Shown here in pieces: positions 1-64,000 of a stretch of DNA of 64,000 nt; within the stretch, counting starts at the first letter, position 1; each line of letters begins with the position of its first letter. A model generated the notes under the pieces. It was not told where the DNA came from and made no database searches. It saw only the letters and a program-made list of their open reading frames with translations. The DNA comes from Nocardia takedensis NBRC 100417. Lineage in GTDB: Bacteria > Actinomycetota > Actinomycetes > Mycobacteriales > Mycobacteriaceae. Where the stretch lies: assembly GCF_000308695.1 (NCBI RefSeq), contig NZ_BAGG01000028.1:1-64000 (forward strand). Direction: 5' to 3'. The position numbers and the translations under genes were made by a program.

Positions 1-1
1 C

Positions 2-103
2 CCGCGCCCCCCGCCGCCAGCGCCCGCCCCGCCGCCGATCTGGATCCCGCCGCTGCCCCCGCTGCCGTGGCTGCCGCTACCGGGTGCGCCGCCCGCCCCC
101 TGA
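2..103 (+). CDS. C-terminal end of a proline-rich protein (partial)
   Basis: The frame starting at base 2 stays open from the window edge to a TGA at 101-103. It encodes about 33 residues dominated by Pro, Ala, Leu and Trp, including IWIPPLPPLPWLPLPG. Such tails are common in exported or envelope proteins of mycolate actinomycetes. The alternative frames give arginine-rich peptides without recognisable character. Only the C-terminus is present, so family and function cannot be named. No hairpin terminator is evident in the 190 bases before the next gene. Confidence 0.4.
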   Translation, partial: PRPPPPAPAPPPIWIPPLPPLPWLPLPGAPPAP

Positions 104-296
104 CCCGCCGCGCGACTCGTTCGACCCGCAGCGTCCCGCGAACCTGCCGCATCCGCGTACTTGCCGCATCCCGGTCCGTGAGCTGTGGCATCCGAGGCCG
201 TGGGCCGCGTGATGCCGGGCTGCGGCCGCTGTGCCGGACTGCGGTCTACCGTCCGTGACCGGGAAAATCGGTGGACGGGGCTGCGATGCTCGAGAA

Positions 297-1184
297 GTGA
301 TCGTCGTCCCCGAATTCTTCGCCGAGCGTCTGAGCCGATCCGAGGGTGATCCGGCGCGGGCCTGGCTGGCCCGCCTGCCCGATCTCGTCACCGAGTACAC
401 CCGCCGCTGGGCGGTGCGTCTGGACACCGTGACGCCCTGGCACGGGTACGCGGGGATCGCGCTGCCCGGCGTCCGGGCCGACGGGACTCCGGTGGTGCTC
501 AAACTCGGGTACGTCGGGCCGGAGACGCGGGACGAACCTCGCGCGCTGGCGGCCTGGCAGGGTAACGGCGCGGTCCTGCTGCACGACAGCGACATCGCCG
601 AGGGCGCGATGCTGCTGGAACGCCTGGACGAACGGCGCTCCCTGGAAGGGGAGCCGATCGCGGCGGCGGTGCCGATCATCGCGACGCTGCTGCGCAGGCT
701 GGCCGTGCCCGCCCCGGACGGTCTCACCCGTGACCTGCGGGTGGAGGCCGAGCGATGGGCGACGGAACTGCCGCGCGACTGGGAACGGCTGGGCAGGCCG
801 CTGCCGCGTCGCCTGCTCGACGCCGCGGTGCGGGTGTGCCGCGACCACGGGCCGAGCGCGGGCGACCTGCTGGTGAACGAGGACCTGCACTTCGAGAACG
901 TGCTGGCGGGCGCGCGGGAACCGTGGCTGGTCATCGACCCGCAACCGTTGCGCGGCGACGTCGAGTTCACCACTTTGTCGATCCTGTGGAACCGCCGCGA
1001 CGAATCGACCCTCGACCACCGGTTCGCCGAACTCGTCGCCGTCGCCGGACTCGATCCGGAGCGCGCCCGCGCGTGGACCCTGGTGCGCGCGGTGCAGAAC
1101 TGGCTGTGGTTCGTCGCCGACGGCATCACCGACGATTTCGGCAGGCCCGCCGTCCAGGCCATCGCCCCCTGGGCGGCCCGGTGA
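297..1184 (+). CDS. APH(6)/hydroxyurea-type antibiotic kinase family protein
   Basis: This 295-residue protein matches the aminoglycoside/hydroxyurea phosphotransferase fold (APH_6_hur family). These enzymes transfer phosphate from ATP to streptomycin-like substrates in the cytoplasm. The catalytic loop reads NEDLHFENVL near residue 200, followed by the metal-binding VIDPQP, so the catalytic Asp and the Asn are present. The usual first His of the HxDxxxxN motif is Asn here. The GTG at 297 is preferred because it precedes the first conserved region; an upstream ATG at 231 would add an unlike 22-residue extension. The neighbours do not suggest a pathway, and the true substrate is unknown. Confidence 0.75.
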   Translation: MIVVPEFFAERLSRSEGDPARAWLARLPDLVTEYTRRWAVRLDTVTPWHGYAGIALPGVRADGTPVVLKLGYVGPETRDEPRALAAWQGNGAVLLHDSDIAEGAMLLERLDERRSLEGEPIAAAVPIIATLLRRLAVPAPDGLTRDLRVEAERWATELPRDWERLGRPLPRRLLDAAVRVCRDHGPSAGDLLVNEDLHFENVLAGAREPWLVIDPQPLRGDVEFTTLSILWNRRDESTLDHRFAELVAVAGLDPERARAWTLVRAVQNWLWFVADGITDDFGRPAVQAIAPWAAR

Positions 1185-1321
1185 GCGCGATGTGGTGGCG
1201 ACGCCGCGACCGCCACGTCACCCGCCCGGCGCACGTCCCGTGGCGCGAACGCCGCCGCGCCGCGGTCACCGTCAGCCGCCCACCCAACCGCAACAACCGA
1301 CCACGCGGACGATGACCGCGC

Positions 1322-2413
1322 TCAGGCGGGGCGGACCGGCAGGGTGAGTGGTCCGCGGTGCTGGAATCCGCAGCGCCATTCGATGTCGCGCGGGGAGACG
1401 GTGAGGGTGGTGGCGGGCCAGCGGGTGAACAGGTGCTCGATGACGGCCGCGGTGATCGTGCGGGCCAGGGCCACGCCGAGACAGGCGTGCGCGCCGTGCC
1501 CGAAGCCGAGTTGACGGTTGCGGCGGCGGGTGAGGTCGACGCGGCCGGGGCTGTCGAAGTAGGCGGGATCGCGGTGGGCGGCGGCCAGGCACAGCAGCAC
1601 GGTGTCACCGGCGCGAATGTCGTAGGGGCCGTAGGTCAGATCCTCGGCGGCGTAGCGGGGGCGGGCCAGGACCTGCGGTGAGACGTAGCGGACGAGTTCG
1701 TCGATCATGGGCGGTTTGTTGCGGCCGCGGCGCAGGACCCGGATCTGGTCGGGGCGGGTGAGCAGGGTAAGCACCGACCCGGCGACTACGTCGGCGAGCA
1801 CCTCGCGCCAGAACGAGAGCAGATAGCAGAGCAGGCCCGCCGACTCCGCGGGGCCGATCCGGTCGCCCGCGAGGAGTCCGCCGAGCGGGGCCTCCGCGCG
1901 GTCGACGGCGAGCAGGGCGTCGACCGCCCCCGGGGCGGCGGTCGTCTCGTCGAGCAGTTTCCGGTATTCCGGTTCGGCCAGACCCAGCAGGTCGGCGAGG
2001 ACGATGTCGGGCAGCGGTTCGGCCAGACATCGCACCAGGTCGACCTCGTCGGCGGAATCGAGGTCGGCGGAGAGGTTTTCGAGCAGGTCGGGCAGACGGC
2101 GACCCCATTCGGCCGTGCAGGCCGCGGCTTCGGCGGCGACCGTGGCGCGCAGCCTGTCCTGGGCCTCGGGTGCGGCGGTGAGCAGGGCGTCCAGCGCCGT
2201 GGGCGCGGCGCGGTAGTCGCGCCCGCCCGCCCGGTGCGTGTCGGCGGACAGGCGCTGGTCGAGCAGTCCGGCCCGGACGTCGGCGTAGCGGGTGAGCAGC
2301 CACGCGGGCCGCCCGTCAGGGGTGCGCACGCGATGGACGCCGCCTTGGCGGCGCAACCTGTCCAGGACGGGCCAGGGATCGGCCGCGAATCCGGAATCGA
2401 AGACCTCGAGCAC
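1322..2413 (-). CDS. Cytochrome P450 with an atypical I-helix
   Basis: This 363-residue haem-thiolate monooxygenase carries the haem-binding motif FGHGAHACLGVALAR near the C-terminus, the ExxR motif in DELVRYVSP, and a substrate-region N-terminus of CYP107/CYP105 style. The I-helix aligns with GHETT in typical family members but reads WREVL, so the glycine and the conserved oxygen-activating threonine are missing while the acidic residue is kept. The GTG at 2413 is chosen because GGAGG (complement of 2420-2424) lies six bases before it; a GTG at 2458 lacks a ribosome site. No ferredoxin or reductase gene is adjacent. The protein is shorter than the usual roughly 400 residues. Substrate unknown. 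Confidence 0.85.
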   Translation of the reverse strand: MLEVFDSGFAADPWPVLDRLRRQGGVHRVRTPDGRPAWLLTRYADVRAGLLDQRLSADTHRAGGRDYRAAPTALDALLTAAPEAQDRLRATVAAEAAACTAEWGRRLPDLLENLSADLDSADEVDLVRCLAEPLPDIVLADLLGLAEPEYRKLLDETTAAPGAVDALLAVDRAEAPLGGLLAGDRIGPAESAGLLCYLLSFWREVLADVVAGSVLTLLTRPDQIRVLRRGRNKPPMIDELVRYVSPQVLARPRYAAEDLTYGPYDIRAGDTVLLCLAAAHRDPAYFDSPGRVDLTRRRNRQLGFGHGAHACLGVALARTITAAVIEHLFTRWPATTLTVSPRDIEWRCGFQHRGPLTLPVRPA

Positions 2414-2590
2414 CCTTGGCCTCCATTCGCTTTGTCCGGCAATCGTTCTCGGTGTCACACCGCGCGTATGAAACTACCCGGCGGGACCGACACGTGCCGC
2501 ACGGGCGTTCGTACCGATCGGTCTGCTCGCGGTCGCGGCCCCCGCGCGTCGCGCCGGGAGTCCCGTCGCCGGCCCCCAGACTGAACGGTC

Positions 2591-4171
2591 ATGGACCAGT
2601 TGGTGTTGATGTTCGCGCTGCTGTTCGCCACGATCCTGGCCGAGCCCGCGGCCAGGCGGATCGGCGTCGCGTCACCGGTCCTGATGACGGTGATCGGGTG
2701 CGCGCTCGCGCTGGTGCCCGCCGTGCCGCGCATCCACATCCCGCCCGATCTGATTCTGCCGTTGGTCCTGCCACCCCTGCTGTACGCGGCGGCCCGCCGG
2801 ACCTCCTGGCATCAGTTCGCCGAGAACTGGGGACCGATCGCCCTGCGCGCGGTCGGCCTGGTGATCGCCACGACCGCGGCCGTCGCGGCGGTCTTCCACG
2901 CCTGGTACCCGGCGTTGCCGGTGGCCGCGGCGGTGGTGCTCGGCGCCATCGTCGCGCCGCCCGACCCGGTGGCCGCGACCGCGTTGGCGAGTCGTCTCGG
3001 GTTGCCCCGCCGCTTGGTGGTGGTGCTCGGCGGCGAGGGCCTGTTCAACGACGCCACCGCGATCGTGGTCTACACGGTGGCCGTGCAGGCCGTGGTGACC
3101 GGACAGTTCTCCACGCTGCGCGCGCTGGGGGAGTTGGTGGTCTCGGCGGTGGTGGCGGTCGCGGTCGGTCTGGCGCTGGGGGTGTTCGGCACGCGGTTGA
3201 CCAATCGACTGGCCGAGGCGTCCTGGCAGGTGGCGTTGAGTCTGCTGCTGCCGTTCGCCGCCTACGGATTCGCCGAGGCGTGGCACGGGTCGGGTGTGCT
3301 GGCGGTGCTGGTGTGCGCGCTGTATCTCACCGACGCGGTCACCGAGTTCACCGATCGCGACTACCGCCTGGTCGGTGACTCGTTCTGGGAGATCATCGAG
3401 ATGTTGTTGAGCGGCTTCGCCTTCGGACTGATCGGTCTGGAGTTGGGGGTGGTGCTGGAGGCGACCGGGGGCGGCCGGCCGAAACTGCTCGGCGTCGCGA
3501 GCGCGGTGGTTGCCACTGTCGTCGTGCTGCGCCTGCTCTGGCTGCTGAGCACCTGGGCGGTCGGGCGGACCTGGATCCGCGACCACGACGCCGACGAGCC
3601 CTACACCTGGCGCGAAGTCGTGGTGACCTGGTGGGCGGGGATGCGCGGGGTGGCGACAGTGGCCCTGGCACTGGCCATTCCGCTGTTGACCGAGGCGGGC
3701 GCGGACTTCCCCGGCCGCACCGAGATCCTCTTCACCGCCTTCGCGGTGGTGCTGTTCACGTTGTTGTTGCAGGGGCCGACCCTGCCGCTGGTGGTGCGCT
3801 GGACCGGTGTGCACGCCGACACCGCCGCCGAGCGCGAACTCGAACGGCGACTGTGGGATCGGGTGGTGCGCGCGCAGATGAGCAGGCTCAAGGAGATCGC
3901 CGAGACCGAGCACCTGCCCGACGAACTCTACGAGCGGATGCGCGACCAGTTCCGGCAGCGGTACACGCGCGCGGACCCCGAGGCCGCCGACGCCGACGCG
4001 CGCGCCCAGATGCTGCGGGACGCGAAGATGGCCAAGCGGTTGCGCGCGATCCGCGCGGAGGTGATGGAGGCCGGCCTGCGGGAGGTGCAGTCCGCGCGCC
4101 GGGAACCGGGGATGCCCGCGGACCTGGTCGACCGGGTGACGCGCAGGCTCGATCTGGGCCCGACGAAATAA
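2591..4171 (+). CDS. Na+/H+ antiporter, CPA1 family
   Basis: The 526-residue polytopic membrane protein has about twelve hydrophobic helices in the first 400 residues and a charged cytoplasmic tail of about 120 residues. The segment GGEGLFNDATAIVVYT near residue 145 is the ND-containing core motif of bacterial CPA1 exchangers, and VAPPDPVAATAL precedes it. It should exchange cytoplasmic Na+ (or K+) for protons at the plasma membrane. The helical tail rich in Arg, Glu and Ala resembles the regulatory tail of this family. It is divergently placed from the P450. No strong ribosome site precedes the ATG at 2591. Ion preference cannot be read from sequence. Confidence 0.9.
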   Translation: MDQLVLMFALLFATILAEPAARRIGVASPVLMTVIGCALALVPAVPRIHIPPDLILPLVLPPLLYAAARRTSWHQFAENWGPIALRAVGLVIATTAAVAAVFHAWYPALPVAAAVVLGAIVAPPDPVAATALASRLGLPRRLVVVLGGEGLFNDATAIVVYTVAVQAVVTGQFSTLRALGELVVSAVVAVAVGLALGVFGTRLTNRLAEASWQVALSLLLPFAAYGFAEAWHGSGVLAVLVCALYLTDAVTEFTDRDYRLVGDSFWEIIEMLLSGFAFGLIGLELGVVLEATGGGRPKLLGVASAVVATVVVLRLLWLLSTWAVGRTWIRDHDADEPYTWREVVVTWWAGMRGVATVALALAIPLLTEAGADFPGRTEILFTAFAVVLFTLLLQGPTLPLVVRWTGVHADTAAERELERRLWDRVVRAQMSRLKEIAETEHLPDELYERMRDQFRQRYTRADPEAADADARAQMLRDAKMAKRLRAIRAEVMEAGLREVQSARREPGMPADLVDRVTRRLDLGPTK

Positions 4172-4273
4172 TCCGAAAAAATCTGCCCGAAATTCGGGCC
4201 GGGCGGGTTTGGGCCCCGGGGGCCGGGGAATTGCGGTGTGCGTCAGACAACACTCAGCGCAACGGGATTACTC

Positions 4274-4774
4274 ATGATCATACTCATCGGGTTGTTGGTC
4301 CTGATCGCCGCGGTCGTCGTCGGTGTCGCCGGAGTCGCGGCGAACTCCGGCGAAGTGCGCACCGACACCAGCGATTTCGGCGTCCTCGACTATCACTTCA
4401 CCGCCTCGGCGGGTGAGCTGTTCTTCTACGGCATGGCCGTCGGAGCGATCGGCATGCTCGGTCTGAGCCTGCTGCTGCTAGGGGTCTGGCGCTCCTCGCG
4501 ACGCAACAGCGAGACCCGCCGTGAGCTGCGGCGTTCGCGCAAGGAGGTGGCCGAGGTCAAGCGCAACGCGCCGACCGCGCCTCCCGCTGCCCCCACCGCA
4601 CCGGCGGCCCCGGCCGCCAAGACCGTCCCGGTCGCCGCCGAACCCAAGAAGCCGATCCCGGCTTCGGCGACGGCCACCACACAGCCCGATCAGAAACCGG
4701 TGTGGAGTTTGAACCGGTTCCTGCCCAAGACATCCGCGAATCAGAGCCGACCGACGGCGGACGCGGCCAAGTAA
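4274..4774 (+). CDS. Two-helix membrane protein with a Pro/Ala-rich tail
   Basis: This 166-residue protein has a transmembrane helix at residues 1-25, an extracytoplasmic loop of about 30 residues, a second helix ending at GLSLLLLGVW, then a basic, probably coiled segment (about 70-95) and an Ala/Pro-rich cytoplasmic tail. The ATG at 4274 opens directly into the first helix; an upstream in-frame start at 4238 would add polar residues before it. I do not recognise a characterised family. It lies 36 bases before the small DUF6131-like gene on the same strand, so the two are probably co-transcribed envelope proteins. Confidence 0.7.
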   Translation: MIILIGLLVLIAAVVVGVAGVAANSGEVRTDTSDFGVLDYHFTASAGELFFYGMAVGAIGMLGLSLLLLGVWRSSRRNSETRRELRRSRKEVAEVKRNAPTAPPAAPTAPAAPAAKTVPVAAEPKKPIPASATATTQPDQKPVWSLNRFLPKTSANQSRPTADAAK

Positions 4775-4810
4775 CGATCGACCTCGATCGTCGGAAGTAA
4801 GGAATGGATC

Positions 4811-4966
4811 ATGATTGTTCTCGGACTGATTCTGCTGATCGTCGGCTGGCTGCTCGGAATCGGCCTGTTGACCACCGCGGGTATCGTCGTCCTGCTCGTC
4901 GGCGCGGTGCTGTTCATCGCGGGCTCGGTCGGCCGCCCGGTCGGCGGACGGCGTCACTATTACTGA
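4811..4966 (+). CDS. DUF6131-like small membrane protein
   Basis: This 51-residue gene encodes two hydrophobic helices followed by a short tail ending in VGGRRHYY, which is characteristic of the DUF6131 family of actinobacterial membrane peptides as I know it. An AAGGA at 4798-4802 sits seven bases before the ATG. It follows a two-helix membrane protein gene on the same strand and precedes a strong bidirectional hairpin. The function of the family is unknown; the conserved basic/aromatic tail suggests interaction with phospholipid headgroups or a partner protein, which is only inference. Confidence 0.8.
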   Translation: MIVLGLILLIVGWLLGIGLLTTAGIVVLLVGAVLFIAGSVGRPVGGRRHYY

Positions 4967-4992
4967 TGCCCGTTCGTAACACGAACTGAAGA

Positions 4993-5039
4993 ACTCGCCT
5001 CGCCCCCGGTCGGATCATCCGACCGGGGGCGAGGCGAGT
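4993..5039. terminator. Bidirectional hairpin terminator
   Basis: Two perfectly complementary 23-base arms are separated by a single C. The left arm begins ACTCGCCTCGCCCCCGGTC. It lies 26 bases after the stop of the small membrane gene and overlaps the last codons and stop of the convergent phosphoribosyltransferase gene. No T-tract follows, as is usual for actinobacterial hairpin terminators. Confidence 0.85.
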
Positions 5040-5695
5040 CCGTAGCCCGCGCGGTCTACCGCCGCGCGGTCGAGCAGGTCGGTGATCTCGCGATCGCCGA
5101 CCTCCTCGAATTCCTGATACCACTGCGAGATCGAGTGGAACATCTCCGGCGTCTCCAGGCAGACGACGTGGTCGACCTCGCCCGCCAGCACCCGGATCGC
5201 GCGCGGCGAGCCGACCGGGACGGCGAGCACCACCTGCCGCGCGCCCTGGGCCCGCGCCACCGCGCAGGCCGCCCGCGCCGAAGCGCCCGTGGCCACGCCG
5301 TCGTCCACGACGATCGCGATGGCGCCGTCCAGCGGCACCGGGGAATGGGTGGCGCGGAAGCGAAGAGCGCTGCGCAGCAGGTTGTTCCGCGTCTCGGTCT
5401 CCACGCGCTCGCGTTCGGTGCGGGAGATGAACGCGCGCCCGAGCACCTCGTCGTCGATGATTCGCACGCCGTTCTCGCCGAGCGCGCCGAAGGCCAGACG
5501 CGGTTGGAAGGGCACCGGCAGTTTGCGGACCACGGCGACGTCGAGCGGGGCCCGCAACGCCGCCGCGATCTCCGAGGCCACCGGAACACCGCCGTGGGTG
5601 ACGCCGAGTACGACCACGTCCTCGGCCGGGAATCGGAGGCCGCGCAGCCGACCGATCAAGCGGCGACCGGCATCGCGGCGATCGTGGAATGGCAT
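5015..5695 (-). CDS. Phosphoribosyltransferase family protein
   Basis: The 226-residue protein contains the PRPP-binding signature AIAIVVDDGVATGAS near residue 125 and the N-terminal VVLGVTHGGVPVA loop, both typical of the PRTase type I fold found in actinobacterial stress-type phosphoribosyltransferases. It should bind PRPP and a base or another acceptor in the cytoplasm. The ATG at 5695 is supported by GAGGAGG six to seven bases upstream (complement of 5701-5707); the longer frame to 5890 is not. It is convergent with the two small membrane genes and shares their hairpin terminator. The nucleobase substrate cannot be inferred. Confidence 0.85.
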   Translation of the reverse strand: MPFHDRRDAGRRLIGRLRGLRFPAEDVVVLGVTHGGVPVASEIAAALRAPLDVAVVRKLPVPFQPRLAFGALGENGVRIIDDEVLGRAFISRTERERVETETRNNLLRSALRFRATHSPVPLDGAIAIVVDDGVATGASARAACAVARAQGARQVVLAVPVGSPRAIRVLAGEVDHVVCLETPEMFHSISQWYQEFEEVGDREITDLLDRAAVDRAGYGLASPPVG

Positions 5696-5828
5696 GTCGG
5701 TCCTCCTCGCTCGAGTACCGTGGTGAATCGGAGCCGCGCCATCGGGACTCGTCGAGAACCCGTACTCTACGCCCCCGGCCGCCCGGACCGCATCGTCGCC
5801 GGTGGGCCGCGGGCCACCGCGGAACGGC

Positions 5829-6551
5829 TCAGATACCGGCCACACCGGCGAGTTGACCGATGCCGTAGGTGACGCACATCGCCAGCGCACCGCCCACGAC
5901 CACCCGCACCACGGCCCGCGAGCGACGGCTGCCGCCCAGGCGCGCGCTGATCGATCCGGTGAGGGCCAAGGCCACCAGAACAGCGACGAAGGTCACCGGG
6001 ATGCGCGCGGTCACCGGCGGCGTGAGGATCGCGATCAGCGGCAGCAGCGCGCCGAGGGTGAACGCGACGGCTGAGGACAGCGCGGCCTGCCACGGGTTGG
6101 TCAGCGCGCGCGGATCCAGGCCCAACTCGGCTTCGGCGTGCGCGGTGAAGGCGTCGTGCGCGGTCAGTTCCTCGGCGACCTTGCGCGCGGTCTCGGCCGA
6201 GAGCCCTTTGGCTCGGTAGATGCCCGCCAATTCGGCGAGTTCGTAGTCGGGGTCCTCGCGCAGTTCCCGGCGTTCCTGGGCCAACACCGCGCGTTCGGAG
6301 TCGCGCTGGGTGCTGACCGAGACGTATTCGCCGACCGCCATCGAGATCGCGCCCGCGGTCAAGCCGGCTATACCGGCGGTGAAGATCTCGTCGGCGCCGG
6401 TGGTGGCCGCCGCGACGCCGACCACCAGGCCCGCGGTGGAGACGATCCCGTCGTTGGCGCCGAGCACGCCTGCCCGCAGCCAGTTCAGCCGCGAGGCCAG
6501 TCCGGTCCCGTGCGGTTCGCGCGGATGCGGAGTTTCCGTAGAATCCACCAT
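5829..6551 (-). CDS. VIT1/CCC1-family Fe2+/Mn2+ transporter
   Basis: This 240-residue membrane protein has the VIT family signature: LRAGVLGANDGIVSTAGLVVGV near the first helix, then a helix with AGAISMAVGEYVSVSTQRDSE, a charged cytoplasmic helical hairpin of about 60 residues rich in Glu (metal-binding domain), and three C-terminal helices. VIT proteins move Fe2+ or Mn2+ out of the cytoplasm against protons. The ATG at 6551 gives the normal family length; the open frame continues upstream but only through the neighbouring gene in another frame. No clear ribosome site. Metal preference is inferred from family only. Confidence 0.9.
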   Translation of the reverse strand: MVDSTETPHPREPHGTGLASRLNWLRAGVLGANDGIVSTAGLVVGVAAATTGADEIFTAGIAGLTAGAISMAVGEYVSVSTQRDSERAVLAQERRELREDPDYELAELAGIYRAKGLSAETARKVAEELTAHDAFTAHAEAELGLDPRALTNPWQAALSSAVAFTLGALLPLIAILTPPVTARIPVTFVAVLVALALTGSISARLGGSRRSRAVVRVVVGGALAMCVTYGIGQLAGVAGI

Positions 6552-6607
6552 GTGCCGCACAGTAGCGGTCGAGGACGGCCCGCGCGGACGGTCACGCGAG
6601 TGTCGCG

Positions 6608-6979
6608 CTAGGGCGAATGCCGGGCGAACCGCCGGTCCGGCACCGGCGGAAGGACCCGGTGCAGCAGTTGCAGTCCGCCCAGCACCGTCAGCGCCGCGAC
6701 GGCGGTGACGAGATCGCCGAAGGCCAGGGCCGCCAACGCGAAACCGCCGAGCACGGGAACCTCCAGCAGGGCGCAGCGCAGGCGGATCCGTCGCCGGGCC
6801 GCGCCCGCGTCGAGTTCGCGCACGCCCGCGTCGATGATCTCCGCCGCGGTGGTCCGGCACACCAGGCCGTCGCCGACCTGGACGAAGCGGTGCACGGCTT
6901 CCTCGCGCGTCAACTCGCCGAGCCAAGCCCGATCGATGAGCCGCCTGCCCTCCTCGGCAACCTCTCTGACGGTATCCAT
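6608..6979 (-). CDS. Small membrane protein of unknown function
   Basis: This 123-residue protein has a helical, charged N-terminal half (residues 1-65) and a hydrophobic segment VPVLGGFALAALAFGDLVTAVAAL split by one charge, consistent with one or two membrane helices near residues 74-105. AAAGGA lies four bases before the ATG (complement of the bases just above 6979). It ends 56 bases before the VIT transporter start on the same strand, so the two may be co-transcribed. I do not recognise the family. Confidence 0.65.
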   Translation of the reverse strand: MDTVREVAEEGRRLIDRAWLGELTREEAVHRFVQVGDGLVCRTTAAEIIDAGVRELDAGAARRRIRLRCALLEVPVLGGFALAALAFGDLVTAVAALTVLGGLQLLHRVLPPVPDRRFARHSP

Positions 6980-7153
6980 CCGATCCTTTCCCCGCCGAAC
7001 CTCCGGTGCAGTCTAGAACGTCGAGTGGGGTGTTCCCAGCGGTGATTTCGCGGTCTGCGAAGGTGTGTGCGCGAATTCCGGGCGACCGGTCGGCATCTCG
7101 CGGCGTTCGGGGTGCTCGTGACCGACGCGCCCCCGGCCGGCATGCTGTGCGGC

Positions 7154-7873
7154 ATGATCGATCTGCGCGGCAAGGTCGCACGATACGGGGTGGTTGTCGC
7201 GGCGGGGGCGCTGCTGCTGGCCGGATGCGGTTCCGACGAACACGCGGGGCACGGGAATTCGGCCCCGCCCACCACGGCGCACGAACAACTGCTGCTCACG
7301 CCCGAGCAGTTCCCGCAGGGCTCCAAGAAGCTGGACCTGCCCAAGGACAAGGTCCAGTCGGCCGCCGCGGATTTCGCGTCACTCAACGATTCGGCCACCT
7401 TCACCCCGCCCGAATGCGCCCAGACCCAGAACAGCGTGGGCGCGGCCACCCAGCAGGTGATCGGCGACTCGACCTTCATCGCCGCCTCCGACGCCGCGGC
7501 GGGCGTGATGTACGTGGAGTACCTGTCGCCGCGCCTGGCGGAGTTGGACCGCATCACCGAGGGCAACCGCACCTGCGGCGAGGTCACCTTGACCACCACC
7601 GTCGAGGGGCAGAGCATCGAGAGCACGGTGAAGGTCGAGAACAAGACGCCGCCCGCGGCCCTGGACGGGATCGACGCGATCGTCTACCGCTCGACCACCG
7701 TGTCCTCGGTCGGCACGGGCAAGCCGATCACGATGACCGACTACATGGGCATCGCGACCCTGCGCGGACTCAGCGTCGCGGTGCGGGTCAGCGCGCTCGA
7801 CGACAAGGGCGACGAGGACGGGTTCACCAAGGTCTTCACCGACGCGGTGACGAAGGTGCGCGACGCCGCCTAG
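7154..7873 (+). CDS. Secreted lipoprotein, function unknown
   Basis: The 239-residue product opens with MIDLRGKVARYG, a hydrophobic core and the lipobox LLAGC, so it should be lipidated on Cys25 and anchored outside the plasma membrane. A His/Gly/Ser-rich linker (DEHAGHGNSAPP) follows, then a mixed alpha/beta domain of about 200 residues resembling mycobacterial lipoproteins of the PknH-sensor-like or DUF5642 type; that resemblance is weak and by eye. The ATG at 7154 is chosen to give a compact signal peptide; ATG 7142 is also possible. Its 3' end overlaps by 4 bases the stop of the convergent AraC regulator. Confidence 0.7.
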   Translation: MIDLRGKVARYGVVVAAGALLLAGCGSDEHAGHGNSAPPTTAHEQLLLTPEQFPQGSKKLDLPKDKVQSAAADFASLNDSATFTPPECAQTQNSVGAATQQVIGDSTFIAASDAAAGVMYVEYLSPRLAELDRITEGNRTCGEVTLTTTVEGQSIESTVKVENKTPPAALDGIDAIVYRSTTVSSVGTGKPITMTDYMGIATLRGLSVAVRVSALDDKGDEDGFTKVFTDAVTKVRDAA

Positions 7874-8877
7874 CGCGTCGCGGCGCGCCGCATCGCGGTC
7901 GGGGTGGCGCCCCACCAGCGGCGCGCGCACCGGGTGAAGGTCGCCTGTTCGGCCAGTCCGAGCAGGGAGGCGATCTGGCCCATCGGCATGTCGGTGGTGG
8001 TCAGGTAGCGGCGTGCCTCGTGGCGGCGCACGTCGTCGAGGATGGCCGCGAAGGTGGTGCCCTCGGCGGCGAGGCGGCGCTGCACGGTGCGCGGGTGCAT
8101 CGCCAGCAGGCCCGCCACCATCCCGATCTCGGGCGGCGTGGTGCCCAGCAGCCGTTGCACGGTCGCGCGGATCTGCGGGACCAGCGACAGGTCCGCGGCG
8201 TCGGACTGTTCGGCCAGGAAGGCCATGGCGAGTCGGTGCAGGTTCTCGTCGCCGCCGGGCAGCGGACGGTCGGCCAGACTGCTGGGCAGGCGCAGCATCG
8301 CCGCCTGCCGTTCGACGCGCACCGGTGCGCCGAAGAATCGTTCGTAGGCTTCGATCGGGCCGGGCGGCCGGTAGGGCAGTTCGACCGAGCGCAGCCCGTA
8401 CCGGTCCTGGACCAGGCGCTGGATGGCCCGGTGCACGAACCCCAACCCCAGGTCGGTGCCCTGCACCGGACTGGGCATCCCCGGCGCGACGCCGTAGCGC
8501 AATCCGATCACCCCGTGATCCCCGTACGGGTCCTCGGCCAGGGTCAACCGCAGCGAGCGGGCGTGCGAGAACAGGTAGCGCTCGGTGCACTCGAGCACGT
8601 GCGCCAGCGTCGGCGAATTGCGGATCGCCAGCGCCAGCGGCCCGAGCATGTCCAGGTCCTGCCGGTAGGCGATGCGCAACCCCAGGTCCGGCACCTCCAA
8701 CCGGTGCGCCGCCAACTCCAGCGCCGCGGCCACCGCCGAATCCGAGATCAGCAGGTCGTCGGCGTCCAGCGCCGCGGCGGGCAGGCCGACCGCGCGCGTG
8801 AACTCCTCCGCGTCGCCGCCCAACTCCGCGACGGTCGCGCGGAACCCACGCAACCCGGCCGACCGAATCACCGACAT
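7870..8877 (-). CDS. AraC-family regulator with arabinose-binding-type N-domain
   Basis: The 335-residue protein has an N-terminal Arabinose_bd-like domain (about residues 10-195) and a C-terminal AraC HTH domain (about 235-330, with MGQIASLLGLAEQATFTRCARRW as the second HTH, read in two parts). This is the OruR/MmsR/Rv1395 type, usually a ligand-responsive activator of an adjacent catabolic or monooxygenase operon. It is divergent from the flavin monooxygenase gene at 9018 across a 140-base gap that holds a direct repeat, so regulation of that gene is likely. An in-frame start 12 codons upstream (8913) is possible; neither has a strong ribosome site. Confidence 0.85.
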   Translation of the reverse strand: MSVIRSAGLRGFRATVAELGGDAEEFTRAVGLPAAALDADDLLISDSAVAAALELAAHRLEVPDLGLRIAYRQDLDMLGPLALAIRNSPTLAHVLECTERYLFSHARSLRLTLAEDPYGDHGVIGLRYGVAPGMPSPVQGTDLGLGFVHRAIQRLVQDRYGLRSVELPYRPPGPIEAYERFFGAPVRVERQAAMLRLPSSLADRPLPGGDENLHRLAMAFLAEQSDAADLSLVPQIRATVQRLLGTTPPEIGMVAGLLAMHPRTVQRRLAAEGTTFAAILDDVRRHEARRYLTTTDMPMGQIASLLGLAEQATFTRCARRWWGATPTAMRRAATR

Positions 8878-8947
8878 GTCGCCCACGATCGAAGACCGCC
8901 GCGGCGAAGTCAAGCGATCGGTGCGCGACGGCGGAAACCCCCGCTCC

Positions 8948-8976
8948 TGTCGCGCACAGACAAAAGGTTGTCGCGC
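8948..8976. promoter_or_regulatory. Direct repeat, candidate AraC-family operator
   Basis: TGTCGCGC occurs at 8948-8955 and again at 8969-8976, exactly 21 bases apart, in the gap between the divergent AraC and monooxygenase genes. The second copy overlaps an inverted repeat GACAA-N4-TTGTC at 8959-8972. Direct repeats two helical turns apart are the usual binding site of AraC-type HTH pairs. Binding is inferred from position and spacing. Confidence 0.5.
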
Positions 8977-9017
8977 GGAGTCAAGGCAGCGACCGGAACG
9001 CCCTGGAGACTGGGGGT

Positions 9018-10538
9018 ATGACCGAAGCGGGTAGTGGCAGCGACCACCTGGTAAGCGACCATCTCGACGTCGTGATCGTCGGCGCGGGACTCTCCGGGAT
9101 CGGCGCGGCCTACCGGTTGCAGACCGAATGCCCCGGCAAGCGGTACGCGATCCTGGAGGCGCGCGAGGCGCTGGGCGGGACGTGGGACCTGTTCCGCTAC
9201 CCGGGCATCCGGTCGGATTCGGACATGTTCACCCTCGGTTACCCCTTCAAGCCGTGGCGGGAGGCCAAATCGATCGCGGACGGCCCGTCGATCCTGCGCT
9301 ACGTCGAGGAGACGGCCCGCGAGAACGGCATCGACCGCAATATCCGGTTCCGTACCAAGGTCGTCTCCGCGGACTGGTCGAGCGCCGAGTCCCGCTGGAC
9401 GCTGACCCTGGAGACCCGCGACGCGGCAGGCCACCCCGCGACGACCGCGCTGACCTGCGATTTCCTCTACGCCTGCGCGGGCTACTACAACTACGACCAC
9501 GGCTACGACCCGGTCTTCCCCGGCATCGAGGACTTCACCGGCGAGGTGGTGCGGCCGCAGTTCTGGCCCGCGGACCTGGACTACGCGGACAAGAAGGTCG
9601 TGGTCATCGGCAGCGGCGCGACGGCGGTGACGCTGGTGCCCGCGATGGCCGAACAGGCCGAGCACGTCACCATGTTGCAGCGCAGTCCCACCTGGATCAG
9701 CGCCGTGCCGGGCCGCGACAAGCAGGCCGACAAGATCCGCGAGCTGCTGCCGCCCGATCTCGCGCACCGCCTGATCCGCACCAAGAACATCCTGTTCAGC
9801 ATCGGTTTCTACCAGTACTGCCGTCGCCGCCCGGAGCGCGCGCGCAAACTGCTGACCGGTCTGACCACGCGCATCCTCAAGGACGAGAAACTCGTCGCCG
9901 AACATTTCACCCCCACCTACAACCCCTGGGACCAGCGCCTGTGCGCGGTCCCGGACGCCGATTTCTTCAAGGCGATGAAGAAGGGCAAGGCCGAGGTGGT
10001 CACCGACCACATCGATGCCTTCGTGCCCGAAGGCATCCGCTTGAAGTCCGGTCGGGTGCTGCCCGCCGACGTCGTGGTCACCGCGACGGGGCTGCAACTG
10101 CTGGCCTTCGGCGGCATCACCCCGTCCGTCGACGGCGTTCCGGTCACGCTGTCGGACCAGTTCGTCTGGCAGGGCGCGATGCTCACCGGCGTGCCGAACT
10201 TCGCGGTCTGCATCGGCTACACCAACGCCTCCTGGACCTTGCGCGCCGACCTCACCTCCCGACTGGTCTGCAAGATCCTCAACCACATGGACCGCAACGA
10301 TTACGCGGCGGTGGTCCCGCGCCCGCGCGGCGATCTCGCGGAGCGGCCGCTGCTGGACCTGGCCTCCGGTTACGTGCAGCGGTCCATCGCGGAGTTCCCG
10401 CGTCAAGGTGACCGGCACCCGTGGAAGGTTCGGCAGAACTACCTGCTGGATTCGGCCACCACGATGCGGACCGACCTGTCCAAGACCCTCGAGCCGACCA
10501 AGCGTTCGGCCACGCGCGCCCCGGTTCCGGCTCGCTGA
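9018..10538 (+). CDS. EthA-like FAD-containing monooxygenase
   Basis: This 506-residue flavoenzyme aligns end to end by eye with mycobacterial EthA, a Baeyer-Villiger monooxygenase. It has the FAD Rossmann motif IVGAGLSGIG at residues 20-29, LGGTWDLFRYPGIRSDSD, the NADPH Rossmann motif VVIGSGATAV near 196, and the conserved YNPWDQRLC and YTNASWTLRADL. The BVMO fingerprint FxGxxxHxxxWP reads FTGEVVRPQFWP at 173-184, so the conserved His is Arg179. The enzyme should use NADPH and oxygen to oxidise ketones or thioamide/sulfide compounds. Unlike ethA it is paired with an AraC rather than a TetR regulator. Confidence 0.88.
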   Translation: MTEAGSGSDHLVSDHLDVVIVGAGLSGIGAAYRLQTECPGKRYAILEAREALGGTWDLFRYPGIRSDSDMFTLGYPFKPWREAKSIADGPSILRYVEETARENGIDRNIRFRTKVVSADWSSAESRWTLTLETRDAAGHPATTALTCDFLYACAGYYNYDHGYDPVFPGIEDFTGEVVRPQFWPADLDYADKKVVVIGSGATAVTLVPAMAEQAEHVTMLQRSPTWISAVPGRDKQADKIRELLPPDLAHRLIRTKNILFSIGFYQYCRRRPERARKLLTGLTTRILKDEKLVAEHFTPTYNPWDQRLCAVPDADFFKAMKKGKAEVVTDHIDAFVPEGIRLKSGRVLPADVVVTATGLQLLAFGGITPSVDGVPVTLSDQFVWQGAMLTGVPNFAVCIGYTNASWTLRADLTSRLVCKILNHMDRNDYAAVVPRPRGDLAERPLLDLASGYVQRSIAEFPRQGDRHPWKVRQNYLLDSATTMRTDLSKTLEPTKRSATRAPVPAR

Positions 10539-10751
10539 TCAGTCCGGCATCTGCCGCATCTCCAGCAGGGTGAGCCCCAGCGAATCGATGCGGGCCATGA
10601 TGCCACGCAACGCGACCGGATCGGGGACCGGCCCGTAGAGGGTGGTGACGTCGCCGGGCGCGCGATCGGAGACCGAGAGTTCGGGGAAGGCGGCCACCGC
10701 GCGTTCGGAGAGCGTGCCGTCGATGATGAACTGGTACCGGATCGGCGGCAT
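10539..10751 (-). CDS. Small conserved protein of unknown function
   Basis: The 70-residue product begins MPPIRYQFIIDGTLSER and contains TLYGPVPDPVALRGIMARIDSLGLTL as two pieces of an alpha/beta fold. Short proteins of this pattern are widespread in Nocardia, mycobacteria and Streptomyces but uncharacterised, as I recall them. The start is fixed by AGAGGAG about five bases before the ATG at 10751. Its stop abuts the stop of the convergent monooxygenase gene. It is not an MbtH protein: the NxExQxSxWP signature is absent. Confidence 0.75.
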   Translation of the reverse strand: MPPIRYQFIIDGTLSERAVAAFPELSVSDRAPGDVTTLYGPVPDPVALRGIMARIDSLGLTLLEMRQMPD

Positions 10752-10856
10752 GGACGCTCCTCTCGTTCGCGACGGCGCGGCCGGGCGTGTCCGTCGAGCC
10801 TGCACCGTGCCGGGTGGCCGGACCTCACCCGGCGCGGATGAGATGCGCGGCGCGGC

Positions 10857-13517
10857 TCAGAGCAGACCGATGCGGCGCGCCCGCAGCATCGCGTCGGCGC
10901 GGGAGTTGGCGCCGAGTTTGGCGTAGATCGCGCGCAGGTGGGTCTTGACGGTGTTGATCGACACCCCGAGGTCCTGGGCGATCTGCAATGCCGTTCGGCC
11001 GCTGGGCAACTGCTCGAGCACGGTCAGTTCGGCGTCGGTCAGCGCGGGGGTCATCGGTTCGGGGCGGGTCGCGGACAGTTCGCGGACCGTCTCGACGAAT
11101 CCGTTGCGCGGGCCGAAGCGTCCCGCGTGGTCGTGCAGCAGCGTCACCGCGCCCGCCACCTCGAAGAACGGCCGCACCAGACCGTCGGGCGCCGCGATCC
11201 GCACCGCCTCGGCGAATCCCTCGTAGGACTTCACCGTCCGGTCCAGGCGGTGGCAGGCGCACGCGTAGAGCAACCATCCGGTGACGGCGGTGTGCGCGGG
11301 CAGCATCGCCGCGCGGTCGAGCACCGGTTGCACGAGGTCGAGGGTGTCGAGCGGCTTGTTGTTGGCGTCGGCCACCGCGGCGGCGGCCAGCATCGCCTCG
11401 GGGGAGTCGCGCAGCGCGCGCCGCGCGGCCACCACCAGGTGATAGGCGGTGTCGCGTTCGTGTAGTCGCACCAGGATCGAGACCACCGGCAGCAGCAGTC
11501 GTCCCGCGATCGGCGGATGCGGCGCCTCGAGCAGCAGTCGTTGGATCTGGGTGTGCAGGGCCAGCGCGGCGGCGTGCTTGTCGGCGGCGTCCTCGAAAGC
11601 CAGCAGCAGACCGATGATGTGGGCCTGTCGGCCCGCCATCGGTTCGCTCGCGCCGTCCAGGCCGCGCCGGGTCCGGGCCAGCGCGGCCAGATCCGCCTGC
11701 TCGATCGGCAGTCCGCGCAGATGCGCGGCCAGCGCGCGCAACGCGATCGCGTGCACGTGGTCCGGGATGTGCGTGAGACGGTGTCCGACACCGACATCGA
11801 CGGCCCGCTGCGCGCGGTCGTGCAGCAGCGGCACCGGACCGGTCAGGGCGGAGGCGAGCGCGAGTCGGGTCACGGCACGCAGGTGCAGGCGGTGGTGACC
11901 GCCCTGTTCGGCCAGCGCGAGCGCCCGGTGCAGGGTCTGTTCGCCGGGGATGATCGCCCCGGCGCACACCAGCGCGCTGCCCAGTTGCACCGCCGCGTAG
12001 CAGTCCAGATCCGGGAGTCCGGTGGTGGACGGCTCGACCGCGTCGACCGCGGTGCCGTCCGGTTCGAGCACCGATTCCCGCACCAGCGCGGACGCGCCGG
12101 TCACCGCCGTGGTCACCGCGGTCCGCACGACCTCCAGGCAGGCCGCGGTGACGATCGCCGAGGCCGACCCGGCCCGTGCCCGCACCTGGTCCAGATAGGC
12201 CGTCGCCGCCGCGCCGTCCCCGCGTTCCACGGCGTCGACCACGCGCAGCAGCAGCACGAACGCGTCCTCACGCAGGTCCGGTGCGGCGGTGTCGATCCGC
12301 TCGAACAGGATCGGGCCGGTCCCGTCGAGTACCACGCGCAATCCGTGGTCGCGCAGGAAGATCGGTAGTCGGGGATGATTCGGTTCGGCGAGCAGGTGCG
12401 GCAGCGCCTCGAGCGGTTCGCCGCGGTCGAGGTACCAGCGACCGCAGCGGCGGTGCAGGTCCGGGATGCGCTGCGGGACGGCGCGTTGCAGTTCGGCGAG
12501 CAGGTAGGCGCGCAGCATCGGGTGGTAGGAGTACCAGAGCAGGCCCGCGTGCGCGGTGTGCTGCACCGGGAAGTTGATGCGGGCCAGGTCGTCGAGCATC
12601 CGTGGGGCCTGCGGGCCGGCCAGTTCCTCGGCGAGCGCGTCGGTGAAGGAGTCGGGAACGCAGGTGGCGAGCAGGAATTCGCGCACGTCGTCGTCCAGGA
12701 CGTCGATCAGTTCGCCGACCAGGAAGTCCGAGATCGGGTGCGGGGCGTGGGCGAGCATGGCCAGCGCGCTCGCCCGCTGGGAGCCGTGCATGGCGGTGTA
12801 GAGGGCCGCGATGCGCACCAGTGCCGCCCACCCGCGGGTCAGCCGTTGGATCGAGGCCACCTCGGATTCGTCCAGGGGGCAGCCGTGTTCGATGAAGACC
12901 GTGCCGATGTGCTCGTCGTCGAAGGCCAGATCCTCCGCGCCCAGGCGCACCAGGCGGCCCGCCATGTCGAGCACGTGCCAGCGCAGCGGGGGTTCGTAGC
13001 GTCCGGTGACGACGCTGAGCATCGCGGTGGGCGCGTGGTGCAGCAGGTGTTCGAGTCCGGCCAGCGCGAGCGGGTCGGTGAGCAGGTGCGCGTCGTCCAG
13101 GACCAGCACCGTGGGCTGCTCGCCCAGATCGCGCACCAGGTCCACGGCCGCGGCGAGCGGGTCGGGGGAGGGCGGGTCGGCTTCGACGGGCAGGCCGAGG
13201 CCGGCGCGGATCGTGGCCCACAGGCGGGTGGCGTCGTCCACCGTCTCGTTGACGGTGATCCAGCACGAGCGGGTCCCCGGGTGCTCCTCGAGGTGTCGGC
13301 GCAGCCAATCCGCGGCGAGCACGGTTTTCCCGCTACCTGCCGGCGAACACAGCAGGACGCTGCGTCCGGCGGCCGGGAGGACCGCGCGGTCCAGCCGGTC
13401 GTGGCTCGCGCGCAGCACCAGCGGGGTGAACAGCGGCGCGGGGATGCCGCCGGCCCGCGCGGTGCCCGTGAGCACTGCCGGAGTGGGAACTACGTGGAGT
13501 CGCCGCGATGAGTGCAC
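10857..13517 (-). CDS. Large LuxR-family ATPase transcriptional regulator (MalT/LAL type)
   Basis: This 886-residue protein has a STAND-type P-loop ATPase domain, with Walker A CSPAGSGKT near residue 55 and Walker B VLVLDDAH near 135. A long helical-repeat region follows, then a C-terminal LuxR HTH (about 820-880; LPSGRTALQIAQDLGVSINT followed by VKTHLRAIYAKLG). Such proteins are ligand-gated activators that multimerise on ATP binding. The GTG at 13517 is chosen because GAGGAGG (complement of 13523-13529) lies five bases before it; the open frame extends to 13622. It is divergent from the AI-2E-type permease gene across 196 bases, a plausible target. The inducer is unknown. Confidence 0.88.
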   Translation of the reverse strand: MHSSRRLHVVPTPAVLTGTARAGGIPAPLFTPLVLRASHDRLDRAVLPAAGRSVLLCSPAGSGKTVLAADWLRRHLEEHPGTRSCWITVNETVDDATRLWATIRAGLGLPVEADPPSPDPLAAAVDLVRDLGEQPTVLVLDDAHLLTDPLALAGLEHLLHHAPTAMLSVVTGRYEPPLRWHVLDMAGRLVRLGAEDLAFDDEHIGTVFIEHGCPLDESEVASIQRLTRGWAALVRIAALYTAMHGSQRASALAMLAHAPHPISDFLVGELIDVLDDDVREFLLATCVPDSFTDALAEELAGPQAPRMLDDLARINFPVQHTAHAGLLWYSYHPMLRAYLLAELQRAVPQRIPDLHRRCGRWYLDRGEPLEALPHLLAEPNHPRLPIFLRDHGLRVVLDGTGPILFERIDTAAPDLREDAFVLLLRVVDAVERGDGAAATAYLDQVRARAGSASAIVTAACLEVVRTAVTTAVTGASALVRESVLEPDGTAVDAVEPSTTGLPDLDCYAAVQLGSALVCAGAIIPGEQTLHRALALAEQGGHHRLHLRAVTRLALASALTGPVPLLHDRAQRAVDVGVGHRLTHIPDHVHAIALRALAAHLRGLPIEQADLAALARTRRGLDGASEPMAGRQAHIIGLLLAFEDAADKHAAALALHTQIQRLLLEAPHPPIAGRLLLPVVSILVRLHERDTAYHLVVAARRALRDSPEAMLAAAAVADANNKPLDTLDLVQPVLDRAAMLPAHTAVTGWLLYACACHRLDRTVKSYEGFAEAVRIAAPDGLVRPFFEVAGAVTLLHDHAGRFGPRNGFVETVRELSATRPEPMTPALTDAELTVLEQLPSGRTALQIAQDLGVSINTVKTHLRAIYAKLGANSRADAMLRARRIGLL

Positions 13518-13713
13518 CTGAGCCTCCTCGGCCTTGTTCGGCCCGTACCGCTTCGCCGCTCGCCGTCTGGTGTCGGGGGGTCTGAGCATACCGACCGAAC
13601 GGTGTTCTTTGGTGCGCAGCAAACGAACCGCGACTCATCCGAAATGGATGACGATCCCCGCCCGCCCACCGACCTACCGTCGGAGCGCCGCAGCGGACCG
13701 GAGAAGGTGGCCG

Positions 13714-14853
13714 ATGCCCTCGTCGAGAAGATCACGCACCGCCGTCACGGTCCCCGCCCTGACACCGACCTCCTGGGCCATCCCGCGCGGACTGATCGTG
13801 CTGCTGGCAGGCGCCGGGGGCGTGGTCGCCATCGCGGGCATGAAAGGCGCGGCGGGCCTGCTCGGTCCACTGTTCCTGGCGCTCATGCTCACCATCGCCG
13901 TACAGCCCATCCAAACCTGGGCGCGCCGCCGCGGCTGGCCCGCCTGGGCGGGAATGGGCGCGGCCTTCCTCGCCGTCCTGGCCATCGTGCTCGGCATGAT
14001 CGCGATGCTGGTGGTCTCGGCCGCCCAACTCGCCACCGAACTGCCGCAGTACACCGATCGCCTCGACGACCTGCTCGGCAACGTCCGGGACCTGCTCGCG
14101 GACTTCGGCGTCTCCGAGGACCAGATCCAGAACCTGCTGAGCCAGATCGACGTCGGCAAACTCGTCACCGCCCTCGAAGGCGTGCTCAGCGGACTGCTCG
14201 GCATCTTCTCCAACCTGTTCTTCGTGCTGGCCCTGCTGCTGTTCATGGCCTTCGACGGCATGTCGATCGGGCGCAAACTCGAGATCATCGGCCGCGAACG
14301 CCCCGAGATCGCCTACGCGCTGGACGCCTTCGCCCACGGCACCCGCACCTACCTGCTGGTCTCCACCGTGTTCGGCCTGATCGTCGCGGTCTTCGACGGC
14401 GTCGCGCTGTGGCTGCTGGGCATACCGCTGCCGCTGCTGTGGGCCCTGCTGTCGTTCATCACCAACTACATCCCCAACATCGGCTTCGTCATCGGACTGC
14501 TGCCGCCCGCGCTGCTGGCCCTGCTCGACGGCGGGCTGTGGCCGATGATCTGGGTGATCGTGGTCTACAGCGTCATCAACTTCGTCATCCAGTCGATCAT
14601 CCAGCCCAAATTCGTCGGCGACGCCGTCGGCATCAGCGTCACCATGACCTTCCTGTCGCTGGTGTTCTGGACCTGGGTGATCGGCGCGCTCGGCGCGATC
14701 CTCGCCGTCCCGTTGACGCTGCTGGTCAAGGCCCTGCTGCTGGACATCGACCCCGCGACCCGCTGGGTCAACATCCTCATCGCCGAGAAGGCGCACGACC
14801 CGCCGGGAGATCACCCCCAGCGGGTGAGGTCACCGCTACCACCGTCGGACTGA
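13714..14853 (+). CDS. AI-2E/PerM family membrane permease
   Basis: The 379-residue protein has seven to eight predicted membrane helices and the family signature near the C-terminal third: FITNYIPNIGFVIGLLPPALLALL, followed by VIQSIIQPKFVGDAVG. This is the AI-2E transporter superfamily (PF01594), which includes TqsA and various efflux or ion-exchange proteins, so autoinducer export should not be assumed. GGAGAAGG lies six bases before the ATG at 13714; the frame is open from 13534 but the extension is arginine-rich and unlike a membrane protein. A DUF7144-type gene follows 37 bases later. Confidence 0.85.
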   Translation: MPSSRRSRTAVTVPALTPTSWAIPRGLIVLLAGAGGVVAIAGMKGAAGLLGPLFLALMLTIAVQPIQTWARRRGWPAWAGMGAAFLAVLAIVLGMIAMLVVSAAQLATELPQYTDRLDDLLGNVRDLLADFGVSEDQIQNLLSQIDVGKLVTALEGVLSGLLGIFSNLFFVLALLLFMAFDGMSIGRKLEIIGRERPEIAYALDAFAHGTRTYLLVSTVFGLIVAVFDGVALWLLGIPLPLLWALLSFITNYIPNIGFVIGLLPPALLALLDGGLWPMIWVIVVYSVINFVIQSIIQPKFVGDAVGISVTMTFLSLVFWTWVIGALGAILAVPLTLLVKALLLDIDPATRWVNILIAEKAHDPPGDHPQRVRSPLPPSD

Positions 14854-14890
14854 GATTGACCCACGTTCTTCTCCGCGGAAGGGAATGACA

Positions 14891-15304
14891 ATGACGACTC
14901 AGAAACCGGAAACCGGAAGCCCGGTCCGCCAAGGGCTCGCGGCAGGCACGTCCATCGGCGCGGCGATCCTGCTGCTCACCGTCGGCGTGCTGTCGATCTT
15001 CGAGGGCATCTCGGCGGTCGCCGAGGACGACCTGTTCGTCGTCGGCCCCGAGTACATCTACCAGTTCGACACCACGGGCTGGGGATGGATCCACATCGTG
15101 CTCGGCGCGATCCTGATCATCTGCGCGCTCGGGCTGATGACCGGCAGCACCTGGGGCAAGGTCGCCGCCATCATCATCGCGGCGCTGACCATCATCGCCA
15201 ACTTCCTGTCGCTGCCCTACTACCCGTGGTGGTCGATCCTGATCATCGCCCTGAGCATCGTGGTGATCTGGGCGGTCTCGACCTGGCATCCCGACCGGAT
15301 CTGA
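14891..15304 (+). CDS. DUF7144-type four-helix membrane protein
   Basis: The 137-residue protein has a short polar N-terminus and four hydrophobic helices, with the hallmark GWGWIHIVLGAI in the second loop/helix and FLSLPYYPWWSI near the end. This pattern is that of the DUF7144 family of actinobacterial membrane proteins; function unknown. The ATG at 14891 is preferred over 14885 because GGAAGGG is then seven bases upstream instead of one or two. It follows the AI-2E permease on the same strand and is followed by a hairpin terminator, so the two genes may form an operon. Confidence 0.8.
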   Translation: MTTQKPETGSPVRQGLAAGTSIGAAILLLTVGVLSIFEGISAVAEDDLFVVGPEYIYQFDTTGWGWIHIVLGAILIICALGLMTGSTWGKVAAIIIAALTIIANFLSLPYYPWWSILIIALSIVVIWAVSTWHPDRI

Positions 15305-15316
15305 CCGCGTGCGCCG

Positions 15317-15343
15317 AGCCCGCCGGGTCCGACCCGGCGGGCT
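15317..15343 (+). terminator. Hairpin terminator
   Basis: Thirteen-base perfect arms AGCCCGCCGGGTC and GACCCGGCGGGCT are separated by one C, starting 13 bases after the stop of the DUF7144-type gene. There is no T-tract. Position and strength fit a terminator. Confidence 0.75.
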
Positions 15344-15436
15344 TCGCGCTGTCCTAGCGCCCACCCAACACGGTGACTGGTGGACTGGGGCCGGGTCGAT
15401 CGAGAACCCGCATCCTCACCGAAAGGGCCACCGGAC

Positions 15437-15826
15437 ATGGCACAGAAACGAACCCGCGGCGCGCGCGTGGCGTTGGCGCTCGGCGCGATCGCGGCCGCGG
15501 CACTGCTCGCACCCGGCACGGCGGCGGCGCAGCCGGGACCGCACGGCAAACTGATCGAGACCGACTGCACCTTCGCCCAGATCGACGCCGCCCTGCACGC
15601 CACCGCGCCCGATTTCGCGGCGCGACTGGACGCCCACCCCGGCCGCAAGGCGAAATTCGCCGAATTCTTCGCCCTGCCCGTCGAGCAGCGCCGCGCCCGT
15701 GTCGAGCAGCGCTTCGCCGAACATCCCGACGCCCGACAGAAGTTCGAGGAGCGGCGCGGCGAGGGCAAGGCGAAGATCCTGCGCGAGACCCTCGACACCC
15801 TCGCCGACACCTGCCACAACTACTGA
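15437..15826 (+). CDS. Secreted haemophore-like protein
   Basis: The 129-residue product has a signal peptide (KRTRGARVALALGAIAAAAL, cleavage after PGTAAA) and a mature domain of about 98 residues with a cysteine near its start (ETDCTFAQIDAAL) and another near its end (ADTCHNY). The helical repeats with P-[DG]-[AR]-[RK] punctuation resemble the mycobacterial haemophore-related family (Rv0203/TIGR04529 type), which binds haem in the periplasm. GAAAGGG lies nine bases before the ATG at 15437. Its last seven bases overlap the convergent histidine kinase gene. Haem binding is inferred from family resemblance only. Confidence 0.65.
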   Translation: MAQKRTRGARVALALGAIAAAALLAPGTAAAQPGPHGKLIETDCTFAQIDAALHATAPDFAARLDAHPGRKAKFAEFFALPVEQRRARVEQRFAEHPDARQKFEERRGEGKAKILRETLDTLADTCHNY

Positions 15827-17046
15827 CCGGGCGGGCGGGCGGCGACACCGCCCGCCCCGCGCACGTCCGGGTCCGGCAGCGTGACCGTCACCAGCAGGCC
15901 GCCCTCGGGACGGGCCAGCGCGCGCACCGCACCGCCGTGCGCGACGGCGACCGACCGCACGATCGACAACCCCAGTCCGGCGCCGCGCCCGCGCGCCGCC
16001 GGATCGGCGAGGCGTTCGGTCGCCGCCAGTCGCCGGAACGGCTCGAACAAGCCGTCGACCTCGTGCGGCGGGACCGGCGGACCGGAATTCTCGACCTCGA
16101 GAACCGTCGCCCCGTCGCGCGCGCCCACCCGTACCGCGAGCCACCCGTCCTCGGGGCTGTTGTAGCGCACGGCGTTGTCGACCAGGTTCTGTGCCAGCCG
16201 TTCCAGCAGCACCGGGTCGCCCACCGCCGCGGCCGGACCGATCGCCGCGCGGACCGCCACACCGGCACGCGCGGCGTCGGCGTCCGCGACGGCGAGTGCG
16301 CGCCGGGCGATCTCGGCCAGATCGACCCGCACCCGCGTGGTCAACCGCTGCTCACTGCCCGCCAGCACCAGCAATCCGTCGATCAGCGCCGCGTGCCGCC
16401 GGTTCACCTCCAGCAGGGTCGTGCCGAGCGAGCGCAGCGCGTCCGGCGCGTCCGGATCGTCCATCGCCACCTCGATCAGCGTGCGGTTGATCGTCAGCGG
16501 GGTGCGCAGTTCGTGCGAGGCGTTGGCGACGAACCGGCGCTGCCCGTCGAAGGCGCGGTCGAGGCGTTCCAGCATGGCGTCGAAGGTGTCGGCGAGTTGC
16601 CGGATCTCGTCGTCGGGACCGTCCAGGGCGATGCGTTCGTGCAGGCTGCGATCGGCGACCCGGCGCGCGGTCGCGGTGATGTGTTGCAGCGGGGCCAGCG
16701 CCCGCCCGGCCAGCGCCCACCCGAAACCGCCCGCCGCGATGCCGACCGCGCCCAGACACACCAGCGACCAGACCAGCATCGCCTCGAGGGTGTCGCGGCG
16801 GTCCTGTTCGACCTGCGCGGTGACCGTCTCGTAGATGTCGGCGCGGTCGCGCGCGCCGAATCGGGCCAACTGTTCGCGGATCAGCACCCGCACGCCGGTG
16901 CCGCCGCGCCGTTGCAGCGACTGGTCGAGGAAGAAATACATCAGCGCCACCAGCAGCGCGCCCGCGAGGAAGAACGCCCCCGCGTAGAGCAGGGTCAGGC
17001 GCAGGCGGATAGTCGGTCGGCGGCGGAGGGTCGGGCGGCGGGGCAT
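15820..17046 (-). CDS. Sensor histidine kinase
   Basis: The 408-residue membrane kinase has helices at about residues 16-40 and 87-115 enclosing a small extracytoplasmic sensor region, a HAMP segment, and HisKA with the phosphoacceptor in FVANASHELRTPLT (His178). The HATPase_c domain has N-box NLVDNAVRYN, DGLFEPF and G-box RGAGLGLSIV. It should autophosphorylate and pass phosphate to the response regulator encoded five bases upstream. The ATG at 17046 is the only start that gives the correct N-terminal membrane topology; the longer frame runs antisense through the regulator gene. The stimulus is unknown. Confidence 0.92.
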   Translation of the reverse strand: MPRRPTLRRRPTIRLRLTLLYAGAFFLAGALLVALMYFFLDQSLQRRGGTGVRVLIREQLARFGARDRADIYETVTAQVEQDRRDTLEAMLVWSLVCLGAVGIAAGGFGWALAGRALAPLQHITATARRVADRSLHERIALDGPDDEIRQLADTFDAMLERLDRAFDGQRRFVANASHELRTPLTINRTLIEVAMDDPDAPDALRSLGTTLLEVNRRHAALIDGLLVLAGSEQRLTTRVRVDLAEIARRALAVADADAARAGVAVRAAIGPAAAVGDPVLLERLAQNLVDNAVRYNSPEDGWLAVRVGARDGATVLEVENSGPPVPPHEVDGLFEPFRRLAATERLADPAARGRGAGLGLSIVRSVAVAHGGAVRALARPEGGLLVTVTLPDPDVRGAGGVAARPPGQ

Positions 17047-17051
17047 CGCGG

Positions 17052-17708
17052 TCACCGGATGCGGTAGCCGACACCGGCTTCGGTCTCCACGACCGGCGGA
17101 TCGCCCAACTTCCGGCGCACCATCATGATCGTGTAGCGCACGACCCCGGTGAACGGGTCGGTGTGTTCGTCCCACGCCTTCTCCAACAGGTGCTCGGCCG
17201 ACACCACGCCGCCGTCGGCGCGCAGCAGTTCGGCCAGCACCGCGAACTCCTTGCGCGAGAGCGGGACCGGCGCGCCGTCGCGGGTGACGGTGCGCCGGTG
17301 CGGGTCGAGTCGGATGCCCGCGCGATCCAGCACCGGGGGAGCCGCGGGTCGGGACCGGCGGCCCAGCGCCTGCACGCGGGCCACCAGTTCGGCGAAGGCG
17401 AACGGCTTGGTGAGGTAGTCGTCCGCGCCGAGGCCGAGACCGGCCACCCGTTGGGCGACCTCGGCCGCGGCGGTGAGCATCAGAATCCGCGATTCGGCGC
17501 CGGATTCGGTCAGGGTGGTGCAGACCGCGTCGCCGTGCACGCCCGGGAGGTCGCGGTCGAGCACGACGACGTCGTAGTCGTTGACCGCGGCCCGTTCCAG
17601 CGCGGCCGTGCCGTCGTAGACGACATCGACGGCCATCGCGCGGCGGCGCAACCCGCCCGCGATCGCGTCGGCCAGCAATCGTTCGTCCTCCACCACCAGT
17701 ACCCGCAC
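17052..17708 (-). CDS. OmpR/PhoB-family response regulator
   Basis: The 218-residue protein has a receiver domain (1-115) with the acidic pair VEDE at 7-10, phospho-acceptor Asp51 in VVVLDRDLPG and the LTKPF lysine near 101. A winged-helix Trans_reg_C domain (about 128-216) follows, with LSRKEFAVLAELL and the final VGYRIR. The GTG at 17708 has AGGA seven bases upstream. It lies immediately before the histidine kinase gene, with five bases between stop and start, so the pair forms an operon and a cognate two-component system. Target genes are unknown. Confidence 0.92.
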   Translation of the reverse strand: MRVLVVEDERLLADAIAGGLRRRAMAVDVVYDGTAALERAAVNDYDVVVLDRDLPGVHGDAVCTTLTESGAESRILMLTAAAEVAQRVAGLGLGADDYLTKPFAFAELVARVQALGRRSRPAAPPVLDRAGIRLDPHRRTVTRDGAPVPLSRKEFAVLAELLRADGGVVSAEHLLEKAWDEHTDPFTGVVRYTIMMVRRKLGDPPVVETEAGVGYRIR

Positions 17709-17764
17709 GGCACCATCCTGCCGGGCGCGGCTGTTGGTTCGGTGTGAGTTTCCGGTGGATCGGT

Positions 17765-18475
17765 TCAGTCCAGGTGGGCGCGGTCGTCGTAGGCGAGCAG
17801 GCGGAAACCGGACTCCGTGCGCGACCAGGAGGTGAGCGAGGCGTTGCCCGCCAAGCCGTCGGCGGCGATCGCGAGGATCTCGGCATCGGAGTGGTGTTCG
17901 AGCAGGTGGCGCAGCATCAGCACCACGGCGTCGTGGGCCATGATCAACACCGTGCGGTGGCGGGTGTCGCGGTCGACGCGGTCCACCACGGCGCGCAACC
18001 GGTCGGCGACGTCGCGGAAGGATTCGCCGCCCGGCGGTCGGTAGCCCAGCGGGTCGGCGGCTTCGGCGGCGGCTTCCTCGGGGTGGTTCGCCCGCACGAC
18101 CGAGGCCGGGAGGTGCGAGTGGTCCCCGCGGAATCGGTCGTACAGGCGCGGATCGGTTTCGACGTCGGGCAGCGGGACCCCGGCCGCGGCCAACTGTTCC
18201 TCGGCGATCCGCCACGTCCGGCGCGCCCGCGGGTAGGGCGAGCACAGCACCCAGTCCGGCCGTCGGTCCGGCGCGAGGGCGGCGAGTCGGACGCCGAGCG
18301 CCGCGGCCTGGCTCGCCCCGAGGTCGGTGAGCGCGATGGCCATGTCGTCGGCGTCGGCGGGTGTGGCGGGGCGCAGACCCGCGTTGGTGGTGCTCTGCCC
18401 GTGCCGCGCCGCGTAGAGCAGGTCGACGGTGCCCGCGTGACGCGGGCGCGTATCCGGGATCTCGGTGGCGCTCAT
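17765..18475 (-). CDS. Histidine phosphatase family protein
   Basis: The 236-residue protein has the RHG motif LLYAARHGQSTTNAG at residues 19-33, where the His is the phospho-acceptor, the second-loop arginine in CSPYPRARRT, the conserved Glu in GGESF, and the second catalytic His in VLIMAHDAVVL near 180. It belongs to the phosphoglycerate-mutase-like phosphatases (branch 1). Substrates range from phosphosugars to phosphoproteins and cannot be told here. The ATG at 18475 has no strong ribosome site. It is divergent from the F420 oxidoreductase gene. Confidence 0.85.
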   Translation of the reverse strand: MSATEIPDTRPRHAGTVDLLYAARHGQSTTNAGLRPATPADADDMAIALTDLGASQAAALGVRLAALAPDRRPDWVLCSPYPRARRTWRIAEEQLAAAGVPLPDVETDPRLYDRFRGDHSHLPASVVRANHPEEAAAEAADPLGYRPPGGESFRDVADRLRAVVDRVDRDTRHRTVLIMAHDAVVLMLRHLLEHHSDAEILAIAADGLAGNASLTSWSRTESGFRLLAYDDRAHLD

Positions 18476-18557
18476 ATCCGTAGGACGTCCGCGCGCGCCG
18501 TTCGGTTCCCGCGCCGGATCGGGTCCGGTGTGACGGACGCGATGCTAGGTTTCTCAC

Positions 18558-18571
18558 TGAAACAGGTTCTA
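18558..18571. promoter_or_regulatory. KstR-type operator
   Basis: TGAAACAGGTTCTA fits the published KstR consensus TnnAACnnGTTnnA at every fixed position. It ends 18 bases before the start codon of the LLM oxidoreductase, where a TetR-type repressor would block transcription. KstR controls steroid and lipid catabolism genes in mycobacteria and rhodococci. Six of the eight fixed bases are A or T, so a chance match in this GC-rich DNA is unlikely. Confidence 0.7.
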
Positions 18572-18589
18572 GTTCGGAGGTGGAGCCCG

Positions 18590-19594
18590 ATGAAGGTCAG
18601 CACCGCGATATACGGGCCCGGCGATGCCGTGCGCCGCACCGCCGCGCTGCGCGAGATGGGCGTGCGCGGCGTCTTCACCTTCGAGGGACCGCACGACGTC
18701 TTCACCCCGCTGACTTTGGCCGCCACCGTCGGCGGCATGGACCTGCTGACCAATGTCGCGATCGCCTTCCCGCGCAACCCCATCCACCTCGCCCACCAGG
18801 CCAACGACCTGCAACTGCTCGCCGAAGGCCGCTTCACCCTCGGCCTCGGCACCCAGATCCGCCCGCAGATCGAGAAGCGCTTCGGCATCGAGTTCGGTCG
18901 CCCCGCCCGGCGCATGGCCGAACTCGTCGGCGCGCTGCGCGCCATCTTCGACCGCTGGAACAACGGCACACCGCTGGATTTCCGCGGCGAGTACTACCGG
19001 CACACGCTGATGACCCCGATGTTCGACCCCGGACCGAACCCGTTCGGCCCGCCGCCGATCCACGTCGGCGCGCTCGGCCCGATCATGACCCGCACGGCCG
19101 CGCGGGTCGCCGACGGACTGCTGGTGATGCCCTTCAACTCCGGTCGCTACCTGCGCGAACGGGTCATGCCCTCGGTGCTGGAGGGTCTGGCCGAGAGCGG
19201 ACGCGACCGCGCCGCGTTCACGGTGGTCCCCGAGGTCATCGTGGCCGTCGCCGCCACCGACCGGGAACGGGAACAGGCCGACGCCGCCGCCCGTCGTCTG
19301 CTCGGCTTCTACGGGTCCACCCCCGCCTACCGCCCGGTCCTGGACCTGCACGGCTGGGGCGACCTGCAACCCGAACTCAACGCCCTGACCAAACAGGGCC
19401 GGTGGACCGAATTGGCCGGCCTGATCGACGAGGAGATCCTGTCCACGCTGGTCGCGCGCGGCACCCCCGCCGAGGTCGCCGCCGACATCCGCGCCCGCGT
19501 CGACGGGATCTGCGACCGCGTCTGCTTCTACCAGCCCTACGCGCCCGCCGACGACACCCTCGCCGCGCTCGTGGGACATCTGCGCGACTCCTGA
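18590..19594 (+). CDS. F420-dependent LLM oxidoreductase (TIGR03617 type)
   Basis: This 334-residue protein has the luciferase-like TIM-barrel pattern: MKVSTAIYGP at the start, then LTNVAIAFPRNPIHLAHQAN (strand and helix of the flavin pocket), GRFTLGLGTQIRPQIEKRF, and HVGALGPIMTRTAARVADG. This matches the TIGR03617/MSMEG_2256 F420 family. It should transfer hydride between F420 and an organic substrate. GGAGG lies nine bases before the ATG. A KstR-type box sits just upstream, and a family member lies in the cholesterol-catabolic region of mycobacteria (Rv3520c, from memory), so a role in sterol or lipid degradation is likely. Confidence 0.88.
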   Translation: MKVSTAIYGPGDAVRRTAALREMGVRGVFTFEGPHDVFTPLTLAATVGGMDLLTNVAIAFPRNPIHLAHQANDLQLLAEGRFTLGLGTQIRPQIEKRFGIEFGRPARRMAELVGALRAIFDRWNNGTPLDFRGEYYRHTLMTPMFDPGPNPFGPPPIHVGALGPIMTRTAARVADGLLVMPFNSGRYLRERVMPSVLEGLAESGRDRAAFTVVPEVIVAVAATDREREQADAAARRLLGFYGSTPAYRPVLDLHGWGDLQPELNALTKQGRWTELAGLIDEEILSTLVARGTPAEVAADIRARVDGICDRVCFYQPYAPADDTLAALVGHLRDS

Positions 19595-19607
19595 TCGACG
19601 GCGAGGT

Positions 19608-19622
19608 CGCCGGAATCCGGCG
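19608..19622. terminator. Short hairpin between convergent genes
   Basis: Seven-base arms CGCCGGA and TCCGGCG flank one A, 13 bases after the LLM gene and 33 bases past the end of the convergent gene. It is short, and terminator activity is uncertain. Confidence 0.4.
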
Positions 19623-19655
19623 CTACCGTCTCGTGCCGGACGGAAGCAGACCGGA

Positions 19656-20144
19656 CTATCGCGGTGCGGACGGGCGGGCGGTGGTGTCGCCTTTGTCGAT
19701 CGCGCCCTCGATCTCGTCGAGCGCGGTGCGGATGAGGGCGCCGTAGTCGTCGTCGGGCAGTGCGGACAGGTGGGTCCTGGCGGCGGCGAGTTCGCGGTGG
19801 GCGGCGGTGAACGAGCCGAGGCGGCGGTAGTTGTCGGCGAGGTTGAGGTGCAGGGACGGGTAGAAGCCGCGCTCCCGCAGTCCCGGATGGTGGGCTTCGG
19901 TGCGCTCGTCGGTGAGCGCGTGGGCGGCGTCGAGGGCGCGGACGTCCCAGGCCAGTGCTTCGGCGGGGTCGTCGTGGAGGTCGGCGAGGTGGTGGGCGAG
20001 AGTGCAGCGGTGCAGCGGATCGCCGAGCGGCCCGAGTTCGGCCCAGAGCCGTTGGAGTCCGGCCCGTCCTCCGTCGCGGTCGCCGCCGCGAGCGCGGGTG
20101 ACGGCTGCGGTGATCGCGTCCATGGTCGCGTCGGTGGTGGTCAC
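19656..20144 (-). CDS. Helical-repeat (TPR-like) protein
   Basis: The 162-residue protein is largely alpha-helical with helix pairs that look like degenerate tetratricopeptide repeats, such as CTLAHHLADLHDDPAEALAW and LHLNLADNYRRLGSFTAAHR. Such proteins mediate protein contacts. The GTG at 20144 has AAGGAG five bases upstream. It follows the MerR/beta-clamp fusion gene by 37 bases on the same strand, so it is the third gene of a probable CDF transporter operon. No catalytic motif is visible and the function is unknown. Confidence 0.65.
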   Translation of the reverse strand: MTTTDATMDAITAAVTRARGGDRDGGRAGLQRLWAELGPLGDPLHRCTLAHHLADLHDDPAEALAWDVRALDAAHALTDERTEAHHPGLRERGFYPSLHLNLADNYRRLGSFTAAHRELAAARTHLSALPDDDYGALIRTALDEIEGAIDKGDTTARPSAPR

Positions 20145-20181
20145 GGTTCTCCTTCGGCAGTGGGGGACAGCGGGATGGTCG

Positions 20182-21201
20182 TCAACGCCTGCGGGGCATG
20201 ACGAGCGTGGTGAGGTCGCCGTCGGTGGCGGAGCGCACCACGACCGGTTGATCGGCGGCGGCCAGGTCGAGCATGACGTCGGGACCGAGCGCGCCGGTGA
20301 CGGCGGCGGCCAGACTCGAAGGGCTGAACGCCACCTCGAGGAGCGGGCCGCTGCCGGACACCGGGATTCGGACGTCCCCGAACACGACGGCGTCGGCCCC
20401 CACCGCGCACGGCGCCGGATCGTCGGCTCCTTCGAGCACGTCGAGCAGGGCGGCGCGGTCGATCACGACGCGTGTGCGCACGGGGGCCAGGGCCGCGAGC
20501 ATGCCGCGATAGTCGGGGAATTCGCCGTCGACGCGGGCGCAGTCGGCGGTCAGGTCGCCGCCGCGCACGGTGACGGCGTGCTCGGCGGGGATCAGCGTGA
20601 CGGTCTCGCGGCGGCGCAGGCGTTCTCGCAGGCCGGCGAGGTCGTCGGCCCGGACGACGGCCTGCCATCCGTGCTCGGTCGGCGGGCCGCTGATCGAACG
20701 GGTCGAGAGGCGGTAGCGGTCGGTGGCGGTGAGCGTGAGCGTCCCCGCCGCGACCTCGAGCAGCACTCCCGTCAGCACCGGGATGGCGGGATCGCGGGAC
20801 GCCGCGCCCACCACCTGACCGATCGCCTCGGCGAGCACCGCGCCGGGCACGGTGACGCCGCCCGCGCCGAGGACCTGTTTGACGGCGGCGGCGACCGAGG
20901 CGGCCTGTTCCGCGCGTCGGTTCAGCGTCCGGACGTGGTCGTCCAGGATCGCGGCGGCGGCGTGTGGATCACCCGCCAGGATCTCGGCGACGGCGTCGAG
21001 CGGCAACCCGATCTCGCGCAGTCGCCGGATCAGGACCGCGCGTTCGCACTGCGCGGGGTCGTAGTAGCGGTAGCCGGTGACGGGGTCGACGCGGGCGGGG
21101 ATGAGCAGTCCGCCGTCGTCGTAGAACCGCAGCGCGCTGGCGGTGAGTCCGCTGGCGCGCGCCACGGCGCCGATGGTGATCAGCGGGTCGGTATCGGTCA
21201 C
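20182..21201 (-). CDS. MerR-family regulator fused to a DNA polymerase III beta-clamp-like domain
   Basis: Residues 1-110 of this 339-residue protein form a MerR HTH (ITIGAVARASGLTASALRFY, GYRYYDPAQCERAVLIRRL) with its dimerisation helix. Residues 115-339 resemble domains 2 and 3 of the DnaN sliding clamp: PVLTGVLLEVAAG, LTLTATDRYRLSTRS, GEFPDYRGML, then LEVAFSPSSLAAAV and a terminal TTLVMPRR. Clamp domain 1 is missing and the HTH takes its place. It is more likely a transcription factor whose sensor is a clamp fold than a replication factor. It starts 33 bases after a CDF metal exporter gene in the same operon. The inducing signal is unknown. Confidence 0.85.
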   Translation of the reverse strand: MTDTDPLITIGAVARASGLTASALRFYDDGGLLIPARVDPVTGYRYYDPAQCERAVLIRRLREIGLPLDAVAEILAGDPHAAAAILDDHVRTLNRRAEQAASVAAAVKQVLGAGGVTVPGAVLAEAIGQVVGAASRDPAIPVLTGVLLEVAAGTLTLTATDRYRLSTRSISGPPTEHGWQAVVRADDLAGLRERLRRRETVTLIPAEHAVTVRGGDLTADCARVDGEFPDYRGMLAALAPVRTRVVIDRAALLDVLEGADDPAPCAVGADAVVFGDVRIPVSGSGPLLEVAFSPSSLAAAVTGALGPDVMLDLAAADQPVVVRSATDGDLTTLVMPRRR

Positions 21202-21234
21202 CGGCTCAGCATGGGCCCTCAGGTAGCCCGAAGG

Positions 21235-22284
21235 TCAAGCGCGGTGCACCGGTCCGTGCGCTTCGGCGCAGTGCTCGTCCTCCGCCACGGGGCCGCCGCG
21301 GACGTGGTCGACCTGGAGGGTGGTGTGCTCCACCCCGTACTCGTCGTGCAGCAGCGCTTCGACCCGCGAGCGGATGGCGTGGCAGTCCGCGCCGCGGTCG
21401 ACCAGGATGTGCGCGGAGAGCGACGGTTCGCCGGAGGTGATGACCCAGACGTGCAGGTCGTGCACCTCGGCGACCTGGTCCGCGCCGACGATGGCCGCGC
21501 CGATCTCGTCCGGGTTCAGATGCGCGGGGGCCGCTTCCAGGAAGATGCGCCCGGATTCGCGCACCAGCGACCAGCCCGCCTTGATCATCAGCGCGGCCAC
21601 CACGAGCGCGGCGATGGCGTCGGCGCGCGGGTAGCCCGCCAGCCAGACCACGGCGCCCGCGACGGCCGTGCCGATGAAGGCGTAGAGGTCGTTGAGGATG
21701 TGCTGCAAGGCCCCTTCGACGTTGAGGCTGGTCCGGTTGGCGCGGCTGATGCTCCACGCGGCGAGGATGTTGACCAGGATGCCGACGAGCGCGGTGATGA
21801 GCACCAGCGGGCCTTCGACGTCGGGCGGGTCGATGAGTCGGGCGATGCCCTCGTAGACGAACCACGCGGCCAGCAGCAGCAGCGTGATGCCGTTGGCCTG
21901 CGCGGACAGGATCTCGGCGCGTTTGTAGCCGTAGGTGTACTGGCCGCCGGCCGGGCGGCGGGACAGGCGGATGGCGATCAGCGCCAGCACGATCGAGGCC
22001 GCGTCGGTGAGCATGTGCGCGGCGTCGGTGATCAGCGCCAGGGACTGCGCGATGACGCCGACGACGACTTCGGCGGCCATGAAGACCACGATGAGCGTGA
22101 GCGCGATGCTCAGCCAGCGCGGATCGGAGTCGGCGGTGACGCCGTGGTCGTGGCCCTCGTGTCCGTGGTCGTGTCCGTGCTGGTCGGTGTGGTGCGGTTG
22201 TTTCCGCGTCGCGGATGCCGCGGCGGCGCGCGTCGGCGCGAGCGCGTCCGCGGCGCCCCCGTCGGACAGGCAGTGCTCACCCAT
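21235..22284 (-). CDS. Cation diffusion facilitator (CzcD-type) metal exporter
   Basis: The 349-residue protein has a His/Asp-rich N-terminal segment (DQHGHDHGHEGHDHG, residues 34-48) and six membrane helices. Helix 2 carries the metal site LITDAAHMLTDAAS and helix 5 HILNDLYAF. A cytoplasmic C-terminal domain has VHDLHVWVITSGEPSLSAHI. It should export Zn2+, Co2+, Cd2+ or similar ions in exchange for protons. The ATG at 22284 is chosen over 22353 because the palindromic operator then lies in the leader rather than in coding sequence. It heads a probable operon with the MerR/beta-clamp and helical-repeat genes. Confidence 0.92.
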   Translation of the reverse strand: MGEHCLSDGGAADALAPTRAAAASATRKQPHHTDQHGHDHGHEGHDHGVTADSDPRWLSIALTLIVVFMAAEVVVGVIAQSLALITDAAHMLTDAASIVLALIAIRLSRRPAGGQYTYGYKRAEILSAQANGITLLLLAAWFVYEGIARLIDPPDVEGPLVLITALVGILVNILAAWSISRANRTSLNVEGALQHILNDLYAFIGTAVAGAVVWLAGYPRADAIAALVVAALMIKAGWSLVRESGRIFLEAAPAHLNPDEIGAAIVGADQVAEVHDLHVWVITSGEPSLSAHILVDRGADCHAIRSRVEALLHDEYGVEHTTLQVDHVRGGPVAEDEHCAEAHGPVHRA

Positions 22285-22338
22285 GGTGCCCCGTACCCCT
22301 TTCGTCGTCCGTGTTCCGCGGCACAGCCTAACCGATTG

Positions 22339-22360
22339 TGCAGACATGCGCATGTCTGCA
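22339..22360. promoter_or_regulatory. 22-bp perfect palindrome upstream of the CDF exporter
   Basis: Two 11-base half sites, TGCAGACATGC and its exact complement, meet without a spacer, 55 bases before the CDF start codon and about 200 bases before the divergent methyltransferase. Metal-responsive ArsR/SmtB- and MerR-family regulators bind dyads of about this length; the MerR fusion encoded in the operon is the obvious candidate. Confidence 0.6.
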
Positions 22361-22558
22361 TCTGATGTCGGCGCGTCCCACCGGACCGCCGCTCAAATGT
22401 GATCGAGTGCGATACATGGCGATTGACCGGCGCGATTACTATTCGGACTGCGCGATCCGGGTGGTCGGTATCGATCTCGTTACCCTCGGAAACCGCCCCG
22501 GATCGTCCCGGATCGGGCGACGGTCCGTCGAGAGGTACGCGGTGAGAGGGAAGTCGGA

Positions 22559-23368
22559 ATGAACAGGCCGTCGTGGGCCCCCGAAGGCGTCGACATGCAC
22601 CAGCCGAGTCCGGCGCGCATGTACGACGCGCTGCTGGGCGGCTCGCACAATTTCGAGGTCGATCGCAAAGCGGCCGACATGGGTCGCCAACTCGTTCCCG
22701 ACCTGCCGAGGCTGGCCCTGAGCAACCGCGCCTTCCTGCGCCGCGCGGTGCGCTTCTTCGTCGAGGCCGGGATCACCCAGTTCCTCGACGTCGGCTCGGG
22801 CATCCCCACCGCGGGCAACGTCCACGAGATCGCCCAGGGCATCGATCCCGAGATCACCGTGCTCTACGCCGACATCGACCCGGTCGCGGTCGCCCACGCC
22901 CGCGCGATCCTGCACGGCAACGATCGGGCGGGCGCGATCGAGGCCGACCTGCGCCGACCCGAGGACCTGCTGGACCAGGCCCGCGCCACCGGCCTGATCG
23001 ACTTCGACCGACCCGTCGGCCTGCTGCTCGTCGCGGTGCTGCACCTGCTCTCCGACGAGGACGGCCCGGCCGCCAAGGTCGCCGACCTGCGCGCGGCGGT
23101 CCGGCCCGGCAGCCATGTCGCGATCTCGCATCTGACCTCGGAACTGCGTCCCGAGGACGCGGGCCTGCTCGGTGCGAGCGCGGCCTCGAGCAGCCGGGTG
23201 GGTATCCATTTCCGGCCACGTTCGGCGATCGAGGCTATGTTCGAGGGATGGGAACCGGTCGAGCCGGGGGTGGTGGAGTTGCCGCTGTGGCGACCCGAAT
23301 CCGACCGCGATCGACACGAAGCCCCGGGCCGGTCCCTCGGGTTGGCCGGCGTCGGCCGCAAGGCTTGA
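22559..23368 (+). CDS. SAV2177/DUF574-family SAM-dependent methyltransferase
   Basis: This 269-residue protein carries the family opening RPSWAPEGVDMHQPSPARMY, followed by the glycine-rich SAM loop FLDVGSGIPTAGNVHE near 78-93 and the acidic strand end VLYADIDPVAVAHAR. The family (PF04672) is expanded in Streptomyces and Nocardia and has no established substrate. A paralogue is encoded at 48577. The PAS-GGDEF gene follows after 27 bases on the same strand, and the second copy likewise neighbours a PAS-GGDEF gene, so a link to c-di-GMP signalling is likely. The methyl acceptor is unknown. Confidence 0.88.
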   Translation: MNRPSWAPEGVDMHQPSPARMYDALLGGSHNFEVDRKAADMGRQLVPDLPRLALSNRAFLRRAVRFFVEAGITQFLDVGSGIPTAGNVHEIAQGIDPEITVLYADIDPVAVAHARAILHGNDRAGAIEADLRRPEDLLDQARATGLIDFDRPVGLLLVAVLHLLSDEDGPAAKVADLRAAVRPGSHVAISHLTSELRPEDAGLLGASAASSSRVGIHFRPRSAIEAMFEGWEPVEPGVVELPLWRPESDRDRHEAPGRSLGLAGVGRKA

Positions 23369-23395
23369 CCGGACCAGGGGCTGGGTGGCGCTGAG

Positions 23396-24691
23396 GTGGG
23401 CGTTCGCGAGGTGGCAGTGCGGTGGGCCGACGCGCTCGACGGTGTCGTCGCTCCCACGCTGACCCGCGATCGGATCGAGGATCTGCTCACCGAACTCGCC
23501 GATCCGTTGATCGCGGCGGTAGGCGGCGCGGCGGAGGCAGGCGCGGCCCGAGACGCCGCGGCCGCCCTGGTCGCGGCGAATTATCGTGATCCGGTCGCGG
23601 TCAGCAGGTCGATGCTGGTGATCTGCCGGGACATGGTCGAGGCCGTCTGCCCCGATCCGGCCGACCCGGCCCACGACCGGGTCCGCGATCGCTCCGAGGT
23701 GATCGCCGCCGAATTCGCGGCGGGTTTCACCGAGGCCCTGCGCAGCGCGGCGCTGGGCGAACAGGAGACCACGCTGATGGCGGTGCTGGCCGCCGCGCAG
23801 GATGCCGAGGCCCGCCGCCAACTGTCCGAGGCCCGGTTCCAGGCGGTGTTCGCGGGGGCCTCGATCGGCATCGGCACGTTGAACACCCGCGGTGAGGTTC
23901 TCGACGTCAACGCCGCGTTCGGTGAGATGCTCGGCATCCCCGCGCAGGTCATGCCGGGCCGTTCGGTGGCCGAACTGCTCGGCCCGGTCAACATCGGCTA
24001 CGCCTTCGCCCAGATGCAGCGCCTGCTGGGCGGGGAGACCGACCGCTTCCGCCTGGAGACCCGGCACGTGCGGCCCGACGGCAAGGTCGCCTATATCGAC
24101 CTGTCGATGTCGGCGGTGCGCGACGCGGTCGGGGCGATCCAGTTCCTGATCGGCGTGGCCGTGGACGTCACCGAACGTCGCGAACTGGCCGACCGGCTCT
24201 GGCACGACGCCCATCACGACAGCCTGACCGGTCTGCCGAACCGGGTGCTGTTCTTCGACCGGCTCGCCCGGGCCACCCCGCCGCTGGGCGTGTGCTACCT
24301 GGACCTGGACGGTTTCAAGGCCATCAACGACGAGTGGGGGCACACCGTCGGCGACAAGGTGCTGTGCGAGGTGGCCGTGCGCCTGCGCGCGGCGATCGAC
24401 CCGACCGGCGGCCTGGTGGCCCGGCTCGGCGGCGACGAGTTCATCGTGCTGGTGGAGAAATGCGACGGTGACACCGAACTGGCCTCGATCGCGCGACTGC
24501 TGCACCGGACCTTGGCGGGCCCGGTCGAGGTGGACGGGGCCACGATGACGGTCGGCGCGAGTATCGGCACCGTGTTCGTGGAGGACCGGCCCGCCGCGGT
24601 GGACGAGTTGATGAACTCGGTGGACACGGCCATGTACCGCAACAAGTCGCTGATGTACCGGGATCGGGTCCGGCGGCCCGGCGCGCGGTGA
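23396..24691 (+). CDS. PAS-GGDEF protein, probable diguanylate cyclase
   Basis: The 431-residue cytoplasmic protein has a helical N-terminal domain (about 1-130), a PAS domain (about 140-260) and a C-terminal GGDEF domain. HHDSLTGLPNRVLFFDRL begins the GGDEF domain and LGGDEFIVL carries the intact active site, so c-di-GMP synthesis from GTP is expected. An inhibitory RxxD site is not visible before the GGDEF motif. No EAL domain is present, unlike the paralogue at 45523-48465, whose N-terminal domain has similar organisation. The GTG at 23396 follows the methyltransferase stop by 27 bases. The PAS ligand is unknown. Confidence 0.88.
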   Translation: MGVREVAVRWADALDGVVAPTLTRDRIEDLLTELADPLIAAVGGAAEAGAARDAAAALVAANYRDPVAVSRSMLVICRDMVEAVCPDPADPAHDRVRDRSEVIAAEFAAGFTEALRSAALGEQETTLMAVLAAAQDAEARRQLSEARFQAVFAGASIGIGTLNTRGEVLDVNAAFGEMLGIPAQVMPGRSVAELLGPVNIGYAFAQMQRLLGGETDRFRLETRHVRPDGKVAYIDLSMSAVRDAVGAIQFLIGVAVDVTERRELADRLWHDAHHDSLTGLPNRVLFFDRLARATPPLGVCYLDLDGFKAINDEWGHTVGDKVLCEVAVRLRAAIDPTGGLVARLGGDEFIVLVEKCDGDTELASIARLLHRTLAGPVEVDGATMTVGASIGTVFVEDRPAAVDELMNSVDTAMYRNKSLMYRDRVRRPGAR

Positions 24692-24692
24692 C

Positions 24693-25103
24693 TCAGTTCA
24701 GGTAGCCGGGTCCGTGGTCGCGGAAGTGCGGGTGCTCGTCGGCGACCGTCCAGCGGCCGTAGGTGGTCTCGCCGGTGTCGTCGTCGCGGCGGATGGGGCT
24801 GACCCAGGTGCGGCGCGGATGCTGGCCGCGCGGACGCGGTTCGCGCGCCATCAGCGGCACCTCCCGGGCGACCAGGTAGTAGTCGCCGTCGTCGGGGTGC
24901 GTCTCGGGGAGGTATTCGCAGAGTTGTTCGGCGGCGTCGCCGAGGTCGGCGGCGGCGACGACGCCGTGGCGCGGGGCGAGATCGTCACCTTCGACCACGA
25001 CCGCGGACACCGTCCACATGTGGTCGGCGGGCGGGCGGGATGCCGGGGCCTCGGGGGGCGGTCCCGACCCGCCCGATTCGGCCGCGTGCCAACCCTCGCC
25101 CAT
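24693..25103 (-). CDS. Hypothetical soluble protein
   Basis: The 136-residue product has a Pro-rich N-terminal 25 residues, then an alpha/beta region containing WTVSAVVVEGDDLAPRHG and EQLCEYLPETHPDDGDYYLV, and an acidic/His-rich end (EHPHFRDHGPGYLN). GGAGG lies six bases before the ATG at 25103. Its stop is separated by one base from the stop of the convergent PAS-GGDEF gene. I do not recognise the family, and no signal peptide or membrane segment is present. Confidence 0.6.
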   Translation of the reverse strand: MGEGWHAAESGGSGPPPEAPASRPPADHMWTVSAVVVEGDDLAPRHGVVAAADLGDAAEQLCEYLPETHPDDGDYYLVAREVPLMAREPRPRGQHPRRTWVSPIRRDDDTGETTYGRWTVADEHPHFRDHGPGYLN

Positions 25104-25478
25104 CCCGCACCTCCGGTGGTGTCCTCGGTGGCAGCCGTCCGTCGCGCCGTGCGCCCCGGATCACGCTGCCCCGCATCAGTGTTCGCGTAGGTCGGGGCGC
25201 GGGTCGGTGGCCCGGCCCTGTTTCCGAATATTTGAGAGGAGAACTGACCTGCAAATGAGTGTATCGCCCCCTTGTCCACCCCGGGGGCGAATGTCGGCCG
25301 TGTCGATCCCCCGACTTCCGCTGGGGCGGAACAACAGTGACGCGAGGTCACAGGATTTTTCTCCGGGCCGGTGTCGTCGTCCTCGGTGCGAACGCGGCGC
25401 GGCGAACCGCGGCACATCCGCCGCTCGAGGATTCGCGCAAACACCGAGCAAACATGTCGGAGTTGGTAGGTTGGGCAG
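25104..25478. other. 375-base gap without a supported gene
   Basis: This stretch lies upstream of a membrane-protein gene and downstream of nothing on the same strand. It contains an 8-base stem TCGCCCCC/GGGGGCGA with an 11-base loop at 25264-25290 and several AT-rich patches (near 25227 and 25354) that could be promoter elements. A possible short frame from ATG 25256 overlaps into the next gene in another frame and shows no protein-like character. No known RNA element is recognised. Confidence 0.4.
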
Positions 25479-26756
25479 GTGCGCCGAAGCAGCCGCGTGC
25501 TCGAATTGGTGACGGTCCTGCTCTCGGCCGTCATCGGCGGTCTCGCGCTCGTGACCCCCGCCTCGGTGGCTTGGTTGCGCGGCGGCACCGCGACGGTGCA
25601 GATCGAACTGCTCGCCACCAACATGCCCAGGGCCGCGGCGATCGGCTGCCTGGCCGCCGTGGTGGTGGCGGTCTTCGGCAGCACCGCCGAATCGCTGGTG
25701 GTGCCGTGGGCCAGCGCCCTGTGCGGCATGATCGTGCTGCTGCTCAACCACATGCTGGGGCGCAGTCTGTCCTCGATCGCCCCGCTGACCACGCTCAACT
25801 ACATCGATTCCCTCGCGGGGGGCGTCCTGCTGGGCGGGCTGGCCGCTGCCGCGGCGATCAAACTCGCCATGACGCTGGCCTTCATCCTCGGCGCGCTGAC
25901 GGCGGTGGTCATCGGCGAACTGAACACCCCCGGCGGCTTGGGCGAGGTGCACGGCGTCGCGCGTTGGCTCATCGTCGACTCGCCGCCGCTGTGGTTGATC
26001 TGCCCCGCCACCGTCCTGTTCGCCTGGTGCACCCTGCGCTACCGACTCGGGCGGCGGTATTCGGCGCTGACCGTGGAACTGCCGCTGCGCCCGATCATGG
26101 CGGCCGTCATCGGCATCAGCGTCCCCGTGCTCGGGTCGGAGTGGTTGGTCCGCAACGGCGTGGAGAACAGCGACCTCGCGCTGGTCACCGCCGCGACCGT
26201 GCTCGCGGCGCTCATCGCCGGACGCCTGCTGCCCGGCCGCGACGGCATGCTGCTGCAACTCGCGGTCGGCGTCGGCACGGTCGGCAGCGTCATCGTGCCG
26301 TTGCCGTTGCCGATGTGGTTCATCCCCTTCTCGATCACCCTCGACCTGGCCGGACTGCTCTACGGTCTGCGCCGGCCGTCGCCGGTGGCCGCCATGCTGG
26401 CCCTGCTCGGCTTGTCGCTGTTCGGCGTTCTGATCACCGGCCCCTTGCACAACACCTTGACGATCGCGCTGATCGGCACGGTCGTGCTGGGGTTCGTCAC
26501 CGGCTACGCCTTCAGCGCGGCCCTGCCCGGCAACAGTCCCAGCATCATGCTCGGCATCGCGATGCTGCTCGTCCCCGGCGTGGTGATCTCGATGCGCGGA
26601 CGCCTGTTCTACACCGACCCGTCGCTCGTGCTCAACGAGGTCAAACCGGCGCTCGTCGCGGTGGTCATCGCGGTGGGCTGCCTGCTCAACCTGCTGCTGT
26701 TGCGTCGCCGTCCGGTCGAGGAACCCGAGCCCGCCACCCCGCCCGCGGCGGTGTAG
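25479..26756 (+). CDS. Polytopic membrane protein of unknown function
   Basis: The 425-residue protein is almost entirely hydrophobic with about twelve membrane helices, short loops and a final RRRPVEEPEP tail in the cytoplasm. Notable loop motifs are NTPGGLGEVHGVARWLIV and GNSPSIMLGIAML. The size and helix count recall the mycobacterial integral membrane proteins Rv1510 and Rv3630, but this is from memory and weak. It carries no obvious transporter signature. The GTG at 25479 has AGG eight bases upstream. The GerW-like gene follows after 59 bases. Confidence 0.7.
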   Translation: MRRSSRVLELVTVLLSAVIGGLALVTPASVAWLRGGTATVQIELLATNMPRAAAIGCLAAVVVAVFGSTAESLVVPWASALCGMIVLLLNHMLGRSLSSIAPLTTLNYIDSLAGGVLLGGLAAAAAIKLAMTLAFILGALTAVVIGELNTPGGLGEVHGVARWLIVDSPPLWLICPATVLFAWCTLRYRLGRRYSALTVELPLRPIMAAVIGISVPVLGSEWLVRNGVENSDLALVTAATVLAALIAGRLLPGRDGMLLQLAVGVGTVGSVIVPLPLPMWFIPFSITLDLAGLLYGLRRPSPVAAMLALLGLSLFGVLITGPLHNTLTIALIGTVVLGFVTGYAFSAALPGNSPSIMLGIAMLLVPGVVISMRGRLFYTDPSLVLNEVKPALVAVVIAVGCLLNLLLLRRRPVEEPEPATPPAAV

Positions 26757-26815
26757 CGCGGCCGGTCGGCCGGTGTGCGAGTATCGAAGAGCTACTTCGA
26801 CTTCCGAGGGGACCC

Positions 26816-27130
26816 ATGGCACCGAACGAGCCCGCGCGGGTATTCGGCGAACCCTACGAGATCGCCGACGGCTCGACCGTCGTCACCGCAGCGCAGGTGC
26901 ACGGCGCCGGGACCGACGCCTACGCCGCGATACCGATGGGCGTCTTCGTGATCCGCGACGGCCAGGTCACCTGGCGTTCGGCCGACCCCACCTCGCGCGT
27001 GGCGCTGGCGGGCGTGCTGGTCGGACTGGTCGCGGCGACGATCGGGACGTTGACGCTGCTGCGCCGCCCGCCGTGGCCGGACCTCTCGGCCCGCGTGATG
27101 ACAGCGTGGTCGCGCGACCACCGCGGGTGA
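26816..27130 (+). CDS. GerW/YtfJ-like small membrane-anchored protein
   Basis: The 104-residue product has an N-terminal domain with DGSTVVTAAQV and MGVFVIRDGQVTWRSADP, the pattern of the GerW (YtfJ) family as found in actinomycetes, then one membrane helix (VALAGVLVGLVAATIGTL) and a basic tail. GAGGGG lies three to four bases before the ATG at 26816. Its TGA overlaps the GTG of the DUF72 gene by four bases (GTGA), implying translational coupling. The role of this family outside spore formers is unknown. Confidence 0.65.
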   Translation: MAPNEPARVFGEPYEIADGSTVVTAAQVHGAGTDAYAAIPMGVFVIRDGQVTWRSADPTSRVALAGVLVGLVAATIGTLTLLRRPPWPDLSARVMTAWSRDHRG

Positions 27131-27975
27131 GCGCCCCCCGACTGTTCGTGGGCTGCGCGCAGTGGCGTCACGCCGATTGGCAGGACGGGCAACTCGCGGC
27201 GAGCGAGGCGTTGCGCCACTACGCGAGCCACTGCACCGCGGTCGAGGGCAACACGACCTTCTACGCCACACCCACGGTGCGGACGGTCGCGGGCTGGGCC
27301 GAGCAGACCGACCCGGATTTCCGGTTCGCGATGAAACTGCCCAGGACGGTGACCCACGAGCGCCGCTTGGTGCGAGCGGACGCGGAACTGGGCGAGTTCT
27401 TCACCGCGCTGCGTCCGCTCGGCCCGCGCGTGCACGCCTGGTGGGTGCAGTTGCCGCCCACCTTCGGCCCCGCCGAGCTGGGCAGACTCGCCGGATTCCT
27501 GCGTGAGCTCCCCGCGGGTCCGCGCCGCGCGGTCGAGGTCCGGCACCCGGATTTCTTCACCGACGACCGCGCCGCCGCGCGGCTGGAACAGGTGCTGGAG
27601 CGCGCGGACGCCGAGTGGGTCGTCTTCGACACCACGGTGCTGTTCGAGGGCGCGGCCGCGAGTCCCGCCGAGGCCGAGGCGCGCGCCAAGAAGCCGCGCA
27701 TGCCCCGGCGCACCAGGGCGCTCACCGAATTCCCGATGGTGCGCTACCACGGTCGCGACGACGCGGACCGCACCGTCGCGGGCTGGCTTCCCTGGGTGGA
27801 GGTGGTGACGGGCTGGCTGCGCGAGGGCCGGTCGCCGACGGTGTTCGTGCACACCCCCGACAACGCGGGCGCGCTCGGGTTGGCCCGCCGCTTCCACGAC
27901 GCGGTCCGGCAGCGGGTCCCCGACCTGGTCCCGCTGCCCGAACCGATCGCGACCGAGCCGATGACGCTGTTCTGA
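27127..27975 (+). CDS. DUF72-family TIM-barrel protein
   Basis: The 282-residue protein opens with LFVGCAQWRHADW, then VEGNTTFYATPTVRTVAGWA, FRFAMKLPRTVTHERRL and VEVRHPDFF, which together define the DUF72 family, related to sugar isomerase/endonuclease IV barrels. No reaction is established for the family. The GTG at 27127 overlaps the stop of the GerW-like gene by four bases, so the two are co-translated. A short hairpin shared with the convergent acyl-CoA ligase gene follows the stop. Confidence 0.88.
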   Translation: MSAPRLFVGCAQWRHADWQDGQLAASEALRHYASHCTAVEGNTTFYATPTVRTVAGWAEQTDPDFRFAMKLPRTVTHERRLVRADAELGEFFTALRPLGPRVHAWWVQLPPTFGPAELGRLAGFLRELPAGPRRAVEVRHPDFFTDDRAAARLEQVLERADAEWVVFDTTVLFEGAAASPAEAEARAKKPRMPRRTRALTEFPMVRYHGRDDADRTVAGWLPWVEVVTGWLREGRSPTVFVHTPDNAGALGLARRFHDAVRQRVPDLVPLPEPIATEPMTLF

Positions 27976-27991
27976 GACCCGCGAGTCTCAG
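27972..27991. terminator. Short bidirectional hairpin at convergent ends
   Basis: CTGAGAC and GTCTCAG (seven-base perfect arms) flank a six-base loop. The arms overlap both stop codons of the convergent DUF72 and acyl-CoA ligase genes. The stem is short, so termination is probable but not certain. Confidence 0.5.
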
Positions 27992-29532
27992 TGCACCTGG
28001 CGGTCGGACTCGCCCCAGTACTGCTTGCGCAGTTCGCGCTTGAGGATCTTGCCCGCGCCCGAGACCGGCAGGGTTTCCACGACCTCGATCGTGCGCGGCG
28101 CCTTGTAGCCGGCGATGAGCGCCTTGCTGTGCTCGCGGATCTCCTCGGCGGTGACCGACGACCCCGGCACGCACACGATCACCGCGTGCACTCGCTCGCC
28201 CCACTCCTGGTCGGGCACGCCGATGACCGCGCAGGTCGCCACGGCCGGATGGGCGGACACCGCGTTCTCGACCTCGGCGGAGTACACGTTCTCCCCGCCG
28301 CTGACGATCATGTCCTTGATCCGGTCGACCACGTAGACGTAACCGTTCTCGTCCATGTAACCGCCGTCGCCGGTGTGCATCCAGCCGTCGCGGACCGCGG
28401 CGGCGGACTCCTCGGGCCGGTTCCAGTAGCCGAGCATGACGTGGTCGCCGCGCACCACGATCTCGCCGACCGTGCCGCGCGCGACCTCGTCGCCCGCGGG
28501 GTCGACGATGCGCACTTCGGCGTGCGGGGCCGAGCGGCCCGCCGAGCGCAGCAGTCCGTCGCGGTGGTCGTCGGGGCCGAGCAGGGTGGCGACCGGTGCG
28601 AGTTCGGTCATGCCGTAGGCCTGCACGAAGCCCGCGTTGGGGAACGCCTTCATGGCCTTCTCCAGCACCGTCTGCGCGATCGGGGACGCGCCGTAGACCA
28701 CGTGCTCCATGCTGGACAGGTCGTAGTTCGCGACCTCCGGGTGGTCGACGAGCATCTGGAGCATGACCGGCACCAGCAGGGTGTCGGTGACCCGGTGTTC
28801 GGCGATGGCCTTCATGGTCGCCACCGGATCGAAGGCGGGGATCGTCAACTGGGTGTTGCCCAGGGTGACCGAACAGATCCAGCCCGCGAGGTCGGCCAGG
28901 TGGAACATGGGCGCGGCATGCAGGTACTTGCCGTTGGGCCGGAACAGATGGCCGCTGGCGACCGCCCCGAGCGCGGAGGCGAACAGGTTGGCGTGGCTGA
29001 GCATGACGCCCTTGGGGAACCCGGTGGTGCCGCCGGTGTAGAACAGGCCGGCGACCTGGTCGCCGCCGCGGCGCGCGTCGGCGATCGGTGTGGCCTCGGC
29101 GATCAGCGTCTCGTAGGACAGCGCGCCCTCGGGGGTGGGCCCGTCGCCGCAGTGCACGACCGCGATCAGGCCGTCGTAGGCGGCGTGGATGGCGGGCAGC
29201 ATCGGCGCGAACGCGTCATCGATGAACAGGACGTTGGTCCCGGAGTCCTGGAAGCTGTAGATGATCTCGGCGGGGCTCCACCGGATGTTGACCGGGTTGA
29301 GCACGGCGTCGGCCCACGGGACGGCGAGCAGGTATTCGCTGTAGCGGTCGGAGTTGAGCGCGAGGATCGCGACCCGGTCGCCGCTGTTCACCCCGAGTGC
29401 GCGCAGTCCGCCCGCGAGTCGGGCCACCCGGTCGGCCGCCTGCCGGAAAGTGGTGCTCCTGGCGCCGCAGACGGTCATGACGCCGTCGGGGTTCTGTTGC
29501 AGCGCGCGGTGCAGGCCCTGGGTGAGATACAT
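27988..29532 (-). CDS. Acyl-CoA synthetase (fatty acid-CoA ligase)
   Basis: The 514-residue adenylate-forming enzyme has the P-loop YTGGTTGFPKG at 165-175, the A5-type YGMTELAP, the hinge region DRIKDMIVSGGENVYSAEVE and the C-terminal catalytic lysine in GAGKILK (Lys495). It should activate a carboxylic acid with ATP and load it on CoA. Chain length cannot be read. AAGGAA lies about ten bases before the ATG at 29532. It is divergent from a tandem TetR regulator and close to alcohol and aldehyde dehydrogenase genes, so it probably completes an alcohol-to-acyl-CoA route. Confidence 0.9.
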   Translation of the reverse strand: MYLTQGLHRALQQNPDGVMTVCGARSTTFRQAADRVARLAGGLRALGVNSGDRVAILALNSDRYSEYLLAVPWADAVLNPVNIRWSPAEIIYSFQDSGTNVLFIDDAFAPMLPAIHAAYDGLIAVVHCGDGPTPEGALSYETLIAEATPIADARRGGDQVAGLFYTGGTTGFPKGVMLSHANLFASALGAVASGHLFRPNGKYLHAAPMFHLADLAGWICSVTLGNTQLTIPAFDPVATMKAIAEHRVTDTLLVPVMLQMLVDHPEVANYDLSSMEHVVYGASPIAQTVLEKAMKAFPNAGFVQAYGMTELAPVATLLGPDDHRDGLLRSAGRSAPHAEVRIVDPAGDEVARGTVGEIVVRGDHVMLGYWNRPEESAAAVRDGWMHTGDGGYMDENGYVYVVDRIKDMIVSGGENVYSAEVENAVSAHPAVATCAVIGVPDQEWGERVHAVIVCVPGSSVTAEEIREHSKALIAGYKAPRTIEVVETLPVSGAGKILKRELRKQYWGESDRQVH

Positions 29533-29692
29533 CGGCGTGGTTCCTTCGTGTCGTGCCGTCGCGGCGGTCCGGCGGGAGCGGTGCGCGGGCCGTCCATGTG
29601 AATCGCCCGTAGTGTAACAGCGATCACGTCAGGTGGGTTTGTCCGTTTCTGCGATGTCATAGCCGCTGACTCTGATATTTAACCGCAGGTCA

Positions 29693-29758
29693 GAACTTCA
29701 ATAGACTACTCTATGGTAAGTCGTGCTTGGTGATGTGAACTTCGATTAGTTACTCTCG
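29693..29758. promoter_or_regulatory. Imperfect 22-base direct repeat in divergent promoter
   Basis: GAACTTC occurs at 29693 and 29737, each followed fourteen bases on by TACTCT, giving two related 22-base units 44 bases apart (15 of 22 positions equal by eye). The first unit includes the inverted repeat ATAGA-N4-TCTAT at 29701-29714. The region is AT-rich and lies between the ligase and tandem TetR genes, so it is a candidate operator for that regulator. Confidence 0.45.
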
Positions 29759-29793
29759 ACTGCCCGCGCACGGTTGTCGGAGAGGAATTCGCG

Positions 29794-30969
29794 ATGCTCG
29801 AGGAGGTGGAGCCGACCCGCGCCCCGGCGCGCGGCACCCGCCCGGCCAATCGCCGCGAACTGATCGTGCGCGCCGCCGCCGACCTGTTCTACCGCCGCGG
29901 CTACGCCACGGTCGGGATGGGCGAGGTGGCCGAGGCCGTCGCGATCGGCCCGTCGGCGCTCTACCGACACTTCCGCGGGAAACAGGATCTGCTCGTCACC
30001 GTCGTCGGCGAGGCCATCGAGGCCACCCGGCGGGTGCTGGCCGAAGCGGGCCCCGACGACGTCGCCCGGCGACTGGCGGCACTCACCCTCGAACACCGGC
30101 GGGTCGGAGTGCTGTGGCAACGCGAAGCCCGCCACCTCGACCCCGCCCCCTTGGCCGATCTGCGCGCGGCCACCAAGGGAATAGGGGCCCGCTTGGGCGA
30201 ATTGATCGGCCACCGCCGACCCGACCTCGGCGCGGACGAGACCGCGTTGCTGGCGTGGTGCGCGCTGGCCACCGCCAACAGCGTGTCCTTCCACAGCCTG
30301 GTCCTGCCCGAACCGGGTTTCACCGTCTCGCTGGCCGAGTTGGTCGCCGAGGTGATCGACGCGCCGATCGCGCTGCCCGCCCCCGCCGACGGCCCGCCGG
30401 CACCTCCCGCGCTGGTGACCCGCTCGCGTCGCGAGGCGATCCTGGCCGAGTCGACCCGGTTGTTCGCCCGCCGCGGTTTCACCGGGGTCAGCATGGACGA
30501 CATCGGCGCGGGCGTCGGCATGGCGGGGCCCAGCCTCTACAACCACTTCGCCGCCAAGACCGACATCCTGGCCGCGGTGATGTACCGGGGCGACGAATGG
30601 CTGTGGATGGATCTGAACCGCGTCTACGCGCACGCCGCCGACCCCCGCGACGGACTGCGCCGCCTGATCGACAGCTACATCCGGTTCGTCCTGGAGAACC
30701 CGGACCTGATCCAACTGCTCGTCTCCGAGACCGCGCACCTGCCCGAACCGGACCGGGTACGCGCGCGGTCCACCCAGCACAGCTACATCGCCGAATGGGT
30801 GCACTTGGCGGTGCTGGTGCACCCCGAATGGGACGAGGTGCGCGCCCGCGTGCGCGTACAGGCGGCGCAGACGACGTTCAACGACATCGCCCTGGTCCCG
30901 CATCTGCGCGGGCGGCGCGGCGTCGACGCGGCGCTGAAGGTGATCGGGGAGCGCCTGCTCGGGGTCTGA
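29794..30969 (+). CDS. Tandem TetR-family transcriptional regulator
   Basis: The 391-residue protein contains two complete TetR units in one chain. HTH 1 (about 18-65) includes FYRRGYATVGMGEVAEAVAI and ALYRHFRGKQDLL; HTH 2 (about 208-255) includes FARRGFTGVSMDDIGAGVGM and SLYNHFAAKTDIL. Each is followed by a ligand-binding helical region. A single chain thus mimics a TetR dimer. It is divergent from the acyl-CoA ligase gene, separated by 261 AT-rich bases with direct repeats, so repression of the ligase and itself is likely. The effector is probably an acyl-CoA or fatty acid, by analogy only. Confidence 0.88.
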   Translation: MLEEVEPTRAPARGTRPANRRELIVRAAADLFYRRGYATVGMGEVAEAVAIGPSALYRHFRGKQDLLVTVVGEAIEATRRVLAEAGPDDVARRLAALTLEHRRVGVLWQREARHLDPAPLADLRAATKGIGARLGELIGHRRPDLGADETALLAWCALATANSVSFHSLVLPEPGFTVSLAELVAEVIDAPIALPAPADGPPAPPALVTRSRREAILAESTRLFARRGFTGVSMDDIGAGVGMAGPSLYNHFAAKTDILAAVMYRGDEWLWMDLNRVYAHAADPRDGLRRLIDSYIRFVLENPDLIQLLVSETAHLPEPDRVRARSTQHSYIAEWVHLAVLVHPEWDEVRARVRVQAAQTTFNDIALVPHLRGRRGVDAALKVIGERLLGV

Positions 30970-30984
30970 CGCTCCTCGGCGGGC

Positions 30985-32475
30985 TCAGCCCTTGCCGTGC
31001 AGCAGGGTGGCCAACGTGGTCAGCGTCTTGTCGTTGGCCTCGGTGCGCCCGAAGGTGGTGAGGTTCATCAGGCCCGGCATCCGACGACTCGCCACCGCTT
31101 TGGCGTAGGTGAACTCGCGCAGGCCGTCCGGGCCGTGGATGCGCCCGAACCCGGATTCGCCGACCCCGCCGAAAGGCAGTGCCGGGATGCCCGCGAAGGA
31201 GATCACCGAATTCACCGAGGCCATGCCGGAGCGGATGCGCCGGGCCAGTTCCTTGCCGCGCTTCTTGGCGTAGATGGTCGCGCCGAGGCCGTAGCTGGAG
31301 TCGTTGGCCAGATCGACCGCCTCGTCCATCGAGGCCACCTTGGCGATGGTGACCGTCGGCCCGAAGGTCTCCTCGGTGTTGGCCAGCGAATCCGCCGGGA
31401 CATCCACCAGGACGGTGGGCTGGACGAACCGGTCGCCGACCGCGTCGAGTCCGCCGACCAGCGCGCGCCCGCCGCGGCGCAGCGCGTCGGCGATGTGGCG
31501 GCGGACCACCTCGGGTTGCGAGGGCATCGTCATCGGGCCGATCTTGGCCGCCGCGTCCGAGCCCGCCCGCAGCGGCCGCACCAGATCGGTGAGCTTGCCG
31601 ACGAATTCGTCGTAGACCTGTTCGTGGACGTAGATCCGTTCCACGCCCACGCAGGTCTGGCCCGCGTTGGACAGCGCGCCCCACACCGCGGCGTCGGCGG
31701 CCTTGGCCACGTCGGCGTCGGCGTCGACCAGCAGCGCGTCCTTGCCGCCGCCCTCGATCACGACCGGGGTGAGGGTGTCGGCGCAGGCGTGCATGATCTT
31801 GCGCGCGGTGCCGGGCGATCCGGTGAAGGCGATCTTGTCCACACCCGAGCGGCACAGCGCCTCGCCGGTCGCGCCGAACCCGGTGATCAGTTGCAGCACG
31901 GGCGCTTCCGGCACCACCTGGGCGAAGCTGTCGACCAGCCACTTGCCGACGCCGGGGGTGTATTCGCTGGGCTTGAACACCACCGCGTTGCCCGCCGCCA
32001 GCGCGTAGACGATCGAACCCAGCGGGGTGAACACCGGATAGTTCCACGGGCCGATCACGCCGATCACGCCCAGCGGTCGGTACTCCACCGAGGCCGAGTG
32101 GTCCGACATGACCAGTCCGGTCGATACACGCTTGCGGCCCAACACCTTGCGCGCGTTCTTCGCCGCCCAGGCGATGTGGTCCAGCACCAGCGCGATCTCG
32201 AGGGTGGCGTCGGAATGCGGTTTGCCGGTCTCGGCGTGCGAGACGTCGGCGAGTTGGTGGATGCGGCGGGTCAGCACGCCGCCCCAGGCGCGCAGGCGCT
32301 TGCCGCGTTCGGCGAAATCGAGTTCGCCCCACCAGGTCGCGGCCTCGCGGGCGCGCGCGACGGCCGCACCGACCTGTTCGGCGTCGTGGATGGGGTAGGT
32401 GCCCACGACGTCGCCGGTGGCGGGGTCCAGCGAATCGAAGGTGGCCACCGCGGTGGTCTCGGTGGTTGCGGTCAT
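30985..32475 (-). CDS. NAD(P)-dependent aldehyde dehydrogenase
   Basis: This 496-residue enzyme has the ALDH fold: PWNYPVFTPLGSIVYALAAGNAVVFKPSE (read in pieces) at the cofactor site, FTGSPGTARKIM, the general-base Glu241 in VVIEGGGKD and the nucleophile Cys275 in NAGQTCVG. It should oxidise an aldehyde to the acid. The gene lies 31 bases after the GMC alcohol dehydrogenase gene on the same strand, so the two form an operon converting an alcohol to an acid, which the nearby ligase could activate. The enzyme resembles long-chain or aryl aldehyde dehydrogenases such as Rv0147; substrate unproven. Confidence 0.92.
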   Translation of the reverse strand: MTATTETTAVATFDSLDPATGDVVGTYPIHDAEQVGAAVARAREAATWWGELDFAERGKRLRAWGGVLTRRIHQLADVSHAETGKPHSDATLEIALVLDHIAWAAKNARKVLGRKRVSTGLVMSDHSASVEYRPLGVIGVIGPWNYPVFTPLGSIVYALAAGNAVVFKPSEYTPGVGKWLVDSFAQVVPEAPVLQLITGFGATGEALCRSGVDKIAFTGSPGTARKIMHACADTLTPVVIEGGGKDALLVDADADVAKAADAAVWGALSNAGQTCVGVERIYVHEQVYDEFVGKLTDLVRPLRAGSDAAAKIGPMTMPSQPEVVRRHIADALRRGGRALVGGLDAVGDRFVQPTVLVDVPADSLANTEETFGPTVTIAKVASMDEAVDLANDSSYGLGATIYAKKRGKELARRIRSGMASVNSVISFAGIPALPFGGVGESGFGRIHGPDGLREFTYAKAVASRRMPGLMNLTTFGRTEANDKTLTTLATLLHGKG

Positions 32476-32506
32476 CTCGGTACTCCTCGGAGTCGGGGAC
32501 GGGGTC

Positions 32507-34099
32507 TCACGCCGGTCGGCCCAGGATCAGGTCGGCGGCCTTCTCCGCGATCATCACGGTGGGCGCGTTGGTGTTGCCGCGCACGATCTCCGGCATCACC
32601 GAGGCGTCCACGACGCGCAGTCCCTCGACGCCGTTGACCCGCAGCGTCGGATCGACCACGGCGTTGTCGTCGACGCCCATCGCGCAGGTGCCGACCGGAT
32701 GGAACAGGGTCTGCGCCCAGGCGCGCACGTGGTCGGCCAAATCGTCGTCGGTGACGCCGGCGAGGCGTTCGGGGATGTAGGGGCGGTCCAGGTAGCGGCC
32801 GAAGGCGGAGTCCGCGGTGATCTCCAAGGTGCGCCGCATCCCGGCGACGGTGGCGCGCATGTCCTGCGGGTCGGCGTAGTAGCCGGGGTCGATCTCCGGC
32901 TTCCACGACGGGTCGGCCGACCGCAGGCGCATCCGGCCGCGGCTGTGCACCTTGACCAGGGTGACGCCCGCGGTGAACATCGGCGCGAGGAATTCGCGCA
33001 TCCCGTTGTCGTAGAAGCCGGTGCCCGCGACGTGGATCTGGATGTCGGGCGCGGCCTGGTCCTCGTCGGAGGCGAAGAACGCGCCCGCCTCGCCGACATT
33101 GGAGGTCAGCGGGCCGCGGCCGGTGAGCTTCCACTGCATCAGCCGCGAGGGCCCGAGGTAGTCGTAGAGGTCGCTGGTGTCCTTGGTGTACCAGAGGATC
33201 GGCGTGACCGGATGGTCGTGCAGGTTCTCCCCGACGCCGGGCAGGTCCGCGACCACGTCGATGCCGAGTTCGCGCAGGTGCGCGGCCGGGCCGATGCCCG
33301 AGAGCATCAGCAACTGCGGGGAATTGAGCGCGCCGCCGGACAGGATCACCTCGCGCTCGGCGGTGACGGTGTGCTCGACGCCCTCGGACCGGTAGCGCAC
33401 GCCGCGCGCGCGGACACCGTCGAAGACGATCCCGCTCGCGTAGGCGTGCGTGCGCACGGTGAGATTGGGCCGGTGCAGCGCGGGGCGCAGGTAGCCGTCG
33501 GCGGTGGACCAGCGGCGGCCCTTCTTGCAGGTCACCTGATAGCGGCCCGCGCCCTCCTGGCTCGCGCCGTTGAAATCGTCGTTGGGCTTCAGCCCGTGTG
33601 CCACGGCCGCGCGCACCCAGGCGTCGCACAGCGGGTGGGTGTAGCGCCGATCCTCCACGTGCAGCGGTCCGTCGCTACCGTGCAGCGGACCACCGAAATG
33701 CGAATTGCCCTCGGCGCGGCGGAAATACGGCAGCACGTCGTCGTAACCCCAACCGGTCGCGCCGTATTCGTCGCGCCAGCCGTCGTAGTCGGCGCGGTTG
33801 CCGCGGATGTAGATCATCGCGTTCATCGACGAACAGCCGCCGAGTGCCTTCATCCGCGGCCAGAACGCCTTGCGGCCGTCCATGTGCTTCTGCTCGGTGG
33901 TCTCGTAGTTCCAGTCCCATTTGGTCTTGAACAGGCTCGAGAACGCGGCCGGGATGTGGATCTCGTCGGCGTCGTCCTGTCCGCCCGCCTCGAGCAGCAG
34001 GACCGAGACGCCCGCGTCGGCGCTGAGTCGGTCGGCCAGCACGCAGCCCGCGCTGCCCGCGCCGACGATGACGTAATCGAAGCTGTCCTGATCGGGCAC
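32507..34099 (-). CDS. GMC-family FAD alcohol dehydrogenase (choline dehydrogenase-like)
   Basis: The 530-residue flavoenzyme has the N-terminal FAD motif YVIVGAGSAGCVLADRL, the GMC signature 1 region MKALGGCSSMNAMIYIRGN, signature 2 ILSGGALNSPQLLMLSGIGP and the catalytic His region TLFHPVGTCAMG with the later Asn/His motif GNTNAPT. It oxidises an alcohol to an aldehyde with FAD, as in AlkJ or BetA. The ATG at 34099 is close to an inverted repeat in the divergent promoter shared with an AraC gene. It is the first gene of an operon with the aldehyde dehydrogenase. Confidence 0.92.
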   Translation of the reverse strand: MPDQDSFDYVIVGAGSAGCVLADRLSADAGVSVLLLEAGGQDDADEIHIPAAFSSLFKTKWDWNYETTEQKHMDGRKAFWPRMKALGGCSSMNAMIYIRGNRADYDGWRDEYGATGWGYDDVLPYFRRAEGNSHFGGPLHGSDGPLHVEDRRYTHPLCDAWVRAAVAHGLKPNDDFNGASQEGAGRYQVTCKKGRRWSTADGYLRPALHRPNLTVRTHAYASGIVFDGVRARGVRYRSEGVEHTVTAEREVILSGGALNSPQLLMLSGIGPAAHLRELGIDVVADLPGVGENLHDHPVTPILWYTKDTSDLYDYLGPSRLMQWKLTGRGPLTSNVGEAGAFFASDEDQAAPDIQIHVAGTGFYDNGMREFLAPMFTAGVTLVKVHSRGRMRLRSADPSWKPEIDPGYYADPQDMRATVAGMRRTLEITADSAFGRYLDRPYIPERLAGVTDDDLADHVRAWAQTLFHPVGTCAMGVDDNAVVDPTLRVNGVEGLRVVDASVMPEIVRGNTNAPTVMIAEKAADLILGRPA

Positions 34100-34123
34100 C
34101 CGCGTCTCCTCACCGAGAACTGG

Positions 34124-34139
34124 CGTGACCTACGTCACG
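34124..34139. promoter_or_regulatory. Inverted repeat in GMC/AraC divergent promoter
   Basis: CGTGAC and GTCACG flank the spacer CTAC. The site lies 25 bases before the GMC start and about 120 bases before the AraC start. It is a candidate binding site for a regulator of the alcohol oxidation operon. Confidence 0.45.
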
Positions 34140-34257
34140 TCTAGCTCCAATGTACGGCCGATCGATACCCCGAACCCAGGGTGCCGGCGGACAGAATTTT
34201 GATAGATTCGGCCACGGGGTCGCCCGGGATTCGCGCGCAGTTCACGGAGGTGGAGCA

Positions 34258-35277
34258 GTGGCCGACAGGGTGGTGAGCGCCCGACGGGCCCCGAGCGTGC
34301 GCCTGCTGGTCGACTTCGCCGCCGAACACGGCGTCGCGCCGCCGGTCTGTCTGCGGCGGACCGGACTGCGCGCGTCCGGCGTGGCCGACCCGGCCGCGGT
34401 GGTGTCGCCGGAACAGGAAATGGTCGTGATCACCAATTTGGTGACCGCGCTCGCCGACCCGCCCGGCCTCGGCGTCGCCGCGGGCGTGCGCTACCACGTC
34501 ACCACCCACGGCATCTGGGGATACGCGCTGATCAGCAGTCGGACCCTGCGCGCCGCGATCGCCCTCGGCCTGCGCTATCTGGACCTGTCCTTCTCGTTCT
34601 GCCGGATCGTCGCGCGCACCGAAGGCGACCTGCTGACCCTGGTCATCGACCCCGAACCCGTCCAGGAACCCGTCCGCCGCTTCGTCGCCGAACGCGACCT
34701 CGGCATCATCGGCTCCCTGCACCGCGAACTGGTCGGCGCGGGCGCGCGCCCGCGCCGGGTCGAACTGGCCTACCCCGCACCGGAACCCGCCGTCCGCGCG
34801 GAGATCCGCCGCCTGCTCGGTGTCGAGGCCCACTTCGGCGCGGGCCGCTACGCGATCGGCTTCGACGCGGTCCGCATCGACGATCCGCTGCCGCTGGCCG
34901 AACCGCACACCGCGGCGATGGCCGAACAGCAGTGCCGGGAACTGCTCGAACGCCAGACCGGCGTCGGCGTCACCGGGCAGGTGCGCACCCTGCTGCTCGG
35001 CAACCCGGCCCGCCCGCCCACCGGTGACGAGGTGGCCGCCTCGCTGTTCCTGACCCCGCGCACGTTGCGGCGCAGGCTGATCGAGGAAGGCTCCTCCTAC
35101 CGCCGCATCCTCGACGACGTGCGCCGCGGCGTCGCCGAACAATTGCTGGTCGAGACGCGACTGTCGGTGGCCGAGGTCGCCGAACGCCTCGGCTACGCCG
35201 AGACCGCCGCGTTCACCCACGCCTTTCGACGCTGGACCGGCGTGCCGCCGCGCGTGCACCGCGGCGAGCACGGTTAG
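34258..35277 (+). CDS. AraC-family regulator, OruR/MmsR type
   Basis: The 339-residue protein has an Arabinose_bd-like N-terminal domain (about 10-190) and a C-terminal AraC HTH (about 230-335, with LFLTPRTLRRRLIEEGSSYR and VAERLGYAETAAFTHAFRRW). The GTG at 34258 has GGAGG seven bases upstream; an in-frame extension back to 34150 lacks one. It is divergent from the GMC/aldehyde dehydrogenase operon, so it probably activates alcohol oxidation genes in response to substrate. Its stop overlaps by four bases the convergent hypothetical gene. It is similar in design to the AraC gene at 7870-8877. Confidence 0.87.
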   Translation: MADRVVSARRAPSVRLLVDFAAEHGVAPPVCLRRTGLRASGVADPAAVVSPEQEMVVITNLVTALADPPGLGVAAGVRYHVTTHGIWGYALISSRTLRAAIALGLRYLDLSFSFCRIVARTEGDLLTLVIDPEPVQEPVRRFVAERDLGIIGSLHRELVGAGARPRRVELAYPAPEPAVRAEIRRLLGVEAHFGAGRYAIGFDAVRIDDPLPLAEPHTAAMAEQQCRELLERQTGVGVTGQVRTLLLGNPARPPTGDEVAASLFLTPRTLRRRLIEEGSSYRRILDDVRRGVAEQLLVETRLSVAEVAERLGYAETAAFTHAFRRWTGVPPRVHRGEHG

Positions 35278-35720
35278 CCGTCCAGATGGGTCGCGATCAG
35301 GTCGAGCAGCACGGTCAAGGTCGGTAGCGGCTCACCCGGTCGCGGTGAGCGCACCCAGTAGCGGTCCTCGCGGGTGACGGGCCCGAAACCGGTGGGCAGG
35401 ATGACATTGGCGCGATGCGGTCCGGCGTCGACGCCGTGGCGCACCAGTCGCGCGACCACTTCCGGTTCACCCGCCCGGTCGAACAGGGTCAGGAAGGTAT
35501 AGCGCGAGGGTTTGGCCCGCGCCAGCACCGGACCGTACATGCCCGCCTCCGGCATCAGTCCCAGTATCCGATCCCCCAGTGCGCCAGGGGTGTTGACGGC
35601 GGTCACGTCGCCGGTGAGCGGGAGTATCACGAATCCCGGTGCCGTGGAATGAGTTCCACGCAGTCCGCACGACTCGTACAGTCGGGCCCACTGTTCCGGC
35701 GTTCTCGCCTCCGCGATCAT
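35274..35720 (-). CDS. Hypothetical protein
   Basis: The 148-residue product is a soluble alpha/beta protein with AEARTPEQWARLYESCGLRG at its start, FVILPLTGDVTAV, and VILPTGFGPVTREDRYWVR near the end. I do not recognise the family. No signal peptide, membrane helix or catalytic signature is seen. Its stop overlaps the AraC stop by four bases. The ATG at 35720 lacks a clear ribosome site. Confidence 0.6.
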   Translation of the reverse strand: MIAEARTPEQWARLYESCGLRGTHSTAPGFVILPLTGDVTAVNTPGALGDRILGLMPEAGMYGPVLARAKPSRYTFLTLFDRAGEPEVVARLVRHGVDAGPHRANVILPTGFGPVTREDRYWVRSPRPGEPLPTLTVLLDLIATHLDG

Positions 35721-36033
35721 TGTGCGGTCACCTATCGATAGCCTTCTCGATCAACGCGTTTCGCCGCGTGGAGGTCGCGTGCCCAGCGCCACCCCCGCGG
35801 ACCCGTTCGGCCCCCGGCGAAGGTCCGCCTGCCCCCGGTGATCCGCCGGGTTCGGCGTGCACGACGATAGCGGGTCGCGGCGGCGCCCGAACAGCGGCGG
35901 TGGCGCTCGCGGTCGACCGCGCGGGCCCGTCCGCCACGAGCGAACTCGTCGCATCTCATCCGGAAGGTGTGAGGCACCGCCGCCGGAGCGTGCCTAGCGT
36001 CGCGGGCACGCGGACCCGACCGGAAGGAGCGCG
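35721..36033. other. 313-base divergent intergenic region
   Basis: This gap separates the hypothetical gene at 35274-35720 from the Gap-family gene. Overlapping arginine- and proline-rich short frames occur but none looks like protein. GGAAGGAGCGCG directly precedes the ATG at 36034 and is its ribosome site. No repeat or hairpin stands out. Confidence 0.4.
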
Positions 36034-36693
36034 ATGATCCTCGACGTGCTCGGCGAAGTGCTGCCGCTCGCGGTCGGGGTGGCGATCTCCCCTATCCCGA
36101 TCGTGGCCGCCATCCTCATGCTGCTCTCCCGCGACGCGGACGCGGCCAGTCTCGGATTCGGTCTCGGCTGGGTCGCGGGCATCTTCTCGGCGACCGGTCT
36201 GCTCACATTCGGGGCGCGCTGGATCGACCCGGGCGACGGTCAGCCGTCGGCCGCGGCGTCCTGGGTGAAGATCGGACTCGGCGTCGCGCTGGTGGCGCTG
36301 GCGATCCGGCAGTGGCGCTCGCGCGCCGACACCTCGGTCCCGGGGTGGATGCGGGCCATCGACGGCCTGACCGCCGTCAAGGCGGCCGGACTCGGTCTGG
36401 CCTTGTCCGCGATCAATCCCAAGAACCTGCTGCTGTGCGTCTCGGCGGGCGTCGCGATCGGCACGGCCGGACTCGGCGCGGGCGAACAAGTGGTGACGGT
36501 GGCGCTGTTCACCGTTCTCGCGGCGGTCTCGGTACCGGTGCCGGTGGTCGGCTACGCGGTGGCCGCCGACCGGTTGCGCGGCCCGCTGGACGCTACGAAG
36601 AACTGGTTGCAGGCCAACAATCACGCCGTGCCGGCGACGCTGCTGCTGGTCATGGGCGCCGTGGTGCTCGGCAAGGGGTTGAGTGGGCTCTGA
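36034..36693 (+). CDS. GAP/Sap-family membrane protein
   Basis: The 219-residue protein has six hydrophobic helices with the family pattern: LPLAVGVAISPIPIVAAILML in helix 1, GLGLALSAINPKNLLLCVSA in the middle and VVGYAVAADRLRGPLDATKNWL before the last helix. This is the GAP (Sap) family, whose mycobacterial members help glycopeptidolipid or sulfolipid reach the cell surface; it is distantly related to LysE-type exporters. AAGGAG lies four to six bases before the ATG. The neighbouring genes give no cargo clue. Confidence 0.85.
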   Translation: MILDVLGEVLPLAVGVAISPIPIVAAILMLLSRDADAASLGFGLGWVAGIFSATGLLTFGARWIDPGDGQPSAAASWVKIGLGVALVALAIRQWRSRADTSVPGWMRAIDGLTAVKAAGLGLALSAINPKNLLLCVSAGVAIGTAGLGAGEQVVTVALFTVLAAVSVPVPVVGYAVAADRLRGPLDATKNWLQANNHAVPATLLLVMGAVVLGKGLSGL

Positions 36694-36806
36694 TCGCGGC
36701 CGATGTGGTTCCGGCCGCGCGAGGGGGGATTCGTTGACCGGTTCGGCCCGGTCGCCGTAGGCTGCCCGAGCTTGAGTAGAACCTGTTGCAGATTGAGGGT
36801 GGTCCG

Positions 36807-37469
36807 TTGCCTCCGACGAAACTGGTCTTCGCGCTGTGGGAGCCCCGCGACCAGGTGGCCGAGGAACTCACCGCGCGCTGTCGGGCGGCGACGGCCCTGT
36901 GCCTCAACCTCGCCGACGCCGCGGTCGCCGGAGCCATGCTGCGCCTGACCGCCTTCGACCGTCCCGTTCAGGCCGTGGTCTCCGTCGACGCCGTCGAGGC
37001 CGACATCCCGGCCCTGGTCGAGGAGGTCGCCGCCTGTGCCGATCGCGTCGCGGGGTGGCGAGTCCGCGAGTTCCGCCCCATCGAACCGCCCGCGACGGCC
37101 TCCGGTGAGCGCACTCCCGGCCTGGCGAACGTCGCGTTCCTGCGCCGTCCCGCCGACCTGCCCCACGATCGCTGGCTGGAAGCCTGGCGCACCCGGCACA
37201 CCCCCGTCGCCATCGACACCCAGGCCACCTTCGGCTACGTCCAGAACCTGGTCCTCGACGCCGTCACGCCCGACGCCCCGGAGATCGCCGCCATCGTGGA
37301 GGAACTCTTCCCGATGGCCGCCCTGACCGACCCGCACGCCTTCTACGGCAGCGACGGCGACCCCGCCGAACTGACCCGCCGGGTCGAGATCATGATGCGC
37401 AGCGTCGCGACCTTCGGCGCGGACCGCGACATCGATGTGGTGCCGACCAGTCGCTACGTCCTGCGCTGA
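36807..37469 (+). CDS. EthD-domain-like protein
   Basis: The 220-residue protein has a beta-alpha-beta pattern in each half. The C-terminal half shows AFLRRPADLPHDRWLEAWRT followed by RHTPVAIDTQATFGYVQNLV, typical of EthD/dimeric ferredoxin-like stress proteins. It would act in the cytoplasm. The start is a TTG at 36807 with GAGGG seven bases upstream; the frame could also begin at TTG 36786. It is convergent with the NRPS gene and separated from it by a repeat-containing gap. A role in the NRPS pathway is possible but unsupported. Confidence 0.7.
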   Translation: MPPTKLVFALWEPRDQVAEELTARCRAATALCLNLADAAVAGAMLRLTAFDRPVQAVVSVDAVEADIPALVEEVAACADRVAGWRVREFRPIEPPATASGERTPGLANVAFLRRPADLPHDRWLEAWRTRHTPVAIDTQATFGYVQNLVLDAVTPDAPEIAAIVEELFPMAALTDPHAFYGSDGDPAELTRRVEIMMRSVATFGADRDIDVVPTSRYVLR

Positions 37470-37520
37470 AATCCGCGGTCGGCCCCGCTCCGCGGTCGAC
37501 CTCGGCCCGCCGGTTCGTAA

Positions 37521-37647
37521 GCGGTGCCGAGGCGTCACGCGCGGGTGAGGACTCGATTGACGGTTCGCCGTCGGCCGCGTGAGCGCTGTCGGGCGGTGCC
37601 GAGGGGTCTTGCGCGGGCGAGGATTCAGCCCGCCGGTTCGCCGTCGG
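37521..37647. repeat. Imperfect tandem repeat, 72-base period
   Basis: The unit beginning GCGGTGCCGAGG and ending GGTTCGCCGTCGG occurs at 37521-37574 and 37593-37647; a partial third copy of its end lies at 37503-37517. It fills the 242-base gap between the convergent EthD-like and NRPS genes. On the minus strand the period keeps the reading frame and repeats the peptide pattern ESSPA-D-SAP, so it may be a remnant of low-complexity coding sequence downstream of the NRPS stop. Confidence 0.6.
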
Positions 37648-37711
37648 GTGACGATCAGGGGCGGGGATGGTTCCCGGCGGCCGGTGCCGCCGCCGGGACC
37701 GGGGCGACACC

Positions 37712-40700
37712 TCAGCGCTGCGGGAGGAATCCGGTGACCACGAACTCCCGGACGAAGGCGTCGACGGCGGCCCGATCCACGACCGGGCACCGGATCTCGG
37801 TGTCGCGCAGAGCCTCCCGCGCCGCATCGTCCGCCCAGGCGAACTCGGCGGCGAATCCGGCGTAATTCCCGGCCGTCAGCACGGCGCGGACCAGCGAGTC
37901 GTCACCCGAATCCGCGCGGGCGGCGGCCTGGCGTTCCAAGGCGTCGCGCACGGTGTCGAGGTCGGCGGTCGCGACCGGCATCCCGTGGTCGCGCAGGCTC
38001 GCGAAGACCTCGCGCACCGGCACCGGCTCACGGTTGACCAGGTGATACACCCCTTCGTGCCGGGCCGCGCGGGAGATCGCCACGATCGCCGCCGCCACGT
38101 AGGTCACCGGCACCAGCGGCACCGCCGTCTCGCCGACCTCGGGGGCCACGCCGAGAATCGCCGCGGCCCGCACCAGATTCCAGAACGAGTCGTCGGCGCT
38201 GTTCATCCCGGCCGCCGGATCACCGCAGATCGTGCCGGGTCGGTGGATCGCCACCGGCACACCGCGTTCCCCGGCCGCGCGGACCAATTCCTCGGCCGCC
38301 CACTTGGATCGGGCGTACCCGTTCTCGGGCAGGTCCCGCGCGGCCAACCGGGTCGACTCCGCGATCGGCCCGTCCACCGCCGCCGAGCCGACGGTCACGC
38401 CCACTGTCGACACGAAATGCACCGGCTTGATCCGCCCGGTCGTCGCCAGTCGCAGCACTTCCCGCGTCGATTCGACATTGACCGCCCGCAGTCGCGCGTA
38501 CGGATCGACGTGGTTGACCCGCGCGCCGTTGTGGTAGACGACCTCCACCGTGCGCGCGATCGCGGCGTAGTCGTCTTCGGAGAGCCCCAGCCGCGGCGCG
38601 GCGAGATCGCCCGGAATCGCCACCACCCGTTGCGCCAGCGCGGGCTCCCACAACCGGAACCGGGTCAGCGCCCGGCGCAGCCGATTGTCCGCCGCGACGG
38701 CGTCCTCGGCGCGCACCAGACACCACACCCGCGCCTCGGTGCTGTCGAGCAGTTCGCGCAGCAGGTGCGCGCCGAGGAACCCGGTCGCGCCCGTCAGCAG
38801 CACCGTGCGGGGGGTGCCGGTCACGGCCGGTTCCCGGCCGATCGCGGTGATGTCGGCGTCGAGGACCATATCCGCGGCCAGCAGGTCGTCGCTGGACGGA
38901 AGGGCATCGAAGACCAGGGGCGACACGGTGTCCGAGCGGCCGGGGAGGTCGTGGTGTTCCGGCGCTTCCGCTGTGCGGCCGGGCCGCGCTGTGGCGTGGC
39001 CGTCTTCGGGGGAGTGGGTTCCAGGTTCACCGGAAGGTGCGGTGCCGGTGCTGTCGGCGAGCGGAGCTTCTGTCGTCGTCGCGAGTCCGGGCAGCGAGGT
39101 CCCGGTGAGGCGGGTCGCCAGCGCCCCCACCGTGGATTCGGCCAGCAGCACCGCCATCGGCACGGTCACCCCGAGACGGGCCGACAGTCGCTGGTGCAGC
39201 GTGAAGGCCAGCAGCGAGGAACCGCCGAGGGCGAAGAAGTCGTCGTCCACGCCGACGCGGTCCAGCCCTAGGACATCGGCGAAGACGGCGGCGATCTCGC
39301 GTTCGAGCGGGGTGGCGGGCGCGGCGCCCGCACCAGCGGCGAACACCGGTTCCGGCAGCGCGGCCCGGTCGAGTTTGCCGCTGGAGTTCACCGGGAACGC
39401 GGGCAGCACCAGCACGGCGGCCGGGACGAGATAGCCGGGCAGGGTGCGCGAGAGTCCACGTCGCACCGTGTCCGGGTCCAGGGTCGTTCCGGCGGCGGGC
39501 ACCACGTAGCCGACGAGCTGATCGCCGGTCTCCGAGGGCCGCACCGTCACCGCCGCCTGGGCGACGTCGGCCACGGCCAGCAGCGCGGTCTCGATCTCGC
39601 CGAGTTCGATCCGGTGGCCGCGAACCTTGACCTGGAAGTCGGTGCGCCCCAAATAGTCCAGGCCACCCGCGGAGTTCCAGCGGACCAGGTCGCCCGTGCG
39701 GTACATGCGCTCGCCCGCGCCGTCGAGCGGATTCGCCACGAACCTGCCCGCGGTGATCGCGGACGCGCCGAGATAGCCGCGCGCCAACTGGACACCGGCC
39801 AGATACAGTTCGCCGACCACGCCGACCGGAACCGGTCGCAGCCGCTCGTCCAGCACGTGGCAGATCGAATTGCCCTGCGGCACACCGATAGGGACCGCGC
39901 CCGCGCGCAGGTCGGCGGGACGCACGAGATGTCCGGTGATGCTCACCGCGGCCTCGGTGGGCCCGTACAGGTTGTGGATCTCGGCGGAGCAGAGCGCGTC
40001 GAGGGCCGCGGCGGTCTCCGGGGGCAGCGCCTCACCGATGACGAAGATCGCGCGCAGCGTGGCGATCTCGGCGGCGCCCGCCTGCGCGGCGAACACCGAC
40101 AGCATCGACGGCACGAAATCGGTGAGGGTGATCCGGTGCTCGGCGATCGCCCGGCTCAGCGCGGCCGGATCGCGGTGATCCTGCGGGCCCGCCAGGACCA
40201 GCGTCGCGCCCGCGCGGATCGGCAGGAAGTAACCCCACAGCGAGACGTCGAAGGTGGCGGGCGTCTTGTGCAGGTAGCGGTCGTGCTCGTCGATCCGGTA
40301 GGCGCGCAGCATCCACACCACTTGGTTGAGGATCGCCCGGTGCTCGACCACCACGCCCTTGGGTCGCCCGGTCGACCCGGAGGTATAGATGACGTAGGCG
40401 GGATGGTCGCCGCGCAACGGCGCGCGCCGCTCGCCGTCGCGCACGGGCCCGTCGGCGAAGGCCGACAGGTCCAGGGTGTCGACGGCCAGCGCTTCGGCGG
40501 CGGTGAACCCGTCGGCGACAGTGGTCAGCACCCGGTGCGGGACGGCGGCGTCGAGGACCGCGCGCACGCGTTCGGCGGGATGGTCCGGGTCCACCGGAAC
40601 CCAGCAGCCGCCCGCCGCCACGACCGCGTACAGCGCGACGAGCTGGTCGAGACCGCGGCGCATGGCGATCGCCACCACGGTCTCCGGCCCGACCCCGTCC

Positions 40701-43700
40701 GCGATCAGCCTGCGCGCCAGCCGATTCACCCGCGCGGACAATTCCGCGTAGGTCAGCGAGACCGATCCGGCGATCACCGCGACGGCGTGCGGGGTCGCGC
40801 TCGCGCTGCGGACCAGCGCGTCCCCCAACAACTCGGGGACCACGGCGACCCGCTCGCCGCTCGACCACGCCCGCAGCCGTTTCCGCTCGGCGGGCGCGAG
40901 GATGTCCAGCGCGCCGACCGCCACGCCAGGATCGGCGGCCACCTCGTGCAGCACCCGCAGGTACCCCTCCACGAAGCGCCGCACCGTCGGCTCGTCGAAA
41001 AGGTCGGTGGCATAACAGAAGCGCAGGATGATCGCACCGGGGCCGCCGTCGACCGCGACGGTGTCGACCACCACGATGTGCAGGTCGGTCTTGGCGGTGG
41101 TGGCGTCGACGTCCACGAAGGAGAAGCTCAGCCCCGGCAGTTCCAGACTCGCCTGCGCGAAGTTCTGGAACGCGAAACCCACCTGGTAGAGCGGGTGGCG
41201 ACCGGGGGAGCGCACGGGGTCGACCGCGTCCACGATGTGCTCGAACGGGGCCTCGGCGTGCGCGAAGTTCGCCAGATCCCGATCGCGGGCGCGGGTGAGC
41301 AGCGCGGCGAAACTCTCCGCCGGATCGACGGTGGTCCGCGACACCGTCGTGTTGACGAACATGCCCACGAGTTGGTCGAGGGCGGGTTCGGCGCGGTTGG
41401 TCATCGGCACGCCGATGGCGATGTCGGCGGTGCCGGACAGGCGCGCGAACAGGACCGCGAGCGCGGTGCGCATCACCATGAACAACGTCGCGCGATGCTC
41501 GCGCGCCACCGCCAGCAGGGCGCGGTGCAGGTCGGCGGGCGCCGCGACCTGCACCGCCGCGCCGCGCAGCGAGGCCACCGGCGGGCGCGGGCGGTCGGCG
41601 GGCAGATCCAATTCGTCGGGGAGACCGGCCAATTCGGTGGTCCAGTAGTCCAGCTGACGCGCCAGCGTCGAGTCGGGATCGGTGCGCTCGCCGAGGACTT
41701 CGCGCTGCCACAATGCGTAATCCGCGTACTGCACGTCCAGCGGACGCCACCCGGGCGCGTTCCCGGCCCGCCGCGCGGCGTAGGCGGCGGCGAGATCGTT
41801 GGCCAGCGGGGCCAGCGAGGAACCGTCGGCGCAGATGTGGTGCACGGTGAACACCAGGACGTACCCGTCGCCCGCGCGCAGCAGGGTGATCCGCAGCGGC
41901 ACCTCGGCGGCGACGTCGAAACCGCGGCCGAGCACGGCGCGCACCCGATCCTCGACGACGGCGGGATCGACGTCCTCGACGGTGAATTCGCCCAGCACGT
42001 CCGCGGTGGTCATGACCTCCTGCCGGGGGCCGTCGGCGTCGGCCGGATACCGGGTCCGCAGGGATTCGTGCCGGGTGACGATATCGGCGAAGGCGGCGCG
42101 CAGGGCGGTGACGTCGACCTGCTCGCGGGCCACCCGCATGGCGAAGCCGATGTTGTCGACCGCGGAACTCGTATCGAACTGGTTGCGCAGCCAGAACCGC
42201 AACTGCGCCGGGGACAACGGGATCCGGGCCGGACGCGGCCGGGCCAGCAGCGCGGGCCGCGCGGAGTCGAAGCGCTGGGACTGGATGGCCGCGGCCAGTC
42301 CCGCGACCGTCGGATGGTCGAAGACCAGCCGCGCCGGGATCTGTAGTCGGGTGGTCTCGCCGAGGCGGGCCGCGACCTGCGTCGCCAGGATCGAATTGCC
42401 GCCCGCGGCGAAGAAATCCGACTCGGCGCCGACCAGTTCGCGACCGAGCACGTGCGCGAACACGGCCGCGACCAGTTCCTCCCCGAGCCCGGAGAGCCTG
42501 CGCGAGGCGGGCTGGTCGGTGACGGTGGCGCGCAGCGCGGCCCGATCGGTCTTGCCGGTGGGCGTCGACGGGAGGCGGTCCAGCACGGTCACCGAGGCGG
42601 GCAGCATGAAGCGCGGCAGCCGATCGGCCACCGCGGTCAGCAGCGCGGCCGGATCGAGGTCGGCGCCGGGGCCGGGCTCGACGAACGCGGCCAATTCGGT
42701 GTCGCCCGCCGGAGTGCGGCGGTCGACCGTCACCGCGGACCGCACGCCCGGCAGCGCCGACAGCGCGGCGTCGATCTCACCGAGTTCGATACGGAACCCG
42801 CGGATCTTCACCTGGTCGTCGCCGCGCCCCAGATAGTCCAATTCGCCGTCGGAACTCCAGCGCACCAGATCGCCCGTGCGATACATGCGGGCCCCGGGCG
42901 CGCCGTGCGGGTCGGGCACGAAACGCTGCGCGGTCAGCCCGGGACGACCCCGATAGCCGCGCGCCACCGCCGGACCGCTCAGATACAGCTCACCGGCCAC
43001 CCCGACCCCGACCAGGCGCAGCCGCGAATCGAGCACCTGCACGCCCACGCCGGGCACCGCCGAGCCGATCGTCACCGGCATCCCCGCCGTCAGCGGGCCG
43101 CTGAGGGTGGCGGCGATGGTGGCCTCGGTCGGGCCGTAAGCGTTGTGGAAGGCCCGCCCGCCGAACGCCCAGCGCCGCACCAGCGCGGGCGGACACGGCT
43201 CGCCGCCGACCACGACCACCCGCAGCGCCGTCAGCCCGGCCGGTTCGATGGAGGCCAGCGCGGACGGCGTCAGGAAGGCGTGGGTGATCTCGTGCTCGGC
43301 CAGTAGCGTCACCAATTCCGGCCCGCCGTAGAGGGTCGGCGGCGCGATCACCATGGTGGCCGCGGGACCGAAGGCCAGCAGCATCTCCAGGATCGAAGCG
43401 TCGAATCCGGGCGAGGCGAAATGCAGGACGCGGTCGGACTCGGTCAGGCCGAACCGGGTGATCTGCTCCGCACACAGCGCGGCCAGTCCGGCATGGGTGA
43501 CCGCGACGCCCTTGGGCAGACCGGTGGACCCGGAGGTGTAGACGAGGTAGGCCGGATTCGCCGGACGCGCCGGGGCGAGCTGATCGAGGTAGGACAGCGG
43601 ATTGGTCGGCTCCTCGGCGCAGCGCCGCACCAGATCGGGATCGTCCAGGCGCAGCCACTCCAGGGCATCGGGCAGCGCCGCGCGGTGCGCGTCCACGGTC

Positions 43701-44080
43701 AGGCCGACCAGCGCGCCGCAATCGGCCACCTGGTACTCGATCCGCGCCGGCGGGAAACCGGGATCGATCGGCACGAACGCCGCGCCCGTCTTGGCCACCG
43801 CCCACACCGCCACCACCGATTCCAGGGAGCGCGGCAAGGCGATCGCGACCGCCGACTCCGGCCGCGCGCCACGGGCGAGCAGGAGCCGGGCCAACTGCGA
43901 GGAACGCGCGTCCAGGGCGCGATAGGTCAGCGTGCGGTCACCGTCGATCACCGCCACACCGTCGGGATTGGCCTCGGCCGCCGCCGTCAACAACGTCGCG
44001 AGCGTCGGCGGTTGGACGCCCCCGCGACGACGCGGGCGGGCCCGGCGCGACGACGCGGCCCGTTGCACACCACTGGTCAC
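37712..44080 (-). CDS. Dimodular NRPS, A-T-C-A-T-reductase
   Basis: This 2,122-residue synthetase has A1 (about 30-515; [11 protein letters not shown] at 181, A10 Lys510), T1 (phosphopantetheine Ser563 in GGNS), C (about 618-1060; HHICADG at 747-753), A2 (about 1085-1580; Lys1569), T2 (Ser1622 in GGSS), a disordered Thr/Pro linker (about 1665-1745) and a thioester reductase (about 1757-2115; GATGFLG, Tyr1922/Lys1926). It should join two amino acids and release a dipeptide aldehyde, which may cyclise to a pyrazinone as in AusA-type enzymes. By-eye specificity codes are DALFVGAIAK (A1) and DVWDFILVSK (A2); neither gives a confident substrate. There is no MbtH, PPTase or resistance gene next to it. 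The GTG at 44080 is the start. Confidence 0.93.
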
Positions 44081-44184
44081 GTTCTGTCCCGCCTGTACGA
44101 ACTGCTGAGCGGGCCGATGCTACAACGCGGCCGATCGGTACGCCATCGGCAGATCGCACCGGTGACCGGCAGGTGAACATCCCA

Positions 44185-45114
44185 TCACCAGATCGGGGCG
44201 TGCGTCCCCGGCCCAGAACCGCGTGCCGCGCCCGAGCGCAGCCGGATCGCCGCCACGACCGTGACAACCAGCACAGTCACCAGTTCCAGCAGATTCCAGG
44301 CGACGGGGTCCGACGGCGACGGCATCGGCTCGAACCGCTCGGTCGCGCGGGCGGCCGTCGGCGGGGCCGCCACCGGCTCCGGGGGAGCGTCGACCACCGG
44401 AACCGGCATCGGCGGCCCGATCGCCTGCGGGGCCCGCGACGGCGCGGGCGGTATCTCCGGAACCGGCGGGAGGGGATCGAGCCGCAGCGGTATCCCCGGT
44501 AGTTCCGGCACGGGTACCAGGAGCAGACACGTCGGCAGCGCACTGCCCAGCGCCGCGCTCCCCACGGCCGCGCTGCCCACCGCCGCGCTGCCGAGCGCCG
44601 CGCCGCTCCCGGAACCGCTCGATCCCGTTCCCACGCCGCTCCCGGGGCCCGATCCGCTCGATCCCGGCCCGACCAGGTACGGCCCGTGCGACCCGGCCGC
44701 CGAACCGACGCCGCTGGTCGCCGACCCCAGTGCGAGCAGGCCGCTCCCGGCCGCCGCGCTTCCCGCGCAGGCCACCGCGACGCTGCCCGTGTCCACCCCG
44801 AGCGTCTCGGCCGAGTTCGCCGAGGGCGCGGCCTCGCCGGGTGTCGCGAGCGTCGTGCCCGGAATGCGGACCGGCGCAACGTCGCTCGGTGTCGTGGGCG
44901 CGGCGGCCGGCGCTGTATCGTTCGGTGACGCGGATCCGGTGGCGGGTGACAACGCCAGTTCCTCTCCGACCGAGGCGCTTCCGGTGTCGACGGCGACGGG
45001 ACCGGCGCTGCCGGAGGCGATGTCGGCAGGCGGACCGGCCTGCGCGGGCGCGGCGGGCAGCAGCAGGGCGAGCGCGACCACCCATGGACGGGTGCGCGGG
45101 ACGAGCGGAGTCAT
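44185..45114 (-). CDS. Secreted low-complexity protein with C-terminal membrane anchor
   Basis: The 309-residue product has a signal peptide (PWVVALALLLPAAPAQA), a long Gly/Ser/Ala/Val-rich region with a repeated GSAAV unit, a Pro-rich stretch (about 205-260), and a C-terminal membrane helix LLELVTVLVVTVVAAIRL followed by a basic tail. It should be a surface protein tethered in the membrane. Three to four 15-base repeats lie at 44536-44605. It lies 104 bases upstream of the NRPS on the same strand and 15 bases downstream of the frameshifted small gene. I do not recognise a family. Confidence 0.65.
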   Translation of the reverse strand: MTPLVPRTRPWVVALALLLPAAPAQAGPPADIASGSAGPVAVDTGSASVGEELALSPATGSASPNDTAPAAAPTTPSDVAPVRIPGTTLATPGEAAPSANSAETLGVDTGSVAVACAGSAAAGSGLLALGSATSGVGSAAGSHGPYLVGPGSSGSGPGSGVGTGSSGSGSGAALGSAAVGSAAVGSAALGSALPTCLLLVPVPELPGIPLRLDPLPPVPEIPPAPSRAPQAIGPPMPVPVVDAPPEPVAAPPTAARATERFEPMPSPSDPVAWNLLELVTVLVVTVVAAIRLRSGAARGSGPGTHAPIW

Positions 45115-45129
45115 CGACGGCCGCCCGGA

Positions 45130-45367
45130 TCAGTCGACGAGTCGGTGGTCGGCGCGGTCGATCTGCTCGAAGCGCGTGACCGCGAGCTCGAAAGCCGCAC
45201 GGGGGACCGGGTTCCCGCCCGCGAACGGGTGATCCAGGCTCTGGATCTGCCACAGCGACGCGCCCACCACCACGCCCAGTGTTCGGGCGCAGGGCGCGCT
45301 CGTCGTCCATCACCGCCCATTCCGGGCCGATCACCTGCGCGGTGTAGTCGCGCAGTCCGGCCTGCAC
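45130..45367 (-). pseudogene. Frameshifted small gene of unknown function
   Basis: Two adjacent frames join into one protein-like sequence. From GTG 45367 (GGAGG ten bases upstream) the product reads GLRDYTAQVIGPEWAVMDDE; near 45276-45284 the coding signal moves to a second frame reading LGVVVGASLWQIQSLDHPF and ending in RFEQIDRADHRLVD at a TGA at 45130-45132. Removing one base at the junction restores a continuous frame of about 78 codons. It is therefore either a pseudogene or a sequencing indel. Upstream in the same frame the sequence is also open (ANIPPITAFSSARGSGG), so the original gene may begin further upstream. Family unknown. Confidence 0.6.
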
Positions 45368-45522
45368 GCCCGCCGCACCTCCGGAACCCCGCGCGGACGA
45401 AAAAGCTGTGATCGGAGGGATATTCGCGACGACACGCGGTGCGGATCAGGGCCTGGCCCGGACAACCCGCTGTCCGGGATCGACTCTGGCGTAATCGTTT
45501 CCGGTCGTCTCCGACCGCTCGG

Positions 45523-46245
45523 TCAGAGACCGAATTTCGCGGTGGCGTGCGCGACGATCTCGTCCAGGCGCGCGTGATGCGCGCCTTTCCAATACGCCTG
45601 ACCGCATTCCACGCACTGCGCGAAGGTGTCGTAGGTCTGCTCGGTGCTGCCCGGCAGTTGCCCGCGCATCGACTCCTTGTCCGCCGCCCGCAGCGCACCG
45701 TTGCACGCGGTGCAGCGCGTCCACGGCGCGAGGCGCGGACCGAAACGCGACAGCACGTCGTCGAGTTGATCGGCGGGCCGATGGCTGTAGATGTAAGCGC
45801 CCGCGAAGATCTCGCGCCGCCGCAGCAGGCCGCGATCGCGCGAGAGCAGCACCCGGCGTTCGCCCGCCGACCGGGCCGCCAACGCCGCGTCGCCGATATC
45901 GGGGTTCTCGTAGGCGGCGTCCACGCCGAGCAGTCGCAGCCGTCGCGCCAGCGTGCCGAGATGGATGTCGAGCAGGAAGCGCGGTTGCTCGGTCAGCCGC
46001 TGCGGGCGGGTCACGGCGGCCACCACGATCACCTGACCGGCCGCCGGGATGTGCGCGGGCGGCGACGTGCGCCCGTCCACCACCAGTTCGCCCACCTCGG
46101 TCAGCGGCACGCCCAGCGACTCCACCAGGTGACCGAGCGTCGACACCCCGTCGACCCGCACGCGGGTCGCGCCACCCCGCCGCGCCGCGCCGACGAAGAC
46201 GTCCAACTCCGGCGCGAAGCCGATCGTGATCTCCCCGGACTCCAC
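45523..46245 (-). CDS. Mut7-C RNase domain protein with ubiquitin-like N-domain (alternative separate gene)
   Basis: If the frame above is interrupted as usual, this 240-residue protein starts at GTG 46245. It has a ubiquitin-like N-terminal domain (about 5-75; ITIGFAPELDVFVGAARRGG) and a Mut7-C PIN-fold domain (about 80-240) with FLLDIHLGTLARRLRLLG, VLLSRDRGLLRR and a zinc ribbon CTACNG...CVECGQAYWKGAHH. Proteins of this layout and size are common single genes in actinobacteria. They are predicted RNases acting in the cytoplasm. No strong ribosome site precedes the GTG, and the ATG six bases upstream is in another frame. Confidence 0.7.
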   Translation of the reverse strand: MESGEITIGFAPELDVFVGAARRGGATRVRVDGVSTLGHLVESLGVPLTEVGELVVDGRTSPPAHIPAAGQVIVVAAVTRPQRLTEQPRFLLDIHLGTLARRLRLLGVDAAYENPDIGDAALAARSAGERRVLLSRDRGLLRRREIFAGAYIYSHRPADQLDDVLSRFGPRLAPWTRCTACNGALRAADKESMRGQLPGSTEQTYDTFAQCVECGQAYWKGAHHARLDEIVAHATAKFGL

Positions 46246-48465
46246 CCAGTCAGCATGCCGGCGTCGCGGCCGTCGCGCCCACCGGATTTCCCCCGCCGGC
46301 GCGGGGCCGGCCGCCGCTCGGCGGCCGCCGCCTCGGCCTTCGGGCGTCAGGGTTCGACGGTGGCGGGGGAGGGCGAGCAGATCGGTGATGCGGTGCGCGG
46401 GCATCGGACGGTGGAAGTGCCAGCCCTGCGCGGTGTCGCAGCCCAGGTCGCGCAACCGTTCGGCTTGGTAGGCCGTCTCCACGCATTCCGCGGTGACCGT
46501 CAGCCCCAGCGCGTGGCTCAGGCCGACGATGGTCTCGAGGACCAGCAGGTCCGAGCGCTGCACCGTCTCCGGCGTCCGGATGCGCTGCACGAACGGGCCG
46601 GCCAGTTTGACCACGTGCAGCGGTAGCTGACCCAGGTAGGCGAGATTGGAGTATCCGGTGCCGAAATCGTCGATCGCAATGCGAACGCCTTGTTCGGCCA
46701 GTGTCCGCAGCGCCTCGAGCGGACGGCCGGTGGTCTCCATGAAGGTGCGTTCGGTCAACTCCAGTTGCAGCAGAGCGGGCGGGATGCCGGTGTCGGCGAT
46801 GATCCGCCGCACCCGCTCCAACCACGTCGGATCGGCCACCTCCGCCGCCGAGACGTTCACGCTCACCGTCGGCGTGTGCTCCGGGAACCGGTCGCACCAC
46901 CCGCGACTGTCCTGACACGCCAACTCCAGCACCAGCGCGCCGAGCGCGTCGATATGTCCGTTGTCCTCGGCCAGATCGACGAACCGGCCCGGCGGCAGCA
47001 CACCGAGTTCGGGATGCCGCCAGCGCACCAGTGCCTCCACCGCCGTCAGGCGCGCGTCGCCCAGCGCCACGATGGGCTGGTAGTCGAGGAAGAACTCACC
47101 GCGGGTGAACGAGGCGGGCATCGCCGCCGACAACTCGGCCCGGGTGTGCTCGCGGCGGTCGCGGTCCGGATCGAACACCGAATAGCGGTCGCGCCCCGCC
47201 GCCTTCGCCCAGTACATCGTGGTGTCCGCCGCCTGGAGCAGGTCGTCGGCGCTCGCGTGATGCCTGCGATCCTCGATGACGCCGATACTGGCCGTCACCG
47301 TCATGTGGTGGCCGTGCACGTCGAACGGGCGGGCCAGCGTGTCGAGGATGGTGCGCGCCAGCGAGGCCACCTCGCCCGGACCGCGCGGACGCGGGACCAG
47401 CACCACGAATTCGTCTCCGCCCATGCGCGCCACGATCTGGTCCGGCAGACCCGCGCACGCGCTCAACCGCGCCGCCGCCTGCACCAGCACCTCGTCGCCC
47501 GCGGCGTGTCCGAAGGTGTCGTTGACGCTCTTGAAGTGGTCCAGGTCGACGTAGCACAGGCCGACCCGCGCGGAGGTGTCGGCGAACGCGGCCCGCAACG
47601 CGTCGAAGAACTTGGAACGGTTGGGAAGTCCGGTCAGCTGGTCGTGGTTGGCGCGGTAGTCCAGGCGTTCGCGCAGGGCGCGCCGCTCGGAGATGTCCTC
47701 CACCAGGACCAGGGTGAACTGGGGACGGCCGTGGGTGTCGCGGATCAGCGAGACGTTCAGGTTCGTCCACACCGCGTGCCCGTCGCGATGCGAATACGCC
47801 TTCTCCACCTGCACGTTGTCGACCTCGCCGCGCAGCAGCGACGAATACAGCTCCCACATCCCGGGCGGATCGTCGGGATGGGTCAGATCGGTGACCGACA
47901 TCCGCGCCATCCGCTCCGGCTCGTATCCGAGCATCCGCGCGAACGCCACGTTCACCTCGATGATCCGGCCCGACATATCCGACAGACCGGTCCCCACGCC
48001 CGCCTGGGAGAACACCGCCCGCAACCGTGCTTCGCTGGCGCGCAACTGTTCCTCGGCCTCGCGGCGCGCCGTGATCTCCGCCGCGCGCACACTCTCCTGC
48101 TCGGTCAGCAGCCAGCCGCGGAAGGCCCGCAGGTAACCGGTGGCGAAGGCGGCCAGCAGATCCGCCGCTCCTTCGGGAAAATGCTGCCCCAGCACGGCGA
48201 TACTGCGGCCCAGGACCTCCGAACCCACGAAATGCGAACCGGCCAGTCGCGCGCCGACCGCCGCGATCCGGTCGCTCGGCAACGGCGAAACGGCTGCGGC
48301 ATCGACCAGTTCGGCCGCGAACTCCGTCAGCAGCGCCCGCGCCTCGGCCGCGCTCATCGGGACGATGTGATCGCGAGCACCCTCGCGTAGCGCGGCCGAC
48401 CAGCGGCCCGCGAGGTCGGTGTGCGGGCCGACAGGATGTGGTGCGGGCCCGGCATCCCATCCCAT
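45523..48465 (-). CDS. PAS-GGDEF-EAL protein in one open frame with a Mut7-C nuclease domain
   Basis: The 980-codon frame holds an N-terminal helical domain (1-140), PAS (about 143-262), GGDEF (motif 349-353) and EAL (EAL at 477-479; DDFGTGYSN at 599-607; AECVET; QGWHF). A basic linker (about 700-740) joins a Mut7-C region. GGDEF and EAL active residues look intact, so both c-di-GMP synthesis and hydrolysis are possible. No stop separates EAL and Mut7-C. Deleting one C in the C5 run (complement of 46365-46369) would end the protein at LLALPATVEP, so the fusion may be an indel. The ATG at 48465 is chosen; the frame upstream is antisense to the divergent methyltransferase. Confidence 0.8.
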   Translation of the reverse strand: MGWDAGPAPHPVGPHTDLAGRWSAALREGARDHIVPMSAAEARALLTEFAAELVDAAAVSPLPSDRIAAVGARLAGSHFVGSEVLGRSIAVLGQHFPEGAADLLAAFATGYLRAFRGWLLTEQESVRAAEITARREAEEQLRASEARLRAVFSQAGVGTGLSDMSGRIIEVNVAFARMLGYEPERMARMSVTDLTHPDDPPGMWELYSSLLRGEVDNVQVEKAYSHRDGHAVWTNLNVSLIRDTHGRPQFTLVLVEDISERRALRERLDYRANHDQLTGLPNRSKFFDALRAAFADTSARVGLCYVDLDHFKSVNDTFGHAAGDEVLVQAAARLSACAGLPDQIVARMGGDEFVVLVPRPRGPGEVASLARTILDTLARPFDVHGHHMTVTASIGVIEDRRHHASADDLLQAADTTMYWAKAAGRDRYSVFDPDRDRREHTRAELSAAMPASFTRGEFFLDYQPIVALGDARLTAVEALVRWRHPELGVLPPGRFVDLAEDNGHIDALGALVLELACQDSRGWCDRFPEHTPTVSVNVSAAEVADPTWLERVRRIIADTGIPPALLQLELTERTFMETTGRPLEALRTLAEQGVRIAIDDFGTGYSNLAYLGQLPLHVVKLAGPFVQRIRTPETVQRSDLLVLETIVGLSHALGLTVTAECVETAYQAERLRDLGCDTAQGWHFHRPMPAHRITDLLALPRHRRTLTPEGRGGGRRAAAGPAPAGEIRWARRPRRRHADWVESGEITIGFAPELDVFVGAARRGGATRVRVDGVSTLGHLVESLGVPLTEVGELVVDGRTSPPAHIPAAGQVIVVAAVTRPQRLTEQPRFLLDIHLGTLARRLRLLGVDAAYENPDIGDAALAARSAGERRVLLSRDRGLLRRREIFAGAYIYSHRPADQLDDVLSRFGPRLAPWTRCTACNGALRAADKESMRGQLPGSTEQTYDTFAQCVECGQAYWKGAHHARLDEIVAHATAKFGL

Positions 48466-48576
48466 GAGCACACATAGTAGTGGACAACCTCCGTCCGGAC
48501 GCACGCTGGGATAGGATGCACAGGCCGGTGCGCGGCGTCGGCGAAACAGGGTCGGTGCGAGAGGATTTGGCCATCC

Positions 48577-49383
48577 ATGACCAGACCGAGCTGGGCGCCC
48601 GAGGGCATCGACGTCGAACGGCCCAGCGCTTCGCGGGTCTACGACTACTTCGTCGGCGGGATGCACAACTTCGAGATCGACCGTCGACTGGCCGACCAGA
48701 TCGCCGCGTTCACCCCGAACATCGCCGAAACCATGCGCGCGAACCGGGAACTGCTGCGGCGCTGTGTCCGCCACCTCGTCGAGGCGGGCATCGACCAGTT
48801 CCTCGACATCGGCTCCGGTATACCGACCGTCGGGAATGTTCACGAGGTCGCCCAAGCCGGTAACCCCGCCGCGCGTGTCGTGTACGTCGACATCGATCCG
48901 GTCGCGGTCGCGCACAGCAGCGCCATCCTCGACGGCGACCCCAACACCGCCGTCATCCTCGCCGACGCCGCCGACCCGGCCCGCATCCTCGCCGACCCCC
49001 AGGTCCGCGACCTGCTCGACTTCGACCGCCCGATCGCCGTCCTGCTCCTGGGCGTCCTGCACTTCCTCCCCGACGAAGCCGACCCCGCCGCCAGCGTCGC
49101 CCACCTGCGCGAAGCCGTCGCGGCGGGCAGCTACCTGGCCATCACCCACGCCACCGCCGACGGCCAACCCGAAGAAGTCCTCGAAGCCCAGAAGCTCTCC
49201 GGCCGCACCGACACCACGATCGTCCTGCGCCCGAAATCCGCCATCGCCGCCTACTTCGGCGACTGGCCCCTCCTGGACCCCGGCCTCGTCCCCCTCCCCC
49301 TCTGGCGCCCCGACACCCCCACCGATTCCCCCGAATCCCCCTGGCAATCCGGCGCCTACGGCGCCCTAGCCCGCAAACCCTGA
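48577..49383 (+). CDS. SAV2177/DUF574-family SAM-dependent methyltransferase (second copy)
   Basis: The 268-residue paralogue of the gene at 22559 keeps RPSWAPEGIDVERPSASRVY, the SAM loop FLDIGSGIPTVGNVHE and VVYVDIDPVAVAHS. It is divergent from the PAS-GGDEF-EAL gene with 111 bases between starts, so the two share a promoter region. The substrate is unknown. The 3' third is unusually rich in C-ending codons and prolines, compared with the body of the gene. Its stop lies eight bases from the stop of the convergent AbiEii gene. Confidence 0.88.
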   Translation: MTRPSWAPEGIDVERPSASRVYDYFVGGMHNFEIDRRLADQIAAFTPNIAETMRANRELLRRCVRHLVEAGIDQFLDIGSGIPTVGNVHEVAQAGNPAARVVYVDIDPVAVAHSSAILDGDPNTAVILADAADPARILADPQVRDLLDFDRPIAVLLLGVLHFLPDEADPAASVAHLREAVAAGSYLAITHATADGQPEEVLEAQKLSGRTDTTIVLRPKSAIAAYFGDWPLLDPGLVPLPLWRPDTPTDSPESPWQSGAYGALARKP

Positions 49384-49391
49384 CCTGGGCG

Positions 49392-50303
49392 CTAGCGCGG
49401 CGAATCCCATCGGCATTCGGTGGGGTTCCACGTACCGGTCGACACGGTGCCGTCCAGCAAGGGATTCATGCACCGCCCGAGGAACGCAAGTGCGTCGTCC
49501 AAGCGGTGCAGTGCCTTCGGCAGCCCGGTGACACTCGCCGCGAGGGCTGGATAGGCGTCGTGCCATCGCGGCCCGGGTGTGTGGATCGACCCGGGGAGTT
49601 GGAGAGCCGGTCGACGCGCACGCTGATGATCCAGCGCGGACACGACCGCCGCCGCGTCGAAAGCGGAGGTGCGGAGAATGAGCAACAAATCCACCAGATC
49701 ACGCCACCGTGTCGAGGGATGCTGTGCCGCCCCGTGGTACTCGTACATCGCCGCGAGCTTGTCGGCGATCTGGTCGGCGAGCGGATAGCACGCGAACGGC
49801 GGCAGCGGCGCGACGTCTGCGATCTCGATCGTCTGCTTCGGCGCGATCCGGTCGATCAACGTCCGGCCCGCCGTCAGGTCGATCGGAAAGTGCTGGAGGT
49901 CTCTGGTCCCGAGTCGCGGAGTGGCCCGAACCTGCCAGACAGCGGTGGACCCTTCGTGGACATTGCGCTGCCTGACGTCCAATTGGAAGGTCAGCCGATC
50001 CAATGAACTGGTCGCGGAGACGGTGCGGTCCAGTTCTTCGAATGCTCGCTCCAGATCGGCGTCCAGATGCAGCAAGTCCACATCTTGGCTGTGCCGTGCC
50101 CCGCTGATCCGCACGAGCAGTGCGGTGCCGCCCTTCAGAATCCAAGGTGACGCCGGATCGGCGAACACCCGAGCGAGCATGCGTTGCATGTAGAACTCGC
50201 GATGCAGTTCCGCCGGCGGGCGTGACAAGGCGCGGGCCTGTTCGGTGATCCGCTGGTTGATCGCGGCCTGGAATCCGCGGCGGCTCGCATACTTCTCCGG
50301 CAC
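49392..50303 (-). CDS. abiEii: AbiEii-type nucleotidyltransferase toxin
   Basis: The 303-residue protein is an AbiEii/AbiGii family nucleotidyltransferase: WILKGGTALLVRI near residue 64 provides the GG motif, ARHSQDVDLL the Ser-x-Asp-x-Asp metal site, and DLVDLLLIL a conserved C-terminal helix. In type IV systems the toxin is a GTP-binding NTase, some members of which modify tRNA, and it is counteracted by AbiEi. The GTG at 50303 has GGGGAG five bases upstream; the frame extends to an ATG at 50366. It is preceded by the AbiEi gene after an unusually long 176-base gap. The basic, helical N-terminus (PEKYASRRGFQAAINQRITE) is normal for the family. Confidence 0.88.
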   Translation of the reverse strand: MPEKYASRRGFQAAINQRITEQARALSRPPAELHREFYMQRMLARVFADPASPWILKGGTALLVRISGARHSQDVDLLHLDADLERAFEELDRTVSATSSLDRLTFQLDVRQRNVHEGSTAVWQVRATPRLGTRDLQHFPIDLTAGRTLIDRIAPKQTIEIADVAPLPPFACYPLADQIADKLAAMYEYHGAAQHPSTRWRDLVDLLLILRTSAFDAAAVVSALDHQRARRPALQLPGSIHTPGPRWHDAYPALAASVTGLPKALHRLDDALAFLGRCMNPLLDGTVSTGTWNPTECRWDSPR

Positions 50304-50479
50304 AGTTCTCCCCCTCGGTCGTCGTCTCGGCTCCCGTCGCACCGAGATGCCCGCGACGGAGTGCACGATTCGTCGGGGCCGCGCACATGCTAGCGAAAGC
50401 GTTTGCGGTGCTGCGCTGTTCGACCGTAGAGCTGTTGATGGGAGGCCGATCGGCCGGTGGATTCGGTCGGAATTGACGT

Positions 50480-51160
50480 CTATTCGTCGCGAGTGAGGTC
50501 GCGCGCCGATTCCGGCACGCCCGCCTGGCGGATGAAGTCGCGCACGAGTTCCTCGCCCGCACCCAGTGGCAATCCGTAGAAGTGGGCGAAGGGGCGCAGG
50601 GCGGCGGCGAGTTCGTCACGGGTGGCATCCGCGCTGAGGATCGTGTCGCGGGCAATCGTTGCCAAGTGGCCGCCGTCCAAGCGAGTTCGAGCGAGATCCA
50701 GGGTCGTGCGCAACGGTCTGGTGACCGGGAGTCCCGCCACCGGATACCACTCCGAGCGTGCGAGTTCACGTACGTGAAACCGCACATCCGGGCTACGGGT
50801 GCCACGCCGTTTCGGCACGGTGAACTCGTGGATGTCGGCGTCGATGTCGCCCAGGTCCAGCAGTCTGGCGGCGGAACGATGGGAGACGACGCCGACAGGA
50901 GTTGGATCGGTGAGTCGGTCGCCCGCGGTGCGTGTGGGTTCCAGGGCCAGCCATTCGGCTCGGATCGCATCCCAAGGCGTCTCCGGAGCGCCGGTGAGTC
51001 GGTAGACGCCGTGGCGAAGCCGGGTGAGCAGTTCGGCCTCGGTCAGTCGCTTGAGTTGTTGGGCGACGAAGCCGAGATCGCCGGCTTGCGCGGACGTGAA
51101 CAGCCCCCATTGCGACCCTGCCAGGTCGGCTAGGTCCACAAGCCTCTCGACTCCACGCAT
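50480..51160 (-). CDS. abiEi: AbiEi-type antitoxin and transcriptional regulator
   Basis: The 226-residue protein has an N-terminal winged HTH (about 10-60; GLFTSAQAGDLGFVAQQLKR and LRHGVYRL) and a C-terminal AbiEi domain with VVSHRSAARLLDLGDIDADI and HFYGLPLGAGEELVRDF. It neutralises the NTase and represses its own operon by binding inverted repeats in the promoter. The ATG at 51160 is chosen because the repeats begin three bases upstream; the frame extends to 51253. There is no strong ribosome site. Local sequence upstream is AT-rich, unlike the rest of the window, as is common for acquired defence genes. Confidence 0.88.
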   Translation of the reverse strand: MRGVERLVDLADLAGSQWGLFTSAQAGDLGFVAQQLKRLTEAELLTRLRHGVYRLTGAPETPWDAIRAEWLALEPTRTAGDRLTDPTPVGVVSHRSAARLLDLGDIDADIHEFTVPKRRGTRSPDVRFHVRELARSEWYPVAGLPVTRPLRTTLDLARTRLDGGHLATIARDTILSADATRDELAAALRPFAHFYGLPLGAGEELVRDFIRQAGVPESARDLTRDE

Positions 51161-51162
51161 GG

Positions 51163-51237
51163 CATCAAAAATAACATTGAAACCGCAATAGTGCGCACGA
51201 GCATCCAGTTTTGATGTTCTATTAATGATTTTTGATG
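51163..51237. promoter_or_regulatory. TTTTGATG repeat array, candidate AbiEi operators
   Basis: CATCAAAA lies at 51163-51170 and its inverse TTTTGATG at 51209-51216 and 51230-51237. The outer pair extends to ten bases (CATCAAAAAT, ATTTTTGATG). The two direct copies are 21 bases apart, two helical turns. AbiEi is known to bind inverted repeats upstream of its operon, so these are likely operators. Confidence 0.6.
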
Positions 51238-51395
51238 ACAGATTGAGCCGCACGCGGGAGGTCGGTGTGGCGCGAAATAGGCACGCGCAGGTGCGGCGGC
51301 GGTGTTCGTGTTCGCCCGTTGCGCCTGGTCTCGTGTCGAGGAGATACGGCGCAGAAGAGCGGGCGGGTGTCGGTGGGGAGGGTTAGCCTCGGGGT

Positions 51396-51677
51396 ATGTG
51401 CCGAAATATCACGCCCCTGCGGGGGTTGGAACCTGCGGCGACATCGGAGGAGATCGAGGCCGCCGCGCTGCAATATGTTCGCAAGGTCGGGGGGATCTCC
51501 TCGGTTTCGGAGGCCACGCGGCCCGCGATCGAGGAGGCGGTGGCGGAGATCGCGGCCGTGACGCACCGGTTGTTGGCGCGGTTGCCGGATCGCAAGGCGC
51601 CGCCGAAGACGGTGCCGCCGTTGCGCAGGCCCGAGGTGCGGGCGCGGATCGCCGCGCGGGACGCCACGGCCTCGTGA
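51396..51677 (+). CDS. DUF2277 family protein
   Basis: The 93-residue product begins MCRNITPLRGLEPAATSEEI, followed by AALQYVRKVGGISSVSEA, the complete DUF2277 pattern. Function is unknown. It is the first gene of a three-gene set coupled by GTGA overlaps: its TGA overlaps the GTG of the DUF1992 gene. It starts 155 bases from the divergent AbiEi gene. Confidence 0.9.
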   Translation: MCRNITPLRGLEPAATSEEIEAAALQYVRKVGGISSVSEATRPAIEEAVAEIAAVTHRLLARLPDRKAPPKTVPPLRRPEVRARIAARDATAS

Positions 51678-52180
51678 CCGAGCGGAAACCGGCCGGTTCC
51701 ACTTTCGAGTCCTGGATCGACAAGCAGGTCAGGGAGGCCGCCGAGCGCGGCGAGTTCGAGAATCTGGCCGGTGCGGGGAAGCCGATCCCCGGGGCGGGCT
51801 CGCCGATCGACGAGAACTGGTGGTTGCGGGGGTACCTGCGCCGGGAGGGGGTGAGCGGCGACGTCATGTTGCCGACCTCGCTCCGGTTGCGGCGCGAGGT
51901 GGAGCGGTTCCCGGACGGGCTGGGGGAGTTCGATTCCGCCGACGAGGTGCGCGCGGCCTGCGCGGACCTCAACGCGCGCATCGTGGACTGGATGCGGGTG
52001 CCGCAGGGCCCCATGGTGCCGATGGGGCTGGTCGACGTCGAGGACATGCTCACCCGGTGGAGTGCGCTACGCGCGCCCGCCGCCCGGACCGTCCCCGAAC
52101 CGCCGCCCCACATTGCCGAACCGCGCGAACGGACCGCACGCCGAGGGTGGCGCGGGTGGTTCCGTCGCGGGTCCGGGTGA
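51674..52180 (+). CDS. DUF1992 (DnaJ-homologue subfamily) protein
   Basis: The 168-residue protein has the DUF1992 core FESWIDKQVREAAERGEFEN, then LAGAGKPIPG and WWLRGYLRREGVS. The family is related to the DNAJC28 domain and has no established activity. The GTG at 51674 overlaps the upstream stop (GTGA), and its own TGA overlaps the next GTG the same way. The C-terminal 45 residues are Pro/Arg-rich and lie outside the domain. Confidence 0.88.
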   Translation: MTERKPAGSTFESWIDKQVREAAERGEFENLAGAGKPIPGAGSPIDENWWLRGYLRREGVSGDVMLPTSLRLRREVERFPDGLGEFDSADEVRAACADLNARIVDWMRVPQGPMVPMGLVDVEDMLTRWSALRAPAARTVPEPPPHIAEPRERTARRGWRGWFRRGSG

Positions 52181-52386
52181 AGGCGTACACCGCGCGGGTC
52201 AGTCGCGACGACGACGCGTGGCGGGTCGAGGTGCCCGAAGTCGGCCGTGTCACCCGGGCCGGCGAACTGGCCGAGGTGGAGGGGACAGCGCGCGACCTGA
52301 TCGCGGACAGCGACGACGTCGAACCGGACTCCTTCGACCTCGCGCTCGTCATCGAATTTCCCGATCGGGCCTCCGACCGCCCCTGA
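52177..52386 (+). CDS. HicB-like small protein
   Basis: The 69-residue product KAYTARVSRDDDAWRVEVPE...SFDLALVIEF has the beta-strand pattern of HicB-type antitoxin N-terminal domains, but no HicA toxin gene is adjacent. The GTG at 52177 overlaps the DUF1992 stop by four bases. Its 3' end overlaps by 38 bases the truncated convergent LOG-like gene. It may be an orphan HicB-fold protein. Confidence 0.6.
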   Translation: MKAYTARVSRDDDAWRVEVPEVGRVTRAGELAEVEGTARDLIADSDDVEPDSFDLALVIEFPDRASDRP

Positions 52387-52672
52387 TCCCCGCCCGCGAT
52401 AGCCGGTCCGCCCTCGGCGCAGCGGCGACGCCGTGGACGACGGCGGACAGGTCGGCGCGATTCGCGTCGCGGTCGGTGTCGGGGCGGATGCCGATGACCG
52501 GTCCGCCGCCGGAGCGCGCGCCCGCCGCGACGGCGGCCATCACCCCGCTGCCGCCGCCGCACAGCACGGTGACGCCCGCTTCGGCGAGCAGACGCCCGAC
52601 TTCCCGCGCCCACGCGGCTTCGGCGGCGGTGCGGTCGCGGGGTCCGCAGACGGCGACCTGGGGTGGTGGCAT
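52349..52672 (-). pseudogene. Truncated LOG/TIGR00725-like nucleotide-binding protein
   Basis: The 107-residue frame begins with the Rossmann-type start of the TIGR00725/LOG family: PPPQVAVCGPRD, EVGRLLAEAGVTVLCGGGSG, VIGIRPDTDRDANRADLSAV. Family members run about 150-180 residues and continue with the ADAVIAIGGGxGTLSE motif; here the sequence changes after VVH to an Arg/Ala-rich tail and stops. The C-terminal third is therefore missing, probably by deletion at the junction with the HicB-like gene. GGAG lies five bases before the ATG at 52672. It follows a Nudix gene by 22 bases. Confidence 0.65.
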
Positions 52673-52694
52673 GGTGTCTCCGTTCCGGGAGGGG

Positions 52695-53168
52695 TCAGTC
52701 GGCGGGCGCGAACCAGGTCGGTTCCTCGGCCAGGGTCCGCGCGATGCGGAAGCGGTCGTGCTCGCGCAGGTCGGGCAGGTCCTCGGGCGCGAACCACCCG
52801 ACTTCGAGCGATTCGTCGTCGTTGACCCGTGCCTCGCCGCCGACGGCCCGGCAGGCGACGGTGATGTCCATGAACTGGCAGATGTCGCCGTTGGGGTAGG
52901 TGTGCGGGGGCAGCGCGCGCACCAGCACGACGCGTTCGACCACGCAGTGCACGGCTGTTTCCTCGTAGACCTCGCGCACCGCGCACGCCGCGGGCTGTTC
53001 GCCGGGTTCTGGCATGCCCGCCAACACCGACCAGTGCCCGTTGTCGGCGCGGCGGCCGAGCAGGATGCGTCCGGCGTCGTCGCGGACGACCGCGGAGACG
53101 CCGGGCAGCCAGAGCAGTTGGGTGCCCGCGCTCGCCCGGATGGTGTGGATGAAATCGGGGGTGGCCAT
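52695..53168 (-). CDS. Nudix hydrolase
   Basis: The 157-residue protein has the Nudix box GX5EX7REUXEEXGU as GMPEPGEQPAACAVREVYEETAV, read as GMPEPGE then REVYEETAV; the Gly of the final XGU is Ala. It hydrolyses a nucleoside diphosphate linked to another moiety; mutator-type or ADP-ribose substrates are typical. The ATG at 53168 gives the normal domain length. It is probably co-transcribed with the truncated LOG-like gene, and divergent from ilvD with 88 bases between the starts. Confidence 0.9.
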   Translation of the reverse strand: MATPDFIHTIRASAGTQLLWLPGVSAVVRDDAGRILLGRRADNGHWSVLAGMPEPGEQPAACAVREVYEETAVHCVVERVVLVRALPPHTYPNGDICQFMDITVACRAVGGEARVNDDESLEVGWFAPEDLPDLREHDRFRIARTLAEEPTWFAPAD

Positions 53169-53256
53169 GCGACGACCGTAGGCGAAGGTGACGAAATCCC
53201 TGCTTGTCGGCGGTGAACGTCGCGGACCCCGGTGCGGCGGGGGTACGTTGCCTGTC

Positions 53257-54966
53257 ATGACGACCACCGACCGGCCTGGGGCCGACATCAAGCCGCGCAG
53301 CCGCGATGTCACCGACGGACTGGAGAAGACCGCGGCGCGCGGGATGTTGCGCGCGGTCGGGATGGGGGACGCCGATTTCGCGAAATCGCAGATCGGCGTC
53401 GCCTCGTCGTGGAACGAGATCACGCCGTGCAACCTGTCGCTGGACCGGTTGGCCAAGGCGTGCAAGGACGGTGTCTTCGAGGGCGGCGGCTATCCGCTGG
53501 AGTTCGGCACGATCTCGGTGTCGGACGGCATCTCGATGGGGCACGAGGGCATGCATTTCTCGCTGGTGTCGCGCGAGGTGATCGCGGACAGTGTGGAGAC
53601 GGTGATGCAGGCCGAACGACTCGACGGTTCGGTGCTGCTGGCGGGCTGCGACAAATCGCTGCCGGGCATGTTGATGGCGGCGGCACGGCTGGATCTGGCG
53701 AGCGTGTTCCTCTACGCGGGGTCGATTCTGCCGGGGATCGCGAAACTGTCGGACGGGTCCGAACGCGAGGTCACCATCATCGACGCGTTCGAGGCGGTGG
53801 GGGCGTGCGCGCGCGGGTTGATGTCGCGCGAGGACGTCGACGCGATCGAACGCGCGATCTGTCCGGGCGAGGGCGCGTGCGGCGGCATGTACACGGCGAA
53901 CACGATGGCCAGTGCGGCCGAGGCGTTGGGAATGTCGTTGCCGGGCAGTGCCGCCCCGCCCGCGACCGACCGTCGCCGTGACGGTTTCGCGCGCAGCAGC
54001 GGCCGCGCGGTGGTGGAGTTGTTGCGGCGCGGGATCACCGCGCGCGACATCCTCACCCGTGAGGCGTTCGAGAACGCGATCGCGGTGGTGATGGCCTTCG
54101 GCGGTTCCACCAACGCGGTGCTGCACCTGTTGGCGATCGCGCACGAGGCCGAGGTGCCGTTGGATCTGGACGATTTCGCGCGGGTCGGCGCGCGGGTGCC
54201 GCACCTGGCGGATGTGAAACCGTTCGGCAGTTACGTGATGACCGACGTCGACCGCATCGGCGGCGTGCCGGTGGTGATGAAGGCGCTGCTGGACGCCGGT
54301 CTGCTGCACGGGGATTGCCTGACGGTGACGGGAAAGACGGTGGCGGAGAACCTGGCCGACGTCGCACCGCCCGATCCGGACGGAAAGGTGTTGCGCGCCA
54401 TGACCGCCCCGATCCATCCGACCGGCGGCATCACCATCCTGCGCGGGTCGTTGGCCCCGGGTGGCGCGGTGGTCAAGTCCGCCGGTTTCGATTCCGATGT
54501 GTTCACCGGTACCGCACGGGTTTTCGAGCGCGAGCGGGCCGCGCTGGACGCGCTCGAGGACGGCACGATCACCGGCGGTGACGTGGTGGTCATCCGCTAC
54601 GAGGGCCCCAAGGGCGGGCCGGGGATGCGGGAGATGTTGGCGATCACGGCCGCGATCAAGGGCGCGGGGCTGGGCAAGGACGTCCTGCTGCTGACCGATG
54701 GTCGCTTCTCCGGCGGCACCACCGGGTTGTGTGTGGGGCATGTGGCGCCGGAGGCGGTGGACGCGGGCCCGATCGCGTTCGTGCGCGACGGCGACCGCAT
54801 CACCCTCGACGTCGCCAACGGCACCCTCGATCTGGATGTCGACGAGCGCGAATTGGCCGACCGCGCCGTGGGTTGGGCGCCGCTGGCGCCCCGCTACACC
54901 CGCGGTGTGCTGGCGAAATACACCAAACTGGTCGGCTCGGCCTCGATCGGCGCGGTCTGCGGCTGA
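53257..54966 (+). CDS. ilvD: Dihydroxy-acid dehydratase
   Basis: The 569-residue protein has the IlvD Fe-S ligands in [31 protein letters not shown] and [15 protein letters not shown], and the C-terminal signature [18 protein letters not shown]. It dehydrates dihydroxyisovalerate and dihydroxymethylvalerate to the 2-keto acids in valine and isoleucine biosynthesis. It is in normal length range. There is no strong ribosome site before the ATG. A long palindromic hairpin follows the stop by six bases. No other branched-chain gene is nearby. Confidence 0.95.
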
Positions 54967-54972
54967 ATGCCG

Positions 54973-55004
54973 CGCTGCTGTGAGCGGATCCGCTCACAGC
55001 AGCG
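54973..55004. terminator. 32-bp perfect palindrome after ilvD, terminator and/or operator
   Basis: Two 16-base half-sites meet at the centre; the left is CGCTGCTGTGAGCGGA. As RNA it folds into a stable hairpin directly after the ilvD stop, without a T-tract. It is also 40 bases before the first clpP start, where it could serve as a dyad operator for the XRE regulator encoded downstream. Confidence 0.7.
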
Positions 55005-55044
55005 TCGCGCGCATTCCCGGCCCCGCGCGCCGCATCGTGGAGGC

Positions 55045-55647
55045 ATGGCTCACGACGACAAGACTCCACTGTTCGGGTGGCGCGCCCGCGAACAACTCTT
55101 CGGCCGCCGCATCCTCGTACTCGACGGTCCGCTCGACGACGACAACGGCACCTTGCTGATGACGCAGTTGCTCACGCTGGCCGCCGAGGATTCCGCGGCG
55201 GGCATCTCGCTGTGGATCCACTCACCCGGCGGGTCGGTGCCCGCGATGCTCGCCATCCGCGACGTCATGCGGTTGGTTCCGTGCGAAGTCTCCACGCTCG
55301 CACTGGGATTGGCGTGCAGCGCGGGGCAGTTCCTGCTCTCCTCGGGAAGCAGGGGCCGCCGCTACGCGCTGCCGCACGCGCGCATCCTCATGCACCAGGG
55401 CTCGGCGGGCATCGGCGGCAGCACCGTGGACGTGCAGGTGCAGGCCGAGGACCTGCGCTACACCGTGGACACCGTGCTCGGCATCATCGCCGAGGACACC
55501 GGCCAACCGTTCGACCGCATCTACGAGGATTCGCTGCACGACCGCTGGTTCACCGCCGCCCAAGCCCGCGACTACGGCTTCGTCGACGCCATCGTGGACA
55601 GCTTCGACAGTATCGTCCCGCAACGGCACCGGATCGGAATCTCATGA
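55045..55647 (+). CDS. clpP: ClpP-family protease subunit with full catalytic triad
   Basis: The 200-residue ClpP homologue has the nucleophile Ser92 in LACSAGQFLL, His117 in ARILMHQGS and Asp166 in HDRWFTA. WIHSPGGSVPAMLAI marks the oligomerisation region. It forms barrel protease complexes with Clp ATPases in the cytoplasm. Translation is coupled to the next clpP by an ATGA overlap. GGAGG lies only one base from the ATG at 55045, so the start might be read inefficiently; no alternative start is evident. It is probably a ClpP3-type accessory paralogue, because housekeeping clpP1P2 is usually next to tig and clpX. Confidence 0.92.
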   Translation: MAHDDKTPLFGWRAREQLFGRRILVLDGPLDDDNGTLLMTQLLTLAAEDSAAGISLWIHSPGGSVPAMLAIRDVMRLVPCEVSTLALGLACSAGQFLLSSGSRGRRYALPHARILMHQGSAGIGGSTVDVQVQAEDLRYTVDTVLGIIAEDTGQPFDRIYEDSLHDRWFTAAQARDYGFVDAIVDSFDSIVPQRHRIGIS

Positions 55648-56237
55648 GCTCCTACACGATTCCCAATGTCATCGCCCAGCATCCGCGCGGCGGTGAACGC
55701 ATCACCGACATCTATTCGCACCTGCTCGCCGAACGCATCGTCTACCTGGGCACCCCGATCGATTCGGGGGTGGCCAACGCGCTGATCGCCCAGTTGCTGC
55801 ACCTGGAGTCGGACAGTCCCGAACAGGAGATCCAGCTCTACATCAACTGCGAGGGCGGCGACCTGTCGGCGGGGCTGGCCATCTACGACACCGTGCAGCA
55901 CATCGGCGCGCCCGTGCACACCACCTGCGTCGGGCAGGCCATCGCGGTCGGCGCGGTCCTGCTCGCGGCGGGCGCGCCGGGGCATCGCGCGCTGCTCCCG
56001 CACGCCAGGGTGGTCCTGCACCAACCCGCCGCGCGCGGACAGGGCGCGATCCCGGACCTGATCATCCAGGCCGATGAGCTGGTGCGGATGCGCGCCGAAA
56101 TCGAGTCGATCCTGGCCGCGCACACCGGCCAGACCGCCGAACGGTTACGTCACGACACCGACCGCGACCGGGTGTTCACCGCCCAGGCGGCCGTCGATTA
56201 CGGCTTGGCCGACCACGTGATGCGCCCGCGCGGGTAA
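55644..56237 (+). CDS. clpP: ClpP-family subunit lacking the catalytic serine
   Basis: The 197-residue ClpP homologue overlaps the first by ATGA. Where ClpP has GQAAS this protein has GQAIA (98-101), so the nucleophile position is Ala101 (codon GCG at 55944). His126 (VVLHQP) and Asp175 (DTDRDRVFTA) remain, and the fold motifs INCEGGDLSAGLAIYD and VDYGLADHV are intact. It should be inactive by itself and act as a structural subunit in a mixed ring with the first ClpP, comparable to ClpR-type subunits. The frame is otherwise undamaged, so a sequencing error is unlikely. Confidence 0.9.
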   Translation: MSSYTIPNVIAQHPRGGERITDIYSHLLAERIVYLGTPIDSGVANALIAQLLHLESDSPEQEIQLYINCEGGDLSAGLAIYDTVQHIGAPVHTTCVGQAIAVGAVLLAAGAPGHRALLPHARVVLHQPAARGQGAIPDLIIQADELVRMRAEIESILAAHTGQTAERLRHDTDRDRVFTAQAAVDYGLADHVMRPRG

Positions 56238-56264
56238 TAGTCGGCGGGGAGGGGCTTCGGTCGA

Positions 56265-56630
56265 TCAGGCGGCCAGCATCGTCGGCATACCGGTGCGGGG
56301 GAGCGCGGGACGCACCGCGCGCAACCTGCGGGCACGCAGGTCGTCGGCGATCCGTTCGGTGAGTTCGCCGAGTCCGATGCCGAGCGCGCCCGCCAACGCC
56401 GCGATCATCTCGCTCGACGGTTCCTTGCGACCACGCTCGACCTCCGACAGATACTGCGGCGAGATGCCCGCGCGACCCGAGGTTTCGGCGAGCGTCTCGT
56501 CCAGGTCGCGGCGCAGTTCGCGCAGTTGCTCACCCAGCACCTCGCGCCACAGGGGTTCGGGGGCCGGACGCTCGCGCGGGTCGTCCGCGCGGCCTCCGGG
56601 GATCGCGTGCAGTCGCGGATGCTCGCTCAT
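56265..56630 (-). CDS. XRE/ClgR-PopR-like regulator with Ala-Ala C-terminus
   Basis: The 121-residue protein has an XRE HTH at about 35-95 (RELRRDLDETLAETSGRAGI then SPQYLSEVERGRKEPSSEMI), close to ClgR and PopR of actinobacteria, which control clp genes. It ends in MPTMLAA. In Streptomyces the terminal Ala-Ala of PopR is needed for ClpP-dependent degradation, so this protein is likely a Clp substrate. It lies 27 bases from, and convergent with, the clpP pair. CGGAG is close to the ATG at 56630. Confidence 0.85.
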   Translation of the reverse strand: MSEHPRLHAIPGGRADDPRERPAPEPLWREVLGEQLRELRRDLDETLAETSGRAGISPQYLSEVERGRKEPSSEMIAALAGALGIGLGELTERIADDLRARRLRAVRPALPRTGMPTMLAA

Positions 56631-56799
56631 GCTCCGAGCGTACGGGGGCGGGGGCGCGCATTCCGCGCGTTCCGCTCTGGGCGAACCGCGCCCGGCGGTG
56701 GTCCCGACTCGCCCGTGCCGAAGTCCGGTCGGCGCCCGCGAACCGTGCCCCCACATCACCGGGCATTCCTGTTTCCCCGGGTGCGCTAGGGTTCGAGCC

Positions 56800-57273
56800 G
56801 TGTTCGTACGTGGGGGAATACGGCGGTCGATGCTCGCCGGTGCACTCGTCGTCGCAGCTCTGAGCGGGTGCGGCAGGTCAGTGGCGGGTATGCCGGTCGC
56901 CGCGCAGGATTCCGGTGGGAGTTCCGGCGTCGCGGTGACGCCGGGCGTGCAGGCGATCGCGGGTGAATGGGTCGGCTCCTACACCTGCGCGCAGGGGGAC
57001 ACCGGTCTCACGCTCACCGTCGACGCCGCGGGCCGCACCGAATTCTCCTTCTACGCCTTACCCGGCAATGTCGCGGCGAAGCCGGGCCGCTTCGAGATGC
57101 GGGCGAAGGTGACCGGGGAGTCGGTCGAGTTCACCCAGGTCCGGTGGATTCAGCAACCGGGCGGCTATCAGATGGTCGATCTGGTCGCGACCGAACGGGC
57201 GGCCGACTCGATGCGCGGGAACGTCTTCGGCACCGGGTGCACGACATTCCAGGTCGTGCGTCACCGGAGTTAG
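56800..57273 (+). CDS. Small secreted lipoprotein
   Basis: The 157-residue product has a signal peptide (FVRGGIRRSMLAGALVVAAL) with the lipobox LSGC. A Gly/Ser-rich linker and a beta-rich domain of about 105 residues with two cysteines (YTCAQGD and GTGCTTF) follow. It resembles mycobacterial-type secreted lipoproteins with an Ig/lipocalin-like fold, but no named family is recognised. The GTG at 56800 is preferred over ATG 56830 because it supplies the basic N-region. Its stop overlaps the convergent transglycosylase gene by four bases. Confidence 0.65.
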   Translation: MFVRGGIRRSMLAGALVVAALSGCGRSVAGMPVAAQDSGGSSGVAVTPGVQAIAGEWVGSYTCAQGDTGLTLTVDAAGRTEFSFYALPGNVAAKPGRFEMRAKVTGESVEFTQVRWIQQPGGYQMVDLVATERAADSMRGNVFGTGCTTFQVVRHRS

Positions 57274-58271
57274 TACCAGTGATTGCGCTGCCAGAACTCC
57301 CACGCCTGGTCGGGGCCGCCGTAGCGGTCGACCATGTAGTCGTAGGTCCAGCGGATCTGGGTGAGCGGGTTGAACGCCCAGTCCCAGCCGTGGGTGAACA
57401 TCTTGTTGGCGGGCAACGCCTGCCCCAGGCCGTAGGCGCCGCTGCCCCAGTTCAGGGCGAAGACGTTCCAGCCGCTTTCGCGGGTGATCACCGCGTCGAA
57501 GGCCGGGAACTGGTGCAGTGGGACCACGGTCAGCGCCAAACCCTTGAGCCCGGTGCGGAACAGGACTCCGGCGCTCTGGATGACCGGTGGTTCGTTGCGG
57601 GCCGGATTCTCGGTGTCGACGCGGGGGTCGTTTCCGGCGGTCTGGGAGTCGGCCTCGGCGCGGTCGGCGGGCGGCGACGGGTTCGCGGCGTCCGGTCCGC
57701 GGTCGGCGGGCAGGTGGTCCGGCGGGGGAGTGCCCGGTTCCCAGGGGGCGAACGGCGCCGCCTCGGCGGGCAGATCGTCACCGGTCGGCGTGATCGAGAA
57801 AGGCGCGGGAACGGTCGGGAGGTCGATCCCGAAGACGTCGCGGACCGGAGTCGCCAGTCCGGGCACCCGGTCGGCAGGTAGGTGGTCCGGGGGCGGGACA
57901 CCGGGTTCGTAGGGGGCGAACGGTGACACCTCGGTCGGGAGATCGTCACCGGGCGCGGCCCACGGCGTGAACGCGAAGGGGGCCGGGCCGGCGGGGATGT
58001 CGAGCGGGAAGGGCACGGGGAATTCGGCGGGGATCGGCTTGGGGCCGACGGCCGGGATCTCGGCGGGGAGCGGCGGAGTCGCGCCCGCGGACGGCGCTAG
58101 GGACCGGCCGGGCAGTTCGACGGTGAACGGCGCGAACAGGTCGCGCAGATCGCGCTCGAACCGGGCGGGGCCGGGCGGTTCGGGCGTCATCGGCGCGGGC
58201 GACTCGGCGTGGGCCGCCGCGCACGGGGTGAGGACGCAAGCGGTGATCGCGGCGAGCAGGAAGCGCTGCAC
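57270..58271 (-). CDS. Secreted transglycosylase-like protein with Pro-rich repeats
   Basis: The 333-residue protein has a signal peptide (QRFLLAAITACVLTPCAAAHA), a Pro-rich region with two copies of a unit containing PPPDHLPADR (about 115-205), and a C-terminal lysozyme-like domain (about 255-333) with FDAVITRESGWNVFALNW. The Glu in TRESGWN is the expected catalytic acid, and GAYGLGQALP is the second conserved motif. It should cleave or bind peptidoglycan outside the cell. AAAGGAG lies eight bases before the GTG at 58271, inside a hairpin-forming palindrome. Confidence 0.8.
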   Translation of the reverse strand: MQRFLLAAITACVLTPCAAAHAESPAPMTPEPPGPARFERDLRDLFAPFTVELPGRSLAPSAGATPPLPAEIPAVGPKPIPAEFPVPFPLDIPAGPAPFAFTPWAAPGDDLPTEVSPFAPYEPGVPPPDHLPADRVPGLATPVRDVFGIDLPTVPAPFSITPTGDDLPAEAAPFAPWEPGTPPPDHLPADRGPDAANPSPPADRAEADSQTAGNDPRVDTENPARNEPPVIQSAGVLFRTGLKGLALTVVPLHQFPAFDAVITRESGWNVFALNWGSGAYGLGQALPANKMFTHGWDWAFNPLTQIRWTYDYMVDRYGGPDQAWEFWQRNHWY

Positions 58272-58281
58272 GGCGAATGCT

Positions 58282-58295
58282 CCTTTCGCGAAAGG
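58282..58295 (-). promoter_or_regulatory. Palindrome covering the ribosome site
   Basis: CCTTTCGCGAAAGG is a perfect 14-base palindrome that contains the AAAGG of the ribosome binding site of the transglycosylase-like gene. In the transcript it could pair and hide that site, or it could be a DNA operator. Confidence 0.4.
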
Positions 58296-58498
58296 TCCAC
58301 CCGTCAGCAAATCAGCAGTTATCGATACTGTCTCGGAGGTGCCGCGGCGTGTCGGCGGGGGAAGGCCGATCGCGTCGGCTGTGCGAGGCGGTCTCGGGGG
58401 TGGTCGGCAAACCGCGCGCCGCGAGGGTGGGCGGGCATAGGATGACCGAACATGCCGTCGGGTCTGTTCCGGCGGCGGGTGAGCGGAAGGAGAGCGGT

Positions 58499-59098
58499 GT
58501 GGGTGTCTTCTCACCGGGGTTCCGCGGCCGGGTCCGCCCGGCCGACGACCGGTTGCCGCCCGGGCAGTACCTGACCGAGGACTTCCCGGTCCTGTCGGCG
58601 GGCCCGACGCCGCGCGTCGACCTCGACACCTGGAGTTTCACCATCGTCGACGAATCCGGCGGTCGACACAGCTGGACCTGGGCGCAATTCCTGGACCTGC
58701 CCCAGACCAGCCCGCACGTGGACATCCACTGCGTGACCCGCTGGTCGAAACTGGACACCGACTGGGTCGGGGTCTCCCTGGACACCCTGCTCGCGGAGGT
58801 GCCGACCCAGGCCGACTACGCGCTGGCGGTCAGCTACGGCGGCTACACCACCAACGTGCCGCTCGAGGATCTCACCGACGGCAAGGCGTGGATCGCGCAC
58901 CGCTTCGGCGGGCAGGATCTGGCGCCCGAGCACGGCGGACCGGCGCGATTGCTGATCCCGCACTTGTACTTCTGGAAGTCGGCCAAGTGGATCACCGAAC
59001 TCCGCCTGCTCGACGAGGACGAACCCGGGTTCTGGGAGAACGCGGGCTATCACGATTACGGAGACCCGTGGCGCGAGCAGCGGTATCAGGGCGACTGA
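58499..59098 (+). CDS. Sulfite oxidase-like molybdopterin oxidoreductase
   Basis: The 199-residue protein is a short Oxidored_molyb (YedY/MsrP type) domain: WTWAQFLDLPQTSPHVDIHC provides the conserved Cys ligand region (VDIHCVTRWSKLDTDW) and PARLLIPHLYFWKSAKWI the C-terminal half. It should bind a molybdopterin and reduce or oxidise a small oxo compound. The GTG at 58499 has GGAAGGAG six bases upstream; an ATG at 58442 is in frame but without such a site. It overlaps the reductase gene by 31 bases. The cytoplasmic location is likely, as no Tat signal is seen. Confidence 0.85.
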   Translation: MGVFSPGFRGRVRPADDRLPPGQYLTEDFPVLSAGPTPRVDLDTWSFTIVDESGGRHSWTWAQFLDLPQTSPHVDIHCVTRWSKLDTDWVGVSLDTLLAEVPTQADYALAVSYGGYTTNVPLEDLTDGKAWIAHRFGGQDLAPEHGGPARLLIPHLYFWKSAKWITELRLLDEDEPGFWENAGYHDYGDPWREQRYQGD

Positions 59099-59805
59099 CC
59101 GGTTGGCGGGCGGCCGAACTGGTCGCCTCCCGATTCGAGACCGCCTCGGCGCGCACGCTGACCCTGCGCGTCGACCCGTGGCCCGGCCATCTCCCCGGCC
59201 AGCACGTCGACGTGCGGCTCACCGCGCCCGACGGCTACCAGGCCGAACGCAGCTACTCGCTGGCCGCGCCCGCCGACGGCGACCTGATCGAGATCACCGT
59301 GCAGCGGGTGCCCGACGGGGAGGTCTCGGGCTATCTGGTCGACGGATTCGAAGTCGGGGACAGCGTCGAAGTGCGCGGACCGGTCGGCGGCTGGTTCGTC
59401 TGGGATCCGGCCGCGGCGGGTTCCGCGCTGCTGATCGGTGGCGGGTCCGGCATCGTGCCGCTCATGGCGATGCTGCGCGCCCGCCGCGTCGCCGCCCCGA
59501 CCGCCCGGATGCGGACGATCTACGCGCTGCGCGACCCGTCCCAGCTCTACTACGCCGCCGAACTCGCGCCCGATCCCGACCTGTTCCTGGCCTATTCGCG
59601 AGTCGCGCCGCCCGGTGACCCGCGGTCGCCGGGCCGGCTGTCGGAGGCGGAGTTGGTCGAACACGGCCTCGCGCCCGGCCCCGAGGTCACCTGTTACGTG
59701 TGCGGTCCGACCGGATTCGTGGAATCCGTGGCGGGAGCACTGGTTTCGATCGGACACGATCCGGCGCGCGTGCGCACCGAGCGTTTCGGCCCGAGTGGGA
59801 GATGA
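59068..59805 (+). CDS. Ferredoxin-reductase-type FAD/NAD(P) oxidoreductase
   Basis: The 245-residue protein has the FAD motif ERSYSLA (RxYS), GPVGGWFVW, the NAD(P) motif IGGGSGIVPLMAML and the terminal CYVCGPTGFVESV. It should transfer electrons from NAD(P)H through FAD to the molybdopterin partner encoded upstream. It lacks a [2Fe-2S] domain. The GTG at 59068 has GGAG four bases before it and lies inside the end of the upstream gene, so translation is coupled. A DUF6510-type gene follows immediately. Confidence 0.88.
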   Translation: MARAAVSGRLTGWRAAELVASRFETASARTLTLRVDPWPGHLPGQHVDVRLTAPDGYQAERSYSLAAPADGDLIEITVQRVPDGEVSGYLVDGFEVGDSVEVRGPVGGWFVWDPAAAGSALLIGGGSGIVPLMAMLRARRVAAPTARMRTIYALRDPSQLYYAAELAPDPDLFLAYSRVAPPGDPRSPGRLSEAELVEHGLAPGPEVTCYVCGPTGFVESVAGALVSIGHDPARVRTERFGPSGR

Positions 59806-59807
59806 CC

Positions 59808-60107
59808 ATGCGCGAACAGCCCTTCCCGCGTTATCAGGACGACCTGCACGTCGACGGCAACGCCCTGGCCGGGCCGCTGTCGGAGGTGTTCGTCGGCGAG
59901 GTGACCGCTTGCGACTGCCGGTGCGGAGTCTGCGGCGCGACCGCCCCGCTGGCGCAGGCCATGGTCTACCGGAGCGGACCGGGCGCGGTGGTGCGCTGCG
60001 TGTCCTGCGCGGCGATCCTGCTGCGGCTGACCACCACCCCGGCGGGACGCTGGCTCGACCTGGGCGAGGGCGCGGCACTCTGCCTGCCCGTCCCGGACAC
60101 GATCTGA
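59808..60107 (+). CDS. DUF6510-like zinc-ribbon protein
   Basis: The 99-residue product has cysteine pairs CDCRCGVCG and RCVSC that can bind zinc or iron, and GNALAGPLSEVFVGEVT at the start, the DUF6510 pattern. It is the third gene of the molybdopterin-oxidoreductase operon. GGGAG lies six bases before ATG 59808; the ATG at 59802, which overlaps the upstream stop, is in frame but too close to it. It may supply an electron-transfer or maturation function. Confidence 0.8.
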   Translation: MREQPFPRYQDDLHVDGNALAGPLSEVFVGEVTACDCRCGVCGATAPLAQAMVYRSGPGAVVRCVSCAAILLRLTTTPAGRWLDLGEGAALCLPVPDTI

Positions 60108-60559
60108 GCCCGCCCCCGGACTGCCACACGGTCACGCCGGGTTGCGGCAGCGCAGCAGGAGGCGTTGCGGCAGGGACGCCATGACGCCGCGGGCGGGCAC
60201 GGCGGAGCTCGGCGCTGCGGGGCGGCGTATTTCCGGCGTGTGAATCGACCGCGCCCGCGTGTGCGCGATGTGTTAACGCGGCTTCGGAAAACGCCTGGTC
60301 GATGGTTAACCGGTAGCAACTCGTGCGCGTGTCGGATTTCCGCGCATGAGCGTCGACTGCATCCAAAAATACTGCGGCACAGTGAATTACCTGCTTGAGA
60401 GTCGAATACGCCGCGGTGAGTCCCCGGTAATCCCCAATTACTCCCGATGTGACCAAACGGAAACGGCGGGGGCGTGAACTTGGCACATCGGCTTCGGTCG
60501 CTCGCAACCGGAACCGCATCGCATCGCCCCACCGGCATCCCGAATCACCAGGAGTTCCC
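60108..60559. other. 452-base leader of the Nit1C-type cluster
   Basis: No protein-like frame is seen. It is AT-richer than average between 60270 and 60450. Two GTTAAC sites lie at 60272 and 60305, 33 bases apart, and an inverted repeat GTAAT-N5-ATTAC at 60427-60441. GGAG five bases before the ATG at 60560 is the ribosome site. The region is a likely promoter and regulatory zone for the downstream cluster, which is associated with nitrogen starvation in other bacteria. Confidence 0.5.
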
Positions 60560-61105
60560 ATGGCCGCACCCACCACCCCCACCACGGAGATCGATGAGCA
60601 GATCGAGCGCAATATCGCCGCCTCGCTCGCCGAGATCCCGCACCCGGCCCTGCCGCCGGGCAGCAACATCTACGGCTCGACCAAGATCTTCCCGGACTAC
60701 CAGGCCGAGGCGGGCGAAACCTATTTCACGCTCGTGCACGGCATCGCCCACGAATCCTCGGTGAGTTTCGTCGCGATCCTGCAGGCCACCCGCGCCAAGC
60801 GCAAAGGGTTCGACTCCGCGATCTACTTCTACGGTCCCGGCGCGATCAACTGCGTGGCGACCCGCGGTTTTCCGACCACCGGCGACAGCGGCTTCCCCGG
60901 CGAGCAGAACATCAACCAGGCCCTGGCGACTTTCATCGCCGAGGGCGGCAAGGTGTTCGCCTGCCGCTTCGGCCTGGCGCTGCACGGCGCGCGCGAGGAG
61001 GACCTGATCGAGGGCGTCATCCCCGCGCATCCGTTGGACGTGCAGGACGCGCTGATCCACTACGCGCGCAAGGGCGCGATCATCAACTCCACCTATCAGC
61101 TGTAG
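60560..61105 (+). CDS. MSMEG_0572/Sll0783-family protein (Nit1C cluster)
   Basis: The 181-residue protein matches the MSMEG_0572/Sll0783 family: PGSNIYGSTKIFPDYQAEAG, FVAILQATRAKRKGFDSAIY, FYGPGAINCVATRGFP and GKVFACRFGLALHG. The family is up-regulated in nitrogen starvation in cyanobacteria and mycobacteria and forms part of the seven-gene Nit1C cluster, linked to cyanide assimilation in pseudomonads. Its biochemical role is unknown. The ribosome site GGAG fixes the ATG at 60560. The radical SAM gene follows after eight bases. Confidence 0.92.
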   Translation: MAAPTTPTTEIDEQIERNIAASLAEIPHPALPPGSNIYGSTKIFPDYQAEAGETYFTLVHGIAHESSVSFVAILQATRAKRKGFDSAIYFYGPGAINCVATRGFPTTGDSGFPGEQNINQALATFIAEGGKVFACRFGLALHGAREEDLIEGVIPAHPLDVQDALIHYARKGAIINSTYQL

Positions 61106-61113
61106 GCGTGACC

Positions 61114-62172
61114 ATGACCGAGGTGTCCACCCGAGTAGACCTGGCGCTACTGGGAATTCGCGTCGAGGTGCCGGTGCGGCGACGTTCCGGCGCCGGGCCG
61201 AGCGACGACGGTCACGTCCTGCTCGGTGGTGCGGGAGCCGCCCTGCCCATCCGCTCCGACAGTCCCTACGAGATCCGTTCGGACAGACTGCTGTTCGAGG
61301 GGACCGATCTCGGGGTGGAGGTGGTGCCGGTGCGCCGCCCCCGTTTCTACGATCTGCGCACCGCCGACGGCGTCTCCTACGAGCGGATCGCCCGACTGCA
61401 CGGCGCGGACGTGTTGGCCACCACGGTCGTGCAGACCTGCGTCCGCTACGGCGAGGACCAGCGCTGCCGCTTCTGTTCGATCGAGGCGTCGCTGCGCGCG
61501 GGCAGTACCGTCGCGGTCAAACGGCCCGATCAGTTGGCCGAAGTGGCCGCGGCGGCGGTGGCCATGGACGGGGTGCGCCAGATGGTGATGACCACCGGCA
61601 CCTCCGCCGCCGCCGACCGCGGCGCGCGCCATCTGGCCCGTTGCGTGCGCGCGGTCCGCGCGGCGGTGCCCGACCTGCCCATCCAGGTGCAGTGCGAACC
61701 GCCCGGCGACCTGGCCACGATCACCGAATTGCGCACGGCGGGCGCGGATTCCATCGGCATCCACGTCGAGTCGCTGGACGACGCGGTGCGGGCGCGCTGG
61801 ATGCCCGGCAAGGCCACGGTGCCGCTGTCGGACTACCGCGCGGCCTGGCGGGAAGCGGTGCGGGTCTTCGGCCGCAACCAGGTCTCCACCTACCTGCTGG
61901 TCGGCCTCGGCGAGGACCCGGACGAATTGGTCGCGGGCGCACTGGAACTGATCGAGATGGGCGTGTACCCGTTCGTGGTGCCGTTCCGTCCGTTGGCGGG
62001 CACCCTCGCCGTCGACGTCGATCACGCCCAGGCCCCGCCCGCCGCCCTGCTCGAGGACGTCAGCCGCCGGGTCGGTCGCGCGCTGTCGCGGGCGGGCATG
62101 GTCGGCGCGCAACAGAAAGCCGGTTGCGCGGCCTGTGGAGCGTGCAGTGTCCTCCCGAGCGCGGGAGGCTGA
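61114..62172 (+). CDS. MSMEG_0568-family radical SAM protein (Nit1C cluster)
   Basis: The 352-residue protein has a variant radical SAM cluster motif CVRYGEDQRCRFC (CX8CX2C rather than CX3CX2C), MTTGTS on the next strand, and QVQCEPPGDL. A C-terminal Cys cluster CAACGAC could hold an auxiliary [4Fe-4S] centre. This is the MSMEG_0568 family of the Nit1C cluster. It should cleave SAM to start a radical reaction on an unknown substrate. ATG 61114 is preferred to GTG 61108 for ribosome-site spacing. The GNAT/AIR gene begins one base after the stop. Confidence 0.92.
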   Translation: MTEVSTRVDLALLGIRVEVPVRRRSGAGPSDDGHVLLGGAGAALPIRSDSPYEIRSDRLLFEGTDLGVEVVPVRRPRFYDLRTADGVSYERIARLHGADVLATTVVQTCVRYGEDQRCRFCSIEASLRAGSTVAVKRPDQLAEVAAAAVAMDGVRQMVMTTGTSAAADRGARHLARCVRAVRAAVPDLPIQVQCEPPGDLATITELRTAGADSIGIHVESLDDAVRARWMPGKATVPLSDYRAAWREAVRVFGRNQVSTYLLVGLGEDPDELVAGALELIEMGVYPFVVPFRPLAGTLAVDVDHAQAPPAALLEDVSRRVGRALSRAGMVGAQQKAGCAACGACSVLPSAGG

Positions 62173-62173
62173 G

Positions 62174-63805
62174 ATGGTCCCCACGAACGGTGCGGCACGC
62201 ACCGCGAACGGCCCCGCTTCGGGCGCCCCCCCTGCGCGCGAGGCGGTTCGGCCCGTCCTGCGAACCGGTGCGTACACCGTCGAGACCGCGTGGACCGATC
62301 ATCTGAGCGGCGGGCGAGCTTTTTCGCCCGGCGGCGTGAACCGGGGCGAGTCGGGACGGCCGCCGGAGGCGACCCCACCTCGCCCGGCGACCGATTCCGC
62401 GCGGACGTCCGTGCAGTCGGCCGAATCGTGCGTGTTGTCCGGCCACCGTGTTGTGCGCTCGGAATTCCTGATCGAGCAGGCCGAGGGCGTGCACCTAGAG
62501 CGCTACCGCGCGCTGCGGCGGGCGAGTTTCGTCGAGGGGCAGGGTCTGTTCCAGGGCTCCGATGTCGACGCGATCGATGACGATCCGCGCACCCGGGTGT
62601 TGGTCGCCTTGGCCCCGGACGGGACGCTGCTGGGCGGTGTCCGGTTGGCGCCGGCCACCGACCCCGACCTGGGCTGGTGGACCGGTTCCCGACTGGTGGT
62701 CGACGATGCGCTGCGTACGCGCGGTGTCGGCCGGGCGCTGGTCCGCGCGGCCTGCGCGCTGGCGGAGACGGAGAACGTGCTGCGATTCGAGGCGACCGTG
62801 CAGGCCCGCTACGCGCCGATGTTCGCCCGGTTGGGATGGGTCGAGTTGGGCGCGTGCCTGCTCGGCGGGGTAGAGCACCGGCGGATGCGGTGGCCGATCG
62901 ACCGGATCGCCCGACTCGCGGCCGCCACCAAAGCGCTGCTCGGCGACGTTCTCGAACCCTTGCGCGACCATCGAATGGCACTGGGCGGCAGCGGCTTCCA
63001 GGGTGACGACGGCGCTCCGGTGCCGGGCAGCGATCTGGTGGCCGCCTGCGACGCGATCATCCCGTCGATGGTCGAACGCGATCCGGAGTGGGCCGGATGG
63101 TGCGCCGCGCTGGTCAATCTCAACGATCTGTCCGCGATGGGCGCGGTGCCGGTCGGCATTCTCGACGCGGTCGGCGCGCCGACTCGCTCGCTGCTGACCA
63201 GGATCGTGCGCGGTCTGGCGGAGGCCGCGCGGACCTGGGAGGTGCCCGTGCTCGGCGGACACACCCAACTGGGCGTCCCGGCGGCACTGTCGGTGACCGC
63301 GTTGGGTCGCACCGCGCGTCCGATTCCTGGCGGTGGCGGCCGACTCGGCGACGAACTGCGTCTCATCGCCGATCTCGGCGGCGGCTGGCGTCCGGGTTAC
63401 GCGGGGCGGCAGTGGGATTCGTCCTCCCATCGCACCGGCGCGGAACTGCGCGCACTCGGCGCGATCGTGGCGCGGACCGCGCCGCACGCCGCCAAGGACG
63501 TCAGCATGGCGGGCTTGGCGGGCACGGTCGGCATGCTCGCCGAGGCGAGCGGGGTCGGGGCCGTGCTGGAGGTCGCGCGGATACCGCGGCCCGCGAACAC
63601 CGCGATGGCGGAATGGCTCACGTGCTTTCCGGGTTTCGCGATGATCACCGCCGACCGGCCGGGCGCGGACCTCGCGCCGACCGGTCCGGCCGTCTCCGCG
63701 GTCTGCGGAGCCCTCACAGCCACACCCGGGGTCGGCCTGCGCTGGCCCGACGGGACGACAACGGTCGCGGTGCCCGGCGCCGTCACCGGATTGGGAGAGT
63801 CATGA
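62174..63805 (+). CDS. GNAT acetyltransferase fused to AIR synthase-like domain (Nit1C cluster)
   Basis: The 543-residue frame has a low-complexity N-terminal 95 residues, a GNAT domain (about 97-240; EFLIEQAEGVHLERYRALRR, LRTRGVGRALVRAACAL) and an AIR synthase-related domain (about 265-543; NLNDLSAMGAVPVGILDAVG, LGGHTQLGVPAALSVTALG, DVSMAGLAGTVGMLAEASG). In pseudomonads these are separate cluster genes; in MSMEG_0567 type they are joined as here. GGGAGG lies five bases before ATG 62174; GTG 62455 is another possible start that removes the atypical N-terminus. The reaction is unknown. Confidence 0.85.
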   Translation: MVPTNGAARTANGPASGAPPAREAVRPVLRTGAYTVETAWTDHLSGGRAFSPGGVNRGESGRPPEATPPRPATDSARTSVQSAESCVLSGHRVVRSEFLIEQAEGVHLERYRALRRASFVEGQGLFQGSDVDAIDDDPRTRVLVALAPDGTLLGGVRLAPATDPDLGWWTGSRLVVDDALRTRGVGRALVRAACALAETENVLRFEATVQARYAPMFARLGWVELGACLLGGVEHRRMRWPIDRIARLAAATKALLGDVLEPLRDHRMALGGSGFQGDDGAPVPGSDLVAACDAIIPSMVERDPEWAGWCAALVNLNDLSAMGAVPVGILDAVGAPTRSLLTRIVRGLAEAARTWEVPVLGGHTQLGVPAALSVTALGRTARPIPGGGGRLGDELRLIADLGGGWRPGYAGRQWDSSSHRTGAELRALGAIVARTAPHAAKDVSMAGLAGTVGMLAEASGVGAVLEVARIPRPANTAMAEWLTCFPGFAMITADRPGADLAPTGPAVSAVCGALTATPGVGLRWPDGTTTVAVPGAVTGLGES

Positions 63806-64000
63806 GCGAGCTCACGATATCCGTCGCCGCCGCCGAATTCGGCCGCGACATGGACGAGTGCCTGCGCACCATCGCGCGGTTGATCGACACCGCCCGCGAG
63901 CGCGGCAGCGGCCTGCTGGTGCTGCCGGAGGCGTGCCTCGGCGGCTATCTGCCCAGCCTCGGCGGCGGGGAGGAGAGCGAGCAGGCCAGGGCGCGCCGGT
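63802..64000 (+). CDS. Nitrilase-family hydrolase, 5' part only (Nit1C cluster)
   Basis: Only 66 codons are in the window. The product begins SELTISVAAAEFGRDMDECL and reaches LLVLPEACLGGYLPSLGG, in which the Glu is the catalytic residue of carbon-nitrogen hydrolases. It is the Nit1-type nitrilase that names the cluster. GGGAG lies four bases before the ATG at 63802, which overlaps the upstream stop by four bases (ATGA). It should hydrolyse a nitrile or cyanide-related compound to an amide or acid plus ammonia. Confidence 0.85.
   Translation, partial: MSELTISVAAAEFGRDMDECLRTIARLIDTARERGSGLLVLPEACLGGYLPSLGGGEESEQARARR

Follow-up and report, generated by a model that had tools for sequence, protein, structure and literature searches.

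Transcription regulators of the MerR family carry metal-, redox- or drug-binding domains. The window analysed here, a stretch of 64,000 nucleotides from Nocardia takedensis NBRC 100417 (contig NZ_BAGG01000028.1), encodes a protein in which a MerR helix-turn-helix (HTH) is joined to part of the DNA polymerase sliding clamp (DnaN), and the question raised by this locus is what such a clamp fragment binds and which genes the protein controls. In the literature searched, which covered few subscription journals, no description of a piece of the replication machinery serving as a MerR sensor was found. The answer favoured here, with moderate confidence, is that the MerR head and clamp domains 2-3, with a partial pocket, form a one-component sensor whose ligand likely enters the pocket, upon which the fusion would switch on its own predicted promoter and the tetratricopeptide-type (TPR) gene behind it. 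The features on which the argument rests are collected in Table 1.

Table 1. Features of the fusion locus, with positions counted from the first nucleotide of the window
Feature	Position	Strand	Basis or remark
MerR-clamp fusion protein	20182..21201	-	339 aa, GTG start, predicted leaderless
MerR winged helix-turn-helix, residues 8-76	20974..21180	-	Pfam MerR_1 E 1.2e-17; AlphaFold2 model
Predicted 35-residue helix, residues 79-113	20863..20967	-	AlphaFold2 secondary structure
Sliding-clamp domain 2, residues 115-236	20494..20859	-	Pfam PF02767 E 4.4e-16; structure match
Sliding-clamp domain 3, residues 243-339	20185..20475	-	phrog_947 over 113-338; structure match; alignment
Pocket motif TDRYRL, residues 160-165 (E. 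coli T172-L177)	20707..20724	-	alignment
Pocket motif FPDYR, residues 228-232 (P229 = E. coli P242)	20506..20520	-	alignment
C-terminal pocket motif LVMP, residues 333-336 (M335 = E. coli M362, P336 = P363)	20194..20205	-	alignment
MerR-type promoter sequence	21208..21238	-	pattern in 49/52 loci; predicted
TPR-fold partner, 162 aa, 37 bp after the fusion	19656..20144	-	pLDDT 91.7 model; TPR-fold matches
CDF cation exporter, judged outside the fusion unit	21235..22284	-	TIGR01297 249.9 bits
Perfect 20-bp palindrome GCAGACATGCGCATGTCTGC, before the CDF gene	22340..22359		judged to belong to the CDF gene

The sequence-only reading had described a MerR DNA-binding domain fused to domains 2 and 3 of a sliding clamp, with the HTH standing in for clamp domain 1, and both points were borne out by Pfam, by the AlphaFold2 model and by structure comparison. 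The HTH scores 64.2 bits against MerR_1 (cut-off 21.6) and is present as a DNA-binding domain in the predicted model, while the clamp part superposes on DnaN domains 2-3 with an rmsd of 1.8 Å over 225 residues. A three-domain clamp is absent, as Pfam and the model find domains 2-3 only. The search with clamp-domain profiles which that reading had proposed recovered domain 2 and left domain 3 under the Pfam cut-off (PF02768); in the alignment, domain 3 is diverged and shorter at the ring-interface helix. Against the DnaN model TIGR00663 the fusion reaches 67.4 bits (cut-off 137.65), and the TipAS domain PF07739 is not among its Pfam matches up to E 0.1. The helix between the two parts is the expected dimerisation helix, a role suggested by analogy with the MerR family.

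Relatives had been anticipated in databases under clamp or MerR names, and a protein search found at least 843 at E ≤ 1e-10. Among the 120 matches listed, 'DNA polymerase III subunit beta family protein' and 'MerR family transcriptional regulator' are two of the names in use, and those with a named source come from Nocardia, Rhodococcus and Prescottella. In a set of 60 genomes, the window's own included, 27 of the 36 belonging to its genus match at E ≤ 1e-37. Across the class, 31 of 394 genomes match at E ≤ 1e-25 in a single-sequence search, which undercounts divergent members (genome G077 was found by profile only). The presence of the fusion is patchy, which is an accessory pattern. Named members come from Nocardia, Amycolatopsis, Rhodococcoides, Streptomyces, Microtetraspora, Salinispora and Dactylosporangium, and eight plasmid records (Streptomyces, Kitasatospora, Embleya) also hold a fusion; among the matches listed for 296 genomes of the phylum, those spanning both HTH and clamp all fall in the window's class. 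Two DnaN matches occur in seven of the 60 genomes (G075, G077, G095, G096, G097, G113, G114), the second being 43-48% identical to the window's DnaN; no link with the fusion was seen in this set, where only G077 of the seven also has a near-full-length fusion match.

Fifty-seven distinct loci were compared (58 stretches were collected, of which L088 duplicates L035; L085 and L113 share one genome), and they were divided by tblastn score against the window protein into subfamily A (at least 174, 41 loci), to which the window protein belongs, and subfamily B (at most 129, 16 loci). One locus, L112, was shifted by hand from A to B because its score summed two MerR genes. A single clade for A and B together was not rejected (p-AU 0.64).

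The partner-binding pocket of DnaN lies between domains 2 and 3. According to the available text of PMC11139829, the clamp-binding motif of every known partner docks in it, and single-stranded DNA can bind there as well; antibiotics of the griselimycin and mycoplanecin type bind the same site, as stated in the available part of PMC10817943. The retention of this pocket was assessed with the E. coli residue list given in the former source, at positions at least 80% conserved in actinobacterial DnaN, over the 75 family rows, out of 83, that are shorter than 400 aa and over 31 DnaN rows, the window genome's own DnaN being twice among them. At 16 pocket positions, 67% of rows in A and 80% in B retain the DnaN residue; at 90 positions outside the pocket the figure is 37% (p 0.003 for A and 2.6e-5 for B, values which treat positions as independent). 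Each position of TDRYRL carries the DnaN residue in 95-100% of subfamily A rows, and M335 and P336 are invariant across all 83 rows in the alignment. Part of this conservation may come from folding needs. Retention is unequal within the pocket: subsite I stands at 0.83 in both subfamilies, and subsite II at 0.73 in B and 0.33 in A, the group of the window protein, in which N320, Y323 and R365 are replaced.

The ring-closing interface on domain 3 is not retained in the fusions, as judged from E304 and the I272/L273 stretch in the alignment. E304, a buried partner in the ring interface according to the available text of PMC11139829, from which the interface residues were taken, is present in 100% of DnaN rows and kept in 3% (A) and 0% (B) of the fusions, figures which are less sure because the surrounding region is gappy; the I272/L273 stretch is missing from the window protein. 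A ring dropped while much of the pocket is held is the pattern expected of a ligand-binding domain. The clamp part had earlier been proposed as a sensor or a dimerisation module: the first role now appears probable, and the second unlikely, since the ring-interface residues are gone and the AlphaFold2 model offers a 35-residue MerR-type helix for that role. That subsite II is largely lost argues for a ligand of A which differs from that of B and is perhaps smaller. For the same reason, subfamily A may be unable to accommodate griselimycin or a complete clamp-binding peptide. Some fusions contain long inserts, eight of the 83 rows reaching at least 400 aa; in N. bovistercoris (L033, 5992-7383), about 110 residues interrupt clamp domain 3 where residues 277 and 278 of the window protein adjoin.

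Directly ahead of the start codon, the minus strand of the window reads TTGACC-TTCGGGCTACCTGAGGGCC-CATGCT-GAGCCG-GTG, with the -35 element TTGACC at 21233-21238, the -10 element CATGCT at 21208-21213, a 19-bp spacer containing an imperfect dyad, and 6 nt between the -10 and the GTG. MerR promoters typically hold their operator within a spacer of 19-20 bp (available text of PMC9909328), and the predicted promoters of the fusion loci share this trait, with exactly 19 bp. Of 52 loci, 49 carry the strict pattern TTGAC-N20-nAnnnT-N5..8-[AG]TG at the start of the fusion (37/38 in A, 12/14 in B), where mononucleotide shuffles lead to an expectation of 0.005 loci; other spacers following TTGAC[CT] occur in no locus at 15-18 or 20-23 bp and in one at 14 bp. 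Once the start is read from the DNA, the pattern is present in 55 of the 57 distinct loci, the additions being L086 and L110 (the two B misses) and four of the five loci outside the set of 52; of the remaining misses, L036 has TGGACC and L115 starts too close to the contig edge. The consensus is TTGACC TTCGAGTTGGTTGAAGCCC CATGAT in A and TTGACC CTCGACCTGGTCGAGGGCC CAGGGT in B. With the start codon 5-8 nt past the -10, the mRNA would be leaderless. Four of the eight plasmid loci were opened and all four show the pattern; at one of them, L262, the in-frame start lies beyond the GTG picked by it.

An exact-pattern scan of 44 genomes, 35 with the fusion and nine without, recovered the operator pattern at the promoter of the fusion in each of the 35. 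Elsewhere, 44 matches occur in the 35 fusion genomes and 12 in the nine others, which is 1.3 per genome in both groups. Because the off-fusion matches equal this per-genome background, the fusion unit probably regulates itself and has few if any further targets. A small number of genuine sites elsewhere may nevertheless exist, since the 44 off-fusion matches exceed the 13 found with the backwards pattern in the same 35 genomes.

This promoter also bears on the relation of the fusion to the CDF exporter gene, which lies 33 bp upstream on the same strand and with which the sequence-only reading had grouped it in an operon, taking the palindrome for the operator of the fusion. Neither assignment is supported. 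The stop codon of the CDF gene overlaps the -35 of the fusion, which as a result need not rely on the CDF promoter; a CDF homologue is found in six of the 57 fusion loci and directly upstream in only five, all in Nocardia, and the conserved companion is instead the downstream TPR gene, on which the sequence-only reading had been silent. The palindrome occurs in only two of 60 genomes (the window's own and G034), and identical copies in L033 (N. bovistercoris) and L068 lie ahead of the CDF gene each time, as in the window; it is probably the operator of an unlinked metal regulator. Metal-sensing MerR proteins such as ZntR, CueR and CadR have conserved metal-binding cysteines around the dimer helix and the C-terminal loop. 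No such set is conserved in the helix/loop region of the fusions; cysteine columns filled in at least 25 of 83 rows are found only at residues 30 and 221 of the protein, and the scores of the fusion fall far below the curated ZntR, CueR and CadR cut-offs. It is therefore very improbable that the fusion is a metal-responsive regulator through which Zn, Co or Cd induces the CDF gene from the palindrome, even if the proximity of the two genes and the repetition of their order would suit it, given that their promoter sequences are separate and that the fusion's own operator is present at 55 of 57 loci.

The downstream partner, with a predicted TPR fold and generic TPR matches, reaches no Pfam or NCBIfam cut-off. 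It adjoins the fusion in 38 of the 41 subfamily A loci, near full length in 36 and as remnants of 32 and 39 residues in L034 and L091, and behind B-type fusions in none of 16. Locus L085 was placed in B by score, its tree position and operator being near A; moving it gives 38/42 for A and 0/15 for B. In L089, fusion and partner form one open frame of 544 codons. The partner also follows the fusion on three of the four plasmid loci opened. The pair stands together on actinobacterial plasmids in L259, L260 and L261, with IS or transposase genes near it in L259 and L261. Partner adjacency and the single in-frame fusion suggest physical contact, and on that basis the clamp part could be a mere structural or dimerising scaffold, or could bind the TPR protein as a co-regulator, with no other ligand involved. 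This is unlikely, as subfamily B, with the best-kept pocket, has no partner, a clamp-binding-like motif is present in only one of 38 partner members, and the ring interface is lost.

In 11 of 14 B loci, the fusion is not followed by a same-strand gene within 100 bp. In L085 and L112 an MFS transporter gene follows immediately with a 4-bp overlap, and the next gene in L106 is 60% identical to the L112 transporter. The L085 transporter scores above the Pfam MFS cut-off; Mef, Tap and Tet(V) are among the nearest NCBIfam models, none of which comes near its cut-off.

The TPR family is broader than the fusion, being present in 85 of 394 genomes versus 31, and it also occurs without it. Among 17 fusion-free paralogue loci read, the TPR gene lies behind what we take to be a uracil-DNA glycosylase-like gene in eight, all in one genus (L149-L153, L155, L156, L166), and behind a presumed UvrD-like gene in one, names which come from reading the sequences and, for the glycosylase, from one of its cluster. 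The genes involved suggest that the family may touch DNA repair. The window genome itself has a second copy (G000, L147, contig C246:32820-33248) next to a gene resembling short-chain dehydrogenases, and no fusion was called in its vicinity.

Such neighbours, together with the range of partners and the single-stranded DNA that the clamp pocket accommodates (available text of PMC11139829), would suit a sensor of replication or damage stress, in which the pocket takes the clamp-binding motifs of polymerases and repair proteins, or DNA freed at stalled forks, and the TPR partner acts in repair. We consider this unlikely. Inherited gene order could account for the glycosylase adjacency, which is confined to one genus; the called neighbours of the fusion include no conserved repair gene (a DnaB-like gene is found in three loci), the patchy presence in 31 of 394 genomes better fits an accessory trait, and subsite II is degraded in subfamily A.

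Mobility and phage-related matches have likewise to be weighed. A complex of the clamp with Gp168, presumably a phage protein, is among the structural matches (7evp), the HTH part has one PADLOC match (mad1), and the fusion-TPR pair is also carried by Streptomyces plasmids near transposase genes, all of which would agree with an anti-phage switch whose clamp part is a decoy sensing phage proteins that bind the host clamp. The TPR partner, however, matches none of the families in PADLOC (E 0.1) or PHROG (E 0.01), and no defence gene is prominent among the recurrent neighbours, the PADLOC scan having covered the fusion and the partner. This role is very unlikely.

Several known systems resemble the fusion in part. 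The TipA/AlbA class (PF07739, TipAS) shares with the fusion the MerR HTH, a long linking helix, a C-terminal ligand domain and autoregulation, the last being predicted for the fusion. TipA proteins are minimal autoregulated multidrug-resistance systems according to the available text of PMC7762955, and a candidate counterpart of this trait is the operator-like site detected by pattern search before the fusion's own gene. The difference lies in the ligand domain, a clamp fragment rather than TipAS, and in the TPR gene behind it in subfamily A. BmrR similarly combines a MerR HTH with a large C-terminal effector domain (available text of PMC7762955) and has a 19-bp promoter (PMC9909328, in the available text), but its effector domain has a GyrI-like fold where the fusion has a clamp fold. 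DnaN itself shares domains 2-3 and pocket subsite I; unlike DnaN, the fusion has no domain 1 and no ring interface and carries a DNA-binding HTH. The second clamps GriR and MypR of the griselimycin and mycoplanecin clusters are clamp homologues tied to clamp-directed antibiotics, as the fusion may be, but they are described as DnaN-encoding self-resistance genes and not DNA-binding regulators (available text of PMC10817943, in which the words 'MerR' and 'regulator' occur 0 times).

By this analogy, the fusion most likely works like TipA, with the clamp fragment as its ligand domain. The promoter layout, the retained pocket residues, the altered ring edge, the adjoining partner gene and the MFS transporters directly behind three fusions speak for this reading; the reduced subsite II of A, the occurrence of the partner family without the fusion, its absence from B loci and the lack of a link with second DnaN genes weigh against it. 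As known for MerR proteins in general, a dimer seated on the spacer dyad would keep the over-long promoter inactive or weakly active, and ligand binding would twist the HTHs, under-wind the spacer and align the -35 and -10. The clamp part would never encircle DNA and would take the place that TipAS and GyrI-like domains have in other MerR regulators. The least certain step concerns the ligand, which would be a clamp binder, either a clamp-directed peptide antibiotic of the griselimycin or mycoplanecin type or a clamp-binding peptide that belongs to a protein of the cell or of a phage. As sites beyond the fusion's own promoter are at background level, the output would probably be the fusion itself and the TPR protein, and the fusion could titrate the ligand, as TipA does. 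A more specific version is tentative: the clamp fragment possibly binds clamp-poisoning peptide antibiotics (griselimycin, mycoplanecin or undiscovered kin) in the drug's own target pocket and switches on a cassette that titrates, exports or counters the drug.

Clamp inhibitors are a class of antibiotics of current interest. If the pocket is the sensor, the fusion would provide a ready-made reporter for such inhibitors and a guide to their producers; if it responds to antibiotics in particular, cassettes of this kind would flag unknown clamp-directed compounds. Among the loci compared, one fusion copy (L114, 5471-6510) is apparently frame-disrupted, with both the promoter sequence and the partner present.
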